DNA of 64,000 bases from Ornithinibacter sp. Its GTDB lineage: Bacteria > Actinomycetota > Actinomycetes > Actinomycetales > Dermatophilaceae. This document shows, piece by piece, positions 1 to 64,000 of this stretch. The notes below the pieces were generated by a model, which was not told where the DNA came from, searched no databases, and saw only the letters and a program-made list of their open reading frames with translations. The stretch is taken from NCBI GenBank assembly GCA_029266735.1, contig JAQSWG010000023.1, forward strand, positions 1 through 64,000. The letters run 5' to 3'. The first letter of the stretch is position 1. The number at the start of each line of letters is the position of its first letter. A program made the position numbers and the translations under genes.

Positions 1-1517
1 CACCAGCCACGTCACACAGGTCACGCCCCACCCCCAGGCGGTGGCGGTGGTGACCCCGACACCTTCCACACCCGGCTCTGCGCCCAGCTCGATGACGCGG
101 ACGCTGGGAGTGTCGTGCGTGACCCGTGCGGCCAGGGGAAGTGGGTCGTCCACGCTCGGGTCCGGCAGCCCGGTGCCCTTCTCGACGACGATCCAGCGCA
201 CCCCCTCGGCCGCCAGGGCCGCGAGGGGCGACACGCCGGCCTCGATGCGACCGGTGACGGCCCGGGCGGTCGGATCCTCCCCCGGCACCTCCCCGCCTGC
301 GAGTGGGAGGCGGTCGTCGAGGATCACGCGCTGGTCGACCATCCGTGGGACCAGGGTCAGCGAGACACGCCCCCCGTTCCACTCGTAGCGGCGGTACTGC
401 GACCACGGCAGGAGGCCGACAGCCCCCGGAGCCTCCTGCGAGAGCACCGTGGCGACGGCCCTCAGGTCGGAGGGCACGTCCACGGCGTCGATCCGGCCGC
501 CGACGCCCCAGGCGAGCGAGGGCAGCAGCACGACGGGAAGAGCGGTGACGAGGGCAGCAAGGGCCGGTCCGGCCACGCGGGCGTCCAGCAGGTCGCGGAC
601 CAGCACGCCGGCTCCGGCGGCGCAGAGCGCCACCCACGGGGCGACGAGCTTCTGCGCGTCCCGCAGCACCCCGCCACCGGGGGTCCCGCGGCGAGCACGG
701 CGGCAGTCACGGCGACGACCGTCGTCGAGCGGGCAGCCGGGTGCGACGCGGGGTTCCAGAACCCTCCACCGCTCAGCAGCGAGCCGAGCACGCCGAGCGG
801 GGTGTCTGATCGCGCCGCGAACTCGGCGACCCCGGCCCGGGACGACCGGACCCCGGCCGTCACCGCGGGCAGCGACCACACGGCGGACACTCCCAGTGCG
901 GCAGCGGAGGCCAGCCCGAGGGCTCCCCACCGAGGGCGCGGCGCGAGAAGGACACCGCCCACGGCCAGCGCTCCCAGGACCAGGGTGTTGGCCCCACCCA
1001 GGCCGCAGGCCGCGAGCCCCACCGCGGGCCACCACATGGGCGCCGTGCCCTGCCGCACCCGCAGTGCCGCCACGAGAAGGTGCGGGACCGCGGCATACCC
1101 GAGGAGCACGGTCCACTGACCGACGACCAGTCGCTCGAGGACGAACGGGTTCCACACGGCAGCGACAGCGGCCGACGACCCCGCGACGGGTCCCAGTCCC
1201 GGCGACAGCAGAGCCGCGAGCCGGGCAGCACCCACGCCGGCGAGGACGAGGGTGGCCCAGAGGATGAGGGCCTGTGCGGGTCCAGCGCCGATCACCCAGC
1301 CGAGGGCGACACTCACCGCGTCGCTGGGCACCGCGCGGGGTGCCGGCGTGCTCGTCCCCAGGGTGAAGGGGGTCAGTCGCGGGTCCGGGGACCATGCCAG
1401 GTCGTACGCGAGGACGACCCCTCGACCGAGCGCCGGGCCGAGCACGAGCACCGCCAGCACGGCCGCGACGACCGTCGGGACGAGGAGGTCGCGCCGTGGC
1501 CGCGCCAGGGCGGTCAT
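1..1517 (-). pseudogene. Polytopic membrane protein of a glycan locus, frameshifted and cut by window edge
   Basis: Start is the ATG at 1517, which overlaps the stop of the upstream glycosyltransferase gene as ATGA. The first ~280 residues are strongly hydrophobic with many membrane segments and a short acidic loop (YDLAWSPDPRLTPF) after the first one, as in GT-C type glycosyltransferases. Near position 680 the frame breaks: the reading frame from the start runs into arginine/serine-rich nonsense and stops at 462. One base restored in the C5/G4 tract there would continue into a sensible sequence (VLRDAQKLVAPWV..., YRRYEWNGGRVSLTL, GVRWIVVEKGTGLPDPS) that stays open to position 1. The gene therefore continues beyond the window and is either a real pseudogene or a single-base sequence error. 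Fourth gene of the AftD-like operon; exact activity not recognised. Confidence 0.65.
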
Positions 1518-2335
1518 GGCCGGTGGGCCACCCACGACGCCTTGGCCGCACCGGCTGCGTAGGCACCCGCCTCCGCGGCGCGCAGGCACACCATCGCCGC
1601 CGCATGGAACGGCTGCCCGGCGAGGATCGGCAGTCCCCCGGCCATCGCCCGGAGCGTGGCTCGACCCTGGGCAGAGATGGCGCCGGGCTGGGCACGGCGG
1701 TACGCCGGGAGCGACTGCCCGTAGTAGTAGCGCTTCCGCAGGATGAACGGGAGGGTCAGGTGACCTTCGTCGTGGAGGATCACCGTCTCGGTGTGCGGCA
1801 TGACCCTGCCCTCGCGCAGGAGACGCATCCGGATGTCGGCGTCCTCCTGCCCGGCCACCTCGGAGGCGAACCCACCCCGGTCCGTGAACCAGTCACGCCG
1901 GATCAGGCGGGGCGCCTCGATGAGCTCGACGCCGACGTAGCAACGCCGCTCGAGTGCGCGACACGCCGTCCAGAAGCCCGAGCCGACCGTCTGCTCGGGG
2001 ATGAACACCGCGGTCGCGCCCGAGCGGGAGGCGGTGTCGACGGCATCCGCGATGACGTGAGGGGTCAGCACCATGTCGGCGTCGATCCACAGGATGTACT
2101 CGCCCTCGGCGAGCTCGATGCCGAGGTTGCGCTGGGCACTGCGCTCCGGACCGGCCTGCACGACCGTGTCGGCGAGCTCCTGCGCCACGTCGAACGTCCG
2201 GTCGGTGCTGAAGTTGTCGACGACGACGAGCTCGATGTTCGGGTAGGTCTGGCTGCGGATGGAGGCGAGGCAGCGCCGGAGCGTCCTCTCGACGTCCTTG
2301 GTGGGGACCACGACCGACACGAGGGGGCTGGTCAT
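1514..2335 (-). CDS. Family 2 glycosyltransferase
   Basis: 273 residues. The N-terminus (SPLVSVVVPTKDVERTLRRC) is the standard GT-A nucleotide-sugar binding start of GT2 enzymes, followed by VVVDNFSTDRT and the metal-binding motif IDADM; a later QEDADIRMRL segment fits the catalytic acidic region. No clear membrane anchor, so it probably acts at the cytoplasmic membrane face, adding a sugar to a lipid-linked or surface glycan. The ATG at 2335 was chosen because it overlaps the upstream stop as ATGA; an in-frame start 13 codons earlier lies inside the previous gene. Donor and acceptor cannot be told from sequence. Confidence 0.85.
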   Translation of the reverse strand: MTSPLVSVVVPTKDVERTLRRCLASIRSQTYPNIELVVVDNFSTDRTFDVAQELADTVVQAGPERSAQRNLGIELAEGEYILWIDADMVLTPHVIADAVDTASRSGATAVFIPEQTVGSGFWTACRALERRCYVGVELIEAPRLIRRDWFTDRGGFASEVAGQEDADIRMRLLREGRVMPHTETVILHDEGHLTLPFILRKRYYYGQSLPAYRRAQPGAISAQGRATLRAMAGGLPILAGQPFHAAAMVCLRAAEAGAYAAGAAKASWVAHRP

Positions 2336-3492
2336 GCGGGTCGTCCTCCTCGGCGGCGACGGCGTGGCGGCCATCGTTCCGCAACGGCGAACGCGGCCCC
2401 CAGGGCACGGGTCTGCTCGGCCAGGTCGTGCCGGGCCTCTGCGAGCCTACGGTTGTCGGCGCCGATCCGGGCGGCGGCCGCCGGATCGCGCAAGAGGCCG
2501 AGGAGGCCGTTCGCCAATGCCGCTGGAGTGTTCGCGGTGCGGACGTTGGGTGGCCGGACGGCCTCGTGGTTGGTGCCGGAGGCGGTCGTGACGATCGGGA
2601 TGCCGCTCGCCATGGCCTCGAGGTACGCCAGCCCGAACTGCTCGTTCCACTTCCACGTGGGTCGCGGAGCGGTGGTGAAGACGCCGGCGGATGCCAGCAA
2701 CCGCGCAACACCCGCTCGGTCGAGGGCGCCGATGTGCCGGATCGCCCCCGCACTGGCCGCCGCGCGCTCCTGGACGAGACGCTCGAGCGGCCCGCGGCCC
2801 GCGACGACGAGGCGTGCGGAGGGGTGCTCGTGGCGGACCACGTCCATGGCATCGAGGACCGTGTCAATCCCCTTGTTGGACGCCAGCGGAGAGACGAAGG
2901 CCACGAGGTCGGGGTCGCGGTCAACACCGAGCGCCTCCGCCGGGCGGAAGACCTCGAGGTCCACCCCGGGTGGGACCACGGCGATCCGGCTCTCCGGATA
3001 TCCGAGCGCGACGAGGTGGTCACGGGCGGCCTCGATGGGGCACACCATGAGGTCCGCACCGAGGGCCCGCCGCGTCGCCCAGGCGTAGGGCGGGAGGCGG
3101 TAGAGCGGTTGGTTCGGAAGGTTCTCCCAGGTCACGACCGCCTGACGGAGCCCGTGCCGGCTGGCATACGCGGACAGCTGACCGGTGACGAGGGCGCACA
3201 GCTCCAGGCTGGCCACCCATGTGTACGGCCGCGGATCGACGGTGCCCAGACGGTGAATCCAGCCGAGGGCGCCCGCCTCGACGAACCGCTTCACGGGCCG
3301 ACGCATGGGCCGGTCGACGTACCCGATTCCCGCGTCGGGACCGTGGGTTCGGGGTGATCCCACCTCGGTGACCGTCGTGTCCGGCATCCGGGAGAGCCAG
3401 TAGAGCTCACGCAGGGGGCGCTGGTCGGGCAGCCGTCCCCACAGGACGTGCCGCTGGGCTCCGGGGGAACGCGCCTCCCCGGGAACGCTCAT
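2332..3492 (-). CDS. Family 4 (GT-B) glycosyltransferase
   Basis: 386 residues. The C-terminal half carries the GT4 signature: VVPPGVDLEVFRP, LVVAGRGPL, and the E-x7-E donor-binding motif in EQFGLAYLEAMASGIPIVTT. The N-terminal half is the more variable acceptor domain. It starts at an ATG (3492) sharing ATGA with the stop of the AftD-like gene and ends by sharing ATGA with the GT2 gene, so all are probably translated from one message. Soluble or peripheral enzyme of surface-glycan assembly; the sugar is unknown. The arginine-rich last 15 residues look like a disordered tail. Confidence 0.87.
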   Translation of the reverse strand: MSVPGEARSPGAQRHVLWGRLPDQRPLRELYWLSRMPDTTVTEVGSPRTHGPDAGIGYVDRPMRRPVKRFVEAGALGWIHRLGTVDPRPYTWVASLELCALVTGQLSAYASRHGLRQAVVTWENLPNQPLYRLPPYAWATRRALGADLMVCPIEAARDHLVALGYPESRIAVVPPGVDLEVFRPAEALGVDRDPDLVAFVSPLASNKGIDTVLDAMDVVRHEHPSARLVVAGRGPLERLVQERAAASAGAIRHIGALDRAGVARLLASAGVFTTAPRPTWKWNEQFGLAYLEAMASGIPIVTTASGTNHEAVRPPNVRTANTPAALANGLLGLLRDPAAAARIGADNRRLAEARHDLAEQTRALGAAFAVAERWPPRRRRRGGRPA

Positions 3493-6400
3493 GGACCGCC
3501 CTTTTCGCGACCGAACGCCCAGACGACGCTGGCGATGACCACGGCTCCCGCGCAGGACGAGGCCACCGGGGAGGAGGCGACGAGATCAGGGGTCACCGAC
3601 CCTCGCAGGTCCCGCGTCTCCCAGAACCAGGCAGCGGTGACGACTGCCCACCCCGAGGTCAGCACGACGGCCGCGACCTTTCGTCGGAACCCGCGGATCA
3701 CCAGACCCACGGCTGCTGCGACGATGCCGATGACGCCGAGCACCGCGCCGCCGATCAGGATCCAGCCCGCGGAGACCAGGAGACCGCGCCCCCGGCTCCT
3801 GATCGGAGGTCGCCCGGCGGCATCGCTCGGCGGACGAGCCGCTTCGGGCGCAGGAGCGAAGGCACCGGTCAGGACATCGTGGGTGTGGAGGTCCGCGGCC
3901 ATCGCGCGTCGGCGCGTCACGAGGACTCCTGCGGCGGCGAGCAGTGCCACCCCGCTGAGCGCGAGGCCGACCACCGCCGCCCACTGCGGGCCGTACGAGA
4001 GGCTCAGCGAGGCGGAGTCGCCGGGTGGCACCACCCAGGCGGCGGCATACCCGTTCATCAGCAGGGGCGGCCCGACATCCACCCCGTCCACCGAGAGGCT
4101 CCACCCCGGGTCGTGACCCACGCCCGCCACGAGGAGGAGGTCCTCGGACCGCTCCGGCAGCGTTCCGCTCCACCCTGGCCCGGGCGGCCTGCCCGGCCCG
4201 GCCGCGTCGCCGGCGATGTCGACCACGTCGGGCTCACCGGGCGTCCGGCCGGTCGACGCGTCGTCCGACCACACCACGAGGTCCGAGGTGAACTCCGCGG
4301 AGGACACCCACTCGTGTGGCCCGGCATCCAAGGCGGTCGGTTCACCACACGGGGATGCGAGGAAGGCACCCTCGGTGACGGGCGCGGTGGGTCTGACCCG
4401 GACCGGTTCGCCGTCGACCTGGGCAACGGTCAGGCAGCCTGGCTGGAGGGGGTTCCGGTCGATACGCCGGTCACCGATCTGCACCTCGAGCAGGCGGGCC
4501 GGCTCGGTCGCGGGCTGGGACGCCCCCGCCACGGTGATGGAGACGTCGGAGACGGCGGTACCGGCGGGCAGCGGGATCGTGCTCCGCCCGGGCTGGAGAG
4601 GCGACCGGACGGTGACCCCGTCGACGCGCACCACGACCTCGGTGAGTTGTCGCCCCCGGTCCGGCTGAACCAGCGAGATCTCGGACGCGGGCACCGGGTC
4701 CGAGAAGGATGCACGCCACTCCTCTCCGACCGTCGGCTCCGCCGGTAGCCAACCGGTCCCCTCGTCGCCGTCCATCGCCATCGACGCTCGGCCGGTGGGG
4801 AGACCGAACGCCTGGCTCGACGACGTGGCGCGGACGTCACCCGGCGCGCCCTCCATCTCGTCGAGTGCCGTCTCCGGCATGGGAGTCCCCAGCCTGAACA
4901 GGCCGCGGAACGTGAAGGAGTCGTCCCAGGCAAGCTCCACCACGCGGTCGAGCGACGGCTCCTCCACAACCGGACTTCCGGTCTTCCCCAGCCGGCGCGA
5001 GAGGACGACGTCCAGTGGACGGGAGGCGAGGCGGGCTCGATCCTCGGCCGCGGCTGACGCCATGAGCACGGTCAGCGTCAGCGGAGTCCGGAGCACGTCG
5101 GCAACGGGCGATGGGAGGCCCCCGACGTGCACCTCCGAGATCCCGACGTTCGCCAGGGAGCCGGCGGGCGAGACACCGGTCACCCGGAGGGAGAACTCCG
5201 TCGATCCGTCGGGCAGTGTCCCGACGAACACTCCGTCGGAGCTTCGCCCAAGGTTCGACTCGCTGCCCCCGGCGCTCATCACCAGGCCGGTGATCTCTGC
5301 ATCTCCGGTCGATGCGGTGTGCACCTCGACGTCACCGGCGAGGGCCGAGCCCACGTCAACGGTCAGGCGGCTCCCGATCGCCGTTCCGAAGTCCCCAGCG
5401 AACCACGCGGTGCGCGGATCGTCGTCGACGGCGTTCTCGGCCGCACTCCACGGGAGCGGCCGGAACGCGGACCCCTGCCCGCTGGCGGTGGCCCGCCATC
5501 CCCGCGCGCGGCGCACGCTCTGGTCATCGGCGGTCCATAGACCGGCCATCCGGTCAGCGTCCTCGTCGGCCGCGAGGAGCGGCCCACGGTCCTCGGTGAG
5601 CCGGTTGGGGACGGCCTCGGCACGCAGGTTCGTGTCGGTCAGGACGATCCTCGACGAGCGTCCGAGCAGCCCCACACCGGTCCCGTCGGCGTCGGCAGCG
5701 AGGGCGAAGGGCTGCGAGCCGTCGAGGATCCCGAGCTGGGCCAGGTCGGGGAGGGATGTGGCGTCGCCGACCACCGTCACGAGTGCGGACAGCTGCATCG
5801 CCGTCACCTGCCCGACGGGGTCATCGACGGTGAAGACAGCCACCGGCGGTTGACCCTGGGTACGTTCCGAGGCCGCACCGAACGTCGGACCGACCGAGAG
5901 CCCCTGTGATCCCGCCACCGCACCGGCAACCACTGCCGGGTCCGCCCCGCCGACCGAGGCGTTGTCGACATCGCCTCGCACCACCACGGACCCGACGCCC
6001 AGGTACCGGGAGACCGCGGCAAGGGCGCGGGGAGGAAGGTTGCCCTCCTGCAGCCGCCTGTCCAGGCCGGCCAGGAGCGAGGCACCTTGCGGTGTGGAGT
6101 TGGCGACCGTCGTGCGCACCATCGCCTCACGCTCCTCGTACAGCCCCTGCACGACGTCGTCGGGCCGGCGGTCGCTCCACACGTACGAGGCGTTGGTCTG
6201 GCCGGGGAGGAGCCACACGCGCGAGTCCCCGACGTCCGTGGCCCGCGTTGCCTGCTCCCAGTACTCGGGCACATCGGCGGTGCTGACGAACAGCCCGCCG
6301 GTCCACGCCGGCAGCACGGCAACGAGGGCGACCGTCGCGATCACCGAGGCGCGTCGTCGCGGATGTGCTGCCGTCGCGACAGCCAGGGCCGAGAGCAGGG

Positions 6401-7532
6401 CGACCCCGACCACGAGTGCTGCGCCGGCCTTGTTGGTGGTCCGCAGCAGCCCGAGGGCGGAAACCTGCTCCAGGGCGACCTTCCACGCCGCACCCACTGG
6501 TGGTGGGTCGGCCCACGGGTGGCTCCCCACCATGACGAGTGCGGCCACGGAGGTCAGGCCGATCGCGAGGCGCAGTCGCATCCGATCTGCCGTGGCCGTC
6601 GCCCACCAGGCCGAGGCGAGCAGGGCGAAGCCGGCGAGGACGACGAGCGGGACGGTGATGAGCGCGACATGGGGTTCCACCCACGGCGTCGTCCCGTCCG
6701 TGCCGTAGAGCGGCCACAGCCCCAGTCCGCGGACCACCTCGCTCCAGGACGACACCGCGGAGATCGCCTCATCGCTCTCGGTCTGGGCGACCACGGCGGC
6801 ACCGGCTCCCCTGGCGAGAACCCCAGGCAGCAGCCAGTACGCCGACAGGGCCAGGACTGAGCCGGTGAGCACCTCGAGCACCTCGAGGGGGCGGCGCCAC
6901 CCTTTCCCGGACGAGCGGGCCGACCACCAGAGGACGACCGGGACCGCGACGGCCATCTGCAGCACGACCACCGACCCGGCGTTCTGGCCGGCCATGGCGA
7001 AGGTGCTGACGCCCGCGGCCACCGCCCACGCCGGCCAGGACCGCGCGGATCGGACGGCGAGGACGATGCACCCCAGCGCCCAGGGCAGGAGCGCCCAGGG
7101 CCACAGGACCGGCAAGGTGGCTCCGGCGACGAGGACATAGGGGTGGAGCAGGTAGACGACGGCGGCGGTGCGCGGCGCCCAGGACCCTCCCTCGGGGACG
7201 ACGCGGCGGGCGAGCCAGGCGGCCCCGGTCATCCCGACGAGCACGAGGACGACCCGAAGGACTCGCATGATGAGCCACGGGGGCAGGCCGACCGCCTGCA
7301 ACGCCGTCGCGACGACGGAGGGCAGGAGCAGACCGGACTCGTAGCTGCGCTGCCCGAGGGCCGGAACCGTCTGCCAGGCCGAGAGGGTGGAGGCCAGGAC
7401 GGCGTCGGGGTTGAGGTAGAGCTGGGGCTTGGTGTCGATCGCCGTCCGGCCGACGTCGGTCAGTACGACGACGCCCACCACCGCCGCCACGACCACCAGC
7501 CAGAACACAGCCCCTCGACGACGCGTCAGCAT
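3489..7532 (-). CDS. AftD-like alpha-(1->3)-arabinofuranosyltransferase family protein
   Basis: 1347 residues, close to mycobacterial AftD (about 1400). The N-terminus has a membrane segment then DTKPQLYLNPDAVLASTLSAW, which matches the family's opening acidic loop, followed by multiple membrane helices to about residue 430 (GT-C fold). The periplasmic part contains two discoidin/F5-8-type-C-like beta domains (about residues 675-815 and 910-1015), then further helices near 1180-1205 and in the last 100 residues. In mycobacteria AftD branches arabinan of arabinogalactan/LAM; here it probably modifies another surface polysaccharide. ATG 7532 was chosen because the upstream extension is charged, low-complexity and runs antisense into the flippase gene. 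First gene of a four-gene operon, divergent from the flippase. Confidence 0.8.
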   Translation of the reverse strand: MLTRRRGAVFWLVVVAAVVGVVVLTDVGRTAIDTKPQLYLNPDAVLASTLSAWQTVPALGQRSYESGLLLPSVVATALQAVGLPPWLIMRVLRVVLVLVGMTGAAWLARRVVPEGGSWAPRTAAVVYLLHPYVLVAGATLPVLWPWALLPWALGCIVLAVRSARSWPAWAVAAGVSTFAMAGQNAGSVVVLQMAVAVPVVLWWSARSSGKGWRRPLEVLEVLTGSVLALSAYWLLPGVLARGAGAAVVAQTESDEAISAVSSWSEVVRGLGLWPLYGTDGTTPWVEPHVALITVPLVVLAGFALLASAWWATATADRMRLRLAIGLTSVAALVMVGSHPWADPPPVGAAWKVALEQVSALGLLRTTNKAGAALVVGVALLSALAVATAAHPRRRASVIATVALVAVLPAWTGGLFVSTADVPEYWEQATRATDVGDSRVWLLPGQTNASYVWSDRRPDDVVQGLYEEREAMVRTTVANSTPQGASLLAGLDRRLQEGNLPPRALAAVSRYLGVGSVVVRGDVDNASVGGADPAVVAGAVAGSQGLSVGPTFGAASERTQGQPPVAVFTVDDPVGQVTAMQLSALVTVVGDATSLPDLAQLGILDGSQPFALAADADGTGVGLLGRSSRIVLTDTNLRAEAVPNRLTEDRGPLLAADEDADRMAGLWTADDQSVRRARGWRATASGQGSAFRPLPWSAAENAVDDDPRTAWFAGDFGTAIGSRLTVDVGSALAGDVEVHTASTGDAEITGLVMSAGGSESNLGRSSDGVFVGTLPDGSTEFSLRVTGVSPAGSLANVGISEVHVGGLPSPVADVLRTPLTLTVLMASAAAEDRARLASRPLDVVLSRRLGKTGSPVVEEPSLDRVVELAWDDSFTFRGLFRLGTPMPETALDEMEGAPGDVRATSSSQAFGLPTGRASMAMDGDEGTGWLPAEPTVGEEWRASFSDPVPASEISLVQPDRGRQLTEVVVRVDGVTVRSPLQPGRSTIPLPAGTAVSDVSITVAGASQPATEPARLLEVQIGDRRIDRNPLQPGCLTVAQVDGEPVRVRPTAPVTEGAFLASPCGEPTALDAGPHEWVSSAEFTSDLVVWSDDASTGRTPGEPDVVDIAGDAAGPGRPPGPGWSGTLPERSEDLLLVAGVGHDPGWSLSVDGVDVGPPLLMNGYAAAWVVPPGDSASLSLSYGPQWAAVVGLALSGVALLAAAGVLVTRRRAMAADLHTHDVLTGAFAPAPEAARPPSDAAGRPPIRSRGRGLLVSAGWILIGGAVLGVIGIVAAAVGLVIRGFRRKVAAVVLTSGWAVVTAAWFWETRDLRGSVTPDLVASSPVASSCAGAVVIASVVWAFGREKGGP

Positions 7533-7616
7533 GGACCCCGCGGCTGCCGACGGTCCGTCTGGCACGCTGGCGTCAACAGCGCTCCGGCTCCCGGAGCCGG
7601 GTCGAGTCGAGGAACG

Positions 7617-8894
7617 GTGCGCAGCGTGGCGAAGCCTTCGACGTCCCGCCTCCGGTCGACGGCTGGCTTCGGGATCGCCTCGGTCGTCGCCAACGCGATG
7701 GGCTACGTCCTGTCCGTGCTCCTCGCCCGGCAGCTCAGTCCCGACGACTTCGGAGCCATGGGTGCCCTTCTGGCCCTCGGAATCATCGGGACGATCCCGT
7801 CGACGGCCATCCAGCTCAGCGTGTCGCGCCGAGCGACCGACGCCACGACCCAGGGAGGGCGTGTCTCGCGGAGCAGCGCCCTCGTGCTCGGTCTCGTGGT
7901 CGGCCTCGCGCTGTGTGCCGCCTTCGTCGTCGCGGCGGTGCCGTTGGCGTCCTACCTGCATCTCGACTCCGCGTGGCACGTCGTCATCGTCGGGCTGATC
8001 CTCGTTCCGATGCTCATGGGCGCCGCCGGCAACGGGTTGCTCCTCGGTGAGGAGCGCATCTCGCGACTGTCGGTCGCCGCCGTCACGACCGGGGTGGCCC
8101 GGGTCGCAGCAGTTGCGGTGGCCCTGGCCCTCGGCGGTGGCGTGACCGCCGTCCTCGTCGCCATGGTGCTGGGCGCCGGCGCGGCGGCGGCCGTGGCCCT
8201 GGCTCTCGTCCCCGGCGGCGGGACGGTGTCCGTTCCGCTGGCCACGGCCACGCAGGCACTGTCCCGGGGGGCCGTGGTGCTCACCGCGTACTTCCTGCTG
8301 ACGAACGTGGACGTACCCATCGCTCGACACCACCTCACCGGGCCGGACAGCGGAACGTACGCGCTGGCGTCGATCTTCGCCAAGGTCTGCCTCTGGGGGC
8401 CACAGTTCCTCGCCGTCGTCGCGTTCCCCCGGATGCACCGCGCCCCGACCCGCTCGACGGGGCTCGGCGTCGCGGGGCTGACCCTGCTGTTCGGAGTCTG
8501 CGTGTCAGCTGCCCTGGTGCCGCTGGGAGCACCGGTCGTGGAGGCCGTCGCGGGTCGCGCAGTTCCGGAGGCCGCCCAGCTGGCTCCGTACTTCGGTCTC
8601 CTGGGCACGGCGTGGGCGGTCGTCAACGTGGCCGTCCTGCACGACATCGCCACAAGGCCGCGAGGACGTGGCGGGTGGGTCTGGCTCGTCACCACGGGCC
8701 TCGTCCTGGCGCTGGCGGTCCAGGCCACGCCGACCACGGTCTCCACCATCGTCATGTGGGCGCTCGGCGTGTCCGCCATCGGCGCCTGCGTCGCCCTCGC
8801 CCGGCTCGCTGTGGACGGTCGAGGGTCAGCGCGACGCAACACGGTGGGACCGAGTGCCGTAGAACCGCTTGCCCAGGCGCACGAGCAGCTCTGA
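7617..8894 (+). CDS. Polysaccharide flippase-like membrane protein (MOP/Wzx-like)
   Basis: About 425 residues with roughly a dozen predicted membrane helices. The start (GFGIASVVANAMGYVLSVLLARQLSPDDFGAMGA) is typical of oligosaccharide/lipopolysaccharide flippases: a first helix then an LAR-L-P-x-DFG loop. Probably moves lipid-linked glycan across the membrane for the adjacent transferases. Start is uncertain: GTG 7617 lies 3 nt after GAGGA (7609-7613) and GTG 7626 lies 12 nt after it; either gives the same helices. The 85-bp gap to the divergent AftD-like gene should hold both promoters. The last 69 bp overlap the convergent methyltransferase gene. Confidence 0.8.
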   Translation: MRSVAKPSTSRLRSTAGFGIASVVANAMGYVLSVLLARQLSPDDFGAMGALLALGIIGTIPSTAIQLSVSRRATDATTQGGRVSRSSALVLGLVVGLALCAAFVVAAVPLASYLHLDSAWHVVIVGLILVPMLMGAAGNGLLLGEERISRLSVAAVTTGVARVAAVAVALALGGGVTAVLVAMVLGAGAAAAVALALVPGGGTVSVPLATATQALSRGAVVLTAYFLLTNVDVPIARHHLTGPDSGTYALASIFAKVCLWGPQFLAVVAFPRMHRAPTRSTGLGVAGLTLLFGVCVSAALVPLGAPVVEAVAGRAVPEAAQLAPYFGLLGTAWAVVNVAVLHDIATRPRGRGGWVWLVTTGLVLALAVQATPTTVSTIVMWALGVSAIGACVALARLAVDGRGSARRNTVGPSAVEPLAQAHEQL

Positions 8895-9662
8895 CTTCGG
8901 CACGACCTTCCAGGCCGCGGCGTAGGCCGGTCCCACGACGAAGCGTTGGACCGCCAACACGGCACGCACATCGGGGTGGATGCGCCTCGCCGCGCCATGG
9001 GGCCGGCGAAAGCGGAGGAGGAGAAGGCCGTTCGCCCAGCGCGGATCGTGGTCCGACTCGGCGTCGAAGGCCCGCACCACGTCCCAGCCACGGTGCCGCC
9101 CGACGTACGCCATGGTTGCGCGTCGGACGACCGGCCAGGTGGCGTCGTCGACGAGCACCAGGGCCTCGTCCGCGAGCAGGTGCTCCACCACGCCGAGAGC
9201 GAGGTAGTGCGCCAGCCAGGTGTGCGCGCCGTCGAAGAAGTAGACACCCACCGGTGACCCGACCGCGTCGGGGTCGCGGAGAACTCGATAGCAGTCGCCG
9301 TCGACCAGGCGGAAGTCGGGCGCCACCGAGGGCAGCGCCTCCACGTTGTCGAACAGCTCCTGCCGGGCCTGTGCCCCTGCCATGCCGAACTCCTGGAAGT
9401 TCTCCACGGCGACGACCCGTCGCTCCGTCCCGTCCAGGAGCGCACCGCACACCGACCGGCCCTTGTACGTCCCGACCTCCAGGTATGCCTCGTCGTCGGG
9501 AAGGTGGCCGACGGCGGAGTGGAGGACCGCGAGCTCTGCCGGCGTCGTGAAGCCCGTCACCCGTGCGGCAACCTCCTCGAAGCGCGGGTCGACGGGGCGG
9601 CCCTGCGCCGGGTCGCCGTCGAAGAGGGCGTCGAGCCCGGCGGCGAAAGCCTGCACGTCCAT
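8826..9662 (-). CDS. Class I SAM-dependent methyltransferase, glycan locus
   Basis: 278 residues. A Rossmann methyltransferase of the Methyltransf_24 type: AYLEVGTYKGRSV (SAM loop), VVAVENFQEF (acidic residue after strand 2) and VYFFDGAHTWLAHYLAL (strand 4, where related enzymes hold a catalytic or metal-binding Asp). Start ATG 9662 has AAAGGA about 10 nt upstream; an in-frame start 11 codons earlier has no ribosome site. Its end overlaps the flippase gene by 69 bp, tail to tail. It is a paralogue of the divergent gene at 9815 (similar LHS...E-G-Y-GRS region). Likely O-methylates a sugar or carrier, which is inference from context. Confidence 0.78.
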   Translation of the reverse strand: MDVQAFAAGLDALFDGDPAQGRPVDPRFEEVAARVTGFTTPAELAVLHSAVGHLPDDEAYLEVGTYKGRSVCGALLDGTERRVVAVENFQEFGMAGAQARQELFDNVEALPSVAPDFRLVDGDCYRVLRDPDAVGSPVGVYFFDGAHTWLAHYLALGVVEHLLADEALVLVDDATWPVVRRATMAYVGRHRGWDVVRAFDAESDHDPRWANGLLLLRFRRPHGAARRIHPDVRAVLAVQRFVVGPAYAAAWKVVPKSELLVRLGKRFYGTRSHRVASR

Positions 9663-9802
9663 ACGGTGAGCGTCCTTTGCGGTGGCCGCCGCCACGTGTT
9701 CGGCGGTGGGCGCCGCCCACTGTAATCGTCACCCCGGGAGGTGGGCTCCCGGCGCGGTCGTGTGCGCCCAGACAGGCCGGACAGGTCCCCGGGACGAGGA
9801 CC

Positions 9803-9814
9803 TAGGCTTCGCGG
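9803..9814 (+). promoter_or_regulatory. Leaderless -10 box TAGGCT before methyltransferase
   Basis: TAGGCT at 9803-9808 is followed by 6 nt and then the GTG start at 9815, so transcription would begin at or next to the start codon. No Shine-Dalgarno is visible. The same arrangement occurs at several other genes here. Confidence 0.55.
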
Positions 9815-10522
9815 GTGCCGACGACGAGCTTCGAGCGAACCTGGGCGATTGCGAACGAGGCCGCAGGCTGGCTCACCCGCGACCAGGCCGCGCTGCTCCA
9901 CTCCACGGCTGCGACGCTGGGTCGCGACGCCACCGTCGTCGAGATCGGCAGCTACGAGGGGCGCAGCACCCTCATGCTGGCCTCCGGTCTGCAGCACGAG
10001 GGCTCGAAGGTCGTCGCCATCGACCCGTGGACCGAGAACTGGAAGTTCGGTGCCGTCGGCACGCGCGACCGCTTCTCGGAGCACGTTCGCCGGGCGGGAC
10101 TCACGGACCGGGTGCGCGTGGTCGCCGAGCGCTCCCAAACCGTGCGCCCCGCGTGGCAGGGGCCGCTGGACCTGCTGTTCATCGACGGCAAGCATGACGT
10201 GTGGTCCTTCATGGACGACCTCCGCTGGTCGGATCACGGCGTTCCGGGCTCCTTCGTCCTCGTCCACGACTGCTTCTCCTCCGTGGGGGTGACGCTGGGC
10301 GTGCTCGCCGGCGTGCTTCCATCCCGTCGACTGAGCTATGTCGACCGGGTCGGGTCGCTGGCTCGGTTCCGGCTCGCACGCCCCTCCGTGGCGGATCGCC
10401 TGCGCATCATCGGTGAGCTTCCCTGGTGGCTGCGCAACGTCGCGGTCAAGGTGGCGCTTCGGTTGAGGTGGGCACGCCTGGCCCGTGCCATGCGACACGA
10501 AGGATCGGCCGACCCCTACTGA
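9815..10522 (+). CDS. Class I SAM-dependent methyltransferase, glycan locus
   Basis: 235 residues. Contains VVEIGSYEGRST (SAM loop), KVVAIDPWTENW, DLLFIDGKHDVWSFMDDL and VLVHDCF, the layout of Methyltransf_24 enzymes such as cephalosporin-hydroxylase-like and sugar O-methyltransferases. Related to the product of the divergently transcribed gene at 8826-9662. GTG 9815 is preferred because a TAGGCT -10 box lies 6 nt upstream. The C-terminal 30 residues are basic (RNVAVKVALRLRWARLARAM) and may lie on the membrane. Substrate unknown; context suggests a surface glycan or its lipid carrier. Confidence 0.78.
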   Translation: MPTTSFERTWAIANEAAGWLTRDQAALLHSTAATLGRDATVVEIGSYEGRSTLMLASGLQHEGSKVVAIDPWTENWKFGAVGTRDRFSEHVRRAGLTDRVRVVAERSQTVRPAWQGPLDLLFIDGKHDVWSFMDDLRWSDHGVPGSFVLVHDCFSSVGVTLGVLAGVLPSRRLSYVDRVGSLARFRLARPSVADRLRIIGELPWWLRNVAVKVALRLRWARLARAMRHEGSADPY

Positions 10523-10554
10523 CTCGCTGCGGACCCTCGCGCGGTAGCGATCGT

Positions 10555-13227
10555 TCAGTGCGCGGCGTCGTGCCAGGAGCGGCCCACCCCGACGCTGACG
10601 TCGAGGGGCACGTCCATCTCCACTGCCGCCCCCATCTCCCGCCTCACGAGCTTCTCGAGGGACTCCCGCTCCCCCGGCGCCACCTCCAGCACCAGCTCGT
10701 CGTGCACCTGGAGCAGGATGCGCGAGCGGGCACCCTCGGCGTGGAGGGCGGCATCCACGCCCTTCATGGCGAGCTTGATGATGTCGGCCGCCGACCCCTG
10801 GATCGGTGCGTTGAGCGCCATCCGCTCGGCCCCCTCGCGGCGCTGGCGGTTGTCGCTCATGAGGTCGGGGAGGTAGCGACGCCGACCGAGCATCGTGGCG
10901 GTGTAGCCGGTGGCACGAGCCTGGGCGACGACCTCGCGCAGGTAGTCGCGGACCCCCCCGAAGCGCGCGAAGTACTCGTTCATGAGGCCCTGCGCCTCGC
11001 TCGTCGAGATCGTCAGTTGCTTCGAGAGGCCGAACGCGGACAGACCGTAGGCGAGGCCGTAGCTCATGGCCTTGACCTTGCTCCGCATCGCCGGGGTCAC
11101 CTCCTCGGGTGCGACGGAGAACACCCGGGCGCCGACGAAACGGTGGAGGTCCTCCCCCGTTCGGAACGCCTCGATGAGCCCCTCGTCACCGGAGAGGTGA
11201 GCCATGATCCGCATCTCGATCTGGCTGTAGTCGGCCGACATGAGGGACTCGTACCCCTCCCCCACGACGAAGACGTCGCGGATCCGTCGGCCCTCCTCGG
11301 TGCGGATGGGAACGTTCTGAAGGTTCGGGTCGGTCGACGACAACCGGCCGGTGGCCGCGATCGTCTGGATGTAGGTCGTGTGGATGCGGCGGTCCGCCGC
11401 CACCGACTTGATGAGCCCTTCCACCGTGACGCGCAGGCGGCTGGTGTCGCGGTGCCGGAGGAGCGCCTCGAGGAACGGGTGCTCGGTCCTCACGAAGAGG
11501 TCGGCCAGGGCGTCGGCATCGGTCGTGTACCCGGTCTTGGTGCGTTTGGTCTTCGGCATGCCGAGCTGGTCGAAGAGCACCTCTTGCAGCTGCTTCGGGC
11601 TGCCGAGGTTTACGTCACGACGGCCGATGGCGTCCCAGGCGTCCTCCTGGGCCTGGTGCATCTTGGCCCCGAAGTCCGCCTCGAGCTCGGCGAGGGCCGG
11701 TTCGTCGACGGCGATCCCGGTGCGCTCCATCCGGGCCAGGATGTCGACGAGGGGGAGCTCGAGGTCTCGGAGCAGGTCGGTGCCGCCCGTCTCCTCCAGC
11801 CGTTCTGCAAGGACCTTGCCGAGCTCGAGCACGGCGGTCGCCCGCACCATGGCGTCGCGGGCGGCCGTGTCCTCGTCCGCGGCGAAGTCGAGCATTCCCT
11901 GGTCGCCGGCCGGGGACTCTGCCTTGAGCTCGCGTCCGAGGTGACGGACCACGAGGTCCTCGAGGTCGAAGGACCGCTGGTCCGGGCGGACCAGGTAGGC
12001 CGCCAGTGCGGTGTCACTCGTCACGCCGGCCAGGGTCAGACCACGCGTCGACAGGGCCAGGAGCTGTTCCTTGGCGTCGTGGAGCACCTTGGGCGCGTTC
12101 GGGTCGGCGAGCCAGCCGGCGAGGACCGCCTCCTGTTCGGCGGTGAGGGAGGTGAGGTCGAGGTATGCCGTGCAGCCGTCGGCACCGGCGAGCGCCACCG
12201 CGCCGGCATCCCCCGAGCCACCTCGGTACCCGCCCACGACGACCACCCCGTGGGGGAGGCGGCGGCCCTCGGCGCCGTCGCCGAAGCGGACCGAGAGGTC
12301 GTCCGCCGTGAAGACGTCACCGGCGAGGTCGAAGCCACCCTCGACCTCGTCCTTCTCCACCTCGAAGGTCGCGAACAGCCGCTCTCGCAGCACCCGGAAC
12401 TCCAGGCCGTCGAAGACGGTGTGCACCTCCTCCCGGTCCCAGGACCGGCGCTCGAGGTCCTCGACCTTCAGCGGGAGGTCGAGGTCGTCGACCAGCCGGT
12501 TGAGCCTGCGGTTGCGCAGGACCCCGTCGAGATGGGCGCGCAGGTTGTCCCCGGCCTTGCCGCCGATCTCGTCGACGTGCGCCACCACACCCGCGAGGTC
12601 GCCGTACTGGCTCAGCCATTTCGCCGCCGTCTTCGGTCCCACCCCCGGCACGCCGGGGAGGTTGTCGCTCGACTCCCCCACGAGCGCGGCGAGGTCGCTG
12701 TAGCGCTCCGGCGGGACGAGGTACTTGTCGGTGACGGCGGCAGGGTCCATCCGCCACACCTCGGAGACCCCACGCACCGGGTAGAGCAGGGTCACCTGGT
12801 CGGACACGAGCTGGAAGGCGTCACGGTCCCCCGTGCAGATCACCACCTCGTGCCCGGCCTCGACGGCCTGCCGGGTCAGCGTGGCGATGACGTCGTCGGC
12901 CTCGAACCCCTCCACCCCGAGGTGGCGGACCCGGAGGGCGTCGAGGACCTCGCGCAGGAGCGGCAGCTGGCCGGTGAACTCCGTCGGGGTCGCCGATCGA
13001 CCCGCCTTGTACTCGGCATACTCCTCCGAGCGGAACGTCTTGCGGGAGACGTCGAACGCCACCCCGATGTGCGTCGGGGCCTCGTCGCGCAGGACGTTGA
13101 TGAGCATCGCGGTGAAGCCGTAGACGGCATTCGTGTTCTGACCGGTGCTCGTGGAGAAGTTCTCGGCGGGAAGTGCGAAGAAGGCCCGGTAGGCCAACGA
13201 GTGTCCGTCGAGGAGGAGGAGCTTCAC
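10555..13227 (-). CDS. polA: DNA polymerase I
   Basis: About 890 residues. N-terminal 5'-3' exonuclease (LLLLDGHSLAYRAFFALP, DVSRKTFRSE, ALVGESSDNLPGVPGVGPKT), a middle 3'-5' exonuclease-like domain, and a family A polymerase domain with motif A DYSQIE, motif B RSKVKAMSYGLAYGLS and motif C LLQVHDELVLEV. The middle domain lacks the DxE metal ligands of a working proofreading site (start reads VVVVGGYRGG), as in other actinobacterial PolA. GTG 13227 is preferred over ATG 13248 because TAGGCT lies 7 nt upstream of it (13235-13240). The alternative ATG overlaps the start codon of the divergent thioesterase gene. Functions in Okazaki-fragment processing and repair. Confidence 0.97.
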   Translation of the reverse strand: MKLLLLDGHSLAYRAFFALPAENFSTSTGQNTNAVYGFTAMLINVLRDEAPTHIGVAFDVSRKTFRSEEYAEYKAGRSATPTEFTGQLPLLREVLDALRVRHLGVEGFEADDVIATLTRQAVEAGHEVVICTGDRDAFQLVSDQVTLLYPVRGVSEVWRMDPAAVTDKYLVPPERYSDLAALVGESSDNLPGVPGVGPKTAAKWLSQYGDLAGVVAHVDEIGGKAGDNLRAHLDGVLRNRRLNRLVDDLDLPLKVEDLERRSWDREEVHTVFDGLEFRVLRERLFATFEVEKDEVEGGFDLAGDVFTADDLSVRFGDGAEGRRLPHGVVVVGGYRGGSGDAGAVALAGADGCTAYLDLTSLTAEQEAVLAGWLADPNAPKVLHDAKEQLLALSTRGLTLAGVTSDTALAAYLVRPDQRSFDLEDLVVRHLGRELKAESPAGDQGMLDFAADEDTAARDAMVRATAVLELGKVLAERLEETGGTDLLRDLELPLVDILARMERTGIAVDEPALAELEADFGAKMHQAQEDAWDAIGRRDVNLGSPKQLQEVLFDQLGMPKTKRTKTGYTTDADALADLFVRTEHPFLEALLRHRDTSRLRVTVEGLIKSVAADRRIHTTYIQTIAATGRLSSTDPNLQNVPIRTEEGRRIRDVFVVGEGYESLMSADYSQIEMRIMAHLSGDEGLIEAFRTGEDLHRFVGARVFSVAPEEVTPAMRSKVKAMSYGLAYGLSAFGLSKQLTISTSEAQGLMNEYFARFGGVRDYLREVVAQARATGYTATMLGRRRYLPDLMSDNRQRREGAERMALNAPIQGSAADIIKLAMKGVDAALHAEGARSRILLQVHDELVLEVAPGERESLEKLVRREMGAAVEMDVPLDVSVGVGRSWHDAAH

Positions 13228-13240
13228 GCGTGGCAGCCTA
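13228..13240 (-). promoter_or_regulatory. Leaderless polA promoter -10 box (TAGGCT)
   Basis: On the minus strand TAGGCT (13240-13235) is followed by 7 nt and the GTG at 13227. The box sits only 7 bp before the ATG of the divergent thioesterase gene, so the two promoters must overlap. Confidence 0.55.
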
Positions 13241-13246
13241 TCCACC

Positions 13247-13711
13247 ATGACCGACACCCCGACCCCGCCCACGGCGGCCCCCGTCGCCGACGAGGACACC
13301 ATGGCGGCAGTCGCCGCCATGCGTGAGATGAACCCCTCCTCCCTCATGGACCGCATGGGCATCGAGGTGGTCGAGGCGAGCGCAGAGCGCCTCGTGGCGA
13401 CGATGCCGGTGGCGGGCAATACCCAGCCCTACGGCCTGCTCCACGGGGGTGCCTCGGTCGTCCTCGCCGAGACCCTGGGCTCGATCGGTTCCTCCCTGCA
13501 CGCCGGCCCGGACAAGGCCGTCGTCGGCCTCGACATCAACGCGACCCACCACCGCGCCGCGCGCTCCGGCCTGGTCACCGGCACGGCCACAGCGTTGAGT
13601 CTCGGCCGGACGCTGACCAGCTACGAAGTGGTGGTCACCGACGAGGGTGGCCGCCGGGTGTGCACGAGCCGCATCACCTGCCTCATCCGGGATGCCGCCC
13701 CGGGCGCCTGA
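13247..13711 (+). CDS. Hotdog-fold thioesterase (PaaI/YbgC-like)
   Basis: 154 residues. The central stretch NTQPYGLLHGGASVVLAET is the HGG signature of PaaI-type acyl-CoA thioesterases, with the helix after it carrying the likely catalytic acidic residue (E in LAET), followed by VGLDINATHHRAAR and VTGTATALSLGRTLTSYEV strands. Hydrolyses an acyl-CoA, probably a medium or aromatic one such as a menaquinone-pathway DHNA-CoA; the exact substrate cannot be assigned. It faces polA across about 20 bp. The first 20 residues are low-complexity Pro/Ala. Confidence 0.88.
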   Translation: MTDTPTPPTAAPVADEDTMAAVAAMREMNPSSLMDRMGIEVVEASAERLVATMPVAGNTQPYGLLHGGASVVLAETLGSIGSSLHAGPDKAVVGLDINATHHRAARSGLVTGTATALSLGRTLTSYEVVVTDEGGRRVCTSRITCLIRDAAPGA

Positions 13712-13748
13712 CCCTGCGGCGGCCGCACCTGTTGGCCGCGCCGGCCGG

Positions 13749-14384
13749 TCAGACGGGACGTGAGGGGGCCGCGAAGGCGCGGCTCCGCAGGGACCGGCGG
13801 CGGCGGAGCAGCTCGTGACCCGTCTCGACGCTCTCCGGCGCGAGCTTGCGACGCAGCTGGGTCGTCGAGACGATGCGCCGGACGACGACCGAGGAGAACC
13901 CCAGCCGGGCGAAGAAGCGGTTGGCGTCGCGGCTCGTCGTCGGGACGTTGGACACGACGACCTCGCAGCCGGCGCGCTCAGCGTTCGCCAGCACGGCGAG
14001 GATCAGCCCCTTGGCGACACCGTGGCGGCGCGCGTCCGGTGCGACCCACAGCTGCTCGATGGTGAGCTCCGCCGTCGGGCTGATGCCGAAGGGGTTCTCG
14101 CTCGTGATGGCGTAGCCGACGGCCTCCCCCTCGAGCCGGGCGACGAAGGCCTGGACCCCGGGTCGGCGCAGGGCCGTCGAGAGCCGGCCGTCGGTGACGC
14201 AGCGGGAGGCGGCCTCCTTGCTCGACCCCGAGTCGACCCTGGCGGCGAGCCAGAGGCCCGTCACGTCCCGGAGGTCTCCCGAGTCGACCTGCGTCACGTC
14301 CACGGTCCGCCTGGCCAACCCGCACCTCCGTCGTCGTCCCATCTCGACGACGAGGCCGGACGGGAGGGTATCCACTCCAAGCAC
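13749..14384 (-). CDS. GNAT family N-acetyltransferase
   Basis: Up to 211 residues. GNAT fold: AVGYAITSENPFG, TIEQLWVAPDARRHGVAKGLI (acetyl-CoA binding loop in its usual R-x-x-G-x-A form) and ANRFFARLGFSSVVV. The C-terminus is basic. The start is uncertain: GTG 14384, ATG 14342 and GTG 14303 (VDVTQVDSGDLRDV) are all in frame, and none has a strong ribosome site; homology of the core begins near VDVTQ. Convergent with the thioesterase gene. Acceptor substrate unknown. Confidence 0.75.
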   Translation of the reverse strand: MLGVDTLPSGLVVEMGRRRRCGLARRTVDVTQVDSGDLRDVTGLWLAARVDSGSSKEAASRCVTDGRLSTALRRPGVQAFVARLEGEAVGYAITSENPFGISPTAELTIEQLWVAPDARRHGVAKGLILAVLANAERAGCEVVVSNVPTTSRDANRFFARLGFSSVVVRRIVSTTQLRRKLAPESVETGHELLRRRRSLRSRAFAAPSRPV

Positions 14385-14425
14385 CCGACCCTAGACCCCG
14401 GGCGCCCCGGGCGGAAGCCCGACAG

Positions 14426-14459
14426 TTGACCAGTGAAGCACCCCCGTAGGCTGCCCCGC
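14426..14459 (+). promoter_or_regulatory. Leaderless promoter of DUF554 gene
   Basis: TTGACC (14426-14431) and TAGGCT (14447-14452) are separated by 15 nt, and the GTG start follows the -10 box after 7 nt. The -35 is close to consensus, so this is the best-formed of the leaderless promoters here. Confidence 0.6.
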
Positions 14460-15233
14460 GTGACCTCGCTCTTCCCCGGCGCCGGAACGGTTCTCAACGT
14501 GTTCACAGTTCTCGTCGGTGCGGGTCTGGGGATGGTGATCGGGCACCGGCTGAGCGACCACACGAGGGCCGTCGTCACCGACGCCCTGGGCCTGGTGACC
14601 CTCCTCGTGGCCGGCCTGTCGGCCGTCTCGGTCACCGATCCGGCCCTGCGCGACGCCGTGGGGGCCGGGGTGCCGCTCCTCGTCGTCCTCGGGTCCCTGC
14701 TCATCGGTGGCATCACCGGGTCGCTGCTGCGGATCGAGGAGCGCCTCGAGGGGCTCGCCGGCCGGATCCAGGGCTTCGTCGCACGCCGCTGGCGCGCCGA
14801 GGGAGGGACGGACGACGCGGCTCGTGAGCGCTTCGTCGAGGGCTGGCTCACGGCATCCCTGCTCTTCTGTGTGGGACCGCTGACGATCCTCGGCGCGCTC
14901 AACGACGGACTCGGGAGGGGCATCGACCAGCTCGCCCTCAAGGCGGTGCTCGACGGGTTCGCCGCGATGGCGTTCGCGGCGAGCTTCGGCGTCGGCGTGC
15001 TGCTCTCGGCCGCCTCCGTCGCGGTCGTGCAGGGGGTCCTCACCCTCGTGGGGGTGCTCCTCGGGTCGCTGGTGCCAGACGCCCACATCGCCGCCCTGAC
15101 GGCCACCGGCGGCCTCCTGCTCGCGGGGATCGGCCTTCGCCTGCTGCGGATCAGGGAGGTGCCGGTCGGTGACATGCTGCCAGCCCTGGTCGTCGCGCCC
15201 CTGCTCACCCAGCTCGTCGTCGGGCTGAGATGA
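14460..15233 (+). CDS. DUF554 family membrane protein
   Basis: 257 residues, about seven hydrophobic segments. The start FPGAGTVLNVFTVLVGAGLGMVIG and the motifs GLVTLLVAGLSAV, GSLLIGGITGSLLRIEERLE, FVEGWLTASLLFCVGPLTILGALNDGL and FAASFGVGVLLSA are characteristic of DUF554 (YdfK-like) membrane proteins. Function is unknown; a transport role has been suggested for the family. It has its own leaderless promoter and ends 3 bp from the convergent pdtaR stop. Confidence 0.88.
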   Translation: MTSLFPGAGTVLNVFTVLVGAGLGMVIGHRLSDHTRAVVTDALGLVTLLVAGLSAVSVTDPALRDAVGAGVPLLVVLGSLLIGGITGSLLRIEERLEGLAGRIQGFVARRWRAEGGTDDAARERFVEGWLTASLLFCVGPLTILGALNDGLGRGIDQLALKAVLDGFAAMAFAASFGVGVLLSAASVAVVQGVLTLVGVLLGSLVPDAHIAALTATGGLLLAGIGLRLLRIREVPVGDMLPALVVAPLLTQLVVGLR

Positions 15234-15236
15234 GCG

Positions 15237-15836
15237 TCAGGCGTCCTCCATCCCCGCGACGACCGCCTCCGCCACCTCGCGCATCCCCATCCGGCGGTCC
15301 ATCGCCGTCTTCTGGATCCAGCGGAACGCCTCGCCCTCGGTGATCTTGAGCTTGGTCATGAGGACGCCCTTGGCACGGTCGACGGCCTTGCGAGTGGCCA
15401 GCCGGTCGCCGAGGTCGGCCACCTCCTCCTCGAGCGCCTTGAGCTCGGACCAGCGCGAGAGGGCGATGTCGAGCGCGGGGGTGACGTCGCCCGCGGTGAA
15501 GGGCTTGACGATGTAGGCCATGACACCGGCGTCGCGCGCCCTCTCGACGAGCTCGGTCTGGCTGAACGCGGTGAGCATGACCACGGGGCAGATGCGTTCC
15601 TTGCCGATCTGCTCCGCTGCCGTGATGCCGTCCATGACGGGCATCTTGACGTCGAGGATGACGATGTCCGGGCGGAGCTCGAGGGCCATGGCGACCGCCT
15701 GCTCCCCGTCGCCGGCCTGCCCGACGACGTCGTAGCCGGCCTCACCGAGCATCTCCGCGAGGTCGAGCCGGATGATGGCCTCGTCCTCCGCGACGAGGAC
15801 GCGCTTGGCGGAGGGTCGGGGCGTGGTCTCACTCAT
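15237..15836 (-). CDS. pdtaR: ANTAR-domain response regulator PdtaR
   Basis: 199 residues. Receiver domain with acidic pair EDE (residues 17-19), phospho-acceptor D62 in VILDVKMP, T89 and K111 (IVKPF), followed by a short coiled helix and a C-terminal ANTAR RNA-binding domain ([35 protein letters not shown] begins the module). In mycobacteria PdtaR, activated by the kinase PdtaS, acts as an antiterminator or RNA-level regulator. No kinase gene is adjacent. The ATG at 15836 matches family N-termini (MSET...) and sits 1 nt after the 3' end of tRNA-Leu; no Shine-Dalgarno is present. Confidence 0.93.
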
Positions 15837-15837
15837 G

Positions 15838-15920
15838 TGCCGGGAGCGGGACTCGAACCCGCACGCCCTTGCGGGCAGAGCATTTTGAGTGCTCCGTGTC
15901 TGCCATTCCACCACCCCGGC
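15838..15920 (-). tRNA. tRNA-Leu (anticodon CAA)
   Basis: 83 nt on the minus strand. The acceptor arm pairs GCCGGGG with TCCCGGC (one G-U), the D-arm reads GTGGAATGGCAGAC, the anticodon loop is CTCAAAA on a GAGCA/TGCTC stem giving CAA, a long variable arm (CCCGCAAGGGC region) is typical of leucine tRNA, and the T-arm is GCGGGTTCGAGTCCCGC. The 3' CCA is not encoded. The pdtaR start codon follows after one nucleotide. A TATGCT box at 15933-15938 is a likely -10 element. Confidence 0.95.
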
Positions 15921-15932
15921 CGGGGCGTCGTC

Positions 15933-15938
15933 AGCATA
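15933..15938 (-). promoter_or_regulatory. Likely -10 box (TATGCT) of tRNA-Leu/pdtaR unit
   Basis: Minus-strand TATGCT ends 12 nt before the mature tRNA 5' end. It lies between the pyk stop (15961) and the tRNA, and is the nearest promoter-like element for the tRNA and perhaps for pdtaR. Confidence 0.4.
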
Positions 15939-15960
15939 CCGACGGCGACTCGGCCGGCTC

Positions 15961-17421
15961 TCAGACGGCGCCCGCGACGATCTCGCTGTAGGCCGGCGCG
16001 ACGCGGTTCTTGGCATCGCCGATGCGGTGCACGCGCAGGGCGTTCGTCGAGCCAGGGATGCCGGGTGGGGAGCCCGCGACGATGACGACGACGTCCCCCT
16101 CGATGACCCGGCCGGCACTGAGCAGCACCTCGTCGACCTGGACCGCCATCTCGTCGGTGTGCCGGACCTCGTTGACGAGGAAGGTCTCGACGCCCCAGGT
16201 CAGCGCGAGCTGGCTCCGGGTCCACTGGTTGGGGGTGAAGGCGAGCATGGGGATGCGGGGCCGCACGCGGGAGAGCCGACGCGTCGAGTCGCCGCTCGTC
16301 GTGAAGGTGATGAGGTACTTCACGCCCAGGAGCTCGCCGATGTCGGCGGCTGCTGCCGTGACCGCCCCGCCCTTGGAGCTGGGGCGGGTGCCGAGGGGCC
16401 GGATGCGGTGGAGGCCGTGGTCCTCGGTGTTCTCGATGATCCGCGCCATCGTCCGGACGGTGGTGAACGGGTTCTTACCGACGCTCGTCTCCCCCGAGAG
16501 CATGAGCGCGTCGGCGCCGTCGAGGACGGCGTTGGCGGCGTCGGAGGCCTCGGCACGGGTGGGCCGGCTGTTCTCGATCATCGACTCCAGCACCTGGGTG
16601 GCCACGATGACGGGCTTCGCGCGACGGCGTGCGATCTCGCAGGCGCGCTTCTGCACCAGCGGCACCTCCTCCAGCGGCATCTCCACACCGAGGTCGCCAC
16701 GGGCCACCATGACGCCGTCGAAGGCGCGGATGATCTCGTCGAGGTTCTCCACCGCCTGGGGCTTCTCGATCTTGGCGATGACCGGCAGGCGGGTGCCCTC
16801 CTCGTCCATGATCTGGTGGACGTCGCGGATGTCGTCGGCGGTGCGGACGAAGGACAGCGCGATCATGTCGACGCGCATGCCCAGCGCCCAGCGCAGGTCG
16901 TCCTTGTCCTTCTCCGACATCGCCGGGACCGACACCGCGACCCCTGGGAGGTTGATGCCCTTGTTGTTCGACAGCGTGCCGCCCTCCAGCACCTGGCAGA
17001 CCACATCGGTCTCGGTGACCTCCGTCGCGATGAGGGCGAGCTTGCCGTCGTCGATGAGGATGCGGTCGCCGGCGGTCACGTCGCCCGGCAGGCCGGCATA
17101 CGTCGTGCCGACCTCGTGCTGGTTCCCGGGGACGTCCCTGGTCGTAATGGTGAAGCTGGAGCCGGGGACGAGCTCGATCGGGCCCTGCTCGAAGCGGGCG
17201 GTGCGGATCTTCGGACCCTGGAGGTCGACGAGGATGCCGACCGCCCGCCCCGTCGCGTCGCTCGCCGCGCGGACGTCCTTGTACACCCGCTCGTGGTCGG
17301 CGTGGTCGCCGTGGCTGAGGTTCAGCCGGGCGACGTCCATGCCGGCGCGCACGAGCTCGCGGAGGTTCTCGGCCGATGTCGTGGCGGGGCCGAGGGTGCA
17401 GACGATCTTCGCGTGACGCAT
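15961..17421 (-). CDS. pyk: Pyruvate kinase
   Basis: 486 residues, normal length for actinobacterial pyruvate kinase. Motifs: [51 protein letters not shown] (catalytic Lys in the IEKP motif), [22 protein letters not shown] and the C-terminal regulatory domain ending in VHRIGDAKN. Converts phosphoenolpyruvate and ADP to pyruvate and ATP in the cytoplasm. ATG 17421 lies 6 nt after a TAGGCT -10 box (17428-17433), so the message is probably leaderless. Confidence 0.97.
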
Positions 17422-17433
17422 GGATCCAGCCTA
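17422..17433 (-). promoter_or_regulatory. Leaderless pyk promoter -10 box (TAGGCT)
   Basis: Minus-strand TAGGCT at 17433-17428, 6 nt before the ATG. No clear -35 hexamer was found upstream. Confidence 0.55.
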
Positions 17434-17499
17434 GCGGCGTAACCGTTTCCACCGTGACGAGGTCGGGGAGCGGCGGGGGGCGGGGGGCGGGTGTCCCGG

Positions 17500-18957
17500 T
17501 CAGGCCATGAGGGGGCGGTCGGTCGGGTTGACCGGCCGGGGCAGCCGCGACGGCTTGCCCATGAGCCAGGCGTCCACCTCGTGGGCCGCCGAGCGCCCCT
17601 CCGCGATGGCCCAGACGATGAGGGACTGACCGCGCCCCGCGTCGCCCGCCACGAAGATGCCGGGGACGTTCGTCATGAATGCCGCGTCGCGGGCGGCGTT
17701 GCTCCGCTCGTCGCGGTCGACCCCGAGCTGCTCGAGGAGCTCCTGCTGCGGACCGAGGAACCCCATGGCGAGCAGCACGAGCTGGGCGGGCAGCTCACGC
17801 TCGCTGCCCTCGACCTTCTCGAAGCCGTTCTCGCCCATGCGCACCTCGTGGAGGCGCAGGGCCTGCACGCGGCCGTGCTCGTCGCCCACGATCTCGCTCG
17901 TCGACACGGCGTACACGCGGTCGCCGCCCTCCTCGTGCGCCGAGGCGACGCGGAAGGTCATCGGGTAGGTGGGCCACGGCTGGTGGGACGGGCGCTCGGC
18001 CGTCGGCTGCGGCAGGATCTCCAGGCTCGTCACGGACAGGGCCCCCTGACGGTGGGCCGTGCCGATGCAGTCCGCGCCCGTGTCGCCGCCGCCGATGACG
18101 ACGACGTGCTTCCCCTCGGCGGTGACCTGCCCCTCGACGCTCTGGCCGAGGGCGACGCGGTTCGCCGGCGGCAGGAAGTCCATCGCCTGGAGGACCCCGT
18201 CCAGCTCCCGTCCGGGCACCGGGAGGTCACGCGGAACTGTCGCCCCGACGGCCACGACCACGGCGTCGAAGCGCTTGCGGAGGTCCGCGCCCGTGGGGTC
18301 GCGACCGACGTCGACCCCGGTGCGGAAGCGCGTTCCCTCGGACTTCATCTGCGCGATGCGGCGGTCCAGGACGGACTTCTCCATCTTGAACTCGGGGATG
18401 CCGTAGCGCAGCAGACCCCCCGGCTGGTCGGCGCGCTCGTACACCGCCACCGTGTGGCCCGCCCTTGTCAGCTGCTGGGCGGTGGCCAGGCCGGCCGGCC
18501 CGGAGCCGATGACGGCGACGGTCTTGCCCGAGAGCCGCTCGGGGGCCTCGGGGGTCACGACGCCGTTGGCGAAGGCCCGGTCGATGATGCTCACCTCGAC
18601 CTGCTTGATGGTGACCGCAGGCTGGTTGATCCCGAGGACACAGGCCGTCTCGCAGGGCGCTGGGCACAGGCGCCCGGTGAACTCGGGGAAGTTGTTCGTG
18701 GCGTGGAGGCGGTCGATCGCCTGGCGCCACTCGCCGCGCCAGGCGAGGTCGTTCCACTCGGGGATGAGGTTTCCGAGGGGACAACCGCTGTGGCAGAAGG
18801 GAATACCACAGTCCATGCACCGGCCGGCCTGACGCTGGAGCTCCGTCACGGGCTGCTCCTCGTAGACCTCCTTCCAGTCCTTGATGCGGACCGGCACCGG
18901 TCGTCGCCGAGGCAGCTCGCGCTCGCGTGTCTTGAGGAAGCCCTGCGGGTCAGCCAT
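17500..18957 (-). CDS. gltD: Glutamate synthase small subunit
   Basis: 485 residues. N-terminal Fe-S cysteines are visible in [19 protein letters not shown] and [15 protein letters not shown], followed by FAD-binding [17 protein letters not shown], the NADPH-binding [17 protein letters not shown], and the closing FAD motif [22 protein letters not shown]. It passes NADPH electrons to the large subunit for glutamine plus 2-oxoglutarate to two glutamates. The ATG at 18957 overlaps the gltB end by 8 bp, so translation is coupled. The downstream gap to pyk holds a G-rich tract. Confidence 0.96.
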
Positions 18958-21900
18958 GGGAGGCCTCCATGATCCGCTCCCACACCTGGGGGCCGTCGGG
19001 GTCCAGACCCTGCGCCGTCGCCGTGGCCCGCACGTCGAGGACGCGCTGGTAGGCCCTGGGCAGCACCATCGTGAACGAGGTCCGCGCTCTCTCCCACGCG
19101 GAGAGGAGACGGGTGGCGACGGCGGAGTCCGTCCAGGCACAGTGGCGCTCGAGGAGGTCGCGCACGACGAGCTCGTCCTCGGGTCGGAGCGGCGCGAGGT
19201 CGACGAGCTCGGGGTTGACGAGCACCGGGTCGAGGTCCAGGACGTAGGCGACACCGCCGGACATGCCGGCCGCGACGTTGCGCCCGGTCGGACCAAGGAT
19301 GAGGGCGGTTCCGCCGGTCATGTACTCGAGGCCGTGGTCCCCGACGCCCTCGACGACCGCAGTGGCGCCGGAGTTGCGGACGCAGAACCGCTCACCGACG
19401 CGGCCACGGAGGAACATCTCGCCCGAGGTCGCGCCGTAGCCGATGACGTTTCCGGCGATGACGTTCTTCTCGGCCACGAGCGCAGAGCCCCGGGCCGGGC
19501 GCACGACCAGGCGACCGCCGGAAAGACCCTTGCCGACGTAGTCGTTGGCGTCCCCCTCGAGCCGCAAGGTGATCCCGGTGGGGAGGAACGCGCCGAAGCT
19601 CTGGCCGGCGGACCCGGTGAGGGTGAGGTCGATCGTGCCGTCGGGCAGGCCCTGCGGGTGCACCTTGGTGACCTCGTGGCCGAGCATGGTGCCGACGGTC
19701 CGGTTGACGTTGCGGATCGGGAAGCGTCCGGTCACCGGCGCGGCGTGGTCGATCGCGTCGCGGGCAGCGGTGATGAGCTGGTGGTCGAGCGCCTTCTCCA
19801 GCCCGTGGTCCTGCGCGACCGTGTGCCGGATGCCGGACCCGTCGGGGCTCTGCACCCGGGTGAGGATCGGGGTCAGGTCCAGGCCGGAGGCCTTCCAGTG
19901 CTGGATCGCCTTGCCCGTGTCCAGGTGCTGGATCTGGCCGACCGCCTCCTCGATGCTGCGGAGGCCGAGGGCCGCCAGGTGTTCGCGCACCTCCTCGGCG
20001 ACGTACTCGAAGAACGTCTCGACGAACTCGGGGCTCCCCGCGAACCGCGCGCGGAGCTCGGGGTTCTGCGTCGCGATGCCGACCGGGCAGGTGTCGAGGT
20101 GGCAGACCCTCATGAGGATGCACCCGGACACGACGAGTGGCGCGGTCGCGAAGCCGAACTCCTCGGCGCCCAGCAGGGCGGCGATGACGACGTCCCGGCC
20201 GGTCTTGATCTGCCCGTCGACCTGGACGACGATCCGGTCCCGCAGCCCGTTGAGGACGAGGGTCTGCTGGGTCTCGGCGAGCCCGAGCTCCCAGGGCCCC
20301 CCGGCGTGCTTGAGGCTGGTCAGCGGGCTGGCCCCGGTGCCGCCGTCGTTGCCGGAGATGAGCACGACATCGGCATGGGCCTTGCTGACCCCAGCGGCGA
20401 CGGTCCCGACACCCACCTCGGACACCAGCTTGACGTGGATGCGCGCCTCGGGGTTGGCGTTCTTGAGGTCGTGGATGAGCTGGGCGAGGTCCTCGATCGA
20501 GTAGATGTCGTGGTGCGGTGGTGGGCTGATGAGGCCCACACCGGGCGTCGAGTGCCGGGTGCGCGCCACCCAGGGATACACCTTCGACCCGGGGAGCTGG
20601 CCGCCCTCACCGGGCTTGGCGCCCTGGGCCATCTTGATCTGGATGTCGTCGGCGTGCGTGAGGTAGAGAGAGGTCACGCCGAAGCGCCCGGACGCCACCT
20701 GCTTGATCGCCGAACGGCGCGTCGGATCCATGAGGCGGTCGACGTCCTCGCCGCCCTCGCCGGTGTTGGAGCGCGCCTGGAGGCGGTTCATGGCGATCGC
20801 CAGGGTCTCGTGGGCCTCCTGGCTGATCGAGCCGTAGCTCATCGCGCCGGTGTTGAACCGCCGGACGATCTCGCTGACCGGCTCGACCTCCTCGATGGGC
20901 ACCGGGGGGCGTCGCTCGGCGCCGCCGAGCTGGAAGAGCCCGCGCAGGGTCATCAGCCGCCCGGCCTGCTCGTCGACCCGACGGGTGTACTGCTTGAAAA
21001 CGTCATAGCGGCGCGCTCGGGTCGCGTGCTGGAGGCGGAACACCGTCTCCGGGTCGAACAGGTGCGGCTCGCCCTCCCGGCGCCACTGGTACTCACCCCC
21101 GACGAGGAGCTTGCGGTGGGCCTGCCGGATGCCGTCCGCCGGGTAGGCCATGCCGTGTCGCGCCGCCGTCTCCGCCGCGAGGACGTCGAGCCCCACCCCG
21201 CCCAGCTGGCTCACCGTCCCGGTGAAGAACTCGTCGACCACCTCCTGCGACAGCCCGATCGCCTCGAACACCTGGGCTCCGCGGTAGGAGGCGACCGTCG
21301 AGATGCCCATCTTGGACATCACCTTGAGCACGCCCTTGCCGAGCGCCCTGATGAGGTTGGCGACCGCCTTCTCCTCGGTGACCTCCGTGATGGCCCCGTG
21401 CCGGACCATGTCCTCCACGGTCTCCATCGCGAGGTAGGGGTTGATCGCGGCGGCGCCGTACCCGACGAGGAGCGCCACGTGGTGGACCTCGCGGACGTCA
21501 CCGGCCTCGACGAGGAGTCCGACCTGGGTGCGGGTCTTCTCTCGGATGAGGTGGTGGTGCACGGCGCTGGTGAGGAGCAGCGACGGGATCGGGGCGAGGT
21601 CGCGGTCTGAGTCGCGGTCGGAGAGCACGACGAAGCGCGCTCCCCCGGTGATGGCGGCCGAGACCTCGGCGAAGATCTCGTGGAGCCGCGCCCGCAGCGC
21701 TGCCTCGCCACCATGGACGTCGTAGGTGCCCCGGACGACCACCGTGCTGTAGCCGGGAAGGTCGCCGTCGGCGTTGATGTGGACGAGCTTGGCGAGCTCG
21801 TCGTTGTCGATGACCGGGAACGGCAGGACCACCTGCCGTGCGTGCCCCGGTGTGGCCGCGAGGACGTTGCCCTCGGGACCGATCGCCGACGCGAGGGACG

Positions 21901-23491
21901 TGACGAGCTCTTCGCGGATGGCATCCAGCGGAGGGTTGGTCACCTGGGCGAACAGCTGGCTGAAGTAGTCGAAGACGAGGCGTGGGCGCTCGGAGAGCAC
22001 GGCGATCGGCGTGTCCGTACCCATGGACCCCAGCGCCTCCGCACCCGTGCGCGCCATCGGCGCGATGAGGATCCTCAGCTCCTCCTCGGTGTACCCGAAC
22101 GTGCGCTGTCGCCGCGCCACGGACGACGCGGTGTGGATGATGTGCTCTCGCTCCGGCAGGTCCGCGAGCTCGATGAGCCCGGCGTGCAGCCACTCCTCGT
22201 AGGGGTGCTCGGCCGCGAGCGACGACTTGACCTCCTCGTCCCCGACGATCCGCCCCGCTGCGGTGTCGACGAGGAACATGCGCCCTGGTTGGAGCCGGCC
22301 GCGTCGGACGATGTTCTCCGGCTCGATGTCGAGCACTCCGGACTCGGAGGCCAGCACGACGAGCCCGTCGTCGGTCACCCAGTACCGACCGGGGCGCAGG
22401 CCGTTGCGGTCGAGGACCGCGCCGATGAGGGTGCCGTCGGTGAAGGTCACGCAGGCCGGCCCGTCCCAGGGCTCCATGAAGGTCGAGTGGAACTCGTAGA
22501 ACGCCCGGCGGGCGCGGTCCATCGACTCGTGGTTCTCCCAGGCCTCCGGGATCATCATGAGCACGGCGTGCGGCAGCGACCGGCCGCCGAGGTGGAGCAG
22601 CTCGAGCACCTCGTCGAAGGTCGCCGAGTCCGAGGCGCCGGGGGTGCAGATCGGGAAGATGCGCTCGAGGTCGCCCGGTATGGCGTGTGACCTGATCTGG
22701 CTCTCGCGCGCCTGCATCCAGTTGCGGTTGCCCTTGACGGTGTTGATCTCACCGTTGTGGGCGATGAGCCGGTAGGGGTGCGCCAGCGGCCAGCTGGGAA
22801 AGGTGTTGGTGGAGAAGCGGGAGTGGACGAGGGCGAGCTCGGAGGCGAACCGCTCGTCCGAGAGGTCCGGGAAGAACGGCTCGAGCTGCCCGGTCGTCAG
22901 CATCCCCTTGTAGACGACGGTGCGGGCGGAGAGCGAGGGGAAGTACACGGCGGCCTCGTGCTCCGCCCGCTTGCGCAGGCAGTAGGTCACCCGGTCGAGC
23001 TCGATGCCGGACAGCCCGCTCTGCGCGGTGACGAACAGCTGGCGGAACACGGGCATGTAGTCGAGGGCGGCGCGCCCCACGAGGTCCGGCGTCACCGGGA
23101 CGTCACGCCAGGTCAGCACCCGCAGGCCCTCCTCGGCGGCGATCTCCTCGACCCGGGACTCCGCCGTCGCCCGCTCCGCGTCGTCCACCGGCAGGTACGC
23201 CATGCCCACGGCATACGACCCGGCCGGCGGCAGCTCTGCGTCGACGACTGCTCGGAAGAAGGCGTCCGGCACCTGCGTGAGGATGCCGGCGCCGTCACCG
23301 ACGAGCGGGTCGGCACCGGTGGCTCCCCGGTGGTCGAGGTTGCGCAGCGCGTCGAGGGCATGGACGACGATGTCGTGCCCGGCGGTCCCCCGCATCGTCG
23401 CCACCAGTGCCACTCCGCAGGCGTCGTGCTCGTGCTCGCGCCGGTACAGGCCCACGTCGGCGGGCTGCGCGGAGAAGGGGGCGACGGTCAC
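18950..23491 (-). CDS. gltB: Glutamate synthase large subunit
   Basis: 1513 residues. Class II amidotransferase domain with the catalytic N-terminal Cys of the mature enzyme in [14 protein letters not shown] after a 24-residue propeptide; central domain; FMN/3Fe-4S synthase domain with [38 protein letters not shown] and the cysteine cluster [13 protein letters not shown]; then the GXGXG beta-helix ([22 protein letters not shown]). GTG 23491 gives the usual short propeptide. A TAGCAT box about 85 nt upstream (23577-23582) is the likely -10 element, leaving an untranslated leader. Ammonia assimilation partner of gltD. Confidence 0.97.
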
Positions 23492-23576
23492 GTCGGATCA
23501 CCGTCCTCGAGATGGTCGGCCCCAGCGGGCCGGGCACGGCAAGGTCAGGCGCGGACGGCTCTGGCCACGTGCGGGA

Positions 23577-23582
23577 ATGCTA
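23577..23582 (-). promoter_or_regulatory. Likely gltBD -10 box (TAGCAT)
   Basis: Minus-strand TAGCAT lies in the 126-bp gap between lgt and gltB with a TGGCAA about 18 nt further upstream as a weak -35. The leader to the GTG would be about 80 nt; no known riboswitch was recognised in it. Confidence 0.4.
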
Positions 23583-23617
23583 GCGCCGGTCCCGGACGTC
23601 TTGCCATTCGAACGGTG

Positions 23618-24493
23618 CTATCCCACATCCTGGGACTCCGCGGACACCCCCGCCTCGTGCCGCCCCCGCTCCCTGCGACCGCAGTACCACACGATCCAGA
23701 CTCCGAGAACGAACACGACGATGCTCGTCCAGACGTTGAGCCGCTGGCCCAGGATGAGCTCGGACTCGTCGGTGCGCATCGTCTCGATGACGATACGGCC
23801 GAGCGGGTAGCCGGCCACGTAGAGCCCCACCAGCTGACCGGGCGCCAGGCGACGACGCCGGTCGACGAGGAGCAGGACGACGCCGAGCACGACGAGGAAG
23901 ACCGACTCGTAGAGGAACGTCGGGTGGAACACGCCCAGCACCACCGGGTCGCCGGAGGGGTCGACCACGGCCCGCCCCGCCCCGGAGTCCCACCGATGGA
24001 TCTCCAGACCCCAGGGAAGGGTCGTGGGCCGGCCGTAGAGCTCGTTGTTGAACCAGTTGCCCCACCGGCCGATGGCCTGGGCGAAGGCGACGCCGGGTGC
24101 GGCGGCATCGGCGAACGCGAGGAAGCTGAGGCCGGCACGCCGACAGCCGATCCAGGCCCCCAGGGCCCCGAGGGAGATGGCGCCCCAGATGCCGAGGCCG
24201 CCCTCCCAGACCTTCAGGGCGTCGAGCGGCCTGCCGCCGGCCCCCCAGTAGGGGTCGGGCGTCGTGATGACGTGGTAGAGCCGGCCGCCGACGATGCCGA
24301 AGAGCACCGCGTATGCCGCGACATCGAGCGCCTGCCCCGGCTCACCTCCACGGGGGACCAGGCGGCGGCCGGTGAGCCAGATGGCCACGACGATCCCGAC
24401 GAGGATGCACAGGGCGTACATCCGCACGGGCAACGGGCCGAGGTGGATGACCCCGACCGACGGGCTGGGAATGGTCGCCGGGAACGCCGTCAT
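23618..24493 (-). CDS. lgt: Prolipoprotein diacylglyceryl transferase
   Basis: 291 residues, seven membrane segments. Family motifs: GPLPVRMYALCILVGI, WEGGLGIWGAISLGALGA, and the signature AQAIGRWGNWFNNELYGRPT with the conserved Arg and Asn residues, then HPTFLYESV. Transfers diacylglycerol from phosphatidylglycerol to the lipobox cysteine of prolipoproteins in the membrane. ATG 24493 overlaps the upstream DsbA-like gene as ATGA. In mycobacteria lgt also follows trpA, but here two genes are inserted between them. Confidence 0.96.
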   Translation of the reverse strand: MTAFPATIPSPSVGVIHLGPLPVRMYALCILVGIVVAIWLTGRRLVPRGGEPGQALDVAAYAVLFGIVGGRLYHVITTPDPYWGAGGRPLDALKVWEGGLGIWGAISLGALGAWIGCRRAGLSFLAFADAAAPGVAFAQAIGRWGNWFNNELYGRPTTLPWGLEIHRWDSGAGRAVVDPSGDPVVLGVFHPTFLYESVFLVVLGVVLLLVDRRRRLAPGQLVGLYVAGYPLGRIVIETMRTDESELILGQRLNVWTSIVVFVLGVWIVWYCGRRERGRHEAGVSAESQDVG

Positions 24494-25266
24494 GCCGTCG
24501 CGTTCTCGACGGCCTCGGTGAACAGCTCCGGGCTGCCGATCGACCCGAGGTCCACGATCTCCCCGTTGATGCGGACCGTCGGTGTGCCCCTGACGCCGTC
24601 CTCGAAGCTCTGCGCCTCGACGGAGTTGACGTAGTCGGTGTACGTGCCCGCGTCGAGGCAGGACTGCCACGTCGTCAGGGCGTCCCCGCTGATGCCGGCG
24701 GCCTCCGCGAAGCCCCTGAGCTGGGCGTCCGTGAAGCCCTCCCCTTCCCTCGCCGGCTGGTTCGGGAACACCTGGTCGCTGAACTCCTGGAACCGTCCGG
24801 CGTCGGCTGCACAGAACGCGCCGTTGGCCGCCCTCGTCGAGCTGTCGTTCTTGAGGTTGTCGTCGAGGAAGTTCTTCACGTGGTAGACCAGCGTGATCCT
24901 CCCCGCCTCCGCAAGGCCGTGAATGGTCGGGCCGAGGGCGGCCTCGAAGCTCGCGCACGCGGGGCACTGGTAGTCGAGGTAGAGGTCCACCGTCGGCGCC
25001 CCGGCAGCGGGAGTCACGTCCGCGAACCCCGGGAAGCCCGCCCCGAGCGCGCTCACCCCGGGGGGCAGCGCGTTGGCGCCACCGGTGGCGTCCTGCTGGT
25101 CGGACGACTGGGCCCAGATGACGCCTCCCACGACGGCGATGATCGCGACGACCACGACGACGGTCGCGACGACGATGACGTTCGCACCCCCGCCCCGCGA
25201 GGACTGCGCGGCCTGGATCTTCGCCTGCCGGGCGGACGCGGCGGACGGGGTGGGCTTCTTGGCCAT
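24490..25266 (-). CDS. Membrane-anchored DsbA-like thioredoxin-fold protein
   Basis: 258 residues. Basic start, one membrane anchor (ANVIVVATVVVVVAIIAVVG), then an extracytoplasmic thioredoxin_4 domain with the active-site pair CPAC in LDYQCPACASFE and the cis-proline loop GTPTVRING. Two more cysteines (AFCAAD, WQSCLD) may form a structural disulfide. Likely a secreted-protein disulfide oxidoreductase. Just upstream lies a MauE/DoxX-like membrane protein with its own cysteine pair, a pairing expected if MauE supplies or removes electrons; that link is inference. No strong ribosome site before ATG 25266. Confidence 0.88.
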   Translation of the reverse strand: MAKKPTPSAASARQAKIQAAQSSRGGGANVIVVATVVVVVAIIAVVGGVIWAQSSDQQDATGGANALPPGVSALGAGFPGFADVTPAAGAPTVDLYLDYQCPACASFEAALGPTIHGLAEAGRITLVYHVKNFLDDNLKNDSSTRAANGAFCAADAGRFQEFSDQVFPNQPAREGEGFTDAQLRGFAEAAGISGDALTTWQSCLDAGTYTDYVNSVEAQSFEDGVRGTPTVRINGEIVDLGSIGSPELFTEAVENATA

Positions 25267-25272
25267 CGGGGT

Positions 25273-25800
25273 TCAGGGTCTCCTCTGCTGTCCGAACAGG
25301 ACGTGGTCCAGGGAGGCGAGCGTACGCGGCCGCCACCACAGCCAGGCGCCGGCCAGGGCGAAGCACGCGTCTCGGGCGATCTCCTGGGGATACCGCGTCT
25401 CGTCGGCTCCCACCTGACCACCGCCGCCGAAGCAGCCGCAGTCGATGGTGAGGCCACGGGCCCAGGCCTGCGCGATGCCGGCGATGAAGGCGAGCATGAG
25501 CAGCGTCGAGACGATCGCCACCGGGCGGGTGAAGAGACCGAGCACGAGGAGCACCCCGAGGACGATCTCGACGAACGGCAGCGCCAGCCCGACCCACCCC
25601 GCGACGTCCATCGGGAGGATCTCGTAGGCCTGGACGGCGCGCTGGGCGGTCAGCGGTCGACCCACCTTGGCGGCACCGGCCCAGATGAGGACCCCGCCGA
25701 GGAGGAGCCGCGCGGCCAGGCCGACGGCGTCCATCACCCGCTCCCTGCGCCGGCTGCCCAAGGGCACGTCGGTCGTGGCATCCCCGGTCCGCGTGCTCAT
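25273..25800 (-). CDS. MauE/DoxX-type membrane protein
   Basis: 175 residues with four membrane segments. LLLGGVLIWAGAAKVGRPL, LPFVEIVLGVLLVLGLFTRP and the cysteine motif TIDCGCFGGGG followed by a last helix match the MauE/DoxX family. These proteins are thought to work with thioredoxin-like partners in disulfide chemistry. ATG 25800 overlaps the trpA stop as ATGA, and a DsbA-like gene follows 6 bp downstream, so the pair is carried on the trp message. Confidence 0.85.
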   Translation of the reverse strand: MSTRTGDATTDVPLGSRRRERVMDAVGLAARLLLGGVLIWAGAAKVGRPLTAQRAVQAYEILPMDVAGWVGLALPFVEIVLGVLLVLGLFTRPVAIVSTLLMLAFIAGIAQAWARGLTIDCGCFGGGGQVGADETRYPQEIARDACFALAGAWLWWRPRTLASLDHVLFGQQRRP

Positions 25801-26612
25801 CGGCGCCCTTCCCGGACCCCTGCGGCGAGCGCGGTGGTCAGCGTGCGGAGCTCCTCGAGTCGCTCGGAGAGCGGGCCCGGGTCGCTCAGGGCGCGGACCA
25901 GGGCGGAGCCCACGATGACGCCGTCCGCGTCCCCCGCGAGCTCCGCGGCCTGCTCGCGCGTGGAGACACCGAGGCCGACGCAGACCGGCAGGTCGGACAC
26001 CGCTCGGACACGATCGACGAGGGCCTTCGCGTCGGCGTCGACCCGAGTGCGCGCCCCCGTCACCCCCATCGTCGAGGCGGCGTAGACGAAGCCGCGGCAG
26101 GCCTCGGTGACCTTCGTGAGACGCTCCGGCGTGGACGACGGGGCGACGAGGAAGACGCGGTCCAGCCCGTGCCTGTCGCTCGCCGCCACCCATTCCTCCG
26201 CCTCGTCGGGGATGAGGTCGGGCGTGATCAGCCCGGCGCCGCCGGAGACGCTGAGCTCGTCGGCGAACCGGTCGACGCCGCGGTGCAGCACGAGGTTCCA
26301 GTAGGTCATGACGAGCGGCGGGGCACCGGCCTCCCGGACGGTGGCGGTGGCGCGGAAGACGTCGTCGACCCGGGCCCCGCGGGCCAGGGCCGTGGCCGCT
26401 GCGTGCTGGATCACCTCTCCGTCCATGAGCGGGTCGCTGTAGGGGACGCCGACCTCGACGACGTCGCAGCCGGCCTCGACGAGCACCCTCATCGCCTCGA
26501 GGGAGCCGTCGACCGTCGGGAAGCCGACCGGGAGATACCCCACGAGGGCGGCGCGGCCCTCGTCGCGACAGCGGCTCAGCACCTCCGCGACCCCACGGAC
26601 GGTGGTCGTCAC
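25797..26612 (-). CDS. trpA: Tryptophan synthase alpha chain
   Basis: 271 residues. Family motifs: [31 protein letters not shown] (contains the catalytic Glu/Asp pair), [39 protein letters not shown] and [13 protein letters not shown]. Cleaves indole-3-glycerol phosphate to indole, channelled to TrpB. GTG 26612 overlaps the trpB stop as GTGA. Confidence 0.97.
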
Positions 26613-27865
26613 GAGGATCCCGGCACGAGACCGAAGTACGCGGCAGCGGTCTCCATGTCCTTGTCGCCGCGCCCGGACAGGTTGACGAGGAGCAAGGACT
26701 CCGGGCCGAGCTCCTCGCCGACCTCCATGGCGCCCACCAGGGCGTGCGCCGACTCGATCGCCGGGATGATGCCCTCGGTGCGGCTCAGGAGCCGGAACGC
26801 GTCCATGACCCGGTCGTCGGTCGCATACCGGTACTCGGCCCGGCCGCTGTCGCGCAGCCACGCGTGCTCCGGGCCCACGCTGGGGTAGTCGAGGCCCGCC
26901 GAGATCGAGTGCGACGGGGCGGTCTGCCCGTCGGCGTCCTGCATGAGGTAGCTCATCGCACCGTGGAGCACGCCGGGTGTCGCCGTGGAGGCGAAGCGTG
27001 CGGCGTGTCGTCCGGACTCGATCCCCTCGCCACCCGCCTCGATGCCGATGAGGCGCACACCGGCATCCGGCACGAAGCGGTGGAAGATGCCCATGGCGTT
27101 CGAGCCACCGCCGACGCAGGCGAGCACGACGTCGGGAAGGCGGCCGGTGAGCTCGAGGACCTGCGCCCGGGCCTCCTCCCCGATGACCGCGTGGAAGTCA
27201 CGGACCATCTCCGGGAACGGGTGCGGCCCGGTGACCGTGCCGATGAGGTAGTGGGTCCTCGCGACGTTGGTCACCCAGTCCCGCAGGGCCTCGTTGATGG
27301 CGTCCTTGAGGGTTGCGCTGCCATGGTCGACGGGGACCACCTCGGCGCCGAGGATCCTCATCCGGGCGACGTTGAGGGCCTGCCGCTCGGTGTCGACCCT
27401 GCCCATGTAGACGGTGCACTCCAGGCCCATGAGCGCGGCGGCGGTGGCCGTCGCGACGCCGTGCTGACCGGCGCCCGTCTCGGCGATGACGCGCGTCTTT
27501 CCCATCCGTTTGGTCAGCAGCGCCTGGGCGAGGACGTTGTTGATCTTGTGCGAGCCCGTGTGGTTGAGGTCCTCCCGCTTGAGGATGACCCGCGCTCCGC
27601 CGCAGTGGGCTCCGAACCGGGGAACCTCGGTGATGATGCTCGGCCGTCCGGTGTAGGTGCGGTGGAGGCGGGCCAGCTCGTCCTGGAACTCGGGATCCAC
27701 CATGGCCTTCTGGCGCGCCTCGTCGAGCTGCTCGAGCGCCGGGATCAGCGCCTCCGGGACGTAGCGGCCCCCGAACGGGCCGAACCGCCCGGGACGCGGC
27801 AGCGCCTCGGGGACGAGGTTGCGCGTGGTTGCCGAGGCCCCCTGCGGTGCGGCGCGCTCAGGCAC
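26609..27865 (-). CDS. trpB: Tryptophan synthase beta chain
   Basis: 418 residues, PLP-dependent. [15 protein letters not shown], the PLP lysine in [28 protein letters not shown], the phosphate loop [11 protein letters not shown], and [14 protein letters not shown] are present. Condenses indole with serine. GTG 27865 (VPERAAPQG) overlaps the trpC end by 8 bp; the first 20 residues are variable. Confidence 0.97.
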
Positions 27866-28676
27866 GGTCGTCTCCCGTCCCGCGGAGCGTCGCGGTGCCG
27901 GCGGAGACGATCGCGGCGGCCGCGGACCGGGGGTCGCCGGTGCGCACGAGGGCCTCGCCGACGAGCACGGCATCCGCTCCCTGGGCCGCGTAGGCCGCCG
28001 CGTCGTCGGGGCCCGCGATGCCGGACTCGGCCACGGTGACGCACTGGTCGGGGATGAGCGGACGCAGGCGGGAGAACGTGTCGGGGTGGACCTCGAGGGT
28101 CTTGAGGTTGCGGGCGTTGACGCCGATGACGCTGGCCCCTGCGTCGACGGCGCGCTGGGTCTCGACCTCGTCGTGCACCTCGACGAGGGCCGTCATCCCC
28201 AGCTCGCCGGCCTCCGCGAGGAGGGAGGTCAGCTCGACGTCGGTGAGCGCTGCGACGATGAGGAGCACGAGGTCCGCACCGTGGGCCCGGGCCTCCCAGA
28301 CCTGGTAGCCGCTGACCACGAAGTCCTTGCGCAGGACCGGCACCTCCACGGCGCCCCGGACCGCGTCGAGGTCGTCGAGACTTCCCGCGAAGCGGCGCCC
28401 TTCGGTGAGAACGGACACGGCCGCGGCGCCTCCTGCCGCGTAGGCCCCGGCCAGTGCCCCCGGGTCCGGGATGTCGGAGAGGGCGCCCACGCTCGGGCTC
28501 GCCCGCTTCACCTCGGCGATGAGCGAGAGACCCGGCCGGCGGAGCACGGACTCGGCGTCGAGAGCGGGAGGGGCGTTGAGGACGGCGCCCTCGACGTCCG
28601 AGAGAGAGGTACGACGCTCGCGCGCCGCGAGGTCCTCTCGGACTCCGGCGACGATCTCGTCGAGGACGGTGGTCAC
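27858..28676 (-). CDS. trpC: Indole-3-glycerol phosphate synthase
   Basis: 272 residues, TIM barrel. Catalytic landmarks: [13 protein letters not shown] (Lys), [14 protein letters not shown] (Lys), [11 protein letters not shown] (Glu), [12 protein letters not shown] (Asn) and VAESGIAGP. Closes the ring of CdRP. GTG 28676 is used; no clear Shine-Dalgarno, and a small trp-associated gene ends 13 bp upstream. Confidence 0.96.
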
Positions 28677-28689
28677 GGTGCGGCCGGCA

Positions 28690-28920
28690 TCAACGGATGG
28701 ACGGGGCCTCGTCGCGGTCGCGCTGGGCCGCCCCGTAGCCGGCCATCGACAGCACCTTGCCCGCCACGCCGCCGACGACGGCGAGCACGGCGCCCCCGAT
28801 GAAGAGCCACACGTTGGGCCAGAGCACGGCAGCGGACATGATCGCCGAGGCGACGATGAGGATCGTGACCGCCGTCCAGGCGGCGACGCTGTGCCCGTGG
28901 TCGTCGTCGTGCTCGTTCAT
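28690..28920 (-). CDS. HGxxPAAW-family small membrane protein (trp operon)
   Basis: 76 residues, two membrane helices. Near the N-terminus [11 protein letters not shown] corresponds to the HGxxPAAW signature, here with Val replacing Pro; the tail is charged. Family members sit between trpE and trpC in many actinobacteria and their function is unknown. AGGTG 4-5 nt before ATG 28920 gives a good ribosome site, one of the few in this operon. Confidence 0.85.
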
Positions 28921-28978
28921 CTCTCACCTCTCGTGCATGGAGAGCCCCGGGCGGCCCGGGCCTGCGGTCCCGATTCTG

Positions 28979-29584
28979 TCAGGTCGGAGGCTCCGGACCC
29001 ACATCGGTCGGGTCCCTCCCGGCCGACAGCTCGTCCCACTGGCTGGTGACCCGTTCACCGCGCGGTCCGGCGACCTCGCCGGCACTGCGGTCCGGTGCCT
29101 CGTAGCGCTGGGAGGGACCGCCCCACGTCCTCAGACCGACGACGGCACCCACGAGCCCGAGGAACGCCACGACGACGGCGAGCAGCGCGGCCCAGGGCCA
29201 GGCCGTGGCCTCGGCCGCCGCCTCGACGGACCCCGTTCGGCCCACCCGGGACGCGGCCACCGGACCGAGCACACCAGCGGGGTCGGCGATGACGCGCACC
29301 GCCAGCCCGAGGGCGAGGACCAGGCAGACGGCATACGCGATGGCGGCCACCACCCGAGCGACCCGACCGGCCGCCACGACGGCGATCGCCGCAGCGGCCA
29401 CGGCGAGGGCCACGGCGCTCAGCCCCGGGGCCACCTCGGCGCCTGTGGCGCTGACCTGCGTCGCCCCGAGGACGGCGTCGTCGACCGCCCCGGTCACCCA
29501 CGGCCGGAAGGCGCTGACGAGCATCCCCGTCGCGCCCACGAGCGCGAGGAGGGCGACGAGGCCCTTGCGGGACAGTCGCCTCAC
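28979..29584 (-). CDS. Trp biosynthesis-associated membrane protein
   Basis: 201 residues with four membrane helices: KGLVALLALVGATGMLVSAF then PWVTGAV, a second at SAVALAVAAAAIAVVAAG, a third, and WPWAALLAVVVAFLGLVGAVVG before a charged tail. This matches the actinobacterial family found directly after trpE (TIGR02234-like). Role unknown, presumed linked to tryptophan synthesis or export by its constant position. GTG 29584 overlaps the trpE stop as GTGA; longer in-frame extension would lie inside trpE. Confidence 0.88.
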   Translation of the reverse strand: MRRLSRKGLVALLALVGATGMLVSAFRPWVTGAVDDAVLGATQVSATGAEVAPGLSAVALAVAAAAIAVVAAGRVARVVAAIAYAVCLVLALGLAVRVIADPAGVLGPVAASRVGRTGSVEAAAEATAWPWAALLAVVVAFLGLVGAVVGLRTWGGPSQRYEAPDRSAGEVAGPRGERVTSQWDELSAGRDPTDVGPEPPT

Positions 29585-31149
29585 CGCACGGTCCGCATCG
29601 CGCCCGCCGTGGCGACCGCACGCAGGGCAGCCGCCGCCTTGGCGACGCACTCCTCGTGCTCGGTGCGGGGGACCGAGTCGGCCACGATGCCGGCACCGGC
29701 CTGCACGTGCGCCACTCCGTCGAGGACGACCGCCGTGCGGATGGCGATGGCCATGTCGAGGTCACCGTGGAAGTCGAGGTAGCCCACGACGCCCCCGTAG
29801 ACCCCCCGCCGAGACGGTTCGTACTGCTCGATGAGGGCCAGTGCCCTCGGCTTCGGGGCACCGGAGAGCGTGCCGGCCGGGAAGGTCGACACGAGCACGT
29901 CGTAGGCGCTGACCCCCGGCCGGGTCTCCCCGACGACCGTCGACTCGATGTGCATGACGTGGCTGTAGCGGCGCACATCCATGAACTCGACGACGTCGAC
30001 CGTGCCCGGTCGGCACACTCTCTGGAGGTCGTTGCGGCCCAGGTCGACGAGCATGACGTGCTCCGAGCGCTCCTTGGGGTCGGCGAGGAGCTCGTCGGCG
30101 AGACGCACGTCCTCCTCGGGGGTCTTCCCGCGCGGCCGGGAGCCGGCGATGGGATGGGTGATCGCCCGGTCACCGGTGACCCGGACGAGCGCCTCGGGCG
30201 AGCTGCCGACGACCGCGTACGACGAGCCGTCGGGTGCGGGGAACCGGAACAGGTACATGTAGGGGCTCGGGTTCGAGGCCCGCAACGCCCGGTAGACGTC
30301 GAGCGGATCGGCCGGACAGTCGAGGGAGAACCGCTGGGAGAGGACCACCTGGAACACCTCGCCGGCCCTGATGTCCTCCTTCGCCAGCTCGACGACCTCC
30401 TCGTACCGCTCGGGTGTGGTGTTGGACCGCACCCTGGCCATCCCCGCCTCGACGGCGCCGGTGTCGACGACCGCCACCGTGCTCTCGGCGGGCGCCGCCA
30501 GGGCACGTGTCATGGCGTCGAGCCGCGCCACGGCATCCGCCCACGCGAGGTCGGCTCGCTCGTCGGTGTCGTCGTAGTTGACGGCGTTGGCGACGAGGAG
30601 GATCGAGCCGTCGGTGTGGTCGAGGACCGCGAGGTCGGTCGCGAGCATGAGCGCCAGCTCGGGCAGCGCGAGCTCGTCCGGGGTCGTCGCGGGCACCCGC
30701 TCCCACCGCCGCACCGCGTCGTAGGTGATCGCCCCGACCATGCCGCCGGTGAGCGGCGGGAGACCCGCGATCGGCTCGGTGGCGAGCACGTCCATGGTCG
30801 CCTGCAGGGCGTCCGTCGCCGGACCGCTCGTCGGCACCCCGACCGGCGGCTCACCGATCCAGTGCACGTCCCCGTCCCGCTCGGTGAGCGTCGCTCGGCT
30901 GGCGGCCCCGACGATGGACCACCGCGACCACACCCCGCCGTGCTCGGCGGACTCCAGGAGGAACGTGCCCGGGCGCTCACCGGCGAGCTTGCGGTAGACG
31001 CCGACGGGGGTCTCGGCATCGCCCATGAGCCGGCGCACGACCGGGATGACCCGGCGGTCGCGCGCGAGCACGCCGAAGACGTCCAGGGTGGGCCAGGTCT
31101 GCCCGAAGGTCAGGTCCGGCGTCGACGCCGTGGGGGATGCCGTGCTCAC
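29581..31149 (-). CDS. trpE: Anthranilate synthase component I
   Basis: 522 residues. Tryptophan feedback site in the N-terminal domain ([20 protein letters not shown] contains the LLES element), and chorismate-binding motifs [63 protein letters not shown] and [11 protein letters not shown]. Makes anthranilate from chorismate with a glutamine amidotransferase partner; trpG and trpD are not in this window. GTG 31149 overlaps the hisI stop as GTGA. Confidence 0.96.
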
Positions 31150-31553
31150 ACCGGTCCGTCCCGGCCCGGCTCCCCGCCCGGGCTCAGGGCGGGGGCGACC
31201 ACGGCGGCCAGGTCGCCGGCGTCGAAGCAGGTGCGGTCCCCGGTGTGGCAGGCGGCACCCACCTGGTCGACCCGGACGAGCAGGGTGTCCCCGTCGCAGT
31301 CGAGGGCCACCGAGCGGACGTGCTGGGTGTGTCCCGACGTGTCGCCCTTGCGCCAGTACTCCCCGCGGCTCCGGGACCAGAAGGTCACCCGCCCCTCGGT
31401 GAGGGTCCGCCGCAGCGCCTCGTCGTCCATCCACCCGAGCATGAGGACCTCACCGGTGTCGTGCTGCTGCACGACGGCGGGCACCAGTCCGGCGGCGTCG
31501 CGCCTCAGCCGCGCGGCGATCGAGGGGTCGAGGTGCAGGTCGGGGGTGGGCAC
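31146..31553 (-). CDS. hisI: Phosphoribosyl-AMP cyclohydrolase
   Basis: 135 residues. [49 protein letters not shown] and CHTGDRTCF carry the zinc and magnesium ligands of HisI. Third step family of histidine synthesis (opens the AMP ring). GTG 31553 is preceded at 6 nt by CAGAAT (31560-31565), a possible leaderless -10 box, so the hisI-trpE-... unit may start here. Confidence 0.93.
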
Positions 31554-31658
31554 CTCGTCATTCTGCCGTGGCGACGCGCGTCGTCTGACGGGGGGCCGAC
31601 CGCCGGACGGGCACCGCGGGACGACGCCGGTCGAGGGCCAGGAGCGCCGCGACGAGGA

Positions 31659-31682
31659 CGTCGCCCCCGGACCGGGGCGACG
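31659..31682 (-). terminator. Hairpin terminator after hisF
   Basis: A 9-bp perfect stem, CGTCGCCCC and GGGGCGACG, with a 6-nt loop begins a few bases after the hisF stop on the minus strand. There is no T-tract, as is common in actinobacteria. Confidence 0.55.
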
Positions 31683-31687
31683 ATCGG

Positions 31688-32461
31688 TCAGCGCACCGGC
31701 TGGCCGTCGGCGCGGAGCGCGTCCTTCACCTCGGCGATGGTGAGCTCGCCGAAGTGGAAGACGCTCGCCGCGAGCACGGCGTCCGCACCGGCCCGCACGG
31801 CCGGCGGGAAGTGCTCGAGCGCGCCGGCGCCCCCGCTGGCGACGACCGGCACGCTGACCGCTGCCCGGACGACCCGGATGAGCTCCAGGTCGAAGCCGTC
31901 CCGGGTGCCGTCCGCGTCCATGGAGTTGAGGAGGATCTCGCCCGCGCCCAGCTCGGCCGCTCGGGCGCACCACTCGACCGCGTCGACCCCCGTCCGGCTG
32001 CGCCCGCCGTGGGTCGTCACCTCGAACCCGCCCGACGGCCGTCCGGAGGCGTCCCGGCGGCGCCGCACGTCGGCCGAGAGGACGAGGACCTGGGCCCCGA
32101 ACCGCTCCGCCGTCTCGGCGATGAGCTCCGGGCGGGCGATCGCGGCGGTGTTGACCCCGACCTTGTCGGCACCTGCGCGCAGCAGCCGGTCGACGTCGTC
32201 GACCGTGCGCACCCCTCCCCCGACGGTGAGCGGGATGAACACCTCCTCGGCCGTGCGGGCGACGACGTCGTACATCGTCGCCCGGTCCCCGCTGCTCGCC
32301 GTGACGTCGAGGAAGGTCAGCTCGTCGGCGCCCTGGTCGCCGTAGCGGCGGGCGAGCTCCACCGGGTCACCCGCGTCCCTGAGGTTCTCGAAGTTGACAC
32401 CCTTGACGACCCGTCCGGCGTCGACGTCGAGGCAGGGGATGACGCGGACCGCCACGGACAT
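31688..32461 (-). CDS. hisF: Imidazole glycerol phosphate synthase cyclase subunit
   Basis: 257 residues, TIM barrel with [20 protein letters not shown] (first catalytic Asp), [42 protein letters not shown] and [10 protein letters not shown]. The second catalytic Asp region reads [10 protein letters not shown], slightly divergent from the usual VSIDA. ATG 32461 follows a TAGATT box by 6 nt. Separated from hisI by a hairpin terminator. Confidence 0.95.
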
Positions 32462-32494
32462 GAGCCCAATCTAGCCAGCACTAGAGTTCCGGCC
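32462..32494. promoter_or_regulatory. Divergent leaderless promoter pair (hisF / kinase)
   Basis: Minus strand: TAGATT (32473-32468) then 6 nt and hisF ATG. Plus strand: TAGAGT (32482-32487) then 7 nt and the kinase ATG at 32495. Only 33 bp separate the two start codons, so the two RNA polymerase sites would compete. Confidence 0.6.
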
Positions 32495-33163
32495 ATGCCC
32501 CTCCCGCCGGCCGAGCCCACCGGGGCCCGCGGCACGCGCGCGGGGGGCCCGGTCGAGGGCGGCACCACCTCGGAGGTCGGCACCCGACGTCCCGCGCTCG
32601 CGGGTGGACGAGCGGATCCTGCAGACGTCGGCGTCGTCGCCGCCGCGGCTCGTGCCGCCTCCCCTGTCGCCGGCACCACGATCGTCGTCTCCCTCGACGG
32701 GCGGAGCGGGTCCGGCAAGACGGTGCTGGGGAGCGCCGTGGCCGAGGCGCTCGACTGCCCGGTCGTGCACCTCGACGACATCTTCCCCGGGTGGGACGGT
32801 CTCGCGGCGGGGGTCCAGCTCGTGACCGAGCACGTCCTCGTGCCGCTCAGCCGAGGTGAGCAGCCGGCATACCCCACGTGGGACTGGCGGCGGAGCCGGC
32901 CGGGACCGTCGGTGCGCGTCGAGCCGTCGACGCACCTGGTGCTCGAGGGGTGCGGCGCGCTCGTCCCGCCCGCGCTGGGGTATGCCGCCGTGCGGGTCTG
33001 GCTGGACGCCCCGGTCGCGCTGCGCCGGGAGCGGGCGCTGGCCCGGGACGGTGAGCTCTACGCGCCGCACTGGGCCCGCTGGGCCGCCCAGGAGGACGCC
33101 GTGTACGCCACGGCCAACCCGCGCGACCATGCCCATGTCGTGCTGTCCACCGGCGACGCGTGA
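32495..33163 (+). CDS. P-loop nucleoside/uridine kinase-like ATP-binding protein
   Basis: 222 residues. After a disordered Pro/Gly/Arg-rich start of about 55 residues comes VVSLDGRSGSGKTVLGSAVAEAL (Walker A near residues 68-76) and VVHLDDIFPGWDGLAAGV, as in uridine-kinase-like small-molecule kinases; a VLEGCGAL segment supplies the second acidic strand, and RRERALARDG is a probable lid. The substrate is not known. GTGA overlap couples it to the MFS gene. The leaderless ATG sits 7 nt after TAGAGT. Confidence 0.82.
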   Translation: MPLPPAEPTGARGTRAGGPVEGGTTSEVGTRRPALAGGRADPADVGVVAAAARAASPVAGTTIVVSLDGRSGSGKTVLGSAVAEALDCPVVHLDDIFPGWDGLAAGVQLVTEHVLVPLSRGEQPAYPTWDWRRSRPGPSVRVEPSTHLVLEGCGALVPPALGYAAVRVWLDAPVALRRERALARDGELYAPHWARWAAQEDAVYATANPRDHAHVVLSTGDA

Positions 33164-34368
33164 AGCCCCGGATGCCGATGTGGGCGGTGGTCGCCGCCCT
33201 CGTCCTCGTCGCGGCGAACCTCCGCACCCTCATGGCCAGCCTCCCGCCGCTGGCCGAGGCGGTCCGCGCCGACCTGGGCCTGTCCAGCGCCTGGATGGGC
33301 GTGCTGACGACCGTGCCGGTGCTCTGCATGGGACTGCTCGCTCCGGTCGCCAACCAGGTCGCACGGAGGGTCGGCTCCGCGCGCTCGATCGCCTCGGGCA
33401 TCGCGATCGTGCTCTCGGGGCTGGTCCTGCGCGGTGCGGGGGGCGAGGCGGTGTGGGCGCTGTATGCCGGGACCTTCCTGGCCGGCACGGGGATCGCCCT
33501 CGCCGGCACGCTGCTCCCCGGCATCGTCAAGGCCGTCTTCCCGCCCCGCCGTGCCGGCCTGGGCACCGGCCTCACGATGTTCTCGATGATGGGCGGCGCA
33601 GCGGTGGCGTCGGCAGCCGCGGTGCCGTTGGCCACCGCCTTGGGCGGCTGGTCCCGCTCGCTCCTCGCGTGGGCCGTCGTCGCACTCGTCGGGATGCTGG
33701 CGTGGGTGCCGGTCACTCGGGCGGTGCACCACCACACACTGCCCGACCAGGCACCCGAGGACGTCAGCCACGCGCTTCCCTGGGCGAGTGCGACGGCATG
33801 GCTGCTCGCCGCATACCTGACCTGCCAGTCGTGGCAGTTCTACTCCGCCCTCGCCTGGCTCGCCCCGACGTACGAGACGCACGGGTGGAGCGCGAGGGAT
33901 GCCGGGCTGCTCATGGCGGTCTTCACCGGTTCCCAGCTCGTGTCAGGGCTGGTCGCACCGACTCTCCTCGACCGGGTCCCGGACGCCCGGGTGCTCCTCG
34001 TGGCCGCAGGCGTGCTCGGCGGCCTCGGCCAGGTCGGGGTCTGGCTCGCGCCCGACACCGCGCCGTGGCTGTGGGCCGTGCTGCTCGGTGCCGGGCAGGG
34101 CGCCGCCTTCGCGCTCGGGCTCGTGCTGCTCGTCCGGTATGCCGCAACACCCCGGGACAGCGCCCGCCTCACGGCGATGGCGTTCCTCGTCAGCTACAGC
34201 GTCGCGGCATTCGGGCCGGCGGCGATGGGGGCAGTGGAGGACACGACGGGTGGCTTCGCGTGGGTGTGGGCGCTCCTCGCCCTCGTCGCCGTGCCCCAGC
34301 TCGCGCTCGCGGTCCGGCTCAGGCCTGACCTGCAACGGGTGGGTGCAGGAAGCGTCGTCACGTCCTGA
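33160..34368 (+). CDS. MFS transporter, CynX/NimT-like
   Basis: 402 residues, about twelve membrane helices. VVAALVLVAANLRTLMASLPPL at the N-terminus and GTFLAGTGIALAGTLLPGIVKAVFPPRRAGLGTGL (helix 4-5 with the RR loop) resemble the CynX/NimT branch of the major facilitator family (cyanate and 2-nitroimidazole type exporters). Substrate not predictable. GTG 33160 overlaps the kinase stop; the 3' end overlaps the convergent SRPBCC gene by 11 bp. Confidence 0.87.
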   Translation: MKPRMPMWAVVAALVLVAANLRTLMASLPPLAEAVRADLGLSSAWMGVLTTVPVLCMGLLAPVANQVARRVGSARSIASGIAIVLSGLVLRGAGGEAVWALYAGTFLAGTGIALAGTLLPGIVKAVFPPRRAGLGTGLTMFSMMGGAAVASAAAVPLATALGGWSRSLLAWAVVALVGMLAWVPVTRAVHHHTLPDQAPEDVSHALPWASATAWLLAAYLTCQSWQFYSALAWLAPTYETHGWSARDAGLLMAVFTGSQLVSGLVAPTLLDRVPDARVLLVAAGVLGGLGQVGVWLAPDTAPWLWAVLLGAGQGAAFALGLVLLVRYAATPRDSARLTAMAFLVSYSVAAFGPAAMGAVEDTTGGFAWVWALLALVAVPQLALAVRLRPDLQRVGAGSVVTS

Positions 34369-35290
34369 GGTCGCGCAGCTGACCGGTGTGGGCCGGGAGG
34401 TGCCGGGTGGCCTGCGTGTGCACGGCGATGCGGCCCCAGTGCACCGGCTCGTCCAGGACGACGGTGCCGTCGTGCAGCATCCGGCAGTGCACGGGGGTGG
34501 CGAGCCGGCTCCGATCCAGTCGTGCCGTGGCCGCCCTCGCCACGGCGCTGATCGACCGCGCCCGGGCCACGAGCTGGGAGAGGTCGCCGGCGTCCTGGAC
34601 GAAGGCGTCCAGCACCGCACGGTCCTGGCACACCTCGTTCGCGAACACGAGCTCGCCGCGACCCTGGACGATGGCCTGCGCGACGGCGGTCATCGCCAGG
34701 TCGTTGAGCGCCACGTGCGCCACGACCTGGCCCGCGTCCCACTCACCGTCGGGTGGCGGCCCGAAGCCGCCGCGCTCCGCCTCCTCGAAGAACGCGGCAT
34801 ACGCCCCGTCGAGCACGGAGAGGTTGACCGCTTCGGGCCGCTCCTCGGCGCCGTCGGCGAAGTGGTCCAGCACGTGGCCCCAAGCACCCGGGCCGACGTA
34901 CCCTCGGCGACGAGGCATCGCGCTCTCGCCGAAGGCCTCCCAGCCGCGGTGCTCGAGCTCGACGCGGGTCCCGACCCCGTCCCGGGCGAACCGGACCTCC
35001 ACCTCGGAGGCGTCGTCCTCGTCACGCCCCGGGTGCCAGGTGAAGAGGATCCGGTGCGGCGGCTCCCAGGCGAGCACCTCGCCCCAGACGGAGACCCTGC
35101 CGTCGACGGCCCGTTCGACGAGCCGGCCGTCCTCGAACGAGATGCCGCCCGAGTGGTCGCCGAAGACCCCGTGCGTCGCCAGCGGCCACCACGCCCCGAT
35201 CAGCCGCGTGAAGACGTCGAACGCGTCCTCGACGCCCCGGTCGACCTGAGCCGACCGCAGGATGGGAGGCACCGCGGGCCGCGGGGTCAT
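34358..35290 (-). CDS. SRPBCC (AHSA1-like) protein with DinB-like C-terminal domain
   Basis: 310 residues in two parts. Residues 1-150 are an AHSA1/SRPBCC ligand-binding domain (VDRGVEDAFDVFTRLIGAWWPL, RILFTWHPGRDEDDASEVEVRF, TRVELEHRGWE). From about residue 185 a four-helix DinB/mycothiol-S-transferase-like domain follows, with WDAGQVVAHVALNDLAM and the closing HTQATRHLPAHTGQL, where the spaced histidines fit a metal site. The ArsR regulator gene upstream overlaps as ATGA, a common pairing. Possibly a thiol-dependent detoxification protein; unproven. Confidence 0.8.
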   Translation of the reverse strand: MTPRPAVPPILRSAQVDRGVEDAFDVFTRLIGAWWPLATHGVFGDHSGGISFEDGRLVERAVDGRVSVWGEVLAWEPPHRILFTWHPGRDEDDASEVEVRFARDGVGTRVELEHRGWEAFGESAMPRRRGYVGPGAWGHVLDHFADGAEERPEAVNLSVLDGAYAAFFEEAERGGFGPPPDGEWDAGQVVAHVALNDLAMTAVAQAIVQGRGELVFANEVCQDRAVLDAFVQDAGDLSQLVARARSISAVARAATARLDRSRLATPVHCRMLHDGTVVLDEPVHWGRIAVHTQATRHLPAHTGQLRDLRT

Positions 35291-35598
35291 GACCGCTCAC
35301 CGCCCTCGGCGTGGGCGACGAAGGCGTCCAGCGCGTCGTCCCAGAACCGGTCGACCCAGGCCCGCAGCCCGGCCAGGCCGTCGAGGTCCACGCGATGGAG
35401 GCGTCTGGTCCCCTCCGGGCGCACGGTGACCAGTCCCGCCTCCCGAAGGACCCGCAGGTGCTGGGACACCGCGGGCTGGCTGACGCCCGTCGCGTCGGTC
35501 AGCTCGCGGACGCTTCGCTCCCCCCCGCGGAGCAGCTCGAGAACGGTCCGCCGGGTGCGGTCGCCCAGTGCGTCGAGGACACGTGCTTCATCGGCCAT
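35287..35598 (-). CDS. ArsR-family transcriptional regulator
   Basis: 103 residues. Winged helix: RVLDALGDRTRRTVLELLRGG, then the recognition region TGVSQPAVSQHLRVLREAGLVTVRPEG and a wing RRLHRVD. There are no obvious metal-binding cysteines, so it is the SRPBCC-associated type rather than a metal sensor. Starts 5 nt after a TATGAT box inside a palindrome (35601-35611), suggesting autoregulation. Translationally coupled to the SRPBCC gene. Confidence 0.9.
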   Translation of the reverse strand: MADEARVLDALGDRTRRTVLELLRGGERSVRELTDATGVSQPAVSQHLRVLREAGLVTVRPEGTRRLHRVDLDGLAGLRAWVDRFWDDALDAFVAHAEGGERS

Positions 35599-35611
35599 GC
35601 CTTATCATAAG
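35599..35611 (-). promoter_or_regulatory. ArsR promoter and palindromic operator
   Basis: CTTATGATAAG (35601-35611) is an 11-bp palindrome that contains the -10-like TATGAT and also AAGG just before the ATG. A regulator bound here would block transcription and translation of its own operon. A real AT-rich island in this GC-rich DNA. Confidence 0.6.
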
Positions 35612-35630
35612 CGCAGGGCGATGAACGGAG

Positions 35631-36095
35631 TCAACCCCTGGTGTTCCTGCGGTGCTGCGAGACGAGACCTGCCAACCGGTGCGCCTCGGACCGGGCCACC
35701 TCGCCGTCGACCCGTTGGATGGCCATGACCGCGAGCTCCTCGGTGTCGTCGAGCTCCACGCTGGCCCACGGCGCACCGTCCGGGAACCGCACCTGGACGA
35801 TGTCGCCCCACTCCACTCGCCGGGTGACGAGGAGGTTGCGGACCGTCAGGCCGTCGTCGTCCGGCACGGCACGGATGCTCGCGTACCGCAGGAGGAAGGC
35901 CCCAATGGCTGCTCCGAACCCCACGAGGGCGAGCTGGTCGGCGAGCCGCCAGCCTCCGGCGCGTCCCATGCCCACCGCAACGGCGGCACAGACGATGAGC
36001 GCAGCCGCCGCCATGACCAGGGGCACCGCCCTGCCCCGCCGAGGGCGGAACGGCGCGAACGGGGCGACGGCCGGGAAACGGCCGGAGTCGCTCAC
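35631..36095 (-). CDS. PH-domain membrane protein (hisG-associated)
   Basis: 154 residues. Two N-terminal membrane helices ([19 protein letters not shown] and [19 protein letters not shown]) followed by a bacterial PH-like domain ([35 protein letters not shown]) and a polar tail. Homologues sit directly after hisG in many actinobacteria; function unknown. GTG 36095 overlaps the hisG stop as GTGA. Because of the upstream deletion, the hisE reading frame now runs open into this frame. Confidence 0.85.
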
Positions 36096-36893
36096 AGGCG
36101 GCACGCGGTGATGTCGGTGACGAGGATGGCCCTGGCGCCGAGGTCGTACAGCTCGTCCATGATCGCGTTGGTGGTCGACCGCGGCACCATGGCACGAACG
36201 GCGAACCACTCGGGATTCTGCAGCGGCGAGACGGTGGGTGACTCCAGGCCCGGCGTGATCGAGCAGGCGGCGTCGACGAGCGTCGCCGGGACGTCGTAGT
36301 CGAGCATCACGTAGTGCCGGGCGGTGGTGACGCCGAGGAGACGACGCCGGAGCACCTCGATGCCGGCCTTCTCCTCGCTGCCCTCTCGTCGGACCAGCAC
36401 GGCCTCGCTGCGCAGGATGGGCTCGCCGAAGACCTCGAGCCCCTGGGAGCGCAACGTCGCACCGGTCTCGACGACGTCCGCGATGACGTCCGCGACCCCG
36501 AGGGTGATGGCGGTCTCCACGGCCCCGTCCAGGCGCACGACAGCAGCGGAGACGCCGTGGTCGGCCAGGTGCTTCTCGACGAGACCGGGGTAGCTCGTCG
36601 CGACGCGGTGACCGGCCACGTCGGCGAGGGCGGACGCGGTGCCGGGGCGGGCGGCATACCGGAACGTCGAGGTCCCGAAGCCGAGACCCATGACCTCGAC
36701 GGCGGCCGAGCCGGAGTCCAGCAGCAGGTCCCGCCCGGTGACACCACAGTCCACCGTCCCCGACCCGACATAGACGGCGATGTCGCGGGGCCGGAGGTAG
36801 AAGAGCTCCACGCCGTTGTCGGCATCGACGACGATGAGCTCCTTGGGGTCCCGGCGCACGCGGTATCCCGCCTCCCGGAGCATGGCGGCCGCC
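36092..36893 (-). pseudogene. hisG: ATP phosphoribosyltransferase, N-terminus missing
   Basis: The reading frame from [11 protein letters not shown] onward is a normal long-form His[61 protein letters not shown] (PRPP-binding), and the regulatory C-terminal domain ([24 protein letters not shown]). The usual first ~16 residues (MLRVAVPNKGxLSE), an active-site strand and loop, are absent, and what precedes the intact part is the hisE reading frame. The first in-frame ATG now is at 36883. First enzyme of histidine synthesis, probably inactive if the deletion is real. Confidence 0.75.
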
Positions 36894-37139
36894 GTCGTCC
36901 GGTGAGATGTCCGCCGCCAGCATGAGCACCTGGAGGTGGTACAGCAGCTGGCTGATCTCCTCGGCGGTCCGTTCGGCGCCCTCGTGCTCGGCGGCCATCC
37001 ACACCTCGGCCGCCTCCTCGACGATCTTCTTGCCGATGGCATGCACGCCGGCGTCCAGGGCCGCCACGGTGCCCGACCCGGGGGGTCGGGTCAGGGCCTT
37101 CTCGGCCAGCTCGGCATACAGGCCGTCGAACGTCTTCAC
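36885..37139 (-). pseudogene. hisE: Phosphoribosyl-ATP pyrophosphatase, C-terminus lost
   Basis: Starts at GTG 37139: [44 protein letters not shown] and [19 protein letters not shown] are clear HisE motifs including the acidic metal ligands. After ISPDD the expected last residues (VYRHL-stop) are missing and the frame continues into out-of-frame hisG sequence. All catalytic motifs are kept, so a long fused product might still have some activity. Leaderless start: TACGCT lies 8 nt upstream. Confidence 0.72.
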
Positions 37140-37153
37140 GAGAGCCAAGCGTA
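37140..37153 (-). promoter_or_regulatory. Leaderless hisE promoter -10 box (TACGCT)
   Basis: Minus-strand TACGCT (37153-37148), 8 nt, then the GTG at 37139. A strong hairpin lies immediately upstream where the -35 would be. Confidence 0.45.
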
Positions 37154-37182
37154 CGGGGGCGAGGGGTGACCCCTCGCCCCCG
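37154..37182 (-). terminator. Hairpin terminator of pnuX
   Basis: Perfect 13-bp stem (CGGGGGCGAGGGG / CCCCTCGCCCCCG) with a TGA/TCA loop, 13 bp after the pnuX stop. No T-tract. Confidence 0.65.
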
Positions 37183-37194
37183 TCCGGCGCCGCG

Positions 37195-37959
37195 TCAGCC
37201 GACGTGGGCCGGCTCCACCTCACGCTCCGGTTCCGGGCGTTCGGTGCGGGTGACCTTGACCCACTGGGTGAAGCCGTAGATGACGAACATCCCGTAGAAG
37301 GTGTACATCACGGCGGTCGGCACGTAGCCGGTCGCGAAGCCGAGGGGCACGCCGACCAGGTCGACCCCGATCCAGGCCAGCCAGAACTCGTTCCAGCCCC
37401 GGGCCATCGCGTAGGTGGCGACGATCGAGCCCACGAAGATCCAGGCGTCGCACCAGTAGAACCACCACTGCGGCGTGTAGAACGGGTTCGGCGAGGCCTC
37501 CCAGAGGGCCACGAACACCTGGTGGACGATGACGGTGCCGACCAGCCAGCAGGCGACGACCGCGACCCGCTCACCCGGGCGCATCCAGCGCGGGACGATC
37601 GCCGGGGCGTCGCTGGCAGCCCCCATCCGGCGCCGGTGCTGCGCCCAGCGGACCCAGCCGTAGATGCTGACGACGATGAAGAAGACTTGACGGCCGGACT
37701 GGCCGTACAGCGGGATCCGCTCGTCGGCCCCGAAGGCGGCGCCGACGTAGACGAAGAACAGCATGATGTTGGCCACGATGCCGACCGGCCAGGCCCACAC
37801 GAGGCGCTTCATGCCGAGCCAGGCGGAGGCGATGCCGATCGAGACGCCGATCAGCTCGAGCCAGTGCAGCTCGTACTTGCCGATGGGGATGGTCGCGTCG
37901 ATGACCTGCTGGAAGAAGTTCTGCGACGGGTCAGTGGCCGCCGCAAGGAGGGTGTTCAT
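37195..37959 (-). CDS. pnuX: PnuC-family transporter, probably riboflavin (PnuX type)
   Basis: 254 residues with about seven membrane helices. [45 protein letters not shown] and the signature [21 protein letters not shown] are PnuC-family; the aromatic [19 protein letters not shown] and [16 protein letters not shown] helices complete the fold. An FMN riboswitch upstream points to riboflavin rather than nicotinamide riboside as substrate, as for actinobacterial PnuX. AAAGGA lies about 12 nt before ATG 37959 and is caught in a hairpin. No riboflavin synthesis genes are adjacent. Confidence 0.88.
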
Positions 37960-37966
37960 GAGGGGT

Positions 37967-38003
37967 GTTCGTCCTTTGGGTTCGTTGTGCTTCTCGGACG
38001 AAC
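37967..38003 (-). promoter_or_regulatory. RBS-sequestering hairpin (riboswitch expression platform)
   Basis: GTTCGTCC and GGACGAAC form a perfect 8-bp stem on the minus strand. The 3' arm overlaps the AAAGGA ribosome site of pnuX, so folding would mask it. It lies between the FMN aptamer and the start codon. Confidence 0.65.
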
Positions 38004-38063
38004 TCCGGGGACGTGCACCACGGGCGGGCCGGCGGTCGACAGACCTCCGGCACAACCGTCGTA

Positions 38064-38186
38064 CGTGCTGCCTACCATCCGGACTTTCACCGTCGGTCCA
38101 GGAGTTGCACCTGGTCAACCGGCCGCTGGCTGCGGTCGGGTCGCGGACTGTCACCGCCGGCTCGGAGTTTCACCGACCCCGGAGCA
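38064..38186 (-). ncRNA. FMN riboswitch (RFN element)
   Basis: The minus strand reads the canonical aptamer in order: GGTCGGTGAAACTCCGA, then GGCGGTGACAGTCCGCGA, a variable arm ending in GGTTGACC, GGACCGACGGTGAAAGTC and GGATGGTAGGCAG. These match the conserved RFN stems P2-P6 and closing P1. It senses FMN and here controls pnuX, most likely at translation through the downstream hairpin. Confidence 0.95.
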
Positions 38187-38274
38187 CGTGGGGCCAGTAT
38201 GCCGCAGGGTCACCGGCGAACGCGGTCGTACCTGCGTGGGGAGCGGAGATCCGCGTCACGACCGTGAGGCCAGC

Positions 38275-38892
38275 TCACTCCACGAGGATGCCCATCGCCC
38301 GGAGCAGACCGGTCGCGCCGGTGTCATCGACCTTCATCCCGTGCACCCGGTTCCGGGACGGGTCGAACGCGTAGCCGGTAGCCCCGACGAGGCCGGCGCC
38401 GCGCAGGTCGGTTCCCACGAACACCGCACCGGCGAGGTCGCTCTGGGCGAAGTCGACGGCTCGGCAGTCCGCGCCCGCGAAGTCCGCCTCGCGCAGCGAG
38501 CAGTCGACCATCCGGCTCCCGGCCAGCTCGCCCTCCTGGAAGGACGCCAGGTCCAGGCGGCACCGTTCGAAGTCCCACGGGCGCGCCGAGAGCGCAGCCG
38601 GGGCGACACGGGTCCACACCACCGCGAGTGCCTTGCAGTCCACGAAGCGGCAGTCGACGAGACGCGACGCGTCGAGGTCGACCCTGGAGAGGTTGCACCC
38701 GGTGAAGACGCAGTCGGTGAAGGTGCAGCCCCGCAGCGCGGCGCCCTCCATCATCGAGCCGTCGAACCGGCACCCCTCCAGCTCGACGCCCTCGAGCACC
38801 GCACCCGGCGCGAGCCCCTCGGTGATGGTGAGGTCGGCGGCATACCCGTCGAGCCCGGACAGGCGCTCGACCAACGAGCCGGAGCCGCTCAC
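38275..38892 (-). CDS. Pentapeptide-repeat protein (Qnr/McbG-like)
   Basis: 205 residues. Runs of A/C-x-L/F-x-x repeats: [31 protein letters not shown], then [19 protein letters not shown] and [21 protein letters not shown], forming a right-handed beta-helix. The C-terminal [13 protein letters not shown]...[11 protein letters not shown] resembles the end of Qnr-type gyrase-protecting proteins. A DNA-mimic role is possible but not shown. GTG 38892 overlaps the rpe stop as GTGA. Confidence 0.82.
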
Positions 38893-39557
38893 TGCTCGCC
38901 GTGCTGCTGGGCCAGGGCGCGCAGCTCCTCCACCGCCCCCGCCGCGGACTCCGCCCCGTAGACCGCCGACCCGGCGACGAACACGTCGGCACCGGCCTCC
39001 GCGCACTGCTCGATCGTCGACGCGGACACGCCTCCGTCGACCTGCACCCAGATCTCCCCACCGGCGCGACGCACCGCCTCGCGGACCTCGCGCACCTTCG
39101 CCATCTGGTCGGCCATGAAGGACTGACCCCCGAAGCCCGGCTCGACCGTCATGACGAGCACCATGTCGACCTCGCGCAGCAGGTCGGCGTACGGGGCGAA
39201 GGCCGTCCCCGGCTTGACGGCGAAGGCCGCCCGGGCCCCGGCCGAGCGGATCGCCCGAGCAGTGCCCACGGCATCGCGCACCGCCTCGACGTGGAAGGTC
39301 ACGGACCTCGCGCCGGCCTCGGCGTAGCCCGGCGCCCACCGGTCCGGGTCGTCGATCATGAGGTGGCAGTCCACCGGGATCGGCGACACCGCGACGAGCC
39401 GCTCGACGACCGGCAGGCCGAGGGTGAGGTTGGGCACGAAGTGGTTGTCCATGACGTCGACGTGCGCCCAGTCGGCATTCGCGATGGCACCCAGCTCCCG
39501 CTCGAGGTTGGCGAAGTCTGCGGAGAGGAGCGACGGTGAGATCTGCACGCGCGCCAC
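38889..39557 (-). CDS. rpe: Ribulose-phosphate 3-epimerase
   Basis: 222 residues, TIM barrel. [32 protein letters not shown] (metal His/Asp), [27 protein letters not shown] and [12 protein letters not shown] are the family landmarks. Interconverts ribulose-5-P and xylulose-5-P. GTG 39557 lies one base after the rsmB stop. Confidence 0.97.
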
Positions 39558-39558
39558 C

Positions 39559-41034
39559 CTAACGACGCCGCAGCAGCGCGAAGAACATCGCGTCGGTCCG
39601 GTGCACGTGCGGCCAGAGCTGCACGAAGGGACCCTCGCCGAGCCCCTCCAGGGGGGCCCCGGCCGTGTCGGTGAACAACGGGCGCGCGTCGTCGAGCTCC
39701 ACGTCCGACCTCCTCTTGAGGACGTCGGCGACGACGAACCGGGTCTCGGCCACGTGGGGGCTGCAGGTGGCGTACCCCACCACCCCACCGGGTGCCACCG
39801 CGTCGAGCGCCGAGGCGAGCAGGGCGCGCTGCAGCGGGGCCAGCTCGGCCACGTCGGACGGGGACCGTCGCCACCGAGCCTCCGGACGTCGCCGCAGCGC
39901 TCCCAGCCCGGTGCAGGGGACGTCGACGAGAACGCGGCCGTATGCCGCCGGCTCGTCCTCCCCGAGGCGCCGGCCGTCCGCCGTGCGCACGTCGACGCTG
40001 CGGCCGCTCCTCGCCGCCAGCCTGGCCACGGGTCGGAGGGTCGAGCGCACGAGGTCGGCCCGGTGCTGGCTCACCTCGTTCGCCACGAGGTCGTTGTCGC
40101 TGAGGAGCGCCAACGCGCCCAGCACCCCGGCCTTGCCCCCGGGGCCCGCGCACAGGTCGAGCCATCGCGCGGGAATGCCGGGCGCGGTCTCCGCCGTGGC
40201 CAGTGCGAGTGCCACGAGCTGGGAGCCCTCGTCCTGGACGGCGGCCCGGCCGTCCCGCACGGCCGGGATGTCACCCGGGTCCCCCGAGACGAGGACCGCC
40301 CCGATGGGCGAGCCGGTGCTCCGCTCGACGTCGCCCGCCGCGACCAGCTCGTCGACGGTCGAGAGGCCCGGCCGGGCCACCAGGTGCACCTGCGGTGGCG
40401 TGTTGTCGGCCTCGAGCAGGGACGTGAGCTCGCTGTCGACGGTGTCCGGCGTGGCCCGTCCGTGCCCCAGCAGTGCCGCCCGGAGGGCGCTGACCACCCA
40501 CTCGGGATGGCTGTGGCGCACCGCGAGCGCTGCCGCTCCTCCACCCCCGGGGACGACCGCCTCGCGCCACTCCTCGAGCGTGCGCTCGCTGATGCGTCGC
40601 ATGACGGCGTTGACGAAGCCGCTCGCGCCGGCACCGGCCACCGCGCGGGCCAGACCCACCGTCTGGTCGGCGGCGGCGTGCGTGGCCACCCGCATCCCCA
40701 GCAGCTGGTGGGACCCGAGGCGCAGGACGTCGAGGACCTGGGGGTCGATCCGCGAGGTGGGCCGCCCCGCGGCCTCGGCCACGACGGCGTCGTAGAAGCC
40801 CTGCCAGCGGATGGTGCCGAACGCCAGCTCGGTGGCGAACGCGGCGTCGCGACCCTCCAGCCGGTGACGTCGCAGGACCGCCGACATCTCGAGGTTGGCG
40901 TAGGCGCCGTCAGCCACCGCGCGCAGGAGCGTGTATGCCGCGAAGCGAGTCGGCTCCGCCCGACGCGTCCGGTCCGCCGGCGCGGTGACGCTGCGCCGGC
41001 GGGGCCGGCCCCGGCCGCCGCCGTCGTCAGGCAT
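39559..41034 (-). CDS. rsmB: 16S rRNA (cytosine-C5) methyltransferase RsmB/Sun
   Basis: 491 residues. An N-terminal NusB-like RNA-binding domain ([33 protein letters not shown]) and a C-terminal m5C methyltransferase with the SAM loop [12 protein letters not shown], motif [22 protein letters not shown] and motif VI YATCSPH containing the catalytic Cys. Modifies 16S rRNA. The ATG overlaps the end of fmt by 8 bp. Confidence 0.94.
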
Positions 41035-41980
41035 CCAGGTGCTCCCCGCTCGTGATCCGGGCGCCGCGGGCCCAGTCGGCGGCGGTCATGGCCTTCCGTC
41101 CGTGCGGGCCCACCTCGCCCAGCTCGACGGGCGCCGACCCGGTGCCCACGAGCACGGCACGCTTGTCGACCCGCAGGACTCCCGGCTCGAGTGGGGCCAG
41201 GTGGTCCTCCTCACGTACGGCGGAGGTCGTCGGCATCCGCAGCGGTCCGATCTTGAGTCGTTCCCCACGGAACGTCGTCCACGCACCCGGTGCCGGCGTG
41301 CAGCCGCGCACGTGCCGGTCGACGACGTGGGCGGGGAGGGACCAGCGGACCCGCGCCTCGTCGGTGGTGAGCTTCGGGGCGTGGCTCACACCCTCCGAGG
41401 GTTGCGGCACGGCCCGGAGATCACCGGCCTCCAGACCGTCCATCGTCGCGACGAGGAGCCCGGCTCCGGCGTGGGCCAGCCGGTCGAGCAGCGTTCCCGC
41501 CGTGTCGTCGGGGCGAACCGGCTCGGTGAGCGTGCCGAGCACCGGTCCCGTGTCGAGACCCTCTTCCAGGAGGAACGTCGTCGCACCGGTCACGGCGTCG
41601 CCGGCCATCACGGCCCGCTGCACGGGTGCCGCACCCCGCCAGGCCGGCAGGAGCGAGAAGTGGAGGTTCACCCACCCGTGTGCGGGGATGTCGAGCGCCA
41701 CCCGGGGCACGAGGGCGCCGTACGCCACGACCGGGCAGCAGTCCGGAGCCAGCCCGCCCAGGCGGTCGAGGAACTCCGGGTCACGCGGCGTGGGCGGGGT
41801 CAGCACGAGGAGTCCGTGCTCGAGGGCGGTCTGCTTGACCGGCGACGGCGCCAGGGCGCGGCCCCGCCCAGCAGGCGCGTCGGGCCGCGTCACGACCGCG
41901 ACGACCTCGTGGCGGGAAGCCAGCAGGGCCCGCAGTGACGGGACCGCTGTGGCAGGCGTGCCCGCGACGACGAGCCGCAC
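41027..41980 (-). CDS. fmt: Methionyl-tRNA formyltransferase
   Basis: 317 residues. [35 protein letters not shown], the active-site segment [18 protein letters not shown] and [11 protein letters not shown] are diagnostic; the C-terminal OB domain follows. Formylates initiator Met-tRNA. Its GTG directly follows the def stop codon without a gap, coupling the two formyl-methionine genes. Confidence 0.95.
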
Positions 41981-42526
41981 TCAGCGCCTCCCGAACGTGT
42001 CCGCGTGCGGGCTGACCCGGACGACGGGGGGCGCGCCGCGTCCCCAGTCGGTCTCCCGGACGATCCGCATGGCCTCGCGACGGTGCTCGGGGTCGAGACG
42101 GTCCACGAAGAGGATGCCGTCGAGGTGGTCGGTCTCGTGCTGGAGCGCCCGCGCGAGCCGCTGCGTGCCCTCGACGACGACCGGTTCGCCGAAGACGTCG
42201 CGACCGCGTGCGACGGTGCTGACCGCGCGGGGCGTGTCGAAGCGCATCCCCGGAAAGGAGAGGCAGCCCTCGGGTCCACACTCCAGCTCGTCCCCCAGCT
42301 CCAGGTCGGGGTTGACGAGGTGACCGACGACGTCGTCCACGCGGTAGGTGAACACCCGCAGGGCGACGCCCAGCTGGGGCGCCGCGAGTCCGGCCCCGCC
42401 CGCGTCGAGCATCGTGTCGGTGAGGTCTCGCACGAGGTGTCGCAGCTCGGCGTCGAAGTCGACCACCGGCTCGGCCGGAGTCCGCAGCACGGGGTCGCCG
42501 AAGACGCGGATGGGGCTGACGCTCAC
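41981..42526 (-). CDS. def: Peptide deformylase
   Basis: 181 residues. Three motifs in order: GAGLAAPQLG, EGCLSFPG (metal Cys) and QHETDHLDG (HExxH). Removes the formyl group from nascent proteins. GTG 42526 is 6 nt after a TAGAAT box, so transcription of the def-fmt-rsmB-rpe group can start here without a leader. Confidence 0.96.
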   Translation of the reverse strand: MSVSPIRVFGDPVLRTPAEPVVDFDAELRHLVRDLTDTMLDAGGAGLAAPQLGVALRVFTYRVDDVVGHLVNPDLELGDELECGPEGCLSFPGMRFDTPRAVSTVARGRDVFGEPVVVEGTQRLARALQHETDHLDGILFVDRLDPEHRREAMRIVRETDWGRGAPPVVRVSPHADTFGRR

Positions 42527-42538
42527 CCCGGGATTCTA
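42527..42538 (-). promoter_or_regulatory. Leaderless def promoter -10 box (TAGAAT)
   Basis: Minus-strand TAGAAT (42538-42533), 6 nt, then the def GTG. It lies within the 23-bp gap after the priA stop. Confidence 0.6.
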
Positions 42539-42549
42539 GGTGGACGCGG

Positions 42550-44622
42550 TCACGCAGTCGGATCCGGCGGGTCCACCCGAACGGTGACCGGATCCGGGTC
42601 CTTGCGTGCGGAGGCACGCGCCCGCATCGCCGCCAGCTCGCGCGCCAGAGCGAGGCCGTCGGTCACCGGCACGGTGACGATCGCCCGCCAGAGGCCGTCA
42701 GCCCCGTGGGGCAGCGGGCCCAGCACCGCGGCGGAGTCGGGCAGGTGCAGCTCGGCCGCTGCGGCCTCGAGCGCGGCCCGGCTCCCGGTGAGCAGGGCGG
42801 TCCGGTGCGTCGGGGGCAGGGAGAGGTGCCGTCGCTCGGCGAGCTCGCGGCCGGCGAACCACGCGGGGTCCCAGCGCACGAGGGCCTCGACGGCGGGCAG
42901 TGTCACCTCCGTGGGCGCCCCGGCGAGCACGATCCGGCCCCCGGCGTCCGCCGGCCGGACGAGCGCTGCTGCGGCGAGCCACCGCCGGAGGGACTCCTCG
43001 CCCGCCGTCAGGCTAGGTCGCTCGAGCAGCGCCCACGCGTCGAGGAGCAGAGCCGCGGCATACCCCTGAGGTGCGACCGGCTCCGCGCCGGGGGTGGAGA
43101 CGACGAGGCGAGGGCCCGGGGGGACGGCGTCCAGCACCGTGCCCGCACCCGAGCGCTCGACCGGGACGCCGGGAAAGGCCCGTCCCAGCTCCTCCGCGGT
43201 GCGGCGGGCACCCACGACCGACGACCGCAGCCGGGTGCCGGCGCACGACGGGCAGGTGAACGCCGTCTCCACCCGGCCACACCACCGGCAGGCCGGAGGC
43301 CCCTGCGGCCCGGGGAGCCCGAGTGGGCCTGCGCACACCGGGCACCGCGCGGGCCGACGACAGTCCTGGCAGGAGAGCGCCGGCAGGTAGCCACGCCGGG
43401 GGACCTGGACCAGCACCGGGCCGGCCGCAAGGGCCTCCTTGGCGGTGCGCCACGCGACGCTCGGGAGGTGCGCCGCTGCCACCGCCGGATCTCGGTCCGG
43501 GTCGTGCCCCTCACCCGCGACGTGCACGGCCGGAACCGCCCGCCGCACCGCGGCCCGCGGCGCCTCGACGCGCGTGAGCACCTGCCGTTCGACGAGCTCC
43601 GCGACCGCGACCGAACGGGCGAAACCCGCGGCGAGCACCCCCGCCCTCTCGACCGCTGCTCGGGCCAGCACGACCTCGCGCACGTGCGGGTAGGGCGCGC
43701 GCGGCTCGTCGAGGAGGTCGTCACCGTCGTCCCACCAGGCGAGCAGCCCGAGGTCGCGCACCGGCGCGAAGGCCGCCGCCCTCGTCCCCACCACGACCTG
43801 GGCGTGCCCACGAAGGACCTTGAGGTATGCCGTGTACCGCGCCTGGGGACCCTGGTCGGCGGTGAGCCGAGTGTGCCTCCCGGAGCCGAGCACCTCGCCG
43901 AGGGCCGTCTCCACCCGCACGACGTCGCGGTGGTCCGGAACGACGATCACCGCACCGCGACCTCCTTCCACCGCTGCCCGGGCGGCCTCTGCCAGGAGGA
44001 CCGGCCAGCCGGCGTCGCTGCGCGTCGACGGCAGCGTGAGGACCGAGGCGCCCGGCGCACCGCCTGCGGTGAGGTGCGCCAGGAAGGCCGACCCGGCGGC
44101 ATACGACGGCCATTCACGGCTGGAACGTGCCGGCAGGGGCGGGTGAGCGGGCGGGTCGACGGCGAGGGCATTCTCGGCCGCCGCGTGGCGAGGAGGGACG
44201 GCGAGCCGGAGCACGTCGCCGAGCGACCCGGCATACCGGTCGGCCACCGCTCGGGCGGCGCGCAGCACCCCGGGCACGAGCACCGGCTCGGGGGAGACCA
44301 CCCGCCGCAGCGGGCTCAGCCGGCCCGGGTGCTCCGCCGCCTCCCGGCGCTCCAGGACGAAGCCGTCGAGGTCCTGGCCCGCGAAGCGCACCTTGACGCG
44401 CACCCCCGCGACGGCCGTCGCGGCCATCGACTCCGGGACGGTGTACTCGAAGGGGCGGTCCAGGTGGGCCAGCCCGGTGTCGACCTGGACGACCGCCACG
44501 GGACGCTCGGCCGTCGTCGGGTCGTCGCCGGCCAGTCGACGAGGTCGTCGGGCCACCGGGCGGGGTGTGAGGAGCGCCAGCTGCTCGCCGGGCGCGCCCT
44601 CGTCGCCGTGGGCCACTGTCAC
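42550..44622 (-). CDS. priA: PriA-like primosomal protein N', without helicase motifs
   Basis: About 690 residues. The N-terminal 3'-DNA-binding domain is present (VAVVQVDTGLAHLDRPFEYTVPE, GVRVKVRFAGQDLDGFVLER) and the zinc region has all eight cysteines (CQDCRRPARCPVC and CRWCGRVETAFTCPSC). No Walker A is seen where expected and the DEAH position reads WWDDGDDLLD, so ATPase activity is unlikely, as known for actinobacterial PriA. GTG 44622 is chosen because TAGTTT lies 7 nt upstream (44630-44635). Probably a structural replication-restart factor. Confidence 0.9.
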   Translation of the reverse strand: MTVAHGDEGAPGEQLALLTPRPVARRPRRLAGDDPTTAERPVAVVQVDTGLAHLDRPFEYTVPESMAATAVAGVRVKVRFAGQDLDGFVLERREAAEHPGRLSPLRRVVSPEPVLVPGVLRAARAVADRYAGSLGDVLRLAVPPRHAAAENALAVDPPAHPPLPARSSREWPSYAAGSAFLAHLTAGGAPGASVLTLPSTRSDAGWPVLLAEAARAAVEGGRGAVIVVPDHRDVVRVETALGEVLGSGRHTRLTADQGPQARYTAYLKVLRGHAQVVVGTRAAAFAPVRDLGLLAWWDDGDDLLDEPRAPYPHVREVVLARAAVERAGVLAAGFARSVAVAELVERQVLTRVEAPRAAVRRAVPAVHVAGEGHDPDRDPAVAAAHLPSVAWRTAKEALAAGPVLVQVPRRGYLPALSCQDCRRPARCPVCAGPLGLPGPQGPPACRWCGRVETAFTCPSCAGTRLRSSVVGARRTAEELGRAFPGVPVERSGAGTVLDAVPPGPRLVVSTPGAEPVAPQGYAAALLLDAWALLERPSLTAGEESLRRWLAAAALVRPADAGGRIVLAGAPTEVTLPAVEALVRWDPAWFAGRELAERRHLSLPPTHRTALLTGSRAALEAAAAELHLPDSAAVLGPLPHGADGLWRAIVTVPVTDGLALARELAAMRARASARKDPDPVTVRVDPPDPTA

Positions 44623-44635
44623 GCTCCCGAAACTA
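44623..44635 (-). promoter_or_regulatory. Leaderless priA promoter -10 box (TAGTTT)
   Basis: Minus-strand TAGTTT (44635-44630), then 7 nt, then the GTG at 44622. No Shine-Dalgarno precedes the GTG. Confidence 0.55.
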
Positions 44636-44688
44636 GCGGAGCGCACCGACGCGGGCGTGGGTGGTCGGGTCGGCTGTGGACGACGAGG

Positions 44689-45909
44689 TCAGCCGTGTGC
44701 CGCGCGCTGGAGATCCTCCACCCGGTCGGTGTGCTCCCAGGTGAAGGGGTTGTCCACGCCGTCAGCGGTCGTGCGGCCGAAGTGACCGTAGGCGGCGGTC
44801 GCCCGGTAGATCGGGCGGAGCAGGTCGAGCTGCTCGAGGATGGCGGCGGGCCGCAGGTCGAAGGTCGTCGTGATGGCCTTCTGGATCCGCTCGGCCGGAA
44901 CGGTCTCGGTGCCGAACGTCTCGACGTAGAGGCCGACCGGCTGTGCCTTGCCGATCGCGTAGGCGACCTGCAGCTCGCACCGACGGGCCAGGCCGGCGGA
45001 GACGACGTTCTTGGCTACCCACCGCGTGGCGTAGGCGGCGGAGCGGTCCACCTTGCTCGGGTCCTTCCCGGAGAAGGCGCCGCCGCCGTGCCGCGCCATG
45101 CCGCCGTAGGTGTCGACGATGATCTTGCGGCCGGTGAGCCCGGCGTCGCCCATCGGCCCACCGATGACGAACTTGCCCGTGGGGTTGATGTACGCGCGGT
45201 AGTCCTCCGTGCGGAGGGACGTGCCGGCATCCGAGAGCTGGGCCAGCACGGGGTCGATGACGTGGGCCCGGATGTCGGGCTCGAGCATGCCCTCGATCGA
45301 GATGTCCTCCGCGTGCTGCGTCGACACGACGACGGCGTCGAGGGAGACCGCGCGGTCGCCGTCGTAGCCGATGGTCACCTGCGTCTTGCCGTCGGGCCGC
45401 AGGTACGTGAGCTCGCCGGTCTTGCGAACCGCGGTGAGTCGCTCGGCGAGGCGGTGTGCGAGGAAGATCGGGAGCGGCATGAGCTCCGGGGTGTCGTCGG
45501 TCGCGTAGCCGAACATCAGGCCCTGGTCGCCGGCGCCCTGCTTGTCGAGCGGGTCGACACCGCCGGTGCGGCTCTCGAATGCCGTGTCGACGCCCTGGGC
45601 GATGTCGGGGCTCTGCTGCCCGATCGACGCGCTGACCCCGCACGACGCGCCGTCGAAGCCCTTCGTCGAGCTGTCGTAGCCGATGCGCAGGACCGTGTCC
45701 CGGACGATCTTCGGGATCTCGACGTAGGCCTCGGTGGTGACCTCGCCGGCGACGTGCACGAGACCTGTGGTGACCATGGTCTCGACGGCGACGCGGCTGC
45801 GCGGGTCCTGGGCCAGCATCGCGTCGAGGATCGCGTCGGAGATCTGGTCACAGATCTTGTCCGGGTGACCTTCGGTCACGGACTCGGACGTGAACAGGCG
45901 TGCGGACAC
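44689..45909 (-). CDS. metK: S-adenosylmethionine synthetase
   Basis: 406 residues. [41 protein letters not shown], the P-loop-like [18 protein letters not shown] (written here as [13 protein letters not shown]) and [13 protein letters not shown] are standard MetK motifs. Makes SAM from methionine and ATP. GTG 45909 has a perfect AAGGAG 6 nt upstream. A TAGATT box at 45966-45971 is the likely -10, giving a leader of about 50 nt with no recognisable SAM riboswitch. Confidence 0.97.
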
Positions 45910-45965
45910 GCGGAACTCCTTCGGTGGGACGGGCCGGCCGCGGCTGCAGGCCGCCGCGCGCGGCC

Positions 45966-45971
45966 AATCTA
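45966..45971 (-). promoter_or_regulatory. Likely metK -10 box (TAGATT)
   Basis: Minus-strand TAGATT about 57 nt before the metK start, just downstream of a tandem GGTGCCC repeat. Confidence 0.45.
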
Positions 45972-46025
45972 CCGGTGCCCGGTGCCCGGCGAAGATTGGG
46001 TCCGACGGATGGTGCAAGGTCTGGG

Positions 46026-47480
46026 ATGATGCAGAGCGTGTCTGACGGGTCCACGCGTGCAGCGAGAGCGGGAGATGCCGGCAGACAGTCGCCGTTGAGC
46101 CCCGCCGACGAGGCGCTCTCCCTGCTCACCCGGGCCCAGACACTGGCCGACCAGCTCCGGGCCGACGCCAACCAGGAGGTGAGCCACGCCCGCGCCGAGG
46201 CGCTGCGCGTGCGGGCCGAGGCCCAGGCGGGCGCCCACGAGCTCGAGGAGCTGCAAGTCACCGTCCAGGCGGCCCGGGAGGAGGCGGAGCGACGCCTCGA
46301 GGAGACCCGCGCGGAGGTCGAGATCATGCTCGCCGACGCCGCCGACCAGGCGTCCCTGCTGCGTGCCCGGGCCACCAAGGCGAGCGACGAGGCCGTGGCG
46401 CTCGCGGAGGAGCAGGCCCAGGCCCAGCTCGCCGACGCCCAGGCCAAGGCCGACGCCCTCCTCGACGAGGCGCGGACCCACCAGAAGGCGATCCTCACCC
46501 GGCTGGCCCGCGACGAGCAGGCCCAGCAGGAGAGGTTCACCGCGGAGCACGAGACGCTGTCGACCCAGCTGGCCGCGGTGCGGGAGTCGACGCTCACCGA
46601 GCTCGCCGACCTGCGCCGGGACTCGGAGGAGTATGCCGCCCGCCACCGTCGCGAGGCCGAGGGCGAGGTGGCGACCCGGCTCGCCCAGCTGACCGAGCGT
46701 GAGGCCGCGTCCCGAGCCGAGGCCGAGGAGCTGCTCGGTTCGGCGCGTGACCGGGCAGCCGGGGTCGTCGCCCAGGCCGAGGAGGAGGCCGCCGCGATCA
46801 TGGCCACCGCGGAGGCGCACCTGGCCTGGGCCCAGGGAACGGTGCGCGACATCCTGGCCCGTGCCGAGGCGGACGCCGCCGAGCGGGCGGGGACACACCA
46901 CCAGGAGCTCGCCGAGCGCACGAGGACCCATAGGCACCGGGTCGAGACCCTGCTCGGCAGCGCGACGGCCAGGAGCCGCGACCGGCTCGCGGAGGCGGAG
47001 TCCGAGTCCACGAGGATGCGCGAGCAGGCCGAGGCCGTCCTCGGCGAGGCCCTCGCCGACGCGACCCGGACCCGCGAGGCGGCCGGCCGTGAGTCGGAGC
47101 GCATCCTCGCGGAGGCGCAGGTCCGGGAGGCGGAGGCCCGGCAACGCGCGGACCGCCGTCTCGCGGACGCCGACCTGGGCGCCCGAACGGTCCGGCAGCG
47201 TGCGGCGGAGGACGTGGAGCGGATGCACCGGGAGGCGCACGAGTACCACCGGGCCGCCCGCGCCGAGATCATGAAGGCCTCCGAGGAGGCGAGGGTGCGC
47301 GCTGACGCCGTCCGCTCCGAGGCCCAGGCCGCGGTGGAGCGGGCCCGCGCCGAGGTGCATACACTCGCTGCCCGGCGGGACGCCATCACCGCACAGCTCG
47401 GCAACCTTTCCGGGGTCATCGACGCCCTGGCGATTCAGGAACAACCCCACCCCACCACCCCCGACCAGGAGTCCCCATGA
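46026..47480 (+). CDS. Long coiled-coil protein (Scy/DivIVA-like), unknown function
   Basis: About 484 residues, almost entirely heptad-rich helix dominated by Ala, Glu and Arg ([20 protein letters not shown] and similar throughout), with no membrane segment and very few hydrophobic clusters. It resembles actinobacterial filament-forming coiled-coil proteins such as Scy/FilP in composition. The end, [20 protein letters not shown], is nearly repeated at the helix end of the next gene's product. Start at ATG 46026 (or 46029) with AAGG 6-9 nt upstream. It overlaps the next gene as ATGA. A polar-growth or cytoskeletal role is inference. Confidence 0.8.
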
Positions 47481-48766
47481 ACGAGCCGGAGTTCCCCACT
47501 GTCTTCCGCGGCTACGACCCCGTCCAGGTCGACCAGCACGTCACGGCCCTGGAGCAGATCGCGGAGGCCGCTCGGCAGGAGGCGGCCCAGAGCGCCGTCG
47601 AGCTGAGCAAGCTCCGGCACCTCCACGAGGCGCTCAGCGAGGAGCTCGAGGACCAGCGCCGCGCGATCACCGAGCTCGAGGCACAGACGCGCACGGTGTC
47701 GAGCCCGACCTTCGCGGACCTCGGTGAACGGATCGGCGCGATGCTGGGGCTCGCCGACGAGGAGGCCGCCGCGATGCGGGAGGGGGCGAACGCGGACGTC
47801 GAGGAGATCCGCCGCGGCGCACAGGAGGCCGCCGCCCTGACCCGGGCGGAGGCGGACCGGTACGCCGAGGAGATGCGCTCCAAGGCGGAGGTCGAGTCGG
47901 CCGAGACGCTGTCGCGCGCGAAGAAGGAGGCGGACGCCATCATCGACGACGCCGCGCGCGAGGCAGCCGCCCGCCGCGAGGAGGCCGAGGCCTACTTCGA
48001 GCAGCAGCGGGCCACTGCGGCCGCCTCCGCGGCGGACTTCGAGCGCACCCTCGGCGAGCGTCGCGAGCGGTCGGTGGCGGAGTTCACCGCGCAGATGGCC
48101 AAGCAGGACCAGGCGCTCGCCGCCGTCCAGGAGCGCGCCGACCTCCTCGCCCGGGAGTCGGAGGAGGACCACCGCACCAAGGCCGACGAGGCCGCTCGCG
48201 TGCTCGAGGCAGCACGCAGGGAGGCCTCCACCTTGGTGAGCTCCGCCAAGGAGCAGGCCGATCGCATCCGTCGCGACTCCGAGCGCGAGCTCGCCGCGGC
48301 CACCGCTCGTCGTGACAGCATCACCGCACAGCTCAGCAACGTGCGCAACATGCTGGCAACACTGGGTGGTGGACCCACCAGCTTCGGCTCCCCCGCGACC
48401 GATGAGCCCAGGGATGCCGGCGTCGCCGCGACCGTGGACGCCCCGGTCCCCGCGTCGGGAGCCGGTGCCCAGGATGAGGGCGCAGGGCACACCAGGGAGT
48501 CCAGCACCGACGAGCTGGGAACAGGAGAGCACGACGACACGACCGCCGTTGAGGCTCACGGCGGCATCCAGCAGCCGGAGGGTGACGAGGCGCAGGGTGA
48601 CGCCAGGCAGGGTGACCACGCGGACGCTCGGCAGGCGGAGGCGGAGGCGGACCAGGTCGAGGCGGACGAGGTCGAGGCGCACGACCAGAAGGACCACGAC
48701 GGTGACGAGACCGAGCACGCCGAGCAGCACGCCGACGCCGACGACCACGCCACTGCCCGTCACTGA
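47477..48766 (+). CDS. DivIVA-domain coiled-coil protein with acidic tail
   Basis: 429 residues. The N-terminal FPTVFRGYDPVQVDQHVTAL matches the DivIVA membrane-binding signature (F-x-x-x-x-RGYD-x-x-x-VD), followed by long coiled coil to about residue 300 ending in ARRDSITAQLSNVRNMLATL, then a disordered tail rich in Asp, Glu, His and Gln encoded by small GAGGCGGA-type repeats near 48635-48690. This is not the main actinobacterial Wag31 (no typical spacing) but a second DivIVA-like protein. Translationally coupled to the preceding coiled-coil gene; the two probably form one structure. Confidence 0.8.
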   Translation: MNEPEFPTVFRGYDPVQVDQHVTALEQIAEAARQEAAQSAVELSKLRHLHEALSEELEDQRRAITELEAQTRTVSSPTFADLGERIGAMLGLADEEAAAMREGANADVEEIRRGAQEAAALTRAEADRYAEEMRSKAEVESAETLSRAKKEADAIIDDAAREAAARREEAEAYFEQQRATAAASAADFERTLGERRERSVAEFTAQMAKQDQALAAVQERADLLARESEEDHRTKADEAARVLEAARREASTLVSSAKEQADRIRRDSERELAAATARRDSITAQLSNVRNMLATLGGGPTSFGSPATDEPRDAGVAATVDAPVPASGAGAQDEGAGHTRESSTDELGTGEHDDTTAVEAHGGIQQPEGDEAQGDARQGDHADARQAEAEADQVEADEVEAHDQKDHDGDETEHAEQHADADDHATARH

Positions 48767-48775
48767 CCCTATCGT

Positions 48776-48811
48776 CCTCCCTTGTCCCGGGCCGGGCCGG
48801 GACAAGGGAGG
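48776..48811. terminator. Bidirectional terminator, perfect 15-bp stem
   Basis: CCTCCCTTGTCCCGG (48776-48790) and CCGGGACAAGGGAGG (48797-48811) with a 6-nt loop lie exactly between two convergent genes: 9 bp after the DivIVA-like stop and touching the coaBC stop. No T-tract on either side. Confidence 0.85.
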
Positions 48812-50125
48812 TCAGAGCAGAGGGAGGACTGCGTCCCAGACGGCGCGCGCGACCTCGACCTTGGAGGCCGGGCCCACGTCGGTGACCTCGTCTGTGCCGC
48901 GGCGCAGGATGTGGACGGTGTTGTCGTCGCGGCCGAACGCCTTGTCGAGGCCCACCTCGTTGACGACGAGCAGGTCGCACCCCTTGCGGGCCAGCTTCGC
49001 CCGGGCGTGCTCGAGCACCGATCCGTTCCCGTCGCCGGTCTCCGCCGCGAACCCCACGAGCACCGGGGACGCCGCGTCGCCCCGGGCCTGCACCAGCCCG
49101 GCGAGGATGTCGGGGTTGCGCACCAGCGTCACGACCGGCGCCGAGGCGTCGAGGGAGCCGTCGCCACCACTCGCGTGGGTCTTCTTGATCTTGTGCGCCG
49201 CGTACTCGGCGGGCCGGAAGTCCGCGACGGCGGCCGCCATGACGACGGCGTCCGCACCGGGGGCGACCTCGGCGAGCGCCGCTTCGAGGTCGAGGGCCGT
49301 CTCGACCCGGACGACCTCCACTCCCGGCGGCGGCAGGAGCGAGGAGGACGAGATCAGCGTGACCCGAGCGCCCCGGGCAGCGGCGACCTCGGCCAGGGCA
49401 TGTCCCTGCTTGCCGGACGAACGGTTCCCGAGGTAGCGCACCGGGTCGAGCGGCTCCCGGGTGCCGCCGGCCGTGACGACCACCCGCCGCCCGGTCAGGT
49501 CCCCCGCTCCCCCACCTCGTCTGTCAGATCGCGGCGAAACGCCGTCGACGGCGCGTGTCGGCGGCATCTCCACAGACGACGTCGGGGAGGCCGGGGGGGT
49601 ACGGGCGAGCAGACGGGCGCAGACGGCATACAGCTCCTCCGGCTCCGGCAGCCGGCCGGGGCCGGTGTCACGTCCGGTCAGACGCCCGGATGCCGGGGGC
49701 ACGACGTGCACCCCCCGCTCGGTGAGCGTCGCGACGTTCGCCTGCGTGGCGGCGTGCTCCCACATCTCGGTGTGCATCGCCGGGGCCACGACGACGGGGC
49801 AGCGAGCGGTGAGCAGGACGTTGGTGAGGAGGTCGTCGGCCTGACCGGTGGCCGCACGCGCGAGCAGGTCGGCGGTCGCCGGCGCGACGACGACGAGGTC
49901 GGCCTGCTGGCCGAGCCGGACGTGCGGCACCTCGGTGATGTCCGACCACACGTCGGTGTGGACCGGCTTGCCGGACAGGGCCGCCCACGTCGCCTCCCCG
50001 ACGAAGCGCAGGGCGCCGGCGGTGGGGACGACGGTGACGTCGTGACCGCCCTCGGTGAGCAGTCGCAGGAGCGAGCAGGCCTTGTATGCCGCGATGCCGC
50101 CGGCGACTCCGAGGACGACCCTCAC
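48812..50125 (-). CDS. coaBC: Phosphopantothenoylcysteine decarboxylase/synthetase
   Basis: 437 residues. CoaC half: VVLGVAGGIAAYKACSLLR, ADLVVVAPATADLLARAA and VVAPAMHTEMWEH (flavin and catalytic region); CoaB half after a linker near residue 200: VVVTAGGTREPLDPVRYLGNRSSGKQGHALA, ADAVVMAAAVADFRP and VGFAAETGD. Bifunctional coenzyme A enzyme. GTG 50125 follows the rpoZ stop by 4 nt. The linker is unusually long and Pro/Ser/Arg-rich. Confidence 0.96.
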   Translation of the reverse strand: MRVVLGVAGGIAAYKACSLLRLLTEGGHDVTVVPTAGALRFVGEATWAALSGKPVHTDVWSDITEVPHVRLGQQADLVVVAPATADLLARAATGQADDLLTNVLLTARCPVVVAPAMHTEMWEHAATQANVATLTERGVHVVPPASGRLTGRDTGPGRLPEPEELYAVCARLLARTPPASPTSSVEMPPTRAVDGVSPRSDRRGGGAGDLTGRRVVVTAGGTREPLDPVRYLGNRSSGKQGHALAEVAAARGARVTLISSSSLLPPPGVEVVRVETALDLEAALAEVAPGADAVVMAAAVADFRPAEYAAHKIKKTHASGGDGSLDASAPVVTLVRNPDILAGLVQARGDAASPVLVGFAAETGDGNGSVLEHARAKLARKGCDLLVVNEVGLDKAFGRDDNTVHILRRGTDEVTDVGPASKVEVARAVWDAVLPLL

Positions 50126-50129
50126 GGGG

Positions 50130-50393
50130 TCACTCCTCGGTCGGCGTGGAGGTGAGGAGGCCCTCGTTGATCTCGCGCAGCGCGATGGACATCGGCTTCT
50201 CGTGCACCTCGGAGTCGACCAGGGGGCCGACGTACTCGAGCAGGCCCTCCTGGAGCTGGGCGTAGTAGGCGTTGATCTGCCGGGCCCGCTTGGCCGAGTA
50301 GAGCACGAGGGCGTACTTGGAGTCGGCGCGCTCGAGCAGCTCGTCGATCGGCGGGTTGGTGATCCCGATGGGGTCGGCCAGGGTTCCGGACAC
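50130..50393 (-). CDS. rpoZ: RNA polymerase omega subunit
   Basis: 87 residues. [32 protein letters not shown] is the omega core, and the C-terminus [13 protein letters not shown] is conserved in actinobacteria. GTG 50393 lies 2 nt after the gmk stop, so translation depends on reinitiation. Confidence 0.95.
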
Positions 50394-50395
50394 GC

Positions 50396-50977
50396 TCAGT
50401 CTCGCTTCGCTATGGGTTCGGGTGATCTCATCAATGATACGAGTTCCTCGGCCGCGCGCCGAACGTCGTCGTTGAGCACGACCACGTCGAACTCGGCTGC
50501 CGCTGCGAGCTCGACCCTGGCGGTGCCCAACCGGGCCTCCCGCTCCGGCTCCTCCTCGGTGCCGCGCCCGACCAGGCGGCGGACCAGCTCCTCCCACGTC
50601 GGCGGGGCGAGGAAGACGAAGAAGGCGTCGGGCATGCTGTCGCGCACCTGGCGGGCGCCCTGCAGGTCGATCTCGAGGAGGGCCGGGCGGCCCGCGGTCA
50701 GTGCCTCCTCGACGGGTCTGCGTGGGGTGCCGTAGCGCGCGAGGCCGTGCACGACAGCCCACTCGAGCAGCTCTCCCTCGTCGACCATCCGGTCGAACTC
50801 GGCGTCGTCGACGAAGTGGTAGTGGACACCGTCGGCCTCTCCGGGCCGGGGCCGGCGGGTGGTCACCGAGACAGAGAGCCAGACCTCGGGGTGGTGCTCG
50901 CGCACGTAGCCCGCGACGGTCCCCTTGCCGACGGCGGTCGGACCGGCGAGGACGGTGAGGCGCGAGCGCCCCGTCAC
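50396..50977 (-). CDS. gmk: Guanylate kinase
   Basis: 193 residues. Walker A in [39 protein letters not shown] (GMP-binding), [17 protein letters not shown], and [12 protein letters not shown]. Phosphorylates GMP to GDP. GTG 50977 overlaps the mihF stop as GTGA. Confidence 0.96.
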
Positions 50978-51291
50978 GACCGCCCGAAGCGCTCGAGGAG
51001 CGCCGCGACCTGGTTCTGTCCGAGCCCACGGACTCGGCGGCTCTCCGAGATGCCGACCTCCTCCATGATCTGGCGAGCGCGGACACGGCCGACACCGGGC
51101 ATCGACTCCAGGAGCGCCGAGACACGCATCTTGCCGATGACGTCATTGGTCTTGCCGTCCGCGATGACCTCGTTGAGGGAGGCGCCGGAATGCTTGAGCC
51201 GGTGCTTGACCTCGGCACGCTCCCGGCGGGAGGCTGCGGCCTTCTCGAGTGCCGCGGCGCGCTGTTCAGGTGTGAGCGGCGGAAGTGCCAC
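50974..51291 (-). CDS. mihF: Mycobacterial-type integration host factor mIHF
   Basis: 105 residues. [62 protein letters not shown] is the actinobacterial mIHF with its H2TH-like DNA-binding helices. A nucleoid protein that bends DNA. GTG 51291 has AAGGA 6 nt upstream; a TAGAGT box at 51351-51356 is the likely promoter of mihF-gmk-rpoZ-coaBC. Confidence 0.95.
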
Positions 51292-51350
51292 AGGAAGTCC
51301 TTCTTCGCCATGCGGACGCTGGCTTCTCAACGCCCGGCTGTACGGCTGCG

Positions 51351-51356
51351 ACTCTA
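51351..51356 (-). promoter_or_regulatory. Likely mihF operon -10 box (TAGAGT)
   Basis: Minus-strand TAGAGT about 60 nt before the mihF start, just after the end of the pyr operon. The same hexamer is used before pyrR and the kinase gene at 32495. Confidence 0.5.
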
Positions 51357-51375
51357 TCGCGACGACCTGAGCGCG

Positions 51376-51396
51376 ACGACCCTCTCCGGGGTCGCG
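51376..51396 (-). terminator. Imperfect hairpin after pyrF
   Basis: Minus strand CGACCCCGGAGAGGGTCG forms a 6-bp stem (CGACCC/GGGTCG) with weaker flanking pairs, 3-4 nt after the pyrF stop. A plausible end of the pyr operon before the mihF promoter. Confidence 0.35.
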
Positions 51397-51399
51397 TCG

Positions 51400-52269
51400 T
51401 CACCCCCGGCCCGCCACCCCGTCGGCGAGCTGGGCCGACACTCGCAGCGCCGCCTCGCGCAGCCGCGCCGGGTCCGGCCCGGCGGTGAGGACCTCGCGAC
51501 TGCTGCTGCCGAGGACCTGCCCCACGGCGGTGCCGAAGGTGCTGCGGAGGGCGAGAGCCGTCCCTCCTTGCGCACCGATGCCCGGCGCCAGGATCGGCCC
51601 GGATGCCGCTGCGAGGTCGAGCCCGAGGTCCACCACGGCGCTGCCCACGGTGGCACCGACGACCATGCCGACGCTGCCCAGGGAGCCGGCGGCCCGGGCC
51701 GCCGTGTTGTCCTCCGTCACCCCGTCGACCACCGATGCGGCGACCGTCCGCCCGTCCACTGCCGCGTGCTGCACGGAGGCGCCGTCCGGGTTGGACGTCA
51801 GGGTGAGGACGAAGACCCCCCGGCCACGTGCCGCCGCGAGGTCGAGCGCCGGTCGGAGGGACTCGTAGCCCAGGTACGGGCTCACGGTGATCGCGTCGGC
51901 CCGAAGGGGTGAGGCGTCGGAGAGATAGGCGTCGGCGTACCCCGCCATCGTCGAGCCGATGTCACCCCGCTTGACGTCGAGGAGCGAGAGGGTCTCGGAG
52001 TCGCGCAGCCCCTCCAGCGTGCGCTCGAGGACGGCGACACCTCTCGACCCGAACCGCTCGAAGAACGCCGACTGCGGCTTGACGGTCGCCACCTCTCCCC
52101 CGAACGCCTCGACGCAGGTCATCGCGAACCTCTCGAGCCCGTCGACGGTGTCCGGGAGCCCCCACTGCGCGAGGAGCGCAGCATGCGGGTCGATGCCGAC
52201 GCACAACGGGCCGTGCTCCGCCATCGCCGCTCCGAGGCGCTCGCCATAGCTCCGGATGGCGGGGGTCAC
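51400..52269 (-). CDS. pyrF: Orotidine 5'-phosphate decarboxylase (type 2)
   Basis: 289 residues. PLCVGIDPHAALLAQWGL, VKPQSAFFERFG and the catalytic LLDVKRGDIGSTMAGYADAYL identify the longer type 2 PyrF of actinobacteria; DAITVSPYLGY and LAPGIGAQGG complete it. Last step to UMP. GTG 52269 overlaps the pyrD stop as GTGA. Confidence 0.96.
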   Translation of the reverse strand: MTPAIRSYGERLGAAMAEHGPLCVGIDPHAALLAQWGLPDTVDGLERFAMTCVEAFGGEVATVKPQSAFFERFGSRGVAVLERTLEGLRDSETLSLLDVKRGDIGSTMAGYADAYLSDASPLRADAITVSPYLGYESLRPALDLAAARGRGVFVLTLTSNPDGASVQHAAVDGRTVAASVVDGVTEDNTAARAAGSLGSVGMVVGATVGSAVVDLGLDLAAASGPILAPGIGAQGGTALALRSTFGTAVGQVLGSSSREVLTAGPDPARLREAALRVSAQLADGVAGRG

Positions 52270-53225
52270 GGGCGGGCGGTCCTGTCGTGAGCGATACCGA
52301 CGACGTCGGCGAACCGGCCGAAGCCGTGTCGGGCGACCTCGGCCTCGAGCTCGTCGACGACCCGGCGCGGGCGCGAGGGGTCGTGGAAGGTGGCGGTGCC
52401 GACCTGGACCGCCGAGGCCCCGGCAGCCACGAGCTCCAGGGCGTCACGCCCGGTGCGCACCCCCCCGACGCCGATGAGGGGCGCAGTCGGCAGCCGTCCC
52501 TCGCGCATGGCCGCGGTGACCTGCCACAGAGCTCGCACGGCGACCGGGCGGATCGCAGGCCCGGACAGGCCCCCCGTGACGCCGGCGAGCTGTGGTCGCA
52601 ACAGGTCGGTGTCGATCACCATGCCGAGGAGGGTGTTGATCATCGTCAGGCCGTCCGCCCCGGCACGCAGTGCCGCCGCGGCGACCGAGGCGATGTCCGT
52701 CACGTCGGGGGTCAGCTTGGCGAAGATCGGGGTGCCCTCCGGGAGCCGGTCGCGCACGAGCCGCACGACCCGCTCCGAGGAGACCGGGTCGCAGGCGAAG
52801 ACCAGGCCGCGGTTGGCGACGTTGGGGCACGAGATGTTGACCTCGACCCCGACCACCGCACCGTATGCCGGGCTGCTCGCGAGCCGCTCGGCCACGTCGG
52901 CGAACTCCTCGGCGGTCGTGCCGGCGATGGAGACGAGGGCCCGGGCTCCGACCGAGCCGAGCCAGGCCAGGTCCTCCTCGGCGAACGCGTCGATCCCGGG
53001 TCCCTGGAGTCCGATCGAGTTCAGCATGCCGGATGCCGTCTCGGCCATCCGCGGCGTCCCGCGACCCGAGCGCGGGGCCGCCATGACCGTCTTCGTGACG
53101 AAGGCGCCGAGCTCGGAGACAGGGAAGAAGCGGTGCAGCTCGTGACCGTTCGCCGCACAGCCGGATGCCGTCATCACCGGGTTGGGCAGGACCATCGAGG
53201 CGAGCGCGGTCGACATGTCCACCAT
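52266..53225 (-). CDS. pyrD: Dihydroorotate dehydrogenase, catalytic subunit (class 1B)
   Basis: 319 residues. FMN barrel with NPVMTASGCAANGHEL, NSIGLQGPGI, VEVNISCPNV (active-site Cys in the NISCP motif), FAKLTPDVTDI, MINTLLGMVID and IGVGGVRTG. The active-site Cys and the adjacent pyrK define the NAD-linked class 1B enzyme rather than the quinone-linked class 2 of mycobacteria. ATG 53225 shares one base with the pyrK stop. Confidence 0.95.
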   Translation of the reverse strand: MVDMSTALASMVLPNPVMTASGCAANGHELHRFFPVSELGAFVTKTVMAAPRSGRGTPRMAETASGMLNSIGLQGPGIDAFAEEDLAWLGSVGARALVSIAGTTAEEFADVAERLASSPAYGAVVGVEVNISCPNVANRGLVFACDPVSSERVVRLVRDRLPEGTPIFAKLTPDVTDIASVAAAALRAGADGLTMINTLLGMVIDTDLLRPQLAGVTGGLSGPAIRPVAVRALWQVTAAMREGRLPTAPLIGVGGVRTGRDALELVAAGASAVQVGTATFHDPSRPRRVVDELEAEVARHGFGRFADVVGIAHDRTARP

Positions 53226-54093
53226 CAGTGGCCACCCGCCGACGGAGCACCGAGGGTATCGGCCGGCACCCGGCACACCCCGTCGGCGAAGGCGTCCCAC
53301 CGCACACGGTCACCACGGAAGACCGGGCCCTCGACACACGAGCGGACCATGCGGGTCACCCCGTCGTTGCCGGTCACGGGCAGGACGCAGGTCATGCAGA
53401 CGCCGACCCCGCAGGCCATCGACTCCTCGACGGCCACCTGGGCGACCGCCCCGTGGGCGCCGGCGATCTCGGTGACCGATCGCAGCATCGCCATGGGGCC
53501 GCACCCGTAGACGACGCCCGCCCCGGTGCGGTCGATGACGTCACCGAGGACGTCCGACACCCAGCCCCGACGGCCCGCGGACCCGTCGTCCGTCGTCACG
53601 ACGACACCGTCCGCGGTGCGGCGGGCCTCCACGACACCGAAGAGGCGGTCGTCGGATGCCGCGCCGAGCACCATCTCGACCTGGCACCCCCGGCCCTGCA
53701 GCGCCTCCGCCAGCCAGAAGAGAGGGGCCGAGCCGTAGCCGCCACCGACGAGCACGCAGGGAACCGCGTCGGCCGGCAGGGGGAAGGGGCGCCCCAAAGG
53801 TCCCACGACGTCCACCGGATCGTGCGGGCGCAGGCCGGCGAGCCAGGTGGTGCCAGCGCCGTGCGCCGCCACGACGACGTCCACCGTGCCGCCATAGGTC
53901 CCGGACGGTTTGGCCCTGTGGATCGAGAAGCACCGCCGCAGGAGGTTGGCGGAGGTCGCCCCCCCGACGGCCAGGGCGACGAACTGGCCCGGCCTGGCGA
54001 GCTCGGCGACCCCTGGGCTGACGATGGTGAGGTGGTGGTAGGCGCCGGCTCGACGGGTGGCGATGAGCTCGCCCGCGACCTGGACGACGCCGC

Positions 54094-54097
<4 letters not shown>
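53225..54097 (-). CDS. pyrK: Dihydroorotate dehydrogenase electron-transfer subunit
   Basis: 290 residues. Ferredoxin-reductase-type FAD domain ([22 protein letters not shown]), NAD domain ([32 protein letters not shown]) and a C-terminal 2Fe-2S site with cysteines in [16 protein letters not shown] and [10 protein letters not shown]. Moves electrons from PyrD to NAD. GTG 54097 overlaps the carB stop as GTGA. Confidence 0.94.
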
Positions 54098-57431
<3,334 letters not shown>

Positions 57432-57432
<1 letters not shown>

Positions 57433-58562
57433 CAGGCGCTCTGTCCTTGCATCAGGTCGACGAAGCGGTCGAACAGGTAGGCGGCGTCGTGCGGACCGGC
57501 CGCAGCCTCGGGGTGGTACTGCACCGAGAAGGCGGGCACCTCGAGGCACTCCAGCCCCTCGACGACGTCGTCGTTGAGGCACACGTGGCTCACCCGCACC
57601 CGACCGAACGGCGTCTGCGACTCGACGTCGAGGGGCGCGTCGACGGCGAAACCGTGGTTGTGCGCCGTCACCTCGACCTTGCCGGTGCGGCGGTCCATCA
57701 CCGGCTGGTTGAGGCCCCGGTGCCCGTACTTGAGCTTGTAGGTCCCGAACCCGAGGGCCCGGCCGAGGATCTGGTTGCCGAAGCAGATGCCGAAGTACGG
57801 CGTCCGGTCGCCGAGGACCGCCTGGAGCAGGTCTGCCTGGTGGTGGGCGGTGCTCGGGTCGCCCGGCCCGTTGGAGAAGAACACGCCGTCGGGGCGCACG
57901 GCGCGGACGTCCTCGATCGTCGCCGTGGCCGGCAGCACGTGCACCTCGATGCCGCGCTCCGCCATCATCTCCGGCGTCCTCGTCTTGATCCCCAGGTCGA
58001 CCGCCGCGACGGTGAACCGCCTCTCCCCCACCGCGGGCACGACGTAAGCCGCTCGGGTCGTCACCTCCTCGGCGAGCGCCGCACCCGTCATCGACGGTGC
58101 CTCCACCACCGAGGACAGCAGCCGCTCGGGTGGTGCGGCGGCGGCATCCCCGGAGAAGATCCCGACCCGCATCGCGCCCCTCTCCCGCAGGTGCCGGGTG
58201 AGGGCCCGGGTGTCGAGGTCGCAGATGCCGACGACCGCCTGTGCGTCCAGCTCGTCCTCGAGGGAGCGCCGGGATCGCCAGCTCGAGGGCCGCAGCGCGG
58301 GATCGCGCACGACGTAGCCGGCGACCCAGATCCGCCCCGACTCGTCGTCCTCGTCGTTCCACCCGGTGTTGCCGACGTGCGGCGCCGTCATGACGACGAC
58401 CTGGCGGTGGTAGCTCGGGTCGGTGAGCGTCTCCTGGTAGCCGGTCATGCCGGTGGAGAAGACGGCCTCGCCCACCGTCTCGCCACGGCGGCCGTAGGCG
58501 CGGCCGGGGAAGGTGCGGCCGTCCTCGAGGACGAGGACGGCGGGCTCGCGGGTGGTCAGCAT
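57432..58562 (-). CDS. carA: Carbamoyl-phosphate synthase small subunit
   Basis: 376 residues. N-terminal [21 protein letters not shown]-terminal class I amidotransferase with SNGPGDPS, the nucleophile in [11 protein letters not shown] and the His/Glu pair in [11 protein letters not shown]. Supplies ammonia to CarB. ATG 58562 starts 7 bp inside the pyrC end. The membrane-protein gene that often sits between pyrC and carA in actinobacteria is absent. Confidence 0.96.
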
Positions 58563-59863
58563 GCGGTGGGCTTCCCTCCTCGCGCGGTCACGGTGCCGCG
58601 CAGGATCGTCGTGTGGACGGCCCCGCTGAGGGTGTGGCCGTGCCAGGGGGTGTTGTGGGACAGGGACTGTGAGGTGGCGCGGTCCACGGTCACCCGTGCC
58701 GTCGGGTCGACGAGCACGAGGGATGCCGGGGCCCCCTCGGCGACCTCCCGGCCGTGGCGTGCGAGGCCGGCGATCCGGGCGGGGTTCACGGACATGACCC
58801 GCGAGAGGTCGGCCCACCCGAGCCGACCATCGGCGACGAGCAGGTCGTGGACGACGGAGAACGCGGTCTCCAGGCCGAGCATCCCGAAGGCCGCGTCGAC
58901 GAACGCGTGCTCCTTGTCGTGCCGTGCGTGGGGTGCATGGTCGGTCGCCACCGCGTCGATGGTGCCCTCGAGCAGGCCGTCGACGAGCGCTCGGCGGTCC
59001 TCGTCGGGGCGCAGTGGGGGGTTCACCTTGAAGGTCGGGTCGTAGCCGGTGAGCAGCTCGGTGCCCAGCGCGAGGTGGTGCGGGGTGACCTCCGCGGTCA
59101 TCCGGACACCACGAGCCTTCGCCCACCGGACGACGTCGAGGCCCTCGGCCGTGCTGACGTGCGCCACGTGGACCCGTGACCCGGTGTGCTCGGCGAGCAT
59201 CGCGTCCCGGGCGATGATGCTCGCCTCGGCCACCGGCGGCCAGCCCGGTAGACCCAGCCGGCCCGAGAGCTCGCCCTCGTGGCAGCAGGCCGACGCGTCC
59301 GCGAGCTCGGGGTCCTGGCTGTGCTGGGAGACGACTCCGTCGAAGGCCCGGACGTACTCGAGGGCCCTGCGCATCACCCGTCCGTCGGCCACGCAGCGGC
59401 CGTCGTCCGAGAACACCGTCACGCCGGCCCGGGACCGGTGCATGAGGCCGAGCTCGGCCAGCTCGCCCCCGTCCAGGCCCTTGGTCACGGCTCCGACCGG
59501 CACGACGTCCACGAGACCGGCGGCCCGACCGAGGTCGAGCACCCTCTCGGCGGCCTCGGCCGTGTCGGTCACGGGATCGGTGTTGGCCATCGCCAGGACC
59601 GCCGTGTAGCCCCCCACGGCGGCTGCCCGGGAACCGGAGGCGATCGTCTCGGTGTCCTCCCGGCCGGGCTCCCGGAGGTGGGTGTGCAGGTCGACGAAGC
59701 CCGGCAGGAGCACGAGTCCGTCGGCGTCGAGGCGCTCGACGTCCTTGGGTGCGTCGACCGATCCGAGCGATGCGACGACACCCTGTCGCAGGAGCACGTC
59801 TCCCCGCTGGGCGGTGCCGTTCGCGGCATACCACGTCGGCCCGGTGAGCAGCACGTCGCTCAC
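58556..59863 (-). CDS. pyrC: Dihydroorotase
   Basis: 435 residues, class I amidohydrolase. [20 protein letters not shown] (metal HxH), [41 protein letters not shown] and the catalytic Asp in ATDHAPHA are all present. GTG 59863 overlaps the pyrB stop as GTGA. Confidence 0.96.
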
Positions 59864-60807
59864 GCCGCGGCCCCCTCTCCGGCGAGGAGGTGGTAGAGAA
59901 CGGCCATCCGTATGGCGACACCGGCGGACACCTGGTCGAGGACGAGGCTCTGCGCTGCGTCGGCGGCGTCGGCGCTGATCTCCAGGCCGCGGTTCATCGG
60001 CCCGGGGTGGCAGATGACGGCGTTCGGGTTGGCCGCCGTGAGCGCCCAGAGGCGGTCCCGGGTGAGCCCGAAGCCGATCGTGTACTCGCGGGCGGTCGGG
60101 AAGAAGCCGCCGCTCATCCGCTCACGCTGGACCCGGAGCATCATCACGGCATCCGGCCCGGAGGCCAGAACGGAGTCGAGGTCGTCGGTGAGCTCGAGGC
60201 CGTCGGCACGGGCCCACTCGCCGATGCCGCTGGGCATGAGGGTCGGTGGTGCCACGAGCGTGACCTGCGCACCGAGGGTCCGCAGCGTGATGGCGTTGGA
60301 GCGGAAGACCCGGCTGTGCGTGAGGTCACCGACGATGGCGACGCGGGCGCCGTCGAGGCTCCCGATCCGCTGCTCCATCGTGTACGCGTCGAGGAGCGCC
60401 TGCGTCGGGTGCTCGTGGGTGCCGTCTCCGGCGTTGACCACACTCGCGTCGACCCACTGGGAGACCTGGTGGGCGGCGCCGCTCGCCATGTGGCGGATGA
60501 CCAGCGCGTCGACCGCCATGGCGTCGATCGTGCGCACCGTGTCGCGCAGTGACTCCCCCTTGCTGGCGGAGGAGCCCTTGCCCGTGATGTTGATGGTGTC
60601 GGCCGACATCCACTTGCCGGCGATCTCGAAGCTGCTGCGGGTGCGGGTGGAGTCCTCGAAGAAGAGGTTGATGACAGTGCGTCCGCGCAGGGTCGGGAGC
60701 TTCTTGACGTCACGGCGCTGCACCTCGTGCATCTCTGCGGCCGTCGCCAGGAGCATCCTGACGTCGTCACGCGTGAGGTCCGAGCTCGAGAGGAGGTGGC
60801 GGTTCAC
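59860..60807 (-). CDS. pyrB: Aspartate carbamoyltransferase catalytic subunit
   Basis: 315 residues. Carbamoyl-phosphate loop [60 protein letters not shown] and [13 protein letters not shown] are the family motifs. Commits carbamoyl phosphate to pyrimidines. GTG 60807 overlaps the pyrR stop as GTGA. Confidence 0.97.
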
Positions 60808-61394
60808 CGGTCCTCGCCCTCGGCGATCCGGACGACGTCGGAGCCGCCGTCGAAGCCGGAGAGGCGCACCTGCACCTTCTCGCTCTGCGCTGTGGGGAGG
60901 TTCTTGCCCACGTGGTCGGCGCGGATCGGCAGCTCTCGGTGGCCGCGGTCGACGAGCACGGCCAGCCGCACCGCTCGGGGGCGGCCGAGGTCCGAGAGGG
61001 CGTCGAGGGCGGCACGGATGGTGCGGCCGGAGTAGAGGACGTCGTCGACGAGCACCACGACCTTGTCGTCGATCCCACCGGCGGGGATCTCGGTGTGCAT
61101 GAGGGCGCGGGTCGGCTGGGAGCGCAGGTCGTCGCGGTGCATCGTGGCGTCCAGGGACCCGGAGGGTACGACGACACCCTCGACCTCGCGGATGAGGCCG
61201 GCGAGGCGGGAGGCGAGCTCCACGCCTCGGCTCGGGATGCCGAGCAGGACGAGGTCGTCGGCACCCTTGTTGTGCTCGAGGATCTCGTGAGCGATCCGGC
61301 GCAGTGCCCGGGCCACGTCGCCCGCGGTGAGGACGGTCCGACCGGCGGGGTCGAGGGGGTGCCCCGGGGGAACGGTGGTGTCGGCGCGCGCCAT
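60804..61394 (-). CDS. pyrR: Bifunctional pyr operon regulator / uracil phosphoribosyltransferase
   Basis: 196 residues. PRPP-binding [22 protein letters not shown], the [13 protein letters not shown] segment and the basic face around [21 protein letters not shown] match PyrR. It binds pyr leader RNA when UMP is high. ATG 61394 has AGGAGG (61404-61409) 9 nt upstream. First gene of the eight-gene pyr operon; the RNA loop just before it fits autoregulation. Confidence 0.96.
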
Positions 61395-61411
61395 CGACGC
61401 GGACCTCCTTC

Positions 61412-61429
61412 CCTGCCTCACGGGACAGG
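61412..61429 (-). promoter_or_regulatory. PyrR-binding RNA stem-loop
   Basis: CCTG and CAGG form a short stem enclosing TCCCGTGAGG on the minus strand, which fits the UCCNGNGAGG core of known PyrR recognition loops. It ends only 2 nt before the AGGAGG of pyrR, so bound PyrR would cover the ribosome site (translational control rather than attenuation). Confidence 0.75.
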
Positions 61430-61453
61430 TCGTTAAAGGATGCGGTCGCGGCC

Positions 61454-61459
61454 ACTCTA
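61454..61459 (-). promoter_or_regulatory. Likely pyr operon -10 box (TAGAGT)
   Basis: Minus-strand TAGAGT about 60 nt before the pyrR ATG; transcription from here would include the PyrR-binding loop. No clear -35. Confidence 0.5.
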
Positions 61460-61651
61460 CGGCGAGCGGGGCTGCGCCGGCGCCCGGGCTCGCCGGGTGG
61501 GACCCCGCGGCTCACGACGACGGGTCGGCAGGCCGGTCACGCCGGGGTCGCGGCGAGGGCCGAGCCCCTCAGGGGACGTATCAGGTGCGACCCGCCCTGC
61601 TCCTCTGGGTGTCGAGCCCTTCTCGACAGGAGAGAAATCCATAAGCAACCA
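61460..61651. other. Intergenic stretch without recognised gene
   Basis: About 190 bp between the pyrR promoter and the PRC-barrel stop. The only structure seen is GTCGAG/CTCGAC with a 5-nt loop near 61611-61627 and an AT-richer patch at 61628-61680. No gene, tRNA or known RNA was recognised. Confidence 0.4.
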
Positions 61652-62218
61652 CTATCCGTATCCCAACACGATGTGATGGAATGGCGGCCAGCCGCTGCCG
61701 TTCCGTTCCGTCGAAGGAGGTCGTCGTGCAGACTGCCGCTCCAGCTGTCCCTGCCGAGCCCGCCAGCGCCGACGCCCGGCGCGCGGAGTCTGCCCCGAGG
61801 CTCTTCCCCCCGAAGGACGCCGACGACGAGACCCGCCGACGGTGGCTCGCCAGCTCTCCGTGGCCGGAGGTCGTCTTCGCGTCGCTCTGACTCGGTAGGC
61901 GGGGTCGGACTCGTAGGTTCCGGCTTCGTCGAGCTCCGGCGAGTCCTTGATCTGGTTCTTGGTCCGGTCTACGTAGACCTTCTCCTCGTTCCAGTCGACC
62001 CGATCGATCGTTCCGGCAGGAAGCATGACCTTCTTGCCGAAGATCCACGGCCCGGTGTCGACGACGACATAGCTGCTGCCGACGTCGAGGGTGGACCTGT
62101 CGACCTTGCCGATCGAGCCATCGACGGCCTCGACGGAGAAGCCCGTGAGGTCCTTACCGCGTGACGACACCTCAGCGCTCTCCCGATAGTTCCATGCATC
62201 CCAGGTACGGGTAGCCAT
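61652..62218 (-). CDS. PRC-barrel domain protein with unusual C-terminal tail
   Basis: 188 residues. Residues 1-115 are a PRC-barrel: GKDLTGFSVEAVDGSIGKVD, VGSSYVVVDTGPWIFGKKVMLPAG, RVDWNEEKVYVDRTKNQIKDSPELDE. Similar proteins normally end near here. The last ~70 residues are Arg/Ser/Pro/Gly-rich with codon use unlike the core, and lie antisense to a small plus-strand ORF, so the normal stop may have been lost. AGGAGA before ATG 62218 is a strong ribosome site; GTATTTT at 62258-62264 looks like its -10. Function unknown, often stress-related. Confidence 0.8.
   Translation of the reverse strand: MATRTWDAWNYRESAEVSSRGKDLTGFSVEAVDGSIGKVDRSTLDVGSSYVVVDTGPWIFGKKVMLPAGTIDRVDWNEEKVYVDRTKNQIKDSPELDEAGTYESDPAYRVRATRRRPPATESWRATVGGSRRRRPSGGRASGQTPRAGRRRWRARQGQLERQSARRPPSTERNGSGWPPFHHIVLGYG
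61726..61890 (+). CDS. Small ORF of unknown function (54 residues)
   Basis: Starts at GTG 61726 with GAAGGAGG (61713-61720) 5 nt upstream, among the strongest ribosome sites in the window. The product begins with an Ala/Pro/Glu-rich stretch and ends RRWLASSPWPEVVFASL. Third positions are mostly G or C, more coding-like than the opposite-strand frame. It lies wholly antisense to the tail of the PRC-barrel gene. No family recognised; it could be chance, but the ribosome site argues for translation. Confidence 0.45.
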   Translation: MQTAAPAVPAEPASADARRAESAPRLFPPKDADDETRRRWLASSPWPEVVFASL

Positions 62219-62303
62219 GGCTTTCTCCTTTCGTTCGAGTGTTGCAGGGCGTCGTCCAAAATACCCTCGGTGCCGCCGCGAGAAACCCGTGCTTCGCGGG
62301 ATT

Positions 62304-62813
62304 TCAGGCCCTCGTGACCCAGCGCATGGTGACCCGCCTCCCGTGCCTCTCCAGCCCCATGCGTCGCTCCGCGTCCCGGAAGGGGCGAAGGTGCGCGGGC
62401 GGGTCGTGGAGCACGACGTAGCCGTGGCGAGCGTAGAACGGCGCGTTCCACGGCACGTCCGCGAAGGTCATGAGGGTCACCTCGGCGCCACCTCGGCGGA
62501 CCACCTCGGCGTGTACCGCGCGCAGGAGCCCACCGCCGATGCCCCGGCGACCGTGCGCCGGGTCGACGGCGATCTGTTCGAGGTGCCAGTGACCCTGGAG
62601 ATCCAGCACGTGGGCGAAGCCGACCACCCCGCTCTCGTCCTCGGCGGCCACGAGGAGGAAGCCCGGCTCGGCGGCCCGCTCCTCCCCCGTGGAGGCAGAA
62701 GGCCAGTCGAGGGCGCCGAACCGTTCGGCGAAGAGCCGGTCGCCGGCATCCTCGATGGCCGCGAGGTGGGGAAGGTCCCGCGCCTCCGCGAGCCGGATGG
62801 TCGTCACGGGCAT
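62304..62813 (-). CDS. GNAT family N-acetyltransferase
   Basis: 169 residues. TIRLAEARDLPHLAAIE, VVGFAHVLDLQGHWHLEQIAVDPAHGRRGIGGGLLRAV (acetyl-CoA loop RRGIGGG) and NAPFYARHGYVVL are a complete GNAT fold. ATG 62813 has GGAGGA 5 nt upstream. Substrate unknown. Stands between the PRC-barrel gene and nusB. Confidence 0.88.
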   Translation of the reverse strand: MPVTTIRLAEARDLPHLAAIEDAGDRLFAERFGALDWPSASTGEERAAEPGFLLVAAEDESGVVGFAHVLDLQGHWHLEQIAVDPAHGRRGIGGGLLRAVHAEVVRRGGAEVTLMTFADVPWNAPFYARHGYVVLHDPPAHLRPFRDAERRMGLERHGRRVTMRWVTRA

Positions 62814-62857
62814 GAGTCTCCTCCACGGGCGGAGGCGGTCTGCGGCCGCGAGTGAGC

Positions 62858-63271
62858 TCAGGCGAGCGTGGGCTTCACCTCGGCGAGGCGGGCCAGCAGA
62901 CCGTTGACGAAGCGGGGGCTGTCGTCGGTGGACAGCTCGGTGGCCAGAGCCACCCACTCGCTGATCGCCACCGGCTCGGGAACGTCCCGCGAGAACAGCA
63001 CCTCATAGGCGCCCAGCCGGAGGATCGCCCTGTCCACGGCCGGCATCCGCTGGAGGGTCCACCCCTGCGAGTACGTCGTGATGAGCTCGTCGACCTGGCT
63101 CCAGTGCTCGACGACGCCCGTGACGAGGTCGGCGGTGAACTCGGACAACGGCGCCTCGGTCACCGGCGCCGCCAGGCGCTCACGGAGCAGGTCGGTCGGG
63201 TCGACCCCTCGCTGCTCGGCCTCGAAGAGGAGGTCGAGGGCGCGCTTTCGCGCCTTGGTGCGGGCGGCCAC
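62858..63271 (-). CDS. nusB: Transcription antitermination factor NusB
   Basis: 137 residues, all helical: ARTKARKRALDLLFEAEQRG, PLSEFTADLVTGVVEHWSQVDELI, MPAVDRAILRLGAYEVLF and SPRFVNGLLARLAE. Binds boxA RNA with NusE for rRNA antitermination. GTG 63271 is 3 nt after the efp stop. Confidence 0.96.
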   Translation of the reverse strand: MAARTKARKRALDLLFEAEQRGVDPTDLLRERLAAPVTEAPLSEFTADLVTGVVEHWSQVDELITTYSQGWTLQRMPAVDRAILRLGAYEVLFSRDVPEPVAISEWVALATELSTDDSPRFVNGLLARLAEVKPTLA

Positions 63272-63274
63272 GGC

Positions 63275-63835
63275 TCAGCTGACGCGACCGAGGTAGGAGC
63301 CGTCGCGGGTGTCGACCTTGATCTTCGTGCCGGCCTCGAGGAAGAGGGGCACCTGGACCTCGGCACCGGTCTCGACCGTCGCCGGCTTCGTGCCGCCGGT
63401 CGACCGGTCACCCTGCAGTCCGGGCTCGGTGTAGGTGATCTCGAGGACCACCGAGGCGGGCAGCTCGATGAACAGCACGCTCCCGTCGTGGCGAGCGACG
63501 ATGGCGTCCTGGTTCTCGAGCATGAACCTCGCCGCGTCCCCCACGGTCTCCGGGCGTACCGAGATCTGGTCGTAGGTGTCGGGGTCCATGAAGATGAAGT
63601 CCGAGCCGTCGTTGTAGAGGTACTGCATCGTCCGCTTGTCGACGTTCGCCGTCTCGACCTTGACACCGGCGTTGAACGTCTTGTCGACCACCTTGCCGCT
63701 CATCACGTTCTTCAGCTTGGTCCGCACGAACGCCGGGCCCTTGCCGGGCTTGACGTGCTGGAACTCCACGACGGTCCACAGCTGGCCCTCGAGGTTGAGG
63801 ACGAGGCCGTTCTTGAGGTCGTTCGTCGATGCCAC
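63275..63835 (-). CDS. efp: Elongation factor P
   Basis: 186 residues in three beta domains. [40 protein letters not shown] has the actinobacterial loop KPGKG at the tRNA-contact tip; later [17 protein letters not shown] and GYLGRV-like ending (GSYLGRVS). Relieves stalling at polyproline. GTG 63835 has no clear Shine-Dalgarno; a TAGACT box (63926-63931) gives a leader of about 80 nt. Confidence 0.96.
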
Positions 63836-63925
63836 GGGAGGTCTGCGCTTTCGTCACGTCGGGGATGCCGTGCGCCCGGTCGTGGGCGCGCGTCACCCCC
63901 GCGAGGGGACTGGGATTCGCCGGTC

Positions 63926-63931
63926 AGTCTA
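63926..63931 (-). promoter_or_regulatory. Likely efp -10 box (TAGACT)
   Basis: Minus-strand TAGACT about 90 nt before the efp GTG, in the only gap upstream of efp. Confidence 0.45.
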
Positions 63932-63966
63932 GCGGCCCGGCGGCCGGCCCCTGTCCGCCTCCTGGG

Positions 63967-64000
63967 TCAGACCGCGATGGTGAGGCTGGCGACGTAGCCG
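63967..64000 (-). CDS. 3' end of an unidentified gene at window edge
   Basis: The minus strand reads GYVASLTIAV followed by TGA at 63967-63969. Only ten codons are in the window, too few to name the product; the frame choice rests on plausible residues and a stop before the efp promoter. Confidence 0.3.
   Translation of the reverse strand, partial: GYVASLTIAV

Follow-up and report, generated by a model that had tools for sequence, protein, structure and literature searches.

The hisE–hisG locus

The window, by which we mean the whole 64,000-nucleotide stretch of Ornithinibacter sp. DNA analysed here (contig JAQSWG010000023.1, positions 1 to 64,000), carries hisE and hisG next to each other on the minus strand, and the two genes meet mid-contig, about 36.9 kb into the 72,824-bp contig. 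An earlier note, made from the letters of this DNA, had described within 36880-36900 a hisE cut short after ISPDD and a hisG devoid of its start, the two meeting out of frame. This description was confirmed, with the join on the minus strand at 36892|36893. The features of the locus are as follows.

36893..37139, minus strand: truncated hisE, 82 residues, ending in ISPDD (PF01503, NF001610)
36892..36893, no strand assigned: blunt join, at which the 109 bp of G001:C146:20172-20280 are absent, with no microhomology
36092..36892, minus strand: truncated hisG, residues 16-281, protein identical to that of G001, no start codon (TIGR00070)
35631..37223, minus strand: mechanical open reading frame of 530 amino acids, in which the hisE frame crosses hisG in antiphase and passes into the frame of the gene downstream

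HisE reads as far as ADISPDD, after which its C-terminal residues, VYQHL, and its own stop codon are gone. The PRA-PH domain is present in the truncated protein (PF01503, 4-77/86), and the phosphoribosyl-ATP diphosphatase model NF001610 is matched above its cut-off over 7-88/93, compared with 7-93/93 in the nearest genome. HisG is without MLRIAVPNKGSLADP and its in-frame match begins at residue 16, so that the N-terminal PNKG-type first strand is missing and TIGR00070 is entered at profile position 16 instead of position 1 as in the nearest genome. The catalytic and C-terminal regulatory domains are retained (PF01634, 1-156/158; PF08029, 1-72/73), and just past the join there is an ATG, coding for the M of AAAM. 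The 530-amino-acid frame bears out a further observation of the earlier note, that the hisE frame stays open through hisG and into the next gene; we take it to result incidentally from the high GC content and the frame-breaking gap. That next gene, downstream of hisG, is a putative PH-domain gene, a label that comes from the earlier note.

Elsewhere in the window, an FMN riboswitch (RF00050, 87.9 bits) was found at 38061-38191 on the minus strand, upstream of a membrane-protein gene (about 37195-37959, minus strand) which we take to encode a PnuC/RibM-like riboflavin transporter. A tRNA gene was placed by Rfam at 15838-15920, also on the minus strand.

What is missing at the junction

The nearest genome, G001, is an uncultured Tetrasphaera metagenome-assembled genome (MAG; the contig concerned is CALCXF010000146.1, 4,795 bases of which recur unchanged in G001:C146), while the window's own genome is referred to as G000. 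Two blocks of 97-98% DNA identity flank the join, contiguous in the window and 109 bp apart in G001, so that exactly 109 bp are absent from the window and not the 60-90 bp estimated previously. In G001 these 109 bp hold the final five HisE residues and the stop codon, a spacer, and HisG residues 1-15. The frames of hisE and hisG are out of phase where they meet and the start of HisG is lost; hence no ordinary fusion protein is encoded, in contrast to the earlier suggestion of an unusual fusion.

The remaining 266 residues of HisG are identical to those of G001, the DNA differing by 19 synonymous and 0 nonsynonymous changes, where, of single changes made at random in hisG, some 27-31% would be expected to be synonymous; the remainder of HisE likewise shows 6 synonymous and 0 nonsynonymous changes. 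When the 19 hisG changes were placed using three outgroups, 4 fell on the window lineage and 3 on that of G001, and 12 were ambiguous. With only 4 changes placeable on the window lineage, this record shows only that selection acted on hisG until recently, or acts still.

Rarity among relatives and the remaining histidine genes

The earlier note had proposed a comparison with close relatives. For HisG this was made on the best 80 of 450 confirmed loci, a set that includes G001's own contig, and all 80 related loci keep an in-frame PNKG-type start. A narrower start motif is found in 75 of these 80, the remaining five carrying variants such as AMPNKG and FAVPNKG. In the same best 80 of 450, a hisE frame ends in its own stop 50-204 bp ahead of the HisG match point in 79; in the other, L071, no upstream hisE frame was found, its hisG match lying 66 bp from the start of the contig. 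A 22-bp word spanning the junction occurs with zero mismatches in G000 only, one of 186 genomes of the family. The other 35 rows for this word, from 30 other genomes and taken without regard to their place, have two mismatches each. The junction is more than ordinary variation.

A genome search returned a single HisG match in the G000 assembly and no second hisG, and a search of the rest of the assembly for the missing 109 bp found no copy, the best match having an E value of 0.025 over 23 bp. PF01503 was found at two places in G000, namely the window hisE and a weaker match on contig C23. In a search of four other histidine families, hisD, hisB, two hisA/hisF-type genes and hisI were all present, nearly full length and free of internal stops. 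A long match of HisI, which had the appearance of a HisI-TrpE fusion (trpE being the name we presume for the gene in the extension), was rejected, as hisI terminates within its own frame and what extends beyond it is a second frame, overlapping and out of phase. As regards the Tetrasphaera literature, the available part of PMC9723799 holds nothing on this gene.

Comparable gaps elsewhere in the assembly

We compared 525,585 bases of G000 (including 5,292 N) with 1,232,304 bases of G001, of which 189,788 bp aligned at at least 90% identity. Two G000 contigs, C11 (L132) and C18 (L139), consist of N throughout. This aligned portion contained 23 breaks between alignments, together with 6 indels of at least 12 bp inside alignments. 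By net length the breaks comprised 9 that were one-sided, 9 that were unmatched on both sides and 5 that overlapped at repeats; among the one-sided breaks, 5 were missing from G000 and 4 from G001. The five G000 gaps are listed below.

hisE–hisG: 109 bp, microhomology 0
GDSL hydrolase (C8; site L129:3817): 50 bp, microhomology 0
GDT1 antiporter (C4; site L125:14844): 158 bp, microhomology 1 bp
DUF3516 DEAD-box helicase (C23; site L233:2446): 53 bp, microhomology 0
Ornithine aminotransferase (C30; site L240:458): 44 bp, microhomology 1 bp

All five clean G000 gaps lie within genes and none is a multiple of three. The one-sided gaps of G001 (51, 342, 39 and 387 bp; microhomology 0-2 bp) are all four multiples of three, as are four of the five repeat-type differences (75, 75, 105, 45 and 100 bp, the 100-bp one being intergenic). 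Four of the six indels inside alignments (21, 21, 27 and 12 bp) are also multiples of three, while those of 14 and 20 bp are, by eye, tandem-repeat changes. The frame was therefore kept in 0/5 clean G000 gaps against 8/9 of the other one-sided or repeat-type breaks, with p about 0.003 in an exact test that was worked by hand on a comparison picked after the data were seen. Thus ordinary indels between these genomes keep the frame, and the clean G000 gaps do not.

The 387-bp in-frame gap of G001, opposite 42097-42483 of the window on the minus strand, falls inside def, encoding peptide deformylase, which is intact in the window; G001 has another def on its contig C58. Being in frame, the G001 gaps do not resemble an artefact of the kind seen in G000, and a general fault of such drafts is not shown by them. 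A broken start of pyk at about 17458 was considered and rejected, since the net 100-bp difference there is intergenic; gltD and pyk are the names that we presume for the genes near this point. Two further differences in the window are unmatched on both sides, with 8 bases at 31658-31667 where G001 has 621 and 56 bases at 38216-38273 where G001 has 702, and these look like differences in gene content.

In the gapped genes for which counts were made, the codons that are left still change mostly at synonymous positions, with synonymous to nonsynonymous counts of 19:0 for hisG, 10:2 for the GDSL hydrolase and 11:5 for GDT1. Clean, frame-breaking gaps in genes occur at about one per 38 kb, on the G000 side only, and the five scaled to 3.16 Mb would correspond to about 83, or some 80 freshly broken genes.

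Origin of the gap

We regard a local assembly error as the probable origin of the 109-bp gap, in preference to a real deletion. We favour an assembly-level lesion on account of the similar blunt, frame-breaking gaps in four other genes of the part of the assembly sampled; lesions of this unselected kind make up 5 of the 23 breaks in 189,788 bp and affect unrelated genes. Blunt, repeat-free and frame-breaking gaps in genes that are otherwise under selection, and on the G000 side only, fit assembly errors better than biology, and we infer that the lesions arose during assembly and are absent from the cells. A local mis-join in the draft assembly would have skipped a short stretch, and the organism itself probably has an ordinary, separate hisE and hisG, with histidine synthesis possible. 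With its 161 contigs and 93.95% completeness, G000 would itself be a MAG.

The earlier note had offered an assembly collapse at a GC hairpin, and its assembly component agrees with the reading favoured here. The hairpin component, however, found no support from folding: the intact region folds no better than its shuffles (z +0.95), and neither the joined sequence (z -0.50) nor the other lesion sites (z -0.20, -0.62, +1.52 and, for the whole GDT1 gap, +0.61) gave a supporting value. Slippage between repeats was rejected on the 0 bp of microhomology at hisE–hisG.

Some observations weigh against an artefact. The record of GDT1 is less clean, with its 5 nonsynonymous changes, and five broken genes per roughly 190 kb are, in our judgement, within reach of natural pseudogenes. 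In k-mer assembly, a blunt join usually requires that one or more reads or paths span it. Since fresh natural pseudogenes at such a density are possible, we keep a real, very recent 109-bp deletion, in the strain or in part of the population, as the less likely alternative. Such a deletion would have taken away the start of HisG together with its first beta strand and frameshifted hisE into hisG, leaving the cells unable to make phosphoribosyl-ATP and in need of external histidine; it would mean that an actinobacterium related to uncultured Tetrasphaera had become auxotrophic very recently. The position of the gap mid-contig is in line with this, as is the finding of neither a second HisG nor a copy of the 109 bp elsewhere in the assembly. 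The intact HisG of G001 aligns over 279 of the 280 residues given with 5u99 and 1nh7, which we take to be the solved HisG of M. tuberculosis. According to the part of PMC5415358 available, domain I of the M. tuberculosis enzyme takes in residues 1-90 and has beta1 in its central sheet, the catalytic core sitting between domains I and II; on this basis a HisG truncated by a real deletion would have lost part of domain I and should be inactive. Against a real deletion, however, all 19 substitutions in the remainder of hisG are synonymous, even though only 4 can be placed on the window lineage, the four other histidine families searched are all present, and similar lesions recur in unrelated genes.

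Were all of the lesions real, dozens of genes would be going at the same time in this lineage by way of blunt, repeat-free deletions, each about 40-160 bp long, and histidine synthesis would be among the functions lost, as in an organism that begins to depend on its neighbours in a rich community. We consider this improbable. A functional HisE-HisG product is very unlikely, whether it were to arise from frameshifting at the join or from a restart of HisG at the internal ATG. The hisE frame does remain open here and the ATG lies close after the join, but the two frames differ in phase, HisG has lost its first 15 residues, and in each of the 79 relatives where an upstream hisE was detected, that hisE reaches its stop ahead of the HisG match.

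The HisE–HisG gap is thus most likely not a real feature of the organism. With a local assembly error at this place, metabolic modelling based on the assembly would wrongly score the organism as a histidine auxotroph, and automatic annotation could yield a spurious protein of 530 amino acids.

Comparison with known systems

The window resembles the actinobacterial hisE–hisG pair, as seen in G001, Phycicoccus and Knoellia, in its gene order and in HisE 1-82 and HisG 16-281. It differs from this pair in being without the junction, the HisE end and the HisG start. Local errors inside MAG contigs, as described in the part of PMC7111523 available, pass on gene sequences that are incomplete or incorrect, and a lack of read support is what reveals them. 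The gap at hisE–hisG, judged here from the assembled sequence, would be alike as a short, within-contig error that leaves wrong genes behind.
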